A DNA stretch of 37,352 nucleotides, from assembly GCA_937934595.1 (NCBI GenBank), contig CALGZA010000057.1:1-37352 (forward strand), read 5' to 3'. A model generated the notes under the pieces. The model was not told the DNA's origin, ran no database searches, and saw only the letters and a list, made by a program, of their open reading frames with translations. How positions within the stretch are numbered: the stretch's first letter is position 1; each line of letters begins with the position of its first letter. Positions 1 through 37,352 of this stretch are shown here, one piece after another. Source of the stretch: an uncultured Verrucomicrobiales bacterium. GTDB taxonomy: Bacteria > Verrucomicrobiota > Verrucomicrobiia > Verrucomicrobiales > Akkermansiaceae. The translations under genes were made by a program, and so were the position numbers.

Positions 1-1904
1 ACGCCCACGCAGAGAAAACCAAAAAAATCGTCATCCTAGAAAATTTACCCGATGCAGAAACCCTCAAAAAGCTCTCCAAACGCGCTCCCAAACAACACGT
101 CATCCTCACCCTCCTCAAAGGCAATTCAGGACAAATCCCCCTCACAGACCTCGGCGGCGGCGCAGTCACCAGCTCAGTCAAATCCCTAGAAAAAAAAGGC
201 TACGTCACCATCAAGCATGAAGCTGTAAGACGCGACCCAGACGAAGACCAAGAATTCCTAGAAACCAAACCACTCAAACTAAACGACGAACAAGAAATAG
301 CCCTAACAGAAATCCTCAAAACCCCAACTGACGACCAATTCAAAAAAACAATCCTTCTCCACGGAGTCACCGGATCAGGTAAAACAGAAGTCTACCTCCA
401 AGCCGTCCAAGCCCACCTAGACCAAGGAAAAACCGCCCTCATCCTCATCCCAGAAATCTCTCTAACACCCCAGACTGTCCAGAGGTTCAAGTCCCGCTTC
501 GCCTCCCTCCAAGACCAAGTCGCCGTCCTCCACTCTCACCTATCACAAGGCGAGCGATTCGATGAATGGCACCGCATCCGCAAAGGAAAAGCACGCATCG
601 TCATCGGCGCTCGCTCAGCCATCTTCGCACCACTAAAAGACCTAGGCATCATCATCGTAGACGAAGAACACGAAAACACCTACAAACAAGAAACATCCCC
701 ACGCTACCACGGCCGTGACATCGCCGTCCTCCGTGCCCACCTAGAAAACGCCACCATCGTCCTCGGATCAGCCACTCCATCACTAGAATCATTCCATAAC
801 ACCCAAACCGGAAAATACCAACTCGTCAAACTCATCCACCGCGCAGACCACCAAAGCATGCCCATCATCCGCGTCCTCGACATGAAACTCGAAGCCCAAA
901 AACAAAAAGGACGTGACCCCATCCTCTCAGACAAACTCCGCGTCTCCATGGAAGCCAAACTCAAAAATGGCGAACAAATCATCCTCTTCCTAAACCGCCG
1001 TGGCTTCGCTCGCTCACTCCAGTGCCCACCCTGCGGACACGTCTGCGAGTGCCAGCACTGCGCCATCCCACTCACCTACCACAAAGCAGAAGAACGCCTC
1101 GTCTGCCACATGTGCGGATACCAAACCATCACACCCAGAAAATGCCCAGAATGCGGTGACAAAGCAATCCGCCTCCAAGGATTCGGCACAGAAAAAGTAG
1201 AAAATATCATCCAGAAAATATTCCCCCAGTCCAGAATCGCCCGCATAGATGCAGACACCATGCGCCGTAAAAACGCACTCCGTGACACCCTCGCCAAATT
1301 CAAAGCCAACAAAATCGACATCATCATCGGCACCCAAATGATCGCCAAAGGCCTCCACTTCCCAAACGTCACCCTAGTAGGCATCCTAAACGCAGACCTC
1401 GGACTCCACGTCCCAGACTTCCGCGCCGGCGAACGCACCTTCCAGCTCATCACCCAAGTCGCAGGCAGAGCCGGCAGAGGCGAGCTAGAAGGAGAAGTCG
1501 TCATACAGACCTTCACCCCACACTCCCCATCCATCCAGTTCGCCCGCCACCACGACTTCGAAGGCTACGCCGAACAAGAACTCCAATTCAGAAATCAATT
1601 CCAGTTCCCCCCCTTCGCCCACGTCGCCCTCCTAGGCACCCGCTCCACCCACGAGCGCCGCGCAGAATTCACCCTAGAAAACCTCCACAAGCGCCTAAAG
1701 AAAAACCTCCCACCCCACATCGAACTAGGAGAACCCCTCCCATCCCCACTAACAAAAGCCCACGGCCAATTCCGCTACCAGCTCATGCTAAAATCCACAT
1801 CCGCACGCGCCCTCTCAAAATACATCAAAGAAATCCTAAAACAAACCCCACCCCCAGAAGACGTAAACATCATCTTCGACATGGACGCACTCAGCTTCTT
1901 CTAA
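1..1904 (+). CDS. priA: Primosomal replication restart helicase PriA, 5'-truncated by window edge
   Basis: PriA is the superfamily 2 DNA helicase that recognises stalled forks and reloads the replisome. The reading frame is open from base 3 and the N-terminal DNA-binding part lies outside the window. The Walker A motif GVTGSGKT is at 363-386 and the DEEH box at 660-671. All eight zinc-binding cysteines expected of PriA are present between 1023 and 1154: CPPC, CQHC with an extra Cys between them, CHMC and CPEC. The helicase C-terminal motif with QVAGRAGRG follows at about 1459-1485. The protein ends normally at TAA, so only the start is missing. Codons are rich in C and A at third positions, as in other + strand genes here. 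The identification is secure from motif order and the zinc cluster. Confidence 0.96.
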   Translation, partial: AHAEKTKKIVILENLPDAETLKKLSKRAPKQHVILTLLKGNSGQIPLTDLGGGAVTSSVKSLEKKGYVTIKHEAVRRDPDEDQEFLETKPLKLNDEQEIALTEILKTPTDDQFKKTILLHGVTGSGKTEVYLQAVQAHLDQGKTALILIPEISLTPQTVQRFKSRFASLQDQVAVLHSHLSQGERFDEWHRIRKGKARIVIGARSAIFAPLKDLGIIIVDEEHENTYKQETSPRYHGRDIAVLRAHLENATIVLGSATPSLESFHNTQTGKYQLVKLIHRADHQSMPIIRVLDMKLEAQKQKGRDPILSDKLRVSMEAKLKNGEQIILFLNRRGFARSLQCPPCGHVCECQHCAIPLTYHKAEERLVCHMCGYQTITPRKCPECGDKAIRLQGFGTEKVENIIQKIFPQSRIARIDADTMRRKNALRDTLAKFKANKIDIIIGTQMIAKGLHFPNVTLVGILNADLGLHVPDFRAGERTFQLITQVAGRAGRGELEGEVVIQTFTPHSPSIQFARHHDFEGYAEQELQFRNQFQFPPFAHVALLGTRSTHERRAEFTLENLHKRLKKNLPPHIELGEPLPSPLTKAHGQFRYQLMLKSTSARALSKYIKEILKQTPPPEDVNIIFDMDALSFF

Positions 1905-2012
1905 AGAAAATACCCAAATCACCCTTCACACATAACCACACGTTCTTAAAAACTCACTTTTCACCAACACCAAACCTAGTATGGCCAAAACATAAAAATA
2001 AAAACAAAAATT

Positions 2013-2038
2013 AATCCAAAAGCTCAATCCAAAAGCTC
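2013..2038. repeat. Perfect 13-bp tandem duplication
   Basis: The unit AATCCAAAAGCTC occurs twice in direct succession (2013-2025 and 2026-2038). It lies immediately before the recognisable part of the restriction-subunit remnant and may mark the point where the upstream part of that gene was lost. Deletion by slippage or illegitimate joining is an inference. Confidence 0.7.
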
Positions 2039-2039
2039 G

Positions 2040-2404
2040 ATAACCTCATTCATAGAAGAAAAAGATAAACTCCTCGCCACTATCCAAGACCAATTTGCCA
2101 AGCAAGAATTCAAATCAGAAGAAGAAGTTCAAGCATTTCTTAATCAATTCACCGGTCGTAAAATGGAACCCAACAAGCCATCATCCAAATCAAAGACTAC
2201 GATCCTCAGCAACAAGCATTCCTCAACTTCGTCATCGCCCAATACGTAAAACAAGGAGTATCTGAATTAGATGACGCTAAACTAAGTGAACTTCTAAAAC
2301 TCAACTACGGAGCTATAACCGATGCCAAAGAAGCCCTAGGATCCATCCCCACCATCAGAGAAAGCTTTATCGGCTTCCAAAAACACCTTTACCAAGTCAG
2401 CTAG
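2040..2404 (+). pseudogene. Frameshifted remnant of type I restriction R subunit C-terminus (HsdR-like)
   Basis: The stretch from 2040 to about 2165 reads in one frame (ITSFIEEKDKLL..., then EEEVQAFLNQFTGRK). From about 2162 to the TAG at 2402-2404 the sense continues in another frame: AFLNFVIAQYVKQGVSEL, LLKLNYGAITDAKEALGS, then IRESFIGFQKHLYQVS. The frame switch lies between 2162 and 2174, because the second frame has a TAA at 2159-2161. The second part resembles my recollection of the extreme C-terminus of EcoEI-type HsdR subunits, with its QYV.xGVxELD, LLxLxYG and GFQKxLYQ pattern. No helicase or nuclease motif, hsdM or hsdS is present. I infer a decayed tail of a lost restriction system. 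The family name is less certain than the frameshift. Confidence 0.62.
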
Positions 2405-2442
2405 TCATCCGTCTTGTGTAAAAAACACTCCAGCAATAAAAC

Positions 2443-3744
2443 TCAAAATTCACCATTCAAAAACCTCTTCTTATACCGCCTCGGCATCGCCTTCAAATCC
2501 ACCCTCAACAAACAATAAATCGCATCATTAAAACTCTCCTCAACCTGAAACGACATAAACCGAGCCCCCAACGCCACATAATAACGAATCAACGGAGGAA
2601 TAGACCGCTCCCCAGCCTCTAACTCCTCTATCACCCCATTTAGTTTATTCAGCCCCATCCCAGACCAAGCATCCGCCACCAGCCCATGATACTTCGTCTC
2701 CGCCACAAACGGCACCTTAGCACTCACACACTCTCTCAGCTCCTCGCACTCACCATAAAATCGATCCAGCGTATCCACCATAATCGCCTGACTAAGCGGC
2801 GTAAAAGAAGCTGAAATAGTAACCGACCCAAAAAGCGTAAAACAATCCCTAGCCACCGCAGCCAGACCTATCCCCTTCCACAAAGCATCTAACATCTGCG
2901 GATTCCTCTGATAACAAGGCAAAATAAACGACCGGCTCAACTCCATCGCATTCCCCCCCTCAGCCATGCGCTCATAAAACTCCCTCTTAAAATCAAAAAC
3001 ACCATCCAAATAAACCCCCTCCTCTCCATAAGTCTCAATAATCTCCCTAGTAAAACCTAACCGGTAAGCCCCAACAAACCCACCAGCCCTCTTATCCCAT
3101 AACAACAAATGATCATAATACCCATCCTCATCAGACACATCCACCTCCTTACCAGAACCAGCACCAATAGCCGCAAACGTCACAGCCCTCGCTCTACCTA
3201 TCAAATCCATCACAGCAGGCGCCTCACTACCCTTAAAAAGATACAGAGCCAAACTCTCAGACGCATACAAACAATGCTCATCACCTAAAAAATCAATCTC
3301 ACCAAGAACCGCATCACTAACAACCAATCCAGCCCCACCATCAGCAACATCCACCGCCACCTCCTTCAAAGGCTCCGCCATATCACCAGCCATCATACAC
3401 CACGCATAAAGCATCGCACCCACATTGCGAGAAGCCCTTAACCTAACCACCTCCTCAGGACTAAATAACTTACCTATCCTATACCCGCCAGCCCCCACAT
3501 TCAAAACAAGAATCCCATCACCCTCAGAAACGCGACCCAATAAATCATCAGACCAGCCACCACCATCTAACAAATCAACAACACAAAACGTCAACCGAGG
3601 CAGAGAAGAATCCCCACAATAACCCGCCGCACAACCACTCAAAACCACATCACCCATCCCCCCAACATCATCACCATAACGATTAGCCAAAACCGTAACA
3701 GGAAACAACACTCCATCTAAAACATCTCTCAAACTACCACCCAT
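2443..3744 (-). CDS. GNAT/hemolysin-like N-acyltransferase with unrecognised N-terminal region
   Basis: The middle of this 433-residue protein (about 195-300) matches the Acetyltransf_5 / OlsB-like GNAT fold. It contains YDHLLLWDKRAGGFVGAYRL, followed by the ELSRSFILPCYQRN step and a short helix. Relatives move acyl groups from acyl-ACP to amines such as ornithine to build aminolipids. The C-terminus (RVDLKAMPRRYKKRFL) is typical of that family. Residues 1-150 are Gly/Val/Asp-rich and I do not recognise them. They lack the HxxxxD motif of a PlsC acyltransferase, so this is not an obvious bifunctional OlsF. The ATG at 3744 is preceded by AGGG at a good distance. The nearest - strand neighbour is the small membrane protein upstream, across a 7-bp repeat array. 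Substrate unknown. Confidence 0.72.
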   Translation of the reverse strand: MGGSLRDVLDGVLFPVTVLANRYGDDVGGMGDVVLSGCAAGYCGDSSLPRLTFCVVDLLDGGGWSDDLLGRVSEGDGILVLNVGAGGYRIGKLFSPEEVVRLRASRNVGAMLYAWCMMAGDMAEPLKEVAVDVADGGAGLVVSDAVLGEIDFLGDEHCLYASESLALYLFKGSEAPAVMDLIGRARAVTFAAIGAGSGKEVDVSDEDGYYDHLLLWDKRAGGFVGAYRLGFTREIIETYGEEGVYLDGVFDFKREFYERMAEGGNAMELSRSFILPCYQRNPQMLDALWKGIGLAAVARDCFTLFGSVTISASFTPLSQAIMVDTLDRFYGECEELRECVSAKVPFVAETKYHGLVADAWSGMGLNKLNGVIEELEAGERSIPPLIRYYVALGARFMSFQVEESFNDAIYCLLRVDLKAMPRRYKKRFLNGEF

Positions 3745-3755
3745 AACAAAACCCT

Positions 3756-3820
3756 ACAGTCAACAGTCAACATTCTAAATTCTAAATTCTAAATTCTAAA
3801 TTCAACATTCCAAATTCCAA
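3756..3820. repeat. 7-bp periodic tandem repeat array
   Basis: Two copies of ACAGTCA (3756-3769) are followed, after two bases, by seven heptamers: ATTCTAA four times (3772-3799), ATTCAAC once, then ATTCCAA twice (to 3820). The array sits between two - strand genes and ends three bases before the stop codon of the upstream small membrane protein. Changes between units keep the 7-bp phase. No dyad symmetry strong enough for a terminator is visible. Confidence 0.85.
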
Positions 3821-3822
3821 AC

Positions 3823-4119
3823 TCACTTTATAAACTCATCAAACTTAGACTTCAGTTCATCTCCCTTAGACACCTGTTCTTCAGTCCGCTTCTCACTCTC
3901 CAGATTCCGCGCCTCTATACGCTCCTCCAGCCAGTATTTCTCCTCAGCATCACGATCTTTCTCAGAACCTATATCCTTCTCAACCCTCTCTACCTTCTGC
4001 CGAGCTAATTCATCAGCTAAGTCCCGCCGAGCAATCATAAGACTCATAACCAAATAAACAATCACACCACCTATAACAAAGGCAACAACGAGCGGTAAAT
4101 TTTTCTTAAATGAGATCAT
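3823..4119 (-). CDS. Small single-span membrane protein with charged coiled-coil tail
   Basis: From the ATG at 4119 the product is 98 residues. It has a short basic N-terminus (MISFKKN), one hydrophobic span at about residues 8-28, then a long highly charged stretch rich in E, K, R and D with heptad-like spacing, predicted to be a helix or coiled coil. No family is recognised. A longer version would begin with TTG at 4185 and add 22 mostly hydrophobic residues. I prefer the ATG because a basic segment followed by the span is a conventional N-terminus. Neither start has a clear Shine-Dalgarno sequence. The stop codon abuts the heptamer array downstream. Confidence 0.6.
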   Translation of the reverse strand: MISFKKNLPLVVAFVIGGVIVYLVMSLMIARRDLADELARQKVERVEKDIGSEKDRDAEEKYWLEERIEARNLESEKRTEEQVSKGDELKSKFDEFIK

Positions 4120-4297
4120 AACAGGAATAACTTGGCCTAAAATGAACAAAATTACCCCAGAATATAAAGAACAAATAAAGAACAACCAACAAATCTCATC
4201 AAAAGTTCACCTTACTCAACTAACGGATCACCATAAATAAAAAACACGCAAAATATTCGTAAGATTCCAATACCACCACCCGTAAATAAATATCAAT

Positions 4298-5071
4298 ATG
4301 AAATGTGTATTCGTTATTACCTGCTGTATTTGTTGTCTCTCGTTTTTAACCACTAAACAAATCCTCGCCCTATCAACATCTATCCTCAGTGACTCAGACA
4401 AAGTCCCAGAGCAACCTCATAGCCTCCCCACAGACACCCCAAAACCAAACCAAATACCAACTCAAATAAAACCAGACAGCCTACCCATAATCCCAGTCAC
4501 CCCCACAAATAAGCAACCCCCACTCATAATAAAACCAACCACACCATCTATCACCAAAGAAAAACCAACCCAAAAAAAAGGAAACATCATACACACATAC
4601 AACAAAGTCCACATCTACTCTAATGGAAACAACTTCACCACCAGCCAAGGCAACCACTACGCATCAGACGGATACTACTACGGACAAAAATGGCAGTGCG
4701 TAGAATTCGTAAAACGCTACTTCCACATTGCCCATAAGCACCACATGCCAAACGTCTGGGGACACGCCAAAAACTTCTTCAACCCAAAAATAAAACACGG
4801 CAAACACAACTCAGAAAGAAACATGACCCAGTTCCATAACGGCAAAAATCAACCACCAAAAGTAAACGACCTCATCGTATGGAACAACATGAGCTCATTC
4901 GGACACGTAGCCATCATCTCAAAAGTCAATGCCAACTCAATAACCGTCGTCCAACAAAACATCCCAAACCAACCAATAGAAAAAATACCATACTCAAAAA
5001 TAAACAACAAACACCAAGTAGGAACACCTCACTCAGGAAACCAACCAATAGGATGGCTCAGAATACCATAA
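4298..5071 (+). CDS. Secreted CHAP-domain amidase/endopeptidase
   Basis: The product (257 residues) starts with a signal peptide-like segment (residues 1-25, Cys-rich hydrophobic core). A Pro/Thr/Lys-rich linker follows to about residue 95, then a C-terminal CHAP domain. The presumed catalytic residues are visible: Cys134 in KWQCVEFVKRYF, His203 in FGHVAIISKV and Asn221 in VVQQN. CHAP domains cleave peptidoglycan cross-bridges or amide bonds, or split glutathionylspermidine. The secretion signal and linker favour a cell-wall role. Composition is extreme (many K, N, P, T, H and few G, D, V), in keeping with the G-poor coding strand. No Shine-Dalgarno precedes the ATG. It stands alone between - strand genes. 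Substrate not known. Confidence 0.82.
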   Translation: MKCVFVITCCICCLSFLTTKQILALSTSILSDSDKVPEQPHSLPTDTPKPNQIPTQIKPDSLPIIPVTPTNKQPPLIIKPTTPSITKEKPTQKKGNIIHTYNKVHIYSNGNNFTTSQGNHYASDGYYYGQKWQCVEFVKRYFHIAHKHHMPNVWGHAKNFFNPKIKHGKHNSERNMTQFHNGKNQPPKVNDLIVWNNMSSFGHVAIISKVNANSITVVQQNIPNQPIEKIPYSKINNKHQVGTPHSGNQPIGWLRIP

Positions 5072-5110
5072 TCACATGAAACAAAACAAATACTCTCCCG
5101 CCATGAAAAA

Positions 5111-5133
5111 CCAACCAAACCAACCAAACCAAC
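5111..5133. repeat. Short 9-bp tandem repeat
   Basis: CCAACCAAA is repeated about two and a half times between the convergent CHAP and hrpB genes. It is probably slippage-prone simple sequence with no evident function. Confidence 0.5.
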
Positions 5134-5137
5134 AATC

Positions 5138-7726
5138 CTACCTCCCCTCACCAGTCCAATTATGCTTAGGATAACGACCAGCCAAATCCTTCTTCATCTG
5201 ATCAAAACCAGACTCCCAAAAACTCTCTAAATCCTGAGTCATCTGCCAAGGCCGCTGATTCGGCGCACAGATATGAATCTGCACTATCACAGCACCATTC
5301 GCTATCGTCGGAGAAACCCGCACACCATAAAGCCTCTGAACCGTCAGCGCAATAGAAGGAGGCTTCCCTAACTCATACTTCAACTTCACACTCTGACCAT
5401 TACTCAGCTTAAGCCGACTCGGAGCATAGGCCTCCATCGCAGCATGCTGACCAGCAGACAACCAACCCTCAAGAGCCGGCATCACCTCCTTATCCTTAAT
5501 CTGCTTATACCCCAGCGCCCCATGACACACAGCCTCCATAGCAATAGCCCTATCCTCCTCATCAAATCCAGGTAACTCCAACTCAGGCATCCACTCCCGC
5601 AGACTCAGCAAACGCGCTATCCACTGCTCCACCCCAGCATCCCACTTCTTAAGCTTCAGCTCACCACTCGCCACGCGCTCAGACAATAAACCAGCAGCCT
5701 CATCCAGATCAATATCCCTATCTCCCACATCCTTACAAGAAATCACCAAATCCTGATAACGTAACTCATAACGATTCACCACCCTCCGTATCTTCTCATC
5801 ATAAACAGCCCTATTCCCCTCCATCAGAAACTTCCCTCGCAGATCCCTCACATCCTCCAATGACACACCCGTGCATCCACCCAGATGAACCGTCACATCT
5901 CGAGCTCCCACCTCAGTCATACCCGTCACCACAAATAACTCCACACTCTTAACAGCACTCTCAGATGAAATCTTTCCAGACCTACCACCCGTCACCCTAC
6001 ATGACAAATTACCAGCTCCAGAACGCACCCCCAACCTATCACCATACCCCACCAACATCGCCCTACTAAACCCAGCAGCTCGTTTACAAAAATCCACACC
6101 ACCCACATCCCACCCCATCCGCGCCACCACTCGCTCCAGCTGCCTCACACCCTGCTGCACCTCACGCGCCACCCTAGCCATCACACCTATCCCAGAACAC
6201 CGCTGTGGACTAAACTGCATCGCCTCAGCAGACTCATAAGCCCTATAATCAACCGCAAAATCACTCACATCATCATCATACAAAAATGCACCCCGCCCCA
6301 CCTCATGACCACCCCTCATAAACAAACCACCACTATCAGTCTGCATCAAAGCTATCGCAAAAATAACCTCCCCCAAGCAACCCTCATCCCTCCCCGCCAT
6401 CAGTAACCTACCCTCCCGCGGATGCAAAGGCATCTGCCCCATACTCCTTCCCATAACCGTTATCCTCCCTCCATCCTCACTATCCACAGCCTCCAAATGA
6501 TCCAAAACACCCATCGCATGCTCCACTGAAACAACCACAGGAACATCAAGCCACCTAAAATCAAACAAATCTACCACCCCGCGAGCCTTCAGCCTCAACC
6601 CCACCTCAGTCAAATCCACCCTCCGCACCTCCGGCACCTCATACTCAGACCTCCTCCCATGATCCGCCTCACTCCACAGCCTCACACACCTTCCCGGCGC
6701 CACACGCCCAGCCCTACCAGCACGCTGATCCGCTGACGCCCTAGATATCTTCTTCACAAACAACGTATCCATCCCTCGTAACGCATCAAACTCAGATATC
6801 CTAGCCAAGCCACCATCTATAACCGTACACACACCAGGAATCGTCAGCGAAGTCTCAGCCACATTCGTAGATACGATAATCCGCGGCCCACCACCATCCC
6901 TCACAGCCCTATCCTGCTGCTCAGCCTTCAGCCCACCATAAAGCGGACAGATCTCCCACCCCCCATTCTGATCAGAACTAAGCCTCCTCTGCTCTAACAA
7001 AGTAATCGTCTTCTGTATCTCATAAACCCCAGGCATAAAAATAAGAATATTCCCACACCCCTCCACCACCACAGCATCCATCACAGCCCTCACACATCGC
7101 TCCCACATCGGCTCATCACCACTACCATAGCCACTACTCACCCTAGACCTCACCAAAGCATGCTGATAAGACACCTCCACAGGATAAGACCTCCCCCCAG
7201 CCTCTATCACCCTACAAGGCGCCAAATAATCCTCCAAACCACCCACATCCATCGTCGCAGACATCACACAAACCTTCAAATCCGCCCTACAACCCTCCTG
7301 AAGACTCAGACAATCCGCCAGCGCTACATCCATCGCCAAACGCCGCTCATGAAACTCATCAAATAAAACAGCTCCCACACCCTCCAAAACAGGATTCTCC
7401 TCCAGCCAACGCTGAAAAACCCCATCCGTTACATAAATAATACGCGACTCAGCACTCATCTTATTATCATATCGCACCACATAGCCCACCTCACCACCCA
7501 GCCGCACACCACGCATACCAGCCACCCGCTGCGCCAGCATCCGCGCAGCTATCCTCCTCGGCTGCACCACCACCACACTCCCAGACATACCAGCATCCAA
7601 AAGCATTCCTGGTAATCCAGTAGACTTACCAGAACCAGTCGGCGCCTTCACCAAAACACGCCAAAGCCCATCAGAAGAAAAATCCTCTAACAGCTCACCC
7701 TCTACTTCATAAATTGGAAGATCCAT
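5138..7726 (-). CDS. hrpB: ATP-dependent helicase HrpB (DEAH/RHA family)
   Basis: HrpB is a bacterial DEAH-box helicase of the DHX/RHA group with a poorly defined RNA-related role. Numbered from the ATG at 7726 (862 residues), Walker A APTGSGKST is at 28-36, the DEFHER box at 123-128 and motif III SAT at 156-158. Motif V (STNVAETSLTIPG) and motif VI (QRAGRAGR) follow in order. The C-terminus carries the HrpB-specific ending, with RPWQMTQDLESFW and GRYPKHNW. A TTG at 7795 would add 23 residues, but the ATG start MDLPIYEVEGELL aligns with the usual HrpB beginning. Only a weak AAAGTG precedes it. The protein is Val/Gly/Asp-rich, as expected for the G/T-rich strand. Function follows from family membership only. 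Confidence 0.95.
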   Translation of the reverse strand: MDLPIYEVEGELLEDFSSDGLWRVLVKAPTGSGKSTGLPGMLLDAGMSGSVVVVQPRRIAARMLAQRVAGMRGVRLGGEVGYVVRYDNKMSAESRIIYVTDGVFQRWLEENPVLEGVGAVLFDEFHERRLAMDVALADCLSLQEGCRADLKVCVMSATMDVGGLEDYLAPCRVIEAGGRSYPVEVSYQHALVRSRVSSGYGSGDEPMWERCVRAVMDAVVVEGCGNILIFMPGVYEIQKTITLLEQRRLSSDQNGGWEICPLYGGLKAEQQDRAVRDGGGPRIIVSTNVAETSLTIPGVCTVIDGGLARISEFDALRGMDTLFVKKISRASADQRAGRAGRVAPGRCVRLWSEADHGRRSEYEVPEVRRVDLTEVGLRLKARGVVDLFDFRWLDVPVVVSVEHAMGVLDHLEAVDSEDGGRITVMGRSMGQMPLHPREGRLLMAGRDEGCLGEVIFAIALMQTDSGGLFMRGGHEVGRGAFLYDDDVSDFAVDYRAYESAEAMQFSPQRCSGIGVMARVAREVQQGVRQLERVVARMGWDVGGVDFCKRAAGFSRAMLVGYGDRLGVRSGAGNLSCRVTGGRSGKISSESAVKSVELFVVTGMTEVGARDVTVHLGGCTGVSLEDVRDLRGKFLMEGNRAVYDEKIRRVVNRYELRYQDLVISCKDVGDRDIDLDEAAGLLSERVASGELKLKKWDAGVEQWIARLLSLREWMPELELPGFDEEDRAIAMEAVCHGALGYKQIKDKEVMPALEGWLSAGQHAAMEAYAPSRLKLSNGQSVKLKYELGKPPSIALTVQRLYGVRVSPTIANGAVIVQIHICAPNQRPWQMTQDLESFWESGFDQMKKDLAGRYPKHNWTGEGR

Positions 7727-8070
7727 CACTTTGTAAAAAACCAATAACAAATCACCACCCACATACCAAGCCCTGATAACGCCCCATACCTTCAAACAGA
7801 CTCATACCCATCACCTCAATACATCCACACATTAAATGAAGCTAAATCACTCATCCACACACAGCATCACACCCTCATCCATATCCATATCCATAATCAA
7901 ATCACCATTATCGCACCCACACCATCAAGATAAATGAACACCCACACCCAGAAAATACTGAAATCACTGCTTGTCACACTAAATTGATCTGATAATAACT
8001 TCCCCCTATTCGTTGTTGAGCCATGCCTCAGCCGAAAACACACTAACTAAAAAAGTAACATATACTAAAA
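7727..8070. other. Divergent intergenic region between hrpB and the MFS gene
   Basis: About 344 bases without a convincing gene. The first 69 bases next to hrpB could be coding if its TTG start were used. The rest is A/C-rich with scattered stops. The only ordered element seen is a candidate promoter reading toward the transporter. No terminator hairpin or riboswitch-like structure was recognised. Confidence 0.5.
7971..7998 (+). promoter_or_regulatory. Candidate sigma70-type promoter for the MFS gene
   Basis: TTGTCA (7971-7976) and TAATAA (7993-7998) are separated by 16 bases and lie about 70 bases before the ATG at 8071. The -35 box matches five of six consensus bases and the -10 box is A/T-rich. 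Found by eye; a start site has not been demonstrated. Confidence 0.35.
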
Positions 8071-9678
8071 ATGGACAAAGTAGAACTATCAGATAAAGAA
8101 AAGAACATACTCTTCTGGGCAAGTTTCTTAGCCTTAACTGCCGCAGGCGTAGGATTCGTATTCAGAGGCATGATCCCTACATTATGGGAAGAGCAGTTCC
8201 AAATCACAACAGACCAAGTCGGTAGCCTTACTGGTGCTGCTTTGTGGCCAATTGCTGTCAGCATGATTCTCTTCAGTCTCATTGTTGATAAAATTGGTTA
8301 TAAAATCTCTATGCTTACGGCCTTTGCATTACAGGCAGCCTCAGTCGTGCTCACAATCATGGCTAAAGATGTAAATGCGATGTGGTGGGCTTGCTTCTGC
8401 GCTGGACTTGGTCACGGTGTTGTTGAAGCTGTTATAAACCCCTTATGTGCAACAATGTACAAAAAACAAAAAAGCAAAATGCTCAACATTCTACACGCAT
8501 CTTGGCCTGCTGGTATTGTCTTAGGAGGTGTAGCATACATCACTATGATTGGCACAGGATCAGGTGCTGCCTGGGAAAGCACTAAATGGATATTCTGGAT
8601 AATGCTACTCCCAGTTTTATTCTATGGAATAATGTTCATACTCTGCAAAAAATTCCCTGTTGATGAGCGTATCGAAAATAATGTCTCATACATCGACATG
8701 CTTCGTGAATTCGGAGGTCTTGGCATTTTCCTCGCTGCTACATTCCTTATCTATGAAGTTTCTACACAGCTAGCTATTGACTTCGGAGAAGCTAACAAAC
8801 TCGTAATATGTTTGGCTATTGGTGCACTAATTGGAGTCATCTCCGGCTTCTTGCTTAAATCAGGTGGAAAATTCTTATTCTTCATTCTATGTCTCATTAT
8901 GATCCCGTTAGCTACTGCAGAAATTGCAACTGATGGCTGGATTAGGACTCTTATGGAGCCAATTATGGGAGCACAAGGTGCTGCATGGGCTATCGTCCTC
9001 TCTGCATTCATAATGATGATACTCAGATTCTTTGCTGGTGTCCCTCTTAAATACATGAATCCACCACAGCTTCTACTGCTAAGTTCAGTATTCTCTATTG
9101 CAGGTCTTTATGCTCTCTCAGTTGTTCCTGCTGGCATTGCTATTTTCTTAGCATTCGTTTTGTATGCAGTCGGCCAAACATTCTACTGGCCTACTGTTCT
9201 CGGTTTCACAGCAGAGCAGTTCCCCAAAGGCGGAGCAATGACGCTTAACACTGTCTCAGCTATGGGTCTTCTAACGGTCGGAATCTTTGGATTCCCATTC
9301 CTCGGAGCAGTTCAGAACCACTACAAAACTGAAGCCATCAAATCTAAAGAACCTGCTATCGTTCAACAGGTCATCGAAAATAAAACGACTTTCGCTGACA
9401 CTACTGATCCCAAGAAAACAGTGAACAAGCCTATCTTTGAAAAGAAAGATTTCTTTGGTGTTAAGTATGACTCTATCAACGATAAAGAATTCAGTAAACT
9501 ACCTGAAATGACCGACGATAAACGTAAAGTAATTAACAGCACTCTAGCTACCACAAGTCAGAGCTCACTAAAAGTAGCTGCAGTCCTACCTGCTATAATG
9601 GCTGTTGCTTTCTTACTAATTATCTTCTGGTATAAAGCCAAAGGAGGTTACAAGCCTGTTGAAATCACTAATGAGTAA
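8071..9678 (+). CDS. MFS transporter, probably sugar uptake
   Basis: This 535-residue protein has about 12 hydrophobic spans and the MFS loop 2-3 signature region (IVDKIGYKIS), equivalent to the DxxGRR motif. Conserved-looking Gly-rich spans include GLGHGVVEAVINP. A hydrophilic insertion of about 65 residues (roughly 440-505) precedes the last span, and I cannot explain it. Downstream lie a TIM-barrel isomerase and a Gfo/Idh/MocA dehydrogenase, so the cargo is probably a sugar, cyclitol or derivative. An intrinsic terminator follows the gene. Codon use is unusual for this window: many T-ending codons (GCT, GTT, CTT, GGT) and nearly balanced G and C, whereas neighbours have several-fold more C than G on this strand. 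High expression or later arrival could explain this. Confidence 0.85.
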   Translation: MDKVELSDKEKNILFWASFLALTAAGVGFVFRGMIPTLWEEQFQITTDQVGSLTGAALWPIAVSMILFSLIVDKIGYKISMLTAFALQAASVVLTIMAKDVNAMWWACFCAGLGHGVVEAVINPLCATMYKKQKSKMLNILHASWPAGIVLGGVAYITMIGTGSGAAWESTKWIFWIMLLPVLFYGIMFILCKKFPVDERIENNVSYIDMLREFGGLGIFLAATFLIYEVSTQLAIDFGEANKLVICLAIGALIGVISGFLLKSGGKFLFFILCLIMIPLATAEIATDGWIRTLMEPIMGAQGAAWAIVLSAFIMMILRFFAGVPLKYMNPPQLLLLSSVFSIAGLYALSVVPAGIAIFLAFVLYAVGQTFYWPTVLGFTAEQFPKGGAMTLNTVSAMGLLTVGIFGFPFLGAVQNHYKTEAIKSKEPAIVQQVIENKTTFADTTDPKKTVNKPIFEKKDFFGVKYDSINDKEFSKLPEMTDDKRKVINSTLATTSQSSLKVAAVLPAIMAVAFLLIIFWYKAKGGYKPVEITNE

Positions 9679-9782
9679 ACAATTGAAACCTTACATTAAC
9701 TTCTGAACGGCTGAGGATGAATTCAAATTCATTCACACCACAGATTAAAAAGTAAATTCAAAATAATTAAATAACATCTATC

Positions 9783-9818
9783 ATCACCGATCCATAATCC
9801 GGATCGGTGATTTTTTTT
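9783..9818 (+). terminator. Intrinsic terminator after the MFS gene
   Basis: An 11-bp perfect stem (9783-9793 with 9801-9811) closes a 7-base loop, and the 3' arm runs into eight T residues (9811-9818). This is a textbook rho-independent terminator for + strand transcription. It implies that the transporter mRNA can end before the isomerase gene. Confidence 0.93.
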
Positions 9819-9952
9819 ACCCATCTCCCTCACACAACTAACAACTCTAAATTTAAAATAAAACGCCTTATTTCTGGCTGGCTTTTCATCCCATCCATTG
9901 CAACAGTATCCCCAACTTATAAGAAACAACTAATAATTACAATAATATCAAC

Positions 9953-10996
9953 ATGAGACCTACCACTTTATTCACTGGCCAATGGGCTGACCTATCACTC
10001 GCTGAACTCCTTCCTAAAATCAAAGAAATGGGATACGATGGCGTAGAACTCGCATGCTGGGGTGACCACTTCGACGTCGATAAAGCTCTCAACGATGACT
10101 CCTACATCATCAACAAATGGAACCTCCTCCTAGAAAACAACCTCAACTGCTACTCCATCTCTAACCACCTCGTCGGACAAGCCATCTGTGACAACATCGA
10201 TGAACGCCACAAAGCAATCATACCAGATGAAATATGGGGAGAAGGTGACCCAGAACAAGTCCGCCTCCGCGCAGAACAACACATGATAAAAGCTGCTCAA
10301 GCATGCAGAAAATTCATGGACGCCAAACCAGAATCACTCAAAAACCTCAACCACGCACCCTCCGTTAACGGCTTCACAGGCTCATCCATCTGGCACGCTC
10401 TCTACTCATTCCCTCCTACATCACAAGAATACCTCCAAGCAGGATTCGATGACTTCGGAACCAGATTCACCAGAATCCTCGACGCATTCGATAAAGTAAA
10501 CATCAACTTCGGACTCGAAGTCCACCCCACAGAAATCGCATTCGACATAGTATCCGCAGAACGTGCCATCGAAGCAGTCAACGGACACAAACGATTCGGA
10601 TTCAACTACGACCCCTCACACTTCGCATACCAAGGCGTCGACTACGTCAAATTCATCCGCCGCTTCTCAGACCGCATCTTCCACGTTCACATGAAAGACG
10701 TCTGGTTCGGTCACGGAGACGGCACAGTCGGCGTATTCGGAGGTCATACAGACTTCGCTGACCCTCGCAGACAATGGGACTTCAGATCAGTCGGTCGTGG
10801 CGACGTCAACTTCGAAGAAATCATCGTCGCCCTTAACGATATCCAATACGCAGGACCTCTATCAGTAGAATGGGAAGACGCCAGAATGGACCGCTTCCAC
10901 GGAGCCAAAGAATCTTGCGCATTCGTCAAAGCCATCGACTTCCCCACAAACAACAACGGACTATTCGACTCAGCATTCGACACCGACAACCAATAA
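9953..10996 (+). CDS. Sugar phosphate isomerase/epimerase-like TIM-barrel protein
   Basis: This 347-residue protein belongs to the xylose isomerase-like AP_endonuc_2 superfamily. The N-terminal strand pattern ([17 protein letters not shown]) is typical. Likely divalent-metal ligands are visible in the usual order: Glu189 in GLEVHPTE, Asp220/His223 in YDPSHF, His246 in HVHMKD, and Glu306/Glu308 in VEWED. Such enzymes isomerise or epimerise keto-sugars or inosose-type intermediates in the cytoplasm; no signal peptide is present. It precedes the Gfo/Idh/MocA gene by 13 bases, so the two are probably co-transcribed and act on the same carbohydrate. No Shine-Dalgarno is visible before the ATG. The exact substrate cannot be read from sequence. 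Confidence 0.88.
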
Positions 10997-11009
10997 ATCA
11001 AATCATACA

Positions 11010-12161
11010 ATGAGCAATCACAGAAAAATACGCATGGGCATGATTGGCGGTGGCCAAGGTGCATTCATCGGAGCCGTTCACAGAATCGCAGCAGCCATCG
11101 ACCAACAAGTCGAACTCGTCTGCGGCGCATTCTCATCAAACCCTCAAACTTCTCTCGCCTCAGGTGAAGAACTCTACCTACCACCAGAACGCAGCTACGC
11201 ATCATTCACAGAAATGGTCGAAAAAGAAGCCCAGCTCCCACTCGGTGAAAGAATGGACTTCGTCGCCATTGTCACCCCTAACCACGTCCACTTCCCTGCC
11301 GCAAAAGCAGCTCTAGAAGCAGGCTTCCACGTCCTATCAGATAAGCCAGCCACACTAGACCACGCAGAAGCCATTGAACTAAAAAAAATAGTCGACAAGT
11401 CAGGCCTCATCTACGGCCTTACTCATAACTACACAGGCTACCCAATGGTCAAACAAGCCAAACACATCATAGCCAAAGGCCACATCGGTAAAATCAGAAA
11501 AATCGTTGTCGAATACCCACAAGGATGGCTCGCTACCAAACTCGAAGACTCAGACCAAAAACAAGCAGCCTGGCGCACTGACCCCAAACGATCAGGAGCA
11601 GCAGGGTGCATCGGAGACATCGGTACACACGCAGAAAACCTCGCAGAATACATCACAGGCCTAGAAATCAAAGAACTCGCTGCAGACCTCACCGCATTCG
11701 TAGACGGCAGACTCCTAGACGATGACGGAAACATCCTACTCAGATTCAATAACGGCGCCAAAGGAATCCTCCACGCATCACAAATCGCAGTCGGCGAGGA
11801 AAACAACCTAAACATCCGCGTCTGGGGCGAAACAGGTGGCCTAGAATGGCACCAAAATGAACCAAACACTCTCCTCGTAAAACACCTAGAACAACCCACA
11901 CAGATATACAGAACCGGCCACGGCTACCTCTGTGAGGCCGCCACCAATGCCACCCGCACTCCCCCTGCTCACCCAGAAGGATACCTTGAAGCATTTGCTA
12001 ACATCTACCTCGCATTCAGCAGCCACATCAAAGACAGACTAAACGGCGAAGAAAAAGACTCCTACGACTACCCATCCATCAATGACGGAATTAGAGGCAT
12101 GGCATTCATTGAAGCCACAGTCGCATCTTCAAAAAACAACGCCACCTGGACCACACTATAA
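11010..12161 (+). CDS. Gfo/Idh/MocA-family NAD(P)-dependent oxidoreductase
   Basis: The 383-residue protein has an N-terminal Rossmann fold with the dinucleotide motif GMIGGGQGAFIG (about residues 10-21). It then has VTPNHVHFP and the catalytic-lysine segment SDKPATL (Lys112), the family's EKP variant. The substrate-domain motif GDIGTHAEN at about 202-210 supplies the expected Asp and His. These enzymes oxidise or reduce hydroxyls of sugars or cyclitols. There is no Tat signal, so it is cytoplasmic. The gene sits 13 bases after the isomerase gene and 16 before the DUF2288 gene. Substrate is unknown; inositol, 1,5-anhydrosugar or 3-keto-sugar routes are all possible. Confidence 0.93.
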   Translation: MSNHRKIRMGMIGGGQGAFIGAVHRIAAAIDQQVELVCGAFSSNPQTSLASGEELYLPPERSYASFTEMVEKEAQLPLGERMDFVAIVTPNHVHFPAAKAALEAGFHVLSDKPATLDHAEAIELKKIVDKSGLIYGLTHNYTGYPMVKQAKHIIAKGHIGKIRKIVVEYPQGWLATKLEDSDQKQAAWRTDPKRSGAAGCIGDIGTHAENLAEYITGLEIKELAADLTAFVDGRLLDDDGNILLRFNNGAKGILHASQIAVGEENNLNIRVWGETGGLEWHQNEPNTLLVKHLEQPTQIYRTGHGYLCEAATNATRTPPAHPEGYLEAFANIYLAFSSHIKDRLNGEEKDSYDYPSINDGIRGMAFIEATVASSKNNATWTTL

Positions 12162-12177
12162 TAAAACAACTCAGATC

Positions 12178-12528
12178 ATGGCAGAGAAAGAACCAGAACA
12201 ACTAAAATATAATATCCTCGGTGAAGACAACGCATCACCACAAGATAAAATCGCCAAATACACTGGTGACGTAGACTGGAACTACCTCAAACCTCACTTC
12301 AAGTCAGGTGCCATGATCTATGTAGACCCTGAGCTTCCTCTCAAAGAAGTAGCTCAGGCCTTCACTGATGACAACAAAGCCCAAGTCCAAGCATGGCTCA
12401 AATCAGCAGACCTCGTCAAACCATCACCACTTCACCAAGACTGGTGGGAACATGACCAGACAAGATTCACCGCAGTCGTCATCACCCCCTTCGTCCTCGC
12501 TCAGCCTCTCAAAAAAGAAACCCCCTAG
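12178..12528 (+). CDS. DUF2288-like small protein
   Basis: From the ATG at 12178 the product is 116 residues. The core pattern VDWNYLKPHFKSGAMIYVDP, then LKEVAQAF, VQAWLKSADL and FTAVVITPFVLAQPL resembles the DUF2288 family, which has no established function. The frame stays open upstream into the preceding gene to 12082. That extension would overlap the dehydrogenase by 80 bases and does not look like the family, so the downstream ATG is chosen. The stop codon overlaps the stop of the convergent anti-sigma gene through a shared CTAG. Confidence 0.75.
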   Translation: MAEKEPEQLKYNILGEDNASPQDKIAKYTGDVDWNYLKPHFKSGAMIYVDPELPLKEVAQAFTDDNKAQVQAWLKSADLVKPSPLHQDWWEHDQTRFTAVVITPFVLAQPLKKETP

Positions 12529-13454
12529 AATAACTCAGCTAGTTGCTTAGTATCAGACTTACTAAGAAGTAAATACGCCTTCGTATCATCCCTCCAGCCC
12601 ATCATATTAAACTGAGTAACAGGACAGCTCTTACAGTGCTTCAACCCAACCTGCGTTATATCGCTCAGCCTCTTCGCATCCTTCACACTCCCCACATCCA
12701 GAACCATCAGATAAAAATCCCCAGCACCCTTCTTCTTAAAATAAATCATAGACCCCTGGATCCCATTATCAAGTAACAACTTACATCCCCCCTCCACCCC
12801 ACAAGATATAAGCCCCTCAGGCACAGTATCTGCCACAGGCATGCCCTCCCCCGCAAGCCACGTATTAACGCCAGACAAACTATCACTAGAAACATCTATT
12901 TCATAAGACGCAGATAGAAACTCACCAGAACCCATCTGAAACTCCGCTAGATCCACCTGCTCATCATCACCACCACCCATACCACCTGAAAAAAAGAACG
13001 TAAACCCAAGAAGCAACAGCGCTGCCACAGCCACATAGTGCAACCACGGCATTGAAAAAGGAACCAACTTGCCAGAATCCTTCTCATCATCAGATAGTTC
13101 TCTAGACGCACGCTCTACCTCCATCACAGATAAAATCTGCTCCCGTAAACCATCAGGCGGAGAAACATCTGCCATCGCACCCATAAACAAATAATCTAAA
13201 TCCGTATTCACCTCCTGCACACCTCCATCATACTTCATCACAGATAATATCTCATCCCTCAACCCCTCAGGAATACTCACAGCACTCAATGCCTCTACAA
13301 AAAAAGCATCATGCGCTCGCTCCTCAGCTAACCAGAGACCTAACTCACGGTCTTCAGCAGCCATATGCAACGCCTCAGAAAAATCAGGATTATCCGCGTC
13401 AGCCCCATCTGCCCTGAAACTCTGTAATATAAATTTAGCATGTCCTTTATCCAT
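12525..13454 (-). CDS. Membrane anti-sigma factor paired with the upstream ECF sigma gene
   Basis: The 309-residue product has a cytoplasmic region (1-137), one membrane span at about 138-157 and an extracytoplasmic domain. The cytoplasmic part contains a duplicated motif, PEGLRDEILSVM (62-73) and PDGLREQILSVM (100-111). The C-terminal part has the pattern seen in transmembrane anti-sigma factors: WLAGEGMPV, a turn to LLLDNGIQG, then the GWRDDTKAYLLLS ending. It carries four cysteines (218, 224, 274, 277), the last two as CKSC, which could form disulfides or bind metal. The ATG at 13454 overlaps the sigma gene's stop by eight bases and has AAAGGGG eight bases upstream. An in-frame GTG at 13472 is less likely. 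The pairing implies that this protein restrains the sigma factor until an envelope signal arrives. Confidence 0.78.
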   Translation of the reverse strand: MDKGHAKFILQSFRADGADADNPDFSEALHMAAEDRELGLWLAEERAHDAFFVEALSAVSIPEGLRDEILSVMKYDGGVQEVNTDLDYLFMGAMADVSPPDGLREQILSVMEVERASRELSDDEKDSGKLVPFSMPWLHYVAVAALLLLGFTFFFSGGMGGGDDEQVDLAEFQMGSGEFLSASYEIDVSSDSLSGVNTWLAGEGMPVADTVPEGLISCGVEGGCKLLLDNGIQGSMIYFKKKGAGDFYLMVLDVGSVKDAKRLSDITQVGLKHCKSCPVTQFNMMGWRDDTKAYLLLSKSDTKQLAELF

Positions 13455-13992
13455 TTTTCTGTCCCCTTTCACTCGAATCTTCTAATGATACAACTTTATG
13501 ACTCTCCTCAAGCTTCTCTTTCATCTTCTTCTTTAATAACTCCTTACCCCTAGAAATCCGTGACATCACAGTACCCATAGGTATATCCAAAACCGCTGCT
13601 ATCTCCTTATAACTATGCTGCTGTAAAAAAAACAAAGCCAACGGAGCCCTAAATGTCTCATCCAGACTATTCAGCACAGCAACCGCACGCTTAGCATCCA
13701 CCACCCTCCCAGAATCCTCCTCTCGTGACTCCAAATGATACTCAGCATCTTCCAAATCCATCTCAGGAAACTTACTTAACCTGCGTGCCCCAGCCAAAAA
13801 CTCACGATACAATGTCGTAAACAACCAAGTCTTAGCCTTACTCCTATCCTTTAACTGCTCACCCTTCTGAGCCCATATGCAAAAAGTCTGCTGCACCAAA
13901 TCAGCCGCCTTATCAGGGTTCTTAGCCAAACTATAACCAAACCGATACAACGGCTGGTAATGCGCATCCACTAATTCTTGAAATTCACTCAT
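13447..13992 (-). CDS. ECF sigma factor (locus 1)
   Basis: The 181-residue protein has the sigma70 region 2 pattern (LYRFGYSLAKNPDKAADLVQ, then TFCIWAQ). Its region 4 helix-turn-helix includes APLALFFLQQHSYKEIAAVL and IPMGTVMSRISRGKELL. It lacks regions 1 and 3, as expected for the ECF group. It would direct RNA polymerase to a small regulon, under control of the membrane anti-sigma encoded immediately downstream with an 8-base overlap. The ATG at 13992 is preferred because the family usually starts with a sequence like MSEFQELVDAHY. An in-frame ATG at 14001 adds three residues, and a GAGG motif lies between them. Its target promoters are not known. Confidence 0.92.
   Translation of the reverse strand: MSEFQELVDAHYQPLYRFGYSLAKNPDKAADLVQQTFCIWAQKGEQLKDRSKAKTWLFTTLYREFLAGARRLSKFPEMDLEDAEYHLESREEDSGRVVDAKRAVAVLNSLDETFRAPLALFFLQQHSYKEIAAVLDIPMGTVMSRISRGKELLKKKMKEKLEESHKVVSLEDSSERGQKNG
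13463..13469 (-). promoter_or_regulatory. Shine-Dalgarno AAAGGGG of the anti-sigma gene
   Basis: The site lies inside the 3' end of the sigma gene, eight bases before the ATG at 13454. It decides between that ATG and the upstream GTG at 13472, and it suggests translational coupling of the sigma/anti-sigma pair. Confidence 0.7.
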
Positions 13993-14046
13993 AATCCTCA
14001 TCTATAATACTAAGAGCCATCCAGAATCATTTTTATTCCATTAATA

Positions 14047-15993
14047 TTACAACTCACTCAACTCCTTAGCAAAACTCCCAGATAAAATCGGAAATCTACA
14101 CCACGTCTTAGGATCTAAATTCTCATCATCAAGATGAAATGACGGAGCATAACGCTCACGCTTCCACTGATTCCTACTCCATAACTTGAAAAACTTTATC
14201 ACCCAAGACCTCATCAGTTCATCATCATAATCAGGAAAATGCTTACCCATCAAAGCCAAAACATCCTTCGGTGCCCTCTTATCTCGTATCGCCGCTTTCT
14301 CAATGCCATCTAACACAGGATAAGGCATCAAGTCAGACTCATCCGTCTGCCCATACTCCTCAGGCCTTAGCTCCGCAGTCGGCTGCAACGCATTCACCTT
14401 GCTCAAAGCCGCTATCGGCTCAATGCCATCCATATCACTCGTCTCCAACCAGCCCAGCCAATGCCTCAAAAACGCCTTATCTATTCCAGCTATCGGACTC
14501 ACCCCACCACAAGTATCTCCATCCATAGTAGCATACCCCACCGCAGCCTCACTCCTGTTAGAAGTCGCCAAAAGCAACCCATTACGTATATTTGCCAGCA
14601 TCCATATCCCCGGCGCCCTCACCCTCGCCTGAATATTCTGCAAAGTAACATCATCCTCTTCCCACGTCAGCTTCCGGCCTATCCCATCACTCACCATCCC
14701 CGTATAACCATCTACCAATGAAGAAATATCCCATCGCTGATACTCAGCCCCCACAGACGCAGCCAGACTCCTAGCCGAGTCCTCAGTCTCATCACCACTA
14801 TGATCACTCGCCTGATACACACACGCCAACAACTCACCCATCCACTCACCACTATCCTCAGGCAGCTCAAAGTAACTCAACTTCTCTCTTACCCCAGACT
14901 CACCCAGCTCAGCCACAGCAAAGTCTAAACTCAACTTCACCAAACAAGCCACCGCAGAACTATCAGCACCTCCACTCAATGATAAAACAAACCCACGCGA
15001 ATAACTCTTACGCATATAATCAAATAACGCCAAAGCCACCGTCCTACTAAACTCCTCCTCCTTACACCACAGCTTCCGCTCTATCCCATCACTCGGCATA
15101 TCCCCCCCCTCACCCCATTCATGCGCTACCCTAACTAATCCAACATAATCCTCCACCTCCACCACCCGTGAAGCAGAAGCAGCCTGCTTCGTCTGGCTTA
15201 ACTCAACATCAACCACCGCCATAGTAAGACTCCAGTCCTTAAAACTAAACCGCTTCTCACTCGCTATCAGCTCACCACAACTAGCTATCATCGCCCCACC
15301 ATCAAAAACAACACGCCCAGACTCATTACCTAACAAATTAGCATATACATAAGCCACTCCAAACGCCCTACTCCCCTCCAGCACAAACCTCTCACGGATC
15401 TGCTGCTTCCCAAAAGCAAAATGACTCGCACTCGGATTTAAAATAACATCCACTCCATAAGCACTTATCGTCGAACCAGGCCTATCTGCCACCCACGCAT
15501 CCTCACATATCTCTAACCCTAGATTAACACCACCTACATCAAACAACAAATCACCGATAAGAACATCTACACCACATATCTCAGTCACAGCCACCTCACC
15601 AACTGGCCAAGCACTAAACCACCTAGGCTCATAATGAACCCCATCACCAGCCAAATTCTGCTTCGCATACAGACCCAGAACATCTCCACCACAGACTACC
15701 GCAGCCACATTAAAAACCGTATTATGATGCCGCCACGGTAACCCCACTGCTATTACCATCTCAGGCGCTAACTCTAAAATACGCCCTAATACCTCACCTG
15801 CTCGGATACACACATCAGGCGCCAAAAACATATCCTCACATCCATAACCCGTTATAGCCAGCTCAGGTAAACATAACACATCCACTCCCGCTCCCCGCGC
15901 CTCCTCTACAGCTCCACAGATTCGAGCAAAGTTTCCATCCCAGTCCATCGGAATCTGATTCAAACACGCAGCGGATACCTTCAATGTCTTCAT
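14047..15993 (-). CDS. nadE: Glutamine-dependent NAD+ synthase
   Basis: The 648-residue enzyme performs the last step of NAD+ synthesis: deamido-NAD+, ATP and glutamine to NAD+. The N-terminal nitrilase-type glutaminase domain shows Glu44 (LPELAITGYG), Lys111 (YAKQNL) and Cys163 (LEICEDAW). The C-terminal synthetase domain carries the PP-loop SGGADSS at 340-346 and later conserved segments such as LLATSNRSEAAVGY with MDGDTCGG. The length matches the two-domain form, so it should not depend on free ammonia. The ATG at 15993 has AGG upstream. A Nudix gene lies 58 bases upstream on the same strand, which fits nucleotide metabolism but may be coincidental. Confidence 0.96.
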   Translation of the reverse strand: MKTLKVSAACLNQIPMDWDGNFARICGAVEEARGAGVDVLCLPELAITGYGCEDMFLAPDVCIRAGEVLGRILELAPEMVIAVGLPWRHHNTVFNVAAVVCGGDVLGLYAKQNLAGDGVHYEPRWFSAWPVGEVAVTEICGVDVLIGDLLFDVGGVNLGLEICEDAWVADRPGSTISAYGVDVILNPSASHFAFGKQQIRERFVLEGSRAFGVAYVYANLLGNESGRVVFDGGAMIASCGELIASEKRFSFKDWSLTMAVVDVELSQTKQAASASRVVEVEDYVGLVRVAHEWGEGGDMPSDGIERKLWCKEEEFSRTVALALFDYMRKSYSRGFVLSLSGGADSSAVACLVKLSLDFAVAELGESGVREKLSYFELPEDSGEWMGELLACVYQASDHSGDETEDSARSLAASVGAEYQRWDISSLVDGYTGMVSDGIGRKLTWEEDDVTLQNIQARVRAPGIWMLANIRNGLLLATSNRSEAAVGYATMDGDTCGGVSPIAGIDKAFLRHWLGWLETSDMDGIEPIAALSKVNALQPTAELRPEEYGQTDESDLMPYPVLDGIEKAAIRDKRAPKDVLALMGKHFPDYDDELMRSWVIKFFKLWSRNQWKRERYAPSFHLDDENLDPKTWCRFPILSGSFAKELSEL

Positions 15994-16051
15994 ACCAGAA
16001 ACCTAATAGCTAGATCACCTCTGGTCAATCGATAAGAACACCACCATGAAC

Positions 16052-16540
16052 TCACCTAAAATCCCCAGCCATATCTCTCTGTATCATCTCAGCATGACCA
16101 AAAGCCCACTCATAATCTCCCAGCTCAGTCACTTTAATCCACCTCAGCTCCTGCACCTCTCCATCCTCAGCACCATCACTATTTAACTCTAACAGATCAT
16201 CCACCCAGCTCCTATACGTAACCGTAATATTCTGCTTATGCGCCGCAGGAGAATCATCTATACGCAACAAAGCCATACCACCCAGCTCCAAGCCAAGCTC
16301 CTCCCTCACCTCCCGCCTCGCTCCCTCCTCTAACGTCTCATCCCAGTCTAAATAACCACAAGACATACACCACAGCCCACCCTGGTCCATCCCCTCTCCT
16401 CGCTTCAAAGCAGCCACATAAACCTCACCACCACGCCAAGAATAAACATGAACACAAACCGCAGCAGACCTATTATCCCATATCTCCTTACCACATGTCG
16501 TCATGTATCGCTTATTTTTCATACTCTTATACTCAACCAT
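16052..16540 (-). CDS. Nudix hydrolase
   Basis: A complete Nudix box is present. Its consensus Gx5Ex7REUxEExGU is met by GYLDWDE followed by REVREELGLEL, so the protein should hydrolyse a nucleoside diphosphate linked to another moiety using Mg2+. The N-terminal part (CGKEIWDNRSAAVCVHVYSW) resembles the start of the Nudix fold in the IPP isomerase/YfcD-like subgroup, but I would not assign that substrate. The ATG at 16540 is preceded by AGGA close by. In-frame ATGs at 16522 and 16504, or a TTG at 16558, are alternatives. It lies directly upstream of nadE on the same strand. Confidence 0.85.
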   Translation of the reverse strand: MVEYKSMKNKRYMTTCGKEIWDNRSAAVCVHVYSWRGGEVYVAALKRGEGMDQGGLWCMSCGYLDWDETLEEGARREVREELGLELGGMALLRIDDSPAAHKQNITVTYRSWVDDLLELNSDGAEDGEVQELRWIKVTELGDYEWAFGHAEMIQRDMAGDFR

Positions 16541-16576
16541 GTTCCTAGAGTATAACAACCATAAACTACCACACCA

Positions 16577-17752
16577 CTAGTTCTTATTAACTGATAACCT
16601 AAGAAAAACCCCACTATCCTGAAAAAATGAAGCCGTACCAACACGCTTACCATCGCTAGCCACATCCGAGTGACTTACTCCCACAGAACTCCAAGTCGTA
16701 AGATCAGAGCTCTTCTCAACTATATATGAAACACCAGGCGTCAACGCGTAGTAACTCAGACGCGCCTTTAAATTAGAACTATCCAGACTAAACTCAGTAA
16801 GAATCTGACCCAAGTTAGACTTAGGATCCAGTTGTAACGCATAAGCCATCAGCAATGAGTGACCATCACCATTTACATCCTGACTCATATCAACATCAGG
16901 ATCCAAGTTATGGCCAATCAACCAGTCCCTAGCAAAAGGATTAACACCAGGTTTTAACATCACACACGGGTAGTTCTGCCAAGTCGGTGTCGTAAACCCC
17001 GTCTTCCCCTCCATAAAATAAATTGCAAAAGTAGACGCAAACGAAGTATGAGAACCCTGTAACTCAGGTAAAACCGCAGGAGCATTAGACTCAAATAAAA
17101 TCGATCTCAACTCATAACAATTATAAAATAACTTATCACTATCAGGATGTATCCGAGTAGCCACCCTCACATTCTGCAAATTCTCACAATCCTGAAAAAC
17201 TCCAAACTCAAACTTCGTATCCCCACCCAAAATAACCACATCCGTTAACCCATCACTCTTCCAAAAAGCACGCCTTGAAACTCGCGTCATTCCCGCAGGT
17301 AAAGTAATCTTGCGTAACTTACAGTCCTCAAAAGCACGCTCACCTATCACCTTTAAACTAGCAGGAAATACTACTGACTTAAGACTATAACTAATAAAAA
17401 ATGCCAACTCCCCTATCTCCTCCAGAGAATTACCAAAGTCAATGGAACTTACATTATTACACTGGTAAAATGCCTCATTACCTATCTTCAGTAATGTATT
17501 GGGTAATGTTATCTTCGTCAGCGCTGAATTAGCTATCACAGCAGCCACACCTATCTCAGTCACAGGCTTACCCTCCAGCTGCGCAGGCACCACCAAATGA
17601 CCATCAAACTGAGCCGGCGTCGTAAATCGAGTTATCTTAACGTTATCACCAACTACCTCATAGGTAAATGGCCCAGACTGAGCACCATGACTCAGAGTAA
17701 CAATGAGCAGGGAGAAAAATACTGATAAACCTGTTTTAAATACACATATCAT
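16577..17752 (-). CDS. Secreted BspA-like leucine-rich-repeat protein (paralog A)
   Basis: From the ATG at 17752 the product is 391 residues with a signal peptide at 1-23 (ending SHGAQ). Tandem LRR_5/BspA-type repeats follow at about 60-225, with units such as LKIGNEAFYQCNNV and LKVIGERAFEDCKL. A C-terminal module begins near residue 271. It contains a calcium-loop-like DVNGDG (292-297, dockerin/EF-hand style) and ends in GVSYIVEKSSDLTTW and FLRLSV. BspA-type repeats are usually surface adhesion or protein-binding scaffolds. It is colinear with the upstream paralog over its whole length. Its coding DNA is strongly skewed, with very little G on the + strand. Longer in-frame starts exist upstream, but only this one gives a clean signal peptide. 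Confidence 0.8.
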   Translation of the reverse strand: MICVFKTGLSVFFSLLIVTLSHGAQSGPFTYEVVGDNVKITRFTTPAQFDGHLVVPAQLEGKPVTEIGVAAVIANSALTKITLPNTLLKIGNEAFYQCNNVSSIDFGNSLEEIGELAFFISYSLKSVVFPASLKVIGERAFEDCKLRKITLPAGMTRVSRRAFWKSDGLTDVVILGGDTKFEFGVFQDCENLQNVRVATRIHPDSDKLFYNCYELRSILFESNAPAVLPELQGSHTSFASTFAIYFMEGKTGFTTPTWQNYPCVMLKPGVNPFARDWLIGHNLDPDVDMSQDVNGDGHSLLMAYALQLDPKSNLGQILTEFSLDSSNLKARLSYYALTPGVSYIVEKSSDLTTWSSVGVSHSDVASDGKRVGTASFFQDSGVFLRLSVNKN

Positions 17753-17852
17753 GCTCACTACTAAACAATTACAAACCATCAATTCAAGTAAAAAATAAGC
17801 CCCCCGCACGCAAAACCGCACATACATACAGATAAAAAATAACTCACCTAAT

Positions 17853-19019
17853 CTAATGTCTTCGCACAGACAACCTCAGAAACTTTTGTTCATCTCGCCA
17901 CGTAGTCACACTCGCAGTCCTTCGCCCAGAAGCATCAGTAGGTGAATACTTCCATGCAGATTTCCACGTCTTTAAATCATCACTCCACTCTACTAAATAT
18001 GATACACCAGGAGCCTTAGAATAAAAGGATAGCTTCATCGCAAAGTTTGCTAAATCTAACTGAACAGTAGGCATGCTCTGCTTAAAATTTGAATTCGGAT
18101 CCACATTCAGTGCATAAGCTAGCAACAATGATTGGCCATCACCATTATGATCCTTACTTAAATCCATATCAGGATCTAAATTATGTCTAATCAGCCACTC
18201 ACGGGCATGAGGATTAGCCCCATTCCCAAGCATAGCCATTGGATAGTTTTGCCAAGTAGGCGTTGTAAAGCCAGTCTTACCTTCCTTAAAATACATCGAA
18301 AAACCCTCCGCAAATGACTCGCTTAGAGGATTGAGCGGTGGCAAGGTAGCTGGCGCATCTGACTCAAAAGTGATTGAGCGAAGTGCATCGCAACCGTGAA
18401 ACAAATATTCACTTTCCGGATGCAGCCCTGCCGCTATCGTAACGTTTTGCAAGTTTGCACAATCTTGAAAAACACCAAACTCAAATTTAGTATTTTCTCC
18501 CAAGATATAGACATCCGTTAAATGATCACTACTCAAAAATGCTCTTTTCCCAACATTGATCAACCCAGACGGTAAAGTCAAAGTGATGAGCTTACAATTA
18601 TCAAAAGCACGTTCGCCAATAGTCTTGAGACTGTTCGGTAGAACAATAGATTTCAGACTAGAACTAACAAAAAACGCCAAATCTCCAATAGACTCAACTG
18701 AAGTTCCTAAATCAAAAGATGTAACATTATTACATTGATAAAACGCACTATCACCAATCTTTAGAAGAGTATCTGGCATAGTTACCGTCTTTAAATCAAA
18801 ATTAGCTGAAAAAGCACTATTCCCTATCTCTGTTACTGGCTTGCTATCTATCTGAGAGGGAATAACAAGCTGACCATTGAAATCAACAGGTGTCGTATAA
18901 TCCGTAATCCTTACCGATTGCCCAATGACCTCATAGGTATAGGAACCAAATTGAGCACCATAACCTAGGCATGAAGCAAATAATGAAAACAATATAATTT
19001 GAGATAATATTAAACGCAC
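17853..19019 (-). CDS. Secreted BspA-like leucine-rich-repeat protein (paralog B)
   Basis: This 388-residue protein is a full-length paralog of the next gene downstream. It has a signal peptide (1-22, ending GYGAQ), LRR_5 repeats (units such as LKIGDSAFYQCNNV and LKTIGERAFDNCKL), shared blocks KFEFGVFQDC and EGKTGFTTPTWQNYP, a DHNGDG calcium-like loop and a GVSYLVEWSDDLKTW ending. The GTG start at 19019 is chosen because AAGG lies eight bases before it and it gives a standard signal peptide. An upstream GTG at 19040 adds seven residues. Unlike paralog A, its base composition is only mildly skewed. The two genes are 100 bases apart and probably arose by duplication. Confidence 0.8.
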   Translation of the reverse strand: MRLILSQIILFSLFASCLGYGAQFGSYTYEVIGQSVRITDYTTPVDFNGQLVIPSQIDSKPVTEIGNSAFSANFDLKTVTMPDTLLKIGDSAFYQCNNVTSFDLGTSVESIGDLAFFVSSSLKSIVLPNSLKTIGERAFDNCKLITLTLPSGLINVGKRAFLSSDHLTDVYILGENTKFEFGVFQDCANLQNVTIAAGLHPESEYLFHGCDALRSITFESDAPATLPPLNPLSESFAEGFSMYFKEGKTGFTTPTWQNYPMAMLGNGANPHAREWLIRHNLDPDMDLSKDHNGDGQSLLLAYALNVDPNSNFKQSMPTVQLDLANFAMKLSFYSKAPGVSYLVEWSDDLKTWKSAWKYSPTDASGRRTASVTTWRDEQKFLRLSVRRH

Positions 19020-19027
19020 AATAATGA

Positions 19028-19031
19028 CCTT
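19028..19031 (-). promoter_or_regulatory. Shine-Dalgarno AAGG of LRR paralog B
   Basis: It lies eight bases upstream of the GTG at 19019 and favours that codon over the GTG at 19040, which has no comparable motif. Confidence 0.5.
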
Positions 19032-19085
19032 ACAACACACCTACACTATGGATTCAAGCACAAATTCAGCAAATAATGAAAACCA

Positions 19086-19117
19086 ATATCCATACCTTTA
19101 TAAAAAGGTATGGATAT
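19086..19117 (-). terminator. 14-bp perfect hairpin after the giant-protein gene
   Basis: Arms 19086-19099 and 19104-19117 pair perfectly around a four-base loop. In the - direction the hairpin lies 28 bases after the stop of the 2303-residue gene and is followed by TGGTTTT. That is a short T-run, so termination may be moderate. It probably ends the sigma/VWA/giant-protein transcript before the LRR genes. It could also protect an mRNA end. Confidence 0.7.
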
Positions 19118-19144
19118 CTTAGTTAAAATCACTCCAGCTACAAA

Positions 19145-22100
19145 CTACTTTCTAGACAGCCAAATCCCTATAAAGCTAGTAATGAAGAGTATCAAAATCA
19201 GACCAAAATGTGAGCCTCCTGCCCCAACATCCATCGCCTCATTCACAGAAGATGAGTTTAACTCTATCTCTATACCCAGTCCATGATCACCAGCCAAATG
19301 CAGATCCTTACGGAAATGAAGAACATTACGAGTATCCAAGATCTCTAGCTCCACAGCCTGACCAGCAGAACTAGTTACCAATTGCGGCTTCACTAGCTTC
19401 CGTGCTATCCGCTTCATCGCTAATATCTCCTCAGCACTATTTCCCTGCATGTAATCTCCTAGCTGATTCGGATCAAAGTTCTTACTCCCTAAGAAAAAAG
19501 GATTACGCGTAACAGCCTCCTCTAATGCATCATTCTTACCCTGAGTATTTCCCATCGCCTTGTTATCCATGTAAGATTTCTGACTCCGTGTATTAAGACC
19601 CATAATCGCCTGACTCGTCATATTGCGCTCTAACTTCACTCGCGCATCCTCATTACTAGCTGCATCAACAGCCTGATTACGGAACACCCGGTTCAGTGCA
19701 GCATTAGCTTTATCCAGCTGACCTCTGTTACTAAAGTCCATCGCTCTATCTAACTCACGCTGCCCCTCCTCCCTCAGCTCCATATACCTTGCCTTCTTTA
19801 TACTCTTGAAAGCATCTGTATAACTTCCCATATGAGGATTTCTGATCGTATCTATATAATCAAAACCACCCCTATACTTACCCATAGAATAACCATCAGG
19901 AAGCATCACATACCAATCAATATTCTCTAAAGGAATACTCATCTTAGGCCCTAACAAGGTGACCACCTTACCTACTGCCGCACCAGCTTTCACCTGATAT
20001 GTAATTTGAACCTTAGCGGGCTCTTTATCTTTATTGGACTCGCTAACATGGAACCAATATGCATCTCCCTCCTTAACCACCTCAGCACTCTTATCATTTA
20101 CTATTACATTGAATAGCTCAGCTCCATCCGGAAGGGATATCCTCAAACTAGACTTCTCAGCTACGTTGACATCAAGACTCAACCTCGAAAGCGCACCACC
20201 ATCAGCATTAAACATAGTCCGTAAGTTACCACGCGCCACACGCAGCTTCAGAGTGCCTGCCATAGAATGCCTCTTCACACTTAATGCCATCTTTTTCTTC
20301 GCATCCAATACGCGGTAACACAAACTCGGATCACTTCGGTCAGATACATCATACAGCTTGCTAGGCACATTAGCCCAGTCAAACCCTCTCCACTCTCGTA
20401 ACTCAGCTCCCTGAACCTCAAGGCGACTCGGAACACGCACCGCAACATAATGAACAGCCTGCTTGGAATCTAGTAAATGAACAGGTGATATCAACTCTTC
20501 ATCACCACCACGTAATGTCAGATCCTGATAACCTATCTGAACTGGCACAGACCCTATCATTCCCCTCCGTAAATTAATCTGCCATTCATCAGCCTTAACA
20601 TGCACTATCTCCTTAACCGCCTTACCACTCGCTCTCAACGTGCTAGCCTGCTCTTTCCCTACTCCAGGTATCCGAATGTTAAATTTCTTAACCACCGCAT
20701 GCTCCACCTGATAATGTATATTCATCCAGTGCTTAGTTAACCCTTCTCGCACACTCACCTGCTGAAGTATCTCAGCGGTAATCCATGGATCTAACTTCTG
20801 AACAGCCAATGAAATCTTCCAGTCCCTTTGTAATAATCGGAACCCCAATGAACCCACACTCTTAACCGCTGAATCCTTATTTTCTAATTCTGAAGCATGC
20901 TTACGATCCGCCACGCGTAACCTAATCCCATGATCTGGTATCAAACTAAGCACACCACCTTGACGATCAACTCCCTCAAGTGACCAGCGCGGAACATCCC
21001 ATACACTCGCCGCAGTCGCCACCTCAGGTGCATCTCCCTGCATCGTTATAATAAATCGCTGATTCCCCATCGTCTTACCATTCAAATACATAGTAGCCAA
21101 TGACTTCCCACCTACCTCTGATAAACTCCAGTCTCTCAAAGCAGCTCCATTGATTGATTCAACAGACAGACCACTAGGAACCATGAACTTCAGCTCAAAC
21201 ACACCAGCACGAGTTATATGAACAAAAGCCTCTACCTGGTGCGATATCCTCTCATCACTCAGCCGTATAGTCTGCTGACTCTTAACTCGTATCTCAGGTG
21301 CCACTGCCGCCACTCTCAAATTAATCTTACCGCGCTTCTGTCCATAACGATACGCCTTGTGAAGAAGAAACTTAGATTGTAAGTCGCGCGCAGACTTAAC
21401 TAAACTCTTATCAAAATCAGCTATATTAATCTCTAACAGATCTACTACCTTCGCATCATCTGGCTGAGAATCCAACCCAAATCCATACCCTATCTCACCC
21501 ACAGTACTCGCAGCACCACGAACTAAAATAGATTCTAACAGCAAGTCCTGCGGATAAGCCTTCACACCACGCTGAGTCATAATCATTAAATTAAAATCTT
21601 TCGTCTGAGGCCTCTGCATCATCACAGTCAACGTCTTACTCGCAGCATCAAATCGCCAATTATCAATCTCAGAACCCATCACATTCCCTACCATTAAACC
21701 ATCAGGAATCGTAATAGCCACCTCCTTAAGCTCTCCCGCTAAAGGCTTAATACTAACCTTATGACGCCCATCTAAAACTCCAGGAGCAGGAACATAGACG
21801 TCCGCCACCTCAGCTAAAAACCGTAGCTTCTCCACACTCCTATCCCGCGGCATCGGCCTCAGAATCACTCGCGCTTGCACAAGCCCCATCAGAGTTAGAT
21901 GGAAAGAACTTTGTTCATCAGCCCCATCAAGCCTCTCAGACCGAACAGACTGAGCAGAACTAACCTTCCAGTTCGCTTCATCCACCACCACAGACAGTGT
22001 CTTCATCGCAGACTTCCCACTAAGGACTCGGCACATTAACTCAGCCTCACCCTTTAACATAACCTGATAACGAACCACAGCACGTATCTCGCCAGAATCC

Positions 22101-25100
22101 TCAGCTACCAGTCTCCACGCTAGTGAACCATCCACTTCGCTCTTCATCTTCACCACGCGGAATCCATCACCCTCAGCACCTAAAAGAACACCAGGCGCTC
22201 TAAGTATTTCCAGAGAGTCACCCTCTTCTGCATTCCACGTAATAGTCTGTGTTGAGATCAACTTCTTATCCCTCACATCCCATGCCTCCACTATAGAATC
22301 CGCTATCTGCTCATCAGCGCGTGACTCAGATACTAATGCCATCATACTAAACAGCACCACACTCACAGCAGTAGCTCCACCAGACTTAAAGTTCCAACCA
22401 TTTATCAACTTAGGAAGCCCCTTCACCAGCAGCAAACCTGCTAACAATGCCAGAGCAAAATAAAAGTAAGCAGCCCCTCCAACATGCATCAGACAACTCA
22501 CTAAAATAGCAAAAACAGCAAGCCCCCTCAGCAATGTAGTCGGCAGAAGATTCCGAACCGCATCACTATCTAACATACTAACCACCAATAATCCAACTCC
22601 TACTAGCAACAATGAAATGCCAATCCCAGAGAATCGGCTAGGCCCAGATGCTTCATTAGATAACTCTAAAGATACCGCTTCTTGATGACTCACCACAGGA
22701 GCCACCACATCAAATTCCTTGAAACTAGTCACAGTTGTATCCACAGATTCTACTCCTAATAATATACTCACAGCTATAGCAGCTAATACCCAAACATTAC
22801 CAAACAATATCAACCAACGATCAGTAATCTTATCCCTTAACAAGAACACTCCCCCTAACAAAAGACCGAGAACCCCTATAAACATATAATAATAAGACTT
22901 TATCTGACTAAAGCCATTCTCACTAACGTGCATCTGTAATGGCTTAACATTACCCCCAATAGCACTCATATGATTATCCCCAGTCACCTTCCATTCCGCT
23001 ATCGTAAGTGGCGCAGATAAAACCGGCGGACCCACAGTAACCTTAGCAGGATCATCAGATATCCCACCATAACGAATCTCCAGAGTCCTATAACGGTTCG
23101 CATCCTTCGTCGATGGCAAAGGAAGTATTACCTGGTCACCATCAACTCGTGCATTGATCAACTCACCATCAACCATCGAAGTCCACAGCTTATTACCCTC
23201 AGGTAGCTTTATGCGGAGAGCTTTACTACCCCTCGTATTCACTAAAAATTTAGCATTCGTCACAACCTCACCTTCACTTGTAATTCGAGTGTCCAATGAC
23301 GCTGCTCCCACCGCCTGATCAAGAGTCTTCACCAGCTCCATCGTCTCAACATGCAGTGACACCCCATAAGGCCTTGCAGAATATTGCCACGCCGCTACCG
23401 ATGGCGTAGAGGTCAGCACCTGATGCTCAGACGGCATCTCAAGAGGACTAATGCGTAACAAACTCCCGCTCTTCTTTACATCGCTCACCTTTACCTGATG
23501 ATCACTCACCAAATGAATAAATCCAGACTCAGAATGAACTCCTATCGGAGTCACAGAGCCTATACTTATCGTCCCCCCTCGTGGACTCATCGGCTCTTCA
23601 TAAGTAACTAACAACTTAGAAGTACCCATCACAGGCTGATTCAAGGTCACAGTCAACACATCACCATCCTGATCCCATGTCCTAACATACTGACCCTCCA
23701 CAGACACATTCTCTACTCCAGCTGGCAAACTCAGCTTCCACTCATTCGTAGGCGCACCTATTACAAAATAATAAGCAAGAATCTTAGCCTCAAGAACTCC
23801 CTCCTTAAGATGATACAAATGCAACAGATCAGACTGTATAGACTGCCCCATCGCACTTATCTGAACAGTCGCAGACCACTCAGCAGACCGGGTCCTATAC
23901 GCATGCTGTAACCTGTCACCACCACCTGGAAAATATGCCAATGGCCGCTCATCAAGCTGCTTCACAGACGCCTTAACTGGAATCATCTTCCAGCCACTTG
24001 CCGACAGAACTCCTATATCCCCACGGATCGTCTTCACACCAGGAAATGCCATAACAGGCAGTGACCACTCACCACCAGCCGCTGCCAGATTCTTCTCCAA
24101 TCTAACTAGTATCAACTGACGCCCTATCACCTCACCATTAAACAAAATCTTAACAGCTCGTCTCCCACCCACTACCGTCGTACTAACCACATGATCAGCC
24201 ATGTTCGCACTCACCACCCTAGATACAGAATAGTCCGCTGGTATCATAAAACTCCACTCACGTAAACCCGCCTCAGCAATATCTATCTCTATATTAGCAT
24301 CTATCACTCGGTCAGTCTCACTCATCTCATAAGTTGTTATATGACTCAAAGACACCTCAGATGTAATCTGATCCGCAGATAACTCGATCTTACGCTCAGC
24401 AGATGGAAATCGATACACAAACACCTGACTACCCACTCCTTTAATTTGTGCCTGCTTCACAGGAAACTTATCAGGTGAAAGCTGCATCAATCCACGTGTA
24501 AGACTTGTCTCCACCCTCACTGCACCTCTATTAGATACTCGGATAAATCCAGAATGCCGCATACTCCCACGCGGAGTCAAAGTCAGTGGCTCAACCTTCG
24601 CCGGAAACTTACCCAAAGCATGCTGTGACGCCACACGTAACTCACTAACCCCAGATATAGCCGCCTTCATCACACATTCTAACAGCTTCTTACCCCCCAC
24701 CTCGCTCACCTTCCAGCTCGCCACCTGAGAACCTAACACAGATACTATTTCCCCAGACCCAGAAAGATCAAAGACCACCTTACTCATCTTCCCCTGCAGC
24801 ACCTTAAACTGAACTTTCGAGGAAGCATGCATCAAACCAGAACTAACAGAAACCTCAGTCACCCCCTCAGTAGTATAAAATAAAGCGCCATCTCCAGTCT
24901 TTGCCCTCGTCTTCCAGCTCAGATCACACACACCAGTTGCCGGCAGCACACCATGCCATGAGGACCCATCAGAATTAAAATCTAAAACCGTTGTCTCATC
25001 CCTACGAAACTCTATACTCTCTTTCAAATTATCAATAGCTAGCGGCACCACAGCCCCATTAGGAACCGTAAAATTCAACTCACTCCAACCCTTGCCACTC

Positions 25101-26056
25101 GTAACAGGAACAGCAAAATCTAGCTGAACTGAATACACACCTTCATTACTACATACTATCCCATAAACCATTCCAGACTTCCCATGACTAACATGCATCT
25201 TCCCAGCATCAATATCAGGAAAACTACTCAACGCTACCTTCCCTCGCAAAAGTGTAAAAGGCACTTCGCTAGCCTCTCTCACATGAAGCTCGCCACTAAG
25301 CGTAACCCTTGCAGACTTACCACTATCATCAACCACTGCCTGAACCTCTATATCGCGTAAATCAATAGGAGCATAATCCCCCGCACTCTTCAGAATTCTC
25401 AACTCCATATCAGAGGAACCATGAGATATAAACACCATTGAATCAGCTACTTCAGACTTCGCAACAGTACATCCCCTCGCCTCCAGAACATCCACCTGCA
25501 CACCATCCTTCAATATAGTAATTGACTCAGAAAAACCAGCCCTGTCACCTTCCACATTTGAAAAAGTCATCAGATGCACATGAGGCTTCGCTATAGACTT
25601 ATCCAGCTTCAGCTCAGCATGCACATCTACATCCAGATCCTCAATATCCGCATCATTAGCGCGCACATCCAGATAATGAACTCCCTCATGCTCCCGCACA
25701 GACCACTCCTTCAGCCCCTCACCTATCACTGACTTAATATCAGACTTATGCCGTATCGCCAGACTCATCACCTCATCAGCTCCCTGAAGCTTCTTAAAAC
25801 TCAAAGAAATCTTCTGCCTAACAGAAGTAGAATTCACCCTTACCAGCTGCTCAGACTTAGTGGAGAAAAACAACGGCGGCTTCGGTGGAACTCCATGCGC
25901 CTCCACTATCAATGCTCCTCCAGACCCAGCATGCATTTCTGCCTTCAAACCTATATCATCAGCTTCCTGCGCCAGCGCCACTGCACTCAACAGCCCGGCA
26001 GCGGAACTGGCGACAAGATATTTAACGACACACTTAATTTTTCGTCTCAACTTCAT
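19145..26056 (-). CDS. Giant (2303 aa) membrane repeat protein, two-half architecture, unrecognised family
   Basis: An N-terminal signal peptide (about 1-30, ending VALAQ) leads into a beta-rich extracytoplasmic region to about 1050. A cluster of about six hydrophobic spans follows (about 1055-1074, 1080-1100, 1143-1161, 1177-1192, 1194-1212, 1228-1243), the last ending in SESRA like a second signal peptide. A second beta-rich half runs from 1248 to about 2080, then a helical TPR-like stretch (2092-2156) and a C-terminal Gly-Gly/hydrophobic/basic tail (2279-2303). A motif of the form P-x-G-x(n)-V-x-G-x-W recurs in both halves, for example LPAGVENVSVEG, IPDGLMVGNVMG, VPSGLSVESING. AGGA lies seven bases before the ATG. 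It follows the VWA gene by 44 bases and probably shares its transcript. I know no named family; an envelope structural or sensory role is an inference. Confidence 0.85.
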   Translation of the reverse strand: MKLRRKIKCVVKYLVASSAAGLLSAVALAQEADDIGLKAEMHAGSGGALIVEAHGVPPKPPLFFSTKSEQLVRVNSTSVRQKISLSFKKLQGADEVMSLAIRHKSDIKSVIGEGLKEWSVREHEGVHYLDVRANDADIEDLDVDVHAELKLDKSIAKPHVHLMTFSNVEGDRAGFSESITILKDGVQVDVLEARGCTVAKSEVADSMVFISHGSSDMELRILKSAGDYAPIDLRDIEVQAVVDDSGKSARVTLSGELHVREASEVPFTLLRGKVALSSFPDIDAGKMHVSHGKSGMVYGIVCSNEGVYSVQLDFAVPVTSGKGWSELNFTVPNGAVVPLAIDNLKESIEFRRDETTVLDFNSDGSSWHGVLPATGVCDLSWKTRAKTGDGALFYTTEGVTEVSVSSGLMHASSKVQFKVLQGKMSKVVFDLSGSGEIVSVLGSQVASWKVSEVGGKKLLECVMKAAISGVSELRVASQHALGKFPAKVEPLTLTPRGSMRHSGFIRVSNRGAVRVETSLTRGLMQLSPDKFPVKQAQIKGVGSQVFVYRFPSAERKIELSADQITSEVSLSHITTYEMSETDRVIDANIEIDIAEAGLREWSFMIPADYSVSRVVSANMADHVVSTTVVGGRRAVKILFNGEVIGRQLILVRLEKNLAAAGGEWSLPVMAFPGVKTIRGDIGVLSASGWKMIPVKASVKQLDERPLAYFPGGGDRLQHAYRTRSAEWSATVQISAMGQSIQSDLLHLYHLKEGVLEAKILAYYFVIGAPTNEWKLSLPAGVENVSVEGQYVRTWDQDGDVLTVTLNQPVMGTSKLLVTYEEPMSPRGGTISIGSVTPIGVHSESGFIHLVSDHQVKVSDVKKSGSLLRISPLEMPSEHQVLTSTPSVAAWQYSARPYGVSLHVETMELVKTLDQAVGAASLDTRITSEGEVVTNAKFLVNTRGSKALRIKLPEGNKLWTSMVDGELINARVDGDQVILPLPSTKDANRYRTLEIRYGGISDDPAKVTVGPPVLSAPLTIAEWKVTGDNHMSAIGGNVKPLQMHVSENGFSQIKSYYYMFIGVLGLLLGGVFLLRDKITDRWLILFGNVWVLAAIAVSILLGVESVDTTVTSFKEFDVVAPVVSHQEAVSLELSNEASGPSRFSGIGISLLLVGVGLLVVSMLDSDAVRNLLPTTLLRGLAVFAILVSCLMHVGGAAYFYFALALLAGLLLVKGLPKLINGWNFKSGGATAVSVVLFSMMALVSESRADEQIADSIVEAWDVRDKKLISTQTITWNAEEGDSLEILRAPGVLLGAEGDGFRVVKMKSEVDGSLAWRLVAEDSGEIRAVVRYQVMLKGEAELMCRVLSGKSAMKTLSVVVDEANWKVSSAQSVRSERLDGADEQSSFHLTLMGLVQARVILRPMPRDRSVEKLRFLAEVADVYVPAPGVLDGRHKVSIKPLAGELKEVAITIPDGLMVGNVMGSEIDNWRFDAASKTLTVMMQRPQTKDFNLMIMTQRGVKAYPQDLLLESILVRGAASTVGEIGYGFGLDSQPDDAKVVDLLEINIADFDKSLVKSARDLQSKFLLHKAYRYGQKRGKINLRVAAVAPEIRVKSQQTIRLSDERISHQVEAFVHITRAGVFELKFMVPSGLSVESINGAALRDWSLSEVGGKSLATMYLNGKTMGNQRFIITMQGDAPEVATAASVWDVPRWSLEGVDRQGGVLSLIPDHGIRLRVADRKHASELENKDSAVKSVGSLGFRLLQRDWKISLAVQKLDPWITAEILQQVSVREGLTKHWMNIHYQVEHAVVKKFNIRIPGVGKEQASTLRASGKAVKEIVHVKADEWQINLRRGMIGSVPVQIGYQDLTLRGGDEELISPVHLLDSKQAVHYVAVRVPSRLEVQGAELREWRGFDWANVPSKLYDVSDRSDPSLCYRVLDAKKKMALSVKRHSMAGTLKLRVARGNLRTMFNADGGALSRLSLDVNVAEKSSLRISLPDGAELFNVIVNDKSAEVVKEGDAYWFHVSESNKDKEPAKVQITYQVKAGAAVGKVVTLLGPKMSIPLENIDWYVMLPDGYSMGKYRGGFDYIDTIRNPHMGSYTDAFKSIKKARYMELREEGQRELDRAMDFSNRGQLDKANAALNRVFRNQAVDAASNEDARVKLERNMTSQAIMGLNTRSQKSYMDNKAMGNTQGKNDALEEAVTRNPFFLGSKNFDPNQLGDYMQGNSAEEILAMKRIARKLVKPQLVTSSAGQAVELEILDTRNVLHFRKDLHLAGDHGLGIEIELNSSSVNEAMDVGAGGSHFGLILILFITSFIGIWLSRK

Positions 26057-26082
26057 AATGTTATCCTAGTTTTATATTTTTA

Positions 26083-26103
26083 TTGTAAATTACTTGTAAA
26101 TTA
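26083..26103. repeat. 10-bp direct repeat duplicating the VWA stop region
   Basis: TTGTAAATTA occurs at 26083-26092 and 26094-26103, one base apart. The second copy contains the stop codon (TAA read on the - strand) of the VWA gene. It is probably a small local duplication. Confidence 0.6.
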
Positions 26104-29100
26104 TTGATCCACTTTCTCACACATCCTAATCAGATCTTTAACCTCATCATCCGCATGATAATGGTTTCTGAGAGCACCATACACAGCACCCAACTCACCA
26201 AGATTGATCCCCGCATCACCACCTAGCTTTAGCCTCTCACCTAACATCGCTGCTACCGCAGCTAACTGCATAGACGGATCAGCTGACTTTAAGCTCTTAA
26301 CTCCTCCATCATAAGGTATCACCCAGCTACGCTCCACCATCTTACCACTTGCCATATCCCGGAACCGAACAAACACAGTCCCCACATCACCCTCACCATC
26401 CGGCTGAGCCTCCACCTGATACACCGCATTACCAGCCTCCTCAGCAGCCATCTCAGCAGCATCCACCTTATCATTCCTAAAGTCCTGCTTCTTTAACCGA
26501 TGCTTCTCAAAACCTACCAACCTATAACTACCCACACGCTTAGGATTAAACACAACCTGAACTTTCACATTCTTAGCAGCTGGCCTCAATGCACCAGCTA
26601 ACTTCTGCGCAAACCCAGCATCAGCATCCTCAGGCTTATTTATAAAATAATACCTGCCATCACCTTTACGTGTCAAAGCCTCTAACATATCATCATCTAA
26701 CCCATCACCTCCCACACCACAGGCATCAAAAGCAATTCCCTTCTGCCGCATTTGCACTATGCTCTTAGACAACGCCTCAGGATCCGCATTCCCTAAATTA
26801 GCAGCACCGTCAGTAATCAAAACAATCCGGCTCATCGCACCCTCCTCCACCGTCTGCTTTGCAGCTGCATACGCCTGCTGAATAGCCAAACTCAAGTTCG
26901 TCCCACCCTCAGAGGGTATCCCCTTCACCAGCTCAACCAACTTATGAGCCTCATTACCCTTCACCTTCTGCGCCACCAACCTAACACCACGTGCAAAACT
27001 CATCAACGTAACCTCATCCTCAGGCCCTAACTGGCTCGCCAAAGCCTCCACAGCTTTAAGAACCGTCTTAGCCCTGTCTTCTCGCTCCATTGAACCAGAA
27101 TTATCAAGTAAAACTGTCAACCTCAACGGCTGTGACCTCCCCATAGCACCCGTCTTCATTCCTATCCTCATCAAATTACGCTGCTGATAAAAAGGATGCG
27201 CACACTGCTCCACCACACAGTTCACCTTCTTGCCACTCGCACCAGGATCACCATAATCAAAAGCATTCACAAATTCCTCCACCCTCACCTTCTCTGCCTC
27301 AGGCTCCCCACCCTTCTCCAAAATCAACGTCTTCGCCAACTGATAACTCACATCACTCACATTCAATGAAAAAGTAGAATGCGTCTGCTCAGCTGCAGAA
27401 ATTTCTTTAAGTAGATCAACCCGCTGAGTCGATTTTGCCTCTAGTGATTTTATCAGTTCAGCTACATTATCAAGCTCATTCATTGTATTCCGCACTGTCA
27501 AAGTTCCACGCTCTTTATCATAGTCCACCTTAGATCCATCAGGAAATGTCAATCCAAGCCGTTCCATTAACTCATTAACACTGGCTTCTTTTCTTATATC
27601 CCCTTCTCCAAACGGATCTCCACTATCATCCAGTGCCACATTCCCTCTTAGCATATCAACAAACCCTTCAGGAGCTTTGAAAGTTTTGGCATACATATCG
27701 TTCGTATCAACATCAGTAGCTGCAACTATTCTAATACCATCCTCACCCACTTTATAACGTAGATTAGACAGTTTACATATCTCCCTCAAAGCATCTTCTA
27801 TTGGTATATTACGTAATCGCAAAGCCCCCAACTTTTGACCAGCAATATTTTCATCCAATTGAGCAATTTTCAATGACTGATCTTGGCCATCAGAATCAAG
27901 CTCTCTTGTTCTCAACTTCAAAAACTGAATCGCATCTCCAACAGTAGCATTCTCATCTAATTTAACCTCAGGAATCTCAACAGCAGACAATACTCCTTTA
28001 GTCAGTTTCACCTTTTTCTCATTCACTTTGTCCTTACCTTCAACACTCTGCTCCCACTCTTGATCTACCTTCATTAGCATCGAAGCTCTAGTTTGATCAT
28101 ACGCCGACCTATAATAACCATTCTTAGCCGCACTAACCTTCTCCATCCCAAGTCTAGCAGCCTTATTATAGGGATCTATTCTCAGTATTTCCTTATATTC
28201 AAGCATTGCCTGATCGAACTGAGCCAGATCAGAATAGCCAGTTGCCCGGTAAAGCGACTTTCTAATTTTATTTACATTTTTAACATGCTCATTCGTCATT
28301 GTTGCACTAGACCTTGTCCGATCATCAAGATACTCTAAATGTTTCTTAGCTAAAACATTATCTGGATCTCCATCAAGCGCCTCATCAATTATTTCAAGAG
28401 TCTTATTCACACCCTCAGGCATCGCAAGCTTTTCAACGCTAACTTCGCCACCGCGTTGCTCTTTCCCTTTCTTGGATCTAGGTTTACTCTTTCTATTGGG
28501 TAAAACCATACGAGATTCATCATCAAAAGCATCTACAATAGCAGATTCATCATCACCAAAAGGATCTGCATCATACGCATAATTCATTCTCCCTTTCAGC
28601 GCCGCTAAACCATTCTTAGAAACCTCAGAATCTTTCGCCTCAGCTGATTTAATCTCACCCCCAGCTTCATCTCTCCGTCCCCAACCATCTCCAAAATCAT
28701 CCCCGTCCCCAAAGTCTAAACTAGGCTCACTCAAAATAGCTTCCGGCATTGGCACAGCAATAGCACTAGGCGAGCTAGCCGCAATAACTTTTGCCATACT
28801 ACCAGATGGGCTGCTAGGCCTCATCTCTACTTTACTACTCATTTCAGGCTTAACTATTACCTCCCCTTCTTCCTCTTCTGTTTGTGGTAAAATCCCTTCA
28901 CCATCTCCACCACCCCAAACCACTATATTTTCTGAAAAGCCCCTAGATTCATAAGATTTTTTTTCAGAACGCAGTGAATAGCTAACCATCTCTAAAGAAT
29001 CTCTAAAAACAGGAACATTCCTTTTAAAAAACATCATCATGAAAGCAGCCGCAGAAAGCAAGAAACACGCAGCCACACTAAAAACATTCCGCCACTGCAA

Positions 29101-29448
29101 CCCACTTGTAGAAATATTAACCACCTCAGAAGACCCCTCAGCCACCTCTGCAAAACTCCCTAGCAAAGCCTCCCTCCTATCAGCCGAGAGTGACCACTCC
29201 TCACCACCATCATCATCTGAATCTTCTCCACCCGCAAGAGACACCTCCCTAATCAGCCCCTGCACCTCTTCCATCCTGTCACGGAATAAACGTAATTCCG
29301 GACTCTTCTCCAGCTCTTCCTCCATCTCAGCTACCTCAAACGCACTAAGCTCTCCCATCTGCATCGCTATCAAGCGCGCCTCCAGTTCTGGGTCATTCCA
29401 GACTCCTATTGAGTCCTTAGCTGTTTCTGTTGAATGCTTATCTTTCAT
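26101..29448 (-). CDS. Membrane VWA protein (YfbK-type) with anti-sigma-like head and secretin-N-like domains
   Basis: The product has 1115 residues. Residues 18-70 (DPELEARLIAMQMGELSAFE onward) resemble the cytoplasmic head of anti-sigma factors. One span lies at 122-141. A low-complexity acidic linker is followed by a TPR-like unit (about 404-437). Two regions resemble secretin/TonB N-domains: 497-580 with LRNIPIEDALREICKLSNLRY, and 622-670. A YfbK-type VWA domain (about 692-960) has an intact MIDAS: Asp782/Ser784/Ser786 in DNSGS, Thr850 in GGTN and Asp880 in TDGAAN. A DUF3520-like tail completes it. A strong AAGGAA precedes the ATG. The ECF sigma gene is upstream and the giant repeat protein downstream. 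I infer that it ties envelope assembly or ligand binding to release of the sigma factor. Confidence 0.88.
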   Translation of the reverse strand: MKDKHSTETAKDSIGVWNDPELEARLIAMQMGELSAFEVAEMEEELEKSPELRLFRDRMEEVQGLIREVSLAGGEDSDDDGGEEWSLSADRREALLGSFAEVAEGSSEVVNISTSGLQWRNVFSVAACFLLSAAAFMMMFFKRNVPVFRDSLEMVSYSLRSEKKSYESRGFSENIVVWGGGDGEGILPQTEEEEGEVIVKPEMSSKVEMRPSSPSGSMAKVIAASSPSAIAVPMPEAILSEPSLDFGDGDDFGDGWGRRDEAGGEIKSAEAKDSEVSKNGLAALKGRMNYAYDADPFGDDESAIVDAFDDESRMVLPNRKSKPRSKKGKEQRGGEVSVEKLAMPEGVNKTLEIIDEALDGDPDNVLAKKHLEYLDDRTRSSATMTNEHVKNVNKIRKSLYRATGYSDLAQFDQAMLEYKEILRIDPYNKAARLGMEKVSAAKNGYYRSAYDQTRASMLMKVDQEWEQSVEGKDKVNEKKVKLTKGVLSAVEIPEVKLDENATVGDAIQFLKLRTRELDSDGQDQSLKIAQLDENIAGQKLGALRLRNIPIEDALREICKLSNLRYKVGEDGIRIVAATDVDTNDMYAKTFKAPEGFVDMLRGNVALDDSGDPFGEGDIRKEASVNELMERLGLTFPDGSKVDYDKERGTLTVRNTMNELDNVAELIKSLEAKSTQRVDLLKEISAAEQTHSTFSLNVSDVSYQLAKTLILEKGGEPEAEKVRVEEFVNAFDYGDPGASGKKVNCVVEQCAHPFYQQRNLMRIGMKTGAMGRSQPLRLTVLLDNSGSMEREDRAKTVLKAVEALASQLGPEDEVTLMSFARGVRLVAQKVKGNEAHKLVELVKGIPSEGGTNLSLAIQQAYAAAKQTVEEGAMSRIVLITDGAANLGNADPEALSKSIVQMRQKGIAFDACGVGGDGLDDDMLEALTRKGDGRYYFINKPEDADAGFAQKLAGALRPAAKNVKVQVVFNPKRVGSYRLVGFEKHRLKKQDFRNDKVDAAEMAAEEAGNAVYQVEAQPDGEGDVGTVFVRFRDMASGKMVERSWVIPYDGGVKSLKSADPSMQLAAVAAMLGERLKLGGDAGINLGELGAVYGALRNHYHADDEVKDLIRMCEKVDQ

Positions 29449-29540
29449 GATTGCTTCCTTTCTTCTATATGTAACTTAAAAAAATCTGAAACCCGCTCTA
29501 CCCCTCATCCCAGGGCATCACGGATCCAAGTACTAAATAA

Positions 29541-30068
29541 CTAAATCCTATCTATCCCTTTTCTCCTTAACCCCTCACCCAATGTCTTCAAAATATGATG
29601 CAGCCTATACCCCACATTACCTATCCCCATCTCTAACTGCTCACCTATCGCGCTATAACTTCTATCCTCCTCAAACTTCAACCTCAGCAACTCCCTATCC
29701 TTTACACCTAAATCATCCATCAAGAGCTGCATCATATGCACCGCCTCTAAACGCTTAATCTGGTCATCAGGCCCACTATCCACAGCCTCAGAACCAGTAT
29801 CATCAGTCAGCGTTTCACGCTTAAACTTGCGTATATAATTTAGCGCTATATTCCTCACAGCCTTATAAAGCCATGGTTTCGGCTTACTCACCACTCCCCA
29901 CTGCTCATGAAGCTTCATAAATGCATCCTGAACAATCTCCTCAGCCACCTCCCTCCGCTTCACATAACCATAAGCAAACTTTAACAAAGGAACCTCCTCA
30001 GCAGCAAAAACATCTTCTATCGATAAGGTTACAACCTTCACGGTATCGGATGTCTGAGTATCTTTCAT
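29541..30068 (-). CDS. ECF sigma factor (locus 2, VWA operon)
   Basis: The ATG at 30068 gives 175 residues. Region 2 is visible as LLKFAYGYVKRREVAEEIVQ, then DAFMKLHEQWG and KPWLYKAVRNIALNYIR. Region 4 reads LLRLKFEEDRSYSAIGEQL with the recognition helix near MGIGNVGYRLHHILKTL. A GTG at 30080 would add four residues; neither start has a good Shine-Dalgarno. The VWA gene begins 92 bases downstream with an anti-sigma-like head, so the likely regulator is that protein rather than a dedicated small anti-sigma. It may drive its own operon; no promoter motif could be assigned. Confidence 0.9.
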   Translation of the reverse strand: MKDTQTSDTVKVVTLSIEDVFAAEEVPLLKFAYGYVKRREVAEEIVQDAFMKLHEQWGVVSKPKPWLYKAVRNIALNYIRKFKRETLTDDTGSEAVDSGPDDQIKRLEAVHMMQLLMDDLGVKDRELLRLKFEEDRSYSAIGEQLEMGIGNVGYRLHHILKTLGEGLRRKGIDRI

Positions 30069-30206
30069 AGCTAGTTTCACGTTATTTCTAATGCGGATAA
30101 AATTCTTTATTTAAGGCAATCAACAACCATTTCCATGCAGACTTTACTTATAAGACACATCAAAAAAGATTTCCTTAGAAAAAAAATCAAAATAAAATAA
30201 AATCCC

Positions 30207-30971
30207 CTAATCCAGCCTAGCCCGCCTCAAATCCTCCAATGAAATCAACTTACCCAAAACCCTCCGAGAAATCAAATACCCAGCCAAACCTCCACCCAGA
30301 TGACAACTATGCGCCACACGAAAAATCGATGCCACCTCACCACCCCATAACCAATCAATAACACCACCAAAAAAAGGCAAATCAACACCAGGATGCACCA
30401 CACACAACATCAATGAACCCAACATCACCCACACAGCCAAGCTCCTAGCCCTCAAACGTAAAGGAAACATCCGCGCATTAGGAGACAAACAGGCCATCAA
30501 GATAAACAACGCCACCGCAGATCCAGACCCACCCACCAACAAAACTCCACCACCACTCCAAAGATCAAATAACATAAAAAATAAACCTCCTACCAAACTC
30601 CCCATAAACAAACCTATTCCCAGCATCCTCTGACCCACTATATCCATCAGCCTACCTCCAATAAGCCATATCATCACCACATTACTCATCAAATGCCACC
30701 AGCCACCATGCAAAAAACCATAACTAACTAACTGCCAAAATTTACCACTAATTACACCCTCCACCTTGAGCCCCAGCCACTCATCATACAGAACCCTATG
30801 CTCCACCACACCCCCAGAAACCTCCACCCACAAATGTAACAATACCATCAACCCACAAACCACAGTAAGAACATCAAGCCCCGGCCGATGCAAACTCACA
30901 CCCATCCACCTACCCCTCCGCCTCTCCCTATACTCATCAGCTACAGCACCAGGCTTGACAAAATCGCTCAT
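30207..30971 (-). CDS. Rhomboid-family intramembrane serine protease
   Basis: The 254-residue protein has about six spans. The L1/TM2 signature FLHGGWWHLMSN carries His88, His93 and Asn97. The catalytic serine motif GGSGSAVALF contains Ser149, and the catalytic histidine is His224 in CHLGGGLAGY. Rhomboids cleave single-span proteins within or near the membrane. The basic N-terminal tail (YRERRRGRW) is cytoplasmic. It ends 138 bases before the sigma gene of the VWA operon, on the same strand. The giant protein of that operon ends in a Gly-Gly/hydrophobic/basic tail resembling rhombosortase substrates, so a functional link is possible. The protein itself looks like a general rhomboid. Confidence 0.92.
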   Translation of the reverse strand: MSDFVKPGAVADEYRERRRGRWMGVSLHRPGLDVLTVVCGLMVLLHLWVEVSGGVVEHRVLYDEWLGLKVEGVISGKFWQLVSYGFLHGGWWHLMSNVVMIWLIGGRLMDIVGQRMLGIGLFMGSLVGGLFFMLFDLWSGGGVLLVGGSGSAVALFILMACLSPNARMFPLRLRARSLAVWVMLGSLMLCVVHPGVDLPFFGGVIDWLWGGEVASIFRVAHSCHLGGGLAGYLISRRVLGKLISLEDLRRARLD

Positions 30972-31458
30972 AGTCTCTCAGACAAGAAAAACCCAAATCC
31001 GCTCAATTATTTTAACAATTTCAACCCACGTATACAAGAGGAAAGCGAATAGTGGACTATGCAACTGAAGAATAACAAAGCTAATCTTAATATATTGTTT
31101 TGCACTTCAAAAAAATCAGCTCTGCTGCTGTTCCCAAATGTATTAAAACTACTATCAACCCAGAATAACTGTGAAAATGGTATTACTCCCGCTTCTACCC
31201 GCGAGATACTAAAAAATCATGAAGCCATCACAACCTCAAGAATATCCCAAAGAGTAAAAAAACACCGCATACACTCCATAAACAAAACAATTTCTAAAAT
31301 AACTCATAACCACTATTAGCACACTCTCTTCTAAGAAAGAACATGTCACATCCTCACTCAACCAATCACAGAACTCTATAAAAATCACGATACTCACCCA
31401 TCCTATTGACATCCCATATGTCTGTCATACACTCCCCACGATTCACCCACAATCAACT
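30972..31458. other. Divergent intergenic region between rhomboid and plsY
   Basis: About 487 bases with no convincing gene. An 86-codon open frame at 31059-31319 (+) could encode a Lys/Asn/Ser-rich peptide. It has no recognised domain, no good ribosome site and neutral codon use, so I do not call it. A promoter-like pair precedes plsY. No terminator hairpin was seen. Confidence 0.45.
31406..31433 (+). promoter_or_regulatory. Candidate sigma70-type promoter for the plsY operon
   Basis: A perfect TTGACA (31406-31411) is followed after 16 bases by TACACT (31428-31433, four of six matches), 25 bases before the plsY ATG. That spacing gives a very short leader. Found by eye. Confidence 0.5.
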
Positions 31459-32160
31459 ATGAATATCTGGCTGCTACCTATCCTCGCATTCCTTCTGGGG
31501 TCCATCCCCTTTGGTCTCCTCATCGCAAAATCGCGAGGCATCAACATACGTGAACACGGCTCAGGTAACATCGGCGCCACCAACGTACTACGCATCGTCG
31601 GTAAAAAATACGGCATCTCCTGCTTCATACTAGACTTCTTAAAAGGGCTCATCCCCGCACTCCTTGCATACAATATCTACAAATTCTCAAACGCAGACGA
31701 AACCATGACCATCGGCTTCATCAGAAACCACGCCATAGACTTAGGAGATAATCAGTTCACAGCCCAAGCCCTCCAAGTCTTTACCGGCCTCTGCGCCATC
31801 CTCGGACACAACTACTCCCCATGGGTCAATTTCAAAGGAGGCAAAGGCATCGCCACCTCCGCCGGCGTCCTCATCGCACTCATGCCATTCGGAACCCTCA
31901 TACTCATCGCCATATTCATCATCACATTCAAAATAACCCGCTACATCTCAGTCGCCAGCATAGTAGCAGCAGCATCACTCCCATTCACCGTCATCTTCGG
32001 TGCCTGGAAACACGGAAAATTCGCCGACGGCAACTGGAACAGACCGCTACTCATATTCGCCACTTTCATCGCCATCATGGCTATCTGGAAACACCGATCT
32101 AACATCAAAAACCTCATCGCAGGAAAAGAACACAAATTCACCCCTAAAAATAAAGCCTAG
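31459..32160 (+). CDS. plsY: Acyl-phosphate:glycerol-3-phosphate acyltransferase PlsY
   Basis: PlsY is the integral membrane enzyme that acylates sn-glycerol-3-phosphate at position 1 using acyl-phosphate, the first step of phospholipid synthesis. Its signature motifs are present: GSIPFGLLIAK near the N-terminus, HGSGNIGATNVLR in the first cytoplasmic loop, GHNYSPWVNFKGGKGIATSAG in the second, and WKHRSNIKNLIAGKE at the end. An insertion of about 25 residues lies between the second and third spans (IYKFSNADETMT...). The next gene, four bases downstream, is gpsA, which makes the substrate. The protein has 233 residues, slightly longer than usual. Confidence 0.96.
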   Translation: MNIWLLPILAFLLGSIPFGLLIAKSRGINIREHGSGNIGATNVLRIVGKKYGISCFILDFLKGLIPALLAYNIYKFSNADETMTIGFIRNHAIDLGDNQFTAQALQVFTGLCAILGHNYSPWVNFKGGKGIATSAGVLIALMPFGTLILIAIFIITFKITRYISVASIVAAASLPFTVIFGAWKHGKFADGNWNRPLLIFATFIAIMAIWKHRSNIKNLIAGKEHKFTPKNKA

Positions 32161-32164
32161 CCAC

Positions 32165-33172
32165 ATGTCATCACCATCCACTAAAGCAGTCATCCTAGGA
32201 TCCGGCTCATGGGGAACTGGACTAGCCATCGTCCTTTCCCACCACTTTAAAGAGGTCCTCATCATCAGCCGCTCAGAGCAACAAGCAGCAGAAATCAACG
32301 CATCACACACCAACCAGCACTATCTGCCCAATATTACTCTCCCAGAAAATATCCGCTGTAGCCATCAACTATCAGATGCCTCAGACGCCGAAGTCATCCT
32401 CTTCGTCATCCCCACTTCCGCCACCAGAGAAACTTCCATAAAACTCGCAGAAATAGGAATCCCAGCACATACCCCACTCGTATCATGCTCAAAAGGCATC
32501 GAACGCGGAACCGGTACACGCATGAGCGCCATCATCTCAGAAGCCCTTCCAAATAACCCCATCGCAGTACTCTCAGGCCCCAACCACGCCGAAGAAGTTG
32601 CAGAAAACTTAGCCACATGCACCGTCGTAGGCAGTAACTCTGAAGCACTCACAGCTACACTCCAAGACATATTCACAACAGCTAACTTCCGCACCTACAC
32701 ATCACTCGACGTCGCAGGTATGGAACTAGGTGGTGCTCTCAAAAACGTCTTCGCCATCGCCGCTGGAATTGCTGCAGGTATCGGACTAGGTGACAACGCC
32801 ATCGCAGCCCTCGTAACCAGAGGACTCGCAGAAATGACTCGCCTCGGCATCGCTCTCGGTGGCCAGCCAGACACTTTCATGGGACTATCAGGAGTCGGTG
32901 ACCTCATGACCACATGCTACTCACCACACTCCAGAAACAACCGCGTTGGTAAAGCTCTCGGCCAAGGACTCAACCTCGAACAAGCTTGTAAACAACTCGG
33001 CATGGTCGCAGAAGGCGTACCTAACACATTATCCATCTACGAAGCTGCAAAAGAAACCAATATCGATACCCCCATCATCAATGCCGTCTACGAGGTCCTT
33101 TACAAAAATAAATCCGCCACCCAAGCTCTACAAGAACTCCTCACCAGAAACCCAAAAGCAGAATCCTGCTAA
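32165..33172 (+). CDS. gpsA: NAD(P)+ glycerol-3-phosphate dehydrogenase GpsA
   Basis: GpsA reduces dihydroxyacetone phosphate to sn-glycerol-3-phosphate. The 335-residue product has the N-terminal dinucleotide motif GSGSWGTGLA (about 12-21). It also has VIPTSATRE, CSKGIERGTG, the LSGPNHAEEVA block, and the catalytic-lysine helix MELGGALKNVFAIAAGIAAG. The C-terminal domain has GLSGVGDLMTTCYSPHSRN. All agree with the family. The ATG at 32165 follows the plsY stop by four bases, so the pair forms a compact lipid-precursor unit. No Shine-Dalgarno is visible. An open frame extends upstream to 32000 inside plsY and is rejected because homology starts at MSSPSTKAVIL. Confidence 0.97.
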   Translation: MSSPSTKAVILGSGSWGTGLAIVLSHHFKEVLIISRSEQQAAEINASHTNQHYLPNITLPENIRCSHQLSDASDAEVILFVIPTSATRETSIKLAEIGIPAHTPLVSCSKGIERGTGTRMSAIISEALPNNPIAVLSGPNHAEEVAENLATCTVVGSNSEALTATLQDIFTTANFRTYTSLDVAGMELGGALKNVFAIAAGIAAGIGLGDNAIAALVTRGLAEMTRLGIALGGQPDTFMGLSGVGDLMTTCYSPHSRNNRVGKALGQGLNLEQACKQLGMVAEGVPNTLSIYEAAKETNIDTPIINAVYEVLYKNKSATQALQELLTRNPKAESC

Positions 33173-33206
33173 CCCATAATTTCTAAAAGTTTAATACATA
33201 ATCTCC

Positions 33207-35108
33207 ATGATTCACGATTTCACTAATCAATACTCATTCGGCATCTACCTCACCATCATACTCGGTCTAGGTATCCTCGCTCAATGGACAGCCTGGCGCT
33301 TCAAGCTCCCCTCCATTCTACTCCTCCTCGCTTTCGGCTTCGGCGCGCAGCTCCTCTTCAGCATCAGTATCAACGACTTCCTAACAGAAGAACTAGGAAA
33401 CTCACTCCTCCTCCCAGTCGTCGGACTATCCGTTGCCCTCATACTCTTCGAAGGAGGACTCACCCTCAAATTCTCAGAACTCAAAGAAAGCGGCGCTCCC
33501 GTCCTGCGCCTCTGCACTCTCGGGGTCATCATCTCATTCGTCCTCACCACAGCCATCGGAATCTACCTCTTCGACTGGCTCTGGCAAGTCGCCGCCATAC
33601 TAGGATCCATACTCGTAGTCACAGGCCCCACCGTCATCGCACCTCTCATCAGACACATCAAACCATCTCGTAAAGTAGGCTCCATCGTAAAATGGGAAGG
33701 CATCGTAGTAGACCCCATTGGCGCCATCATGGCCGTCCTCATCTTCCAAGTTGCCATTGCTGGTGACTGGAACTCAGCCAGCTCAGCACTATTCATCTCA
33801 CTTGCCTACACCATCCTAGTCGGCCTCGTCCTCGCTTTCATTCTTGCCAAAGCCATCGAGTTCGCTCTCAAAAAACACTACATCCCAGACTTCCTCCACT
33901 CAGTATTCATTATCTCCATAATCGCAGTCGCATTCACCGCATCTAACGCAGTCGTTCACGAGTCCGGACTCCTCACCGTCACCGTCATGGGAATCGCCCT
34001 TGCTAACCAAAAGTCCGTCTCCGTCAAACACATCCTAGAATTCAAAGAACACCTCAGAGTCCTCATCATCTCACTCCTCTTCCTCGTCCTCTCCGGTAGA
34101 GTAAATACTGAAACTCTCACCGCAGACACACTCATCCAAGGCGGCATCCTACTCGCTCTCCTCATCCTCGTCGTCAGACCACTTTCCATCTTCGGCGCAA
34201 ATCTCTTCTCTGATAAAACCACCATCAAAGAACAAATCTTCCTAGCCGCCCTAGCGCCAAGAGGAATCGTAGCCGCCGCCGTAACATCCATCTTCGCTCT
34301 CCAACTCACCCAAGCTGCTAAAGACGGACTCATCCCTGCAGAAATCGCAGAACAAGCTGAAAACCTCGTCCTTCTCGTGTTCATCGTCATCGTCGGGACC
34401 GTCGCATTCTACGGCCTCCTCGCTGCCCCTCTCGCCAACAAACTCGGACTCGCCACAAAAAACCCCCGCGGCATTCTATTCGCAGGTGCCAATACCTGGA
34501 CAAGACTCATCGCAAAAGCACTTCACGATGACGGTCATGACGTCCTCATGCTAGACACTAACTACTCAAACGTCGCAGCCGCATCCATGGCCGGAATCCC
34601 TGCCAAACGCGCTAACATCCTATCAGAATACGTCGAAGAAGAACTAGACCTCACAGGCATCGGACAGCTAGTCGCCACCACCAATAACGATGAAGTCAAC
34701 AGCCTCGCCACCAAAGAATTCACACACATCTTCGGCAGCGCAGAAATCTGGCAAGTCGCACCTCTAGACGACAACGCACACCACACAAACGCCGTAGCAT
34801 CACACCAAAGAGGAAGAATCCTATTCACCAACAGACCCAACCGTAAAATCCTCGAAAACCTCGTCATCAATGGCGCCATCATCAAAAAAACCACCATCTC
34901 AGAACAATACACTTTCGAGAAATTCACTAATGCATACCCAGACGCCATCATCCTCTTCCTAGACTCAGACGATAAAGGACTCAGACCCGCCAATGAAGAC
35001 CTCAAAAAAGTAGCACCAGGAATATCCATATACGCACTCGTCATCCCAGACCCACAAAACATCACTAACAAACTAACCGCCCCCATCAAAGTCACAGAAG
35101 CATCATAA
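33207..35108 (+). CDS. CPA-family Na+(K+)/H+ antiporter with TrkA-N-like C-terminal domain
   Basis: The 633-residue protein has about 12-13 hydrophobic spans over residues 1-410. Conserved antiporter segments include GPTVIAPLIRHIKPS followed by VKWEGIVVDPIGAI, which carries the acidic residues expected in the ion site, and later FLAALAPRGIVAAAVTSIFAL. From about residue 420 a Rossmann-type RCK/TrkA-N-like domain begins (RGILFAGANTWTRLIAKAL, then VLMLDTNYSN). Such a domain could let nucleotide binding gate exchange. The first glycine motif is GAN rather than the usual GxGxxG, so cofactor binding is uncertain. It probably helps cytoplasmic pH or Na+ homeostasis. It is 34 bases after gpsA and likely co-transcribed. 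Confidence 0.9.
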   Translation: MIHDFTNQYSFGIYLTIILGLGILAQWTAWRFKLPSILLLLAFGFGAQLLFSISINDFLTEELGNSLLLPVVGLSVALILFEGGLTLKFSELKESGAPVLRLCTLGVIISFVLTTAIGIYLFDWLWQVAAILGSILVVTGPTVIAPLIRHIKPSRKVGSIVKWEGIVVDPIGAIMAVLIFQVAIAGDWNSASSALFISLAYTILVGLVLAFILAKAIEFALKKHYIPDFLHSVFIISIIAVAFTASNAVVHESGLLTVTVMGIALANQKSVSVKHILEFKEHLRVLIISLLFLVLSGRVNTETLTADTLIQGGILLALLILVVRPLSIFGANLFSDKTTIKEQIFLAALAPRGIVAAAVTSIFALQLTQAAKDGLIPAEIAEQAENLVLLVFIVIVGTVAFYGLLAAPLANKLGLATKNPRGILFAGANTWTRLIAKALHDDGHDVLMLDTNYSNVAAASMAGIPAKRANILSEYVEEELDLTGIGQLVATTNNDEVNSLATKEFTHIFGSAEIWQVAPLDDNAHHTNAVASHQRGRILFTNRPNRKILENLVINGAIIKKTTISEQYTFEKFTNAYPDAIILFLDSDDKGLRPANEDLKKVAPGISIYALVIPDPQNITNKLTAPIKVTEAS

Positions 35109-35133
35109 CCAAAACCTATCACCACTCAACACC

Positions 35134-35907
35134 TTGTACACAGACCTCGAAGCAAAACTCCATGACACCTTCTGGAACCAAGAAGATATCATCTCTGAGC
35201 TCCCACTTCTCCAAGACTTCCATGATAAAAAAACCAGCCTAGAAATAGGCTGCGGATCAGGCAGACTCCTACTACCACTCCTCCATCAAGGCCACCCCAT
35301 AGACGGCGTAGAAATCTCCCCCGATATGGTTTCCCTGCTAAAACAAAACGCCGCTGACCAAAACCTCACCAGCAAGCTAAACCAATCTAAAATCTACACA
35401 GCAGACATCACCGAAATCACTCTCGAGCAAACCTACCAGCGCATCTCCATACCCGCCTTCACCGCTCAGCTACTCACCAGAAAAAAACTCCTCCACCTCC
35501 TCAGAAAACTACACACCAGCACCACCACCTGCGGCCAACTCTACATCACCCTCTTCATCCCATGGGCAGAAATAGCAGGTGAACTTAACGAAGGTGACTG
35601 GTACATCGACCATGAGGCAATACTCGGCAATGACCAAAAAACCACCGCACAGTGTAAAACCAAATTCACCATCAACCGCCTCCAACAAACCCTCTCCCGC
35701 AAACACCAATACACCCTCACTCACCAAAACGGCAAAAAACAACTACACAGATCCAGCCAAATACTACAGTGGTACACCTACCCAGAAATCAAACTCATCC
35801 TCGCCGCCACAAACTGGAATACCAAAAAACTCATCACTGACCTAGAACCCAATAAAGAACCACACCCAGACGCACACATCCTCACCATCATAGCATCCAA
35901 AACCTAA
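35134..35907 (+). CDS. Class I SAM-dependent methyltransferase
   Basis: The 257-residue protein has motif I LEIGCGSGRLLLPLL (about 36-50) and the acidic end of strand 2 (IDGVEISPDMV). A probable motif near YTADITEI follows. Its N-terminus (DTFWNQEDIISELPLLQDF) resembles small-molecule methyltransferases. The start is TTG at 35134, as no in-frame ATG precedes motif I. The C-terminal half is Lys/Thr/His/Asn-rich and not assignable to a specific acceptor. It lies 25 bases after the antiporter and six before the next gene. Substrate unknown. Confidence 0.82.
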   Translation: MYTDLEAKLHDTFWNQEDIISELPLLQDFHDKKTSLEIGCGSGRLLLPLLHQGHPIDGVEISPDMVSLLKQNAADQNLTSKLNQSKIYTADITEITLEQTYQRISIPAFTAQLLTRKKLLHLLRKLHTSTTTCGQLYITLFIPWAEIAGELNEGDWYIDHEAILGNDQKTTAQCKTKFTINRLQQTLSRKHQYTLTHQNGKKQLHRSSQILQWYTYPEIKLILAATNWNTKKLITDLEPNKEPHPDAHILTIIASKT

Positions 35908-35913
35908 CCAGCC

Positions 35914-36468
35914 ATGACCAACAAACCCGCCTCAGATTCAACAAACCCAAACGACGGCGCCAGTATCGTCAAACGCATTCTCACATCCCCCAATAAACCA
36001 GTCACAGAACCAGAAAAAGAAATCCGCTTCACCAGAGCCGCTCAAGCATCACTCTTCTTCTTCCTCAGCATCATCAGCGTAATGATAGGCATCGGCACTC
36101 TCTTCAATGAATTCATTAACTGGGGCCCCCAACACCCAGACTTCAAAGCCTACTGGTGGCTCAGCCTCCTCGCCATCATCCCAGCAGCTCTATTCCTCCG
36201 CATCGGCATCCACTGCATCCGCCACGCATTCATCATACTCACCCCCATGGGAATAGAAATCTTCCCATTCTGGAAACCCCAGAAAAACCTCCAACTCGTC
36301 TTCTGGTCAGACATAAACCACGCAGAATTCACAGGCCACATCATGAAACTTCACTTCAACAAAGAAGAAACCGCAGGCATCATCACCACTCTCAAGCCCA
36401 TCGGTAAACTAAACTACCCACTCCTCGAAAAAGCAATCAACGGCAGAATCAACACCACTAAAGCATAA
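35914..36468 (+). CDS. Two-span membrane protein with small C-terminal beta domain
   Basis: The 184-residue product has a polar N-terminus (1-45). Two hydrophobic spans follow (about 48-68 and 81-102), then a cytoplasmic region with alternating hydrophobics (FIILTPMGIEIFPFWKP, then LQLVFWSDINHAEF). This resembles bacterial PH-like domains that follow paired spans in YdbS/DUF304-type proteins. I do not recognise the exact family. It sits six bases after the methyltransferase and one base before the dipeptidase gene, so it is part of the same transcript. Confidence 0.75.
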   Translation: MTNKPASDSTNPNDGASIVKRILTSPNKPVTEPEKEIRFTRAAQASLFFFLSIISVMIGIGTLFNEFINWGPQHPDFKAYWWLSLLAIIPAALFLRIGIHCIRHAFIILTPMGIEIFPFWKPQKNLQLVFWSDINHAEFTGHIMKLHFNKEETAGIITTLKPIGKLNYPLLEKAINGRINTTKA

Positions 36469-36469
36469 A

Positions 36470-37186
36470 ATGAAACTTCCTCACCACCTCATCCCCCTCA
36501 GCATACCCCTAATCTGCCTCACCATCTGCTACTGCGCACCCAAAACATTACAAACAACCATCCCACAAATCACCAAAACTCCCCCCCCTCATTTCAACAA
36601 ACTCCCCACATCCAAAAACCCCAAATACGCCACCGCTAACCTCATCGAAATCAAACAAATAGACAAATCCATCAGCATAGACCTCCAATACACACGCCCA
36701 TCAAACATCGCCAAAGCACCACTATACCCAAAAAAATTCCCCGCTCTCCTAAGACCAGAAACCGCACTCAGACTCAAACACGCAAACAACATAGTCAAAA
36801 AATTCGGCCTCCGCATTAAAATCTGGGACGCCTACCGCCCACCATCAGCTCAGTGGAAACTATACGAAGCCTCCGGAAGAAATGACTCCTTCGTCGCAAA
36901 TCCTCGAAACGCACCATCCCAGCACTCCTGCGGAACCGCTGTCGACGTCACACTAGTAAACAAAAACGGCACCCCAGTGCCCATGCCCACAGGATTCGAC
37001 TCCTTCACCCCTCAAGCCAGCTCATCCTACAACCACGCCGACAAACAAATCGCTAAAAACCTAAAAATCCTCCAATTCGCCATGCACCAATCCGGCTTCT
37101 ATCACCTCCCACAAGAATGGTGGCACTACATCGACATAAACTACAAAAAATACCCAAAAACCATACCACTTACTGACATACAGTAA
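36470..37186 (+). CDS. D-alanyl-D-alanine dipeptidase (VanX/DdpX family)
   Basis: These zinc enzymes cleave D-Ala-D-Ala and in most bacteria serve peptidoglycan recycling rather than glycopeptide resistance. The 238-residue product has a hydrophobic N-terminus (about 7-22) with cysteines but no good lipobox, so it is probably exported or anchored. The family motifs are intact: Arg123 in DAYRPPSAQW, the SxHxxGxAxD zinc motif with His152 and Asp159 (SQHSCGTAVDV), and Glu216-His219 in EWWHY. No vanA/vanH or VanRS-like genes are nearby, which argues for recycling. The ATG begins one base after the previous stop. Confidence 0.92.
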   Translation: MKLPHHLIPLSIPLICLTICYCAPKTLQTTIPQITKTPPPHFNKLPTSKNPKYATANLIEIKQIDKSISIDLQYTRPSNIAKAPLYPKKFPALLRPETALRLKHANNIVKKFGLRIKIWDAYRPPSAQWKLYEASGRNDSFVANPRNAPSQHSCGTAVDVTLVNKNGTPVPMPTGFDSFTPQASSSYNHADKQIAKNLKILQFAMHQSGFYHLPQEWWHYIDINYKKYPKTIPLTDIQ

Positions 37187-37222
37187 CAAACACACACCCC
37201 CTGTATAAACAGCACCACTTAT

Positions 37223-37228
37223 TATAAT
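37223..37228 (+). promoter_or_regulatory. Candidate -10 box of the downstream lipoprotein gene
   Basis: An exact TATAAT lies 39 bases before the ATG at 37268. No good -35 element is seen at 16-18 bases upstream, so this is tentative. Confidence 0.3.
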
Positions 37229-37267
37229 CGCTATTTCCTGACCTGTAGTCTAAAAACTTAATCACAT

Positions 37268-37352
37268 ATGAAAATAACAACTAAACTAACAACACTCGCA
37301 CTACTATTCACTCTACCACTCGCTATCACATCTTGTGGAGATTCAGATAAAA
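37268..37352 (+). CDS. Lipoprotein, 3'-truncated by window edge
   Basis: Only 28 codons are visible. They form a complete lipoprotein signal: basic start MKITTK, hydrophobic core LALLFTLPLA, and lipobox ITSC with the acceptor at Cys23, followed by GDSDK. An Asp does not directly follow the Cys, so an outer-membrane fate is plausible. It is separated from the dipeptidase gene by 81 bases and may have its own promoter. The mature protein is outside the window. Confidence 0.75.
   Translation, partial: MKITTKLTTLALLFTLPLAITSCGDSDK

What the first reader, a model, noticed from the sequence alone, without database searches (positions are those of the whole stretch)
19145..30068. Sigma factor, VWA protein and giant repeat protein as a candidate envelope signalling apparatus
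Seen: three co-directional genes with gaps of 92 and 44 bases, ending at a 14-bp hairpin. Known: ECF sigma factors are usually held by membrane anti-sigma proteins, and YfbK-type VWA proteins bind partners through the MIDAS site. Inferred: the VWA protein's cytoplasmic head holds the sigma factor. Its periplasmic VWA and secretin-N-like parts would contact the giant protein, so that assembly or loss of the giant structure is reported to transcription. I do not know this three-gene combination as a described system.
Basis: partly seen in the sequence, partly recalled or inferred. Interest (0 to 1): 0.75.

Follow-up and report, generated by a model that had tools for sequence, protein, structure and literature searches.

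The report
Conserved sigma, membrane VWA, giant-protein operon
Three neighbouring genes form an operon kept across two bacterial phyla: a gene switch (sigma factor), a membrane protein whose inner end looks like that switch's lock, and a giant envelope protein, so the operon probably reports on the state of the cell envelope, although what it senses is not known.

Summary
In named loci from Verrucomicrobiota and Planctomycetota (the best 79 of 204 matches), a VWA gene lies upstream of the giant in 66 of 66 with at least 1.5 kb held, and sigma in 59 of 59 with at least 5 kb; in 50 of those 59 both gaps are at most 300 bases. Among 58 genomes, the VWA orthologue occurs only where a strong giant match occurs. 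The head of the VWA protein is a class I anti-sigma domain: 21 of 46 relatives keep the zinc motif, and the zinc-less group with the window matches them by profile. I also found a promoter-like element upstream of sigma, with exact spacing in 72 of 99 distinct upstream regions, suggesting self-control. In other genomes of the family the element also precedes genes for exported proteins, notably alpha-2-macroglobulins (8 of 33 non-operon sites); in the window's genome only this operon carries it. The giant has two beta-sandwich arrays around a membrane block. Contact between VWA protein and giant is only indirectly supported. New variant of the ECF/anti-sigma kind.

The parts
30152..30180 (-). 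ECF-type promoter-like element TTCTAAGGAA-N12-GTGTCTT upstream of the sigma gene
   Evidence: PWM from 59 distinct sites: 36.0 bits here, next best site in the window 8.1; the window's site is one of the 59. Exact spacing conserved in 72 of 99 distinct upstream regions.
29541..30080 (-). ECF sigma factor (179 aa from GTG; ATG start at 30068 also possible)
   Evidence: Pfam Sigma70_r2 3.4e-10 and Sigma70_r4_2 2e-06
26101..29448 (-). Membrane VWA protein (1115 aa), predicted anti-sigma factor and sensor
29224..29391 (-). Anti-sigma-like cytoplasmic head (aa ~20-75), zinc ligands lost
   Evidence: hhalign of zinc-less group (26 with window) against zinc group (21): Prob 95.1, P 3.2e-8; 29 of 30 column shuffles gave no hit, one gave E 0.81
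29020..29088 (-). Single transmembrane helix of the VWA protein (aa 121-143)
   Evidence: hydropathy 2.25
27409..28410 (-). Region like Amuc_1098 family / STN secretin N-domain (aa 347-680)
   Evidence: NCBIfam NF042912 264 bits (cut-off 750); Pfam STN 25.5 bits (cut-off 28.4)
26635..27117 (-). VWA domain (aa 778-938) with MIDAS-type DxSxS (DNSGS at aa 782)
   Evidence: Pfam VWA 7.1e-15; a loose [DN]xS[GAS]S pattern in the last 480 residues of 117 of 117 VWA proteins of at least 400 aa, L125 and L127 left out
26407..26592 (-). YfbK C-terminal domain match (aa 953-1014)
   Evidence: Pfam YfbK_C 5e-23
19145..26056 (-). Giant envelope protein (2303 aa): hydrophobic export signal, ectodomain 1, membrane block, ectodomain 2, C-terminal helix
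22328..22894 (-). Central membrane block of the giant (6 helices by hydropathy, aa 1055-1243)
   Evidence: 4 to 6 central helices in 98 of 113 non-redundant giants (2 to 8 in all), C-terminal helix in 107 of 113
19086..19117 (-). 14-bp hairpin after the giant gene, likely terminator
   Evidence: read from sequence

Best explanation
The operon encodes a self-controlling ECF signalling unit of the cell envelope. (1) The sigma factor is held at the inner membrane by the N-terminal anti-sigma domain of the VWA protein. (2) The rest of the VWA protein (secretin-N-like region, MIDAS-type VWA, YfbK C-domain) lies in the periplasm. (3) The giant is anchored by about 7 helices and displays two beta-sandwich arrays of about 1000 residues, probably on the same side. 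(4) Disturbance of the giant, or of what it binds, is passed to the VWA protein, which then releases sigma, possibly by proteolysis. (5) Sigma switches on its own operon through CTAAGGA-N13-GTGTC and, in other genomes of the family, genes for exported proteins such as alpha-2-macroglobulins, DUF4139 proteins and a small ~143-aa family. Step 1 is supported by homology and gene order, and the self-control part of step 5 by promoter conservation. Step 3 is prediction (only half 2 was modelled). Step 2 is inferred from topology. Step 4 and the direction of the signal are inference.
For: Gene order: sigma in 59 of 59 and VWA in 66 of 66 named loci with enough upstream DNA, both gaps at most 300 bases in 50 of 59. 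Co-occurrence: the VWA orthologue (over 380 bits) is in exactly the 21 of 58 genomes, own included, that have a strong giant match. Anti-sigma head: Hx3Cx2C in 21 of 46 relatives, 21 of 47 members hit Pfam zf-HC2 at E up to 0.1, and the zinc-less group matches by profile. Translational coupling: ATGA-type overlap in 40 of 109 pairs. Promoter: 72 of 99 distinct upstream regions at spacing 22, at most 6 at any other spacing from 14 to 30, at most 8 in 200 shuffles. Specificity: the six sigma/VWA paralogue pairs scanned score only -14.5 to 8.6 bits upstream. Regulon: 48 exact sites in 31 of 117 family genomes against 1 reversed-pattern control. Non-operon sites occur in 21 of 55 giant-bearing and 3 of 62 other genomes, Fisher 7e-6. 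Of 33 such sites, 8 precede alpha-2-macroglobulins (4 by Pfam, 4 by BLAST cluster), 4 DUF4139 and 4 the small family. Structure: a read-through sigma/head model has pLDDT 83.2 and pTM 0.73.
Against: No tool here gave sigma-head contacts; pTM 0.73 is suggestive only, and the model was forced onto one chain. No direct evidence shows that VWA and giant touch. Three loci (L106, L107, L123) keep a giant without sigma or VWA beside it. The alpha-2-macroglobulin link failed a further test: of 40 MG2 genes I chose, scores of 12 bits or more were found upstream in 3 of 20 from giant-bearing and 2 of 19 scored from other genomes (Mann-Whitney over all scores p 0.32). The window genome's own MG2 gene above cut-off has no site (best score -8.9), and in that genome only the operon carries an exact site. 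27 of 99 upstream regions lack the spaced element. With looser patterns hits are near control level. The giant model has pTM 0.51, so its domain arrangement is uncertain.
Confidence: 0.6

Rival explanations
1. Local feedback for building the giant: the VWA protein is an assembly partner of the giant and also its anti-sigma. Sigma serves only its own operon, so that the supply of the giant matches free VWA protein, and no outside stress is sensed.
For: In the window's genome the exact promoter occurs once, at this operon. The giant and the VWA orthologue co-occur in all 21 cases of 58 genomes.
Against: In other genomes of the family the same element precedes recurrent exported-protein genes, and does so mainly where the giant exists.
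Confidence: 0.25
2. Ordinary ECF/anti-sigma pair in which the giant is an effector, not a sensor part: the VWA protein senses another ligand through its MIDAS site, and the giant is the main product made in response.
For: Two-gene sigma/VWA modules without a giant exist in the same genomes: a sigma gene was found beside a VWA paralogue in 6 of the 14 loci fetched for this. ECF sigma operons often include their effector (established knowledge).
Against: The VWA orthologue of this operon was not found without the giant in 58 genomes. In distant loci L125 and L127 copies of the VWA protein's secretin-N region sit inside a giant-like ORF.
Confidence: 0.3
3. Mere neighbourhood: three unrelated genes kept together by slow rearrangement.
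For: The three loci L106, L107 and L123 keep the giant alone.
Against: Order kept across Verrucomicrobiota and Planctomycetota while flanks differ: the rhomboid upstream was recognised only in one relative, seen as L069 and L128. Shared promoter and ATGA overlaps.
Confidence: 0.03

Closest known systems
ECF sigma factors with membrane class I anti-sigma factors (RseA, RsiW, zf-HC2 type)
   Same: ECF sigma gene followed by a gene for a membrane protein with N-terminal anti-sigma domain, one helix and a periplasmic part; promoter-like element upstream of the sigma gene.
   Different: Periplasmic part is a secretin-N-like region plus a YfbK-type VWA; a third gene for a membrane giant is a regular part; the window's anti-sigma head has lost the zinc ligands.
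YfbK family VWA proteins
   Same: vWF_A, VWA and YfbK_C domains.
   Different: Adds an anti-sigma head, a membrane helix and an Amuc_1098/STN-like region. That E. coli YfbK lacks a sigma partner is recalled, not tested.
Amuc_1098 family type IV pilus outer membrane protein (NF042912)
   Same: Residues 347-680 match profile positions 105-466.
   Different: Only this part of the profile; 264 bits against a cut-off of 750; a VWA follows instead of the rest of the profile.
M1 aminopeptidase N-terminal beta domain and OST1/ribophorin I ectodomain
   Same: Fold of parts of giant half 2: aa 1938-2267 match 1z1w at Z 14.0, rmsd 3.0, 149 aligned.
   Different: No peptidase domain seen in half 2; the OST1 match has rmsd about 20 (17.5-20.3) over two domains; sequence identity about 7-14% in the listed rows.

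Membership tests
ECF sigma factor | sigma-70 regions 2 and 4 only, short protein | tested here: met
   Pfam r2 and r4 (r4_2) above cut-off in 179 aa
Class I anti-sigma factor (ASDI) | N-terminal helical anti-sigma domain homologous to zf-HC2 | tested here: met
   Profile link of the zinc-less group to zinc-type relatives, Prob 95.1; 21 of 47 members hit zf-HC2 at E<=0.1; the window protein itself has no Pfam hit in this region
Class I anti-sigma factor (ASDI) | Hx3Cx2C zinc motif (optional: passages of PMC7406223, say about 44% of ASDIs lack it) | tested here: not met
   absent in the window protein, present in 21 of 46 relatives; 7 loci with cut, split or unrelated N-termini were left out
Class I anti-sigma factor (ASDI) | binds and inhibits its sigma factor | tested here: inconclusive
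   read-through AlphaFold model of L091: pLDDT 83.2, pTM 0.73; contacts not available
YfbK family | vWF_A + VWA + YfbK_C | tested here: met
   all above cut-off; YfbK_C only over positions 2-63 of 184
Amuc_1098 pilus outer membrane protein | equivalog score over the curated cut-off | tested here: not met
   264.4 of 750 bits
GlyGly-CTERM / rhombosortase pair | GG before the C-terminal helix of the giant and a conserved neighbouring rhomboid | tested here: not met
   GG in 22 of 113 giants; rhomboid recognised only in L069/L128, while the close relatives L068 and L070 end before that place; rhombosortase score 25.1 of 84
Alpha-2-macroglobulin (for the giant) | MG2/A2M domains | tested here: not met
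   no such Pfam hit at E<=1 in the giant

The most novel reading that the evidence does not exclude
A signalling unit shared by Verrucomicrobiota and Planctomycetota in which a VWA anti-sigma factor reads the state of a membrane giant built of two beta-sandwich arrays and, through a dedicated promoter, turns on alpha-2-macroglobulin-type and other exported proteins: a two-phylum envelope surveillance or innate-defence response.
Probability: 0.35. Interest if true: 0.8.

Novelty: new variant of a known kind. Interest (0 to 1): 0.63.

Why it matters
It gives a likely function class to a family of proteins of about 2100-2500 residues that has no Pfam match. It defines a promoter that can be tested at once in cultured hosts such as Rhodopirellula or Haloferula. 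It also offers a candidate regulator for some bacterial alpha-2-macroglobulins in this group. If the giant is the sensor part, it would add an unusual kind of input to ECF signalling.

Tried and rejected
GlyGly-CTERM sorting by the neighbouring rhomboid, and the rhomboid as part of the system: rejected, not conserved where testable. Zinc or redox sensing by the head in this species: unlikely, ligands lost. The sigma promoter as a general motif of all sigma/VWA pairs: not supported, six paralogue promoters score low. A large regulon in the window's genome: not supported; the pattern CYAAGRW-N13-KKGTC gave 4 hits v 4 controls, and with up to 3 mismatches (56 hits v 36 controls) only the operon has 0 and four sites have 2. 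Alpha-2-macroglobulin as obligate target: not supported. For that test I picked 40 of the MG2 matches, left out three giant-bearing genes already known to carry a site (G023 C42, G032 C18, G035 C177), and one giant-negative gene (L390) could not be scored. Foldseek of giant half 2 gave query TM-scores of at most 0.16 in the 50 listed PDB rows and 0.14 in the 50 listed viral rows (one of them an inter-alpha-trypsin inhibitor family protein at probability 1.00), so no whole-protein homologue is claimed. Giant half 1 was not folded. Paper searches: searches found none; others gave listings, of which I saw passages of PMC3174227, PMC12826043, PMC7406223, PMC8103513, PMC2754498 and PMC3861447 and none describes this operon; 93 and 104 returned mostly unrelated papers. 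The library lacks most subscription papers. Two identifiers that I recalled for the main ECF classification paper were not held.

Full report
Observation. One search shows three minus-strand genes at 19145-30080: a sigma factor, a 1115-aa VWA protein and a 2303-aa giant, with gaps of 92 and 44 bases and a 14-bp hairpin after the giant. Pfam places sigma regions 2 and 4 in the first, and vWF_A, VWA and YfbK_C in the second, with a sub-threshold STN match. The giant has nothing above cut-off. NCBIfam adds a partial match of VWA residues 347-680 to the Amuc_1098 family, 264 of 750 bits.

Conservation. The window lies in a 3.15-Mb draft genome of 123 contigs. G005, of the same genus, has the contig length and locus of Rubritalea profundi, so Rubritalea is the likely genus. 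A strong giant match is present in 21 of 58 genomes, own included, and 8 more have weak matches; two of the 21 (G012, G048) are in pieces at contig ends. The VWA orthologue with more than 380 bits is in exactly those 21. The giant is found, at E up to 0.001, in 79 of 387 genomes drawn from the phylum. A scan of named genomes gave 204 relatives, of which the best 80 were kept as 79 loci, in Verrucomicrobiota and in Planctomycetota such as Rhodopirellula, Stieleria and Neorhodopirellula. In these, VWA lies upstream of the giant in 66 of 66 loci with at least 1.5 kb upstream, and sigma in 59 of 59 with at least 5 kb. The VWA-giant gap is at most 300 bases in 58 of 66, the sigma-VWA gap in 56 of 59, both in 50 of 59. 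In the partly overlapping set L068-L127 the figures are 53 of 58 and 45 of 51. Two of those 53 (L125, L127) are a different, distant arrangement. L106, L107 and L123 have a giant without sigma or VWA nearby.

Anti-sigma head. Of 46 relatives with a readable N-terminus, 21 keep Hx3Cx2C; seven loci were left out (L068, L070, L072, L080, L102 cut or split; L125, L127 unrelated starts). 21 of the 47-member alignment hit Pfam zf-HC2 at E up to 0.1, not the window. Before the membrane helix, the zinc-less group (26 sequences, window included) matches the zinc group (21) with probability 95.1 and P 3.2e-8. Of 30 column shuffles, 29 gave no hit and one gave E 0.81. Passages of PMC7406223 state that zinc and non-zinc anti-sigma domains mix in the same groups. 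Sigma and VWA genes overlap by an ATGA-type stop/start in 40 of 109 pairs, both sets pooled with their shared loci. AlphaFold of a read-through chain from L091 gave mean pLDDT 83.2 and pTM 0.73. I could not inspect contacts, so this is weak support.

Promoter. Upstream of the sigma gene lies TTCTAAGGAA-N12-GTGTCTT (30152-30180). Without preference for spacing, CYAA[GT] and GTC lie at distance 22 in 72 of 99 distinct upstream regions. No other distance from 14 to 30 exceeds 6, and 200 single-base shuffles never exceed 8 at any distance. The best PWM site in the whole window is this one, 36.0 bits against 8.1 for the next; the window sequence was among the sites used to build the PWM. The promoters of six paralogous sigma/VWA pairs without a giant score -14.5 to 8.6. 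I infer self-control of the operon.

Wider regulon. Exact TYCYAAGRAW-N12-GKGTCWT occurs 48 times in 31 of 117 family genomes, with one control hit. By position 15 sites belong to this operon. The other 33 lie in 21 of 55 giant-bearing and 3 of 62 other genomes (Fisher 7e-6). Two of the 55, G440 and G458, have only weak giant fragments. All 33 sites were read in fetched loci. Eight precede genes of one BLAST cluster; four of these were scanned and carry MG2 with A2M or A2M_BRD domains, and four are assigned by cluster. Four precede DUF4139 genes (two by Pfam, two by cluster) and four a ~143-aa exported family. The other 17 fall in no cluster; for two of them (L289, L333) the script picked no gene, and several do not look like promoters. 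Against: of 40 MG2 genes picked without regard to the element, scores of 12 bits or more were found upstream of 3 of 20 in giant-bearing and 2 of 19 scored in other genomes (Mann-Whitney over all scores p 0.32); three giant-bearing genes already known to have a site were left out of that test. So only a subset of these genes is linked. In the window's genome the operon is the only exact site, and its MG2 gene lacks one.

Giant. Two homologous halves flank a central membrane block, and a C-terminal helix follows. Simple hydropathy gives 4 to 6 central helices in 98 of 113 non-redundant giants (2 to 8 in all; 6 in the window) and a C-terminal helix in 107 of 113, so the side on which each half lies is likely but not certain. 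Half 2 (aa 1245-2303) folds with mean pLDDT 90.0 but pTM 0.51 as a chain of beta-sandwich domains, a helical bundle and the final helix: single domains are confident, their arrangement is not. Parts resemble the N-terminal beta domain of M1 aminopeptidases (1z1w, Z 14.0, rmsd 3.0, 149 aligned) and OST1/ribophorin I (Z about 15 but rmsd about 20 over two domains). No enzyme domain was seen in this half; half 1 was not modelled. In distant loci L125 and L127 a giant-like ORF carries copies of the VWA protein's secretin-N region, a fusion hint that these parts work together.

Judgement. The sigma/anti-sigma pairing is well supported and the giant belongs to the system. What is sensed, and whether the VWA protein touches the giant, is open. 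No paper that I saw in the listed searches describes the operon; the library is partial, and most hits were seen as listings only.

Noticed in passing
window 12525-14001 (-): A second ECF sigma gene (13447-14001) is followed by an overlapping 315-aa gene without Pfam match, possibly another sigma/anti-sigma pair.
   Followed up: no
window 16577-19040 (-): Two neighbouring BspA-type leucine-rich repeat genes lie downstream of the giant; not recognised directly beside the giant in the 60 loci.
   Followed up: partly
L207 8151-8687 and 5942-8161: In the window's own genome another ECF sigma / membrane YfbK-type VWA pair exists without a giant; similar pairs in five other loci fetched.
   Followed up: partly
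L131: Rubritalea profundi: VWA and giant reading frames are both split, an apparent decay or sequencing error.
   Followed up: no
L304: A genome without a giant match (G459) has a short stretch like the giant's C-terminus just downstream of an exact promoter site, perhaps a remnant of a lost operon.
   Followed up: no
L297: A 1053-aa protein with partial, below-cut-off matches to VIT-domain families starts 77 nt after a one-mismatch promoter site.
   Followed up: partly
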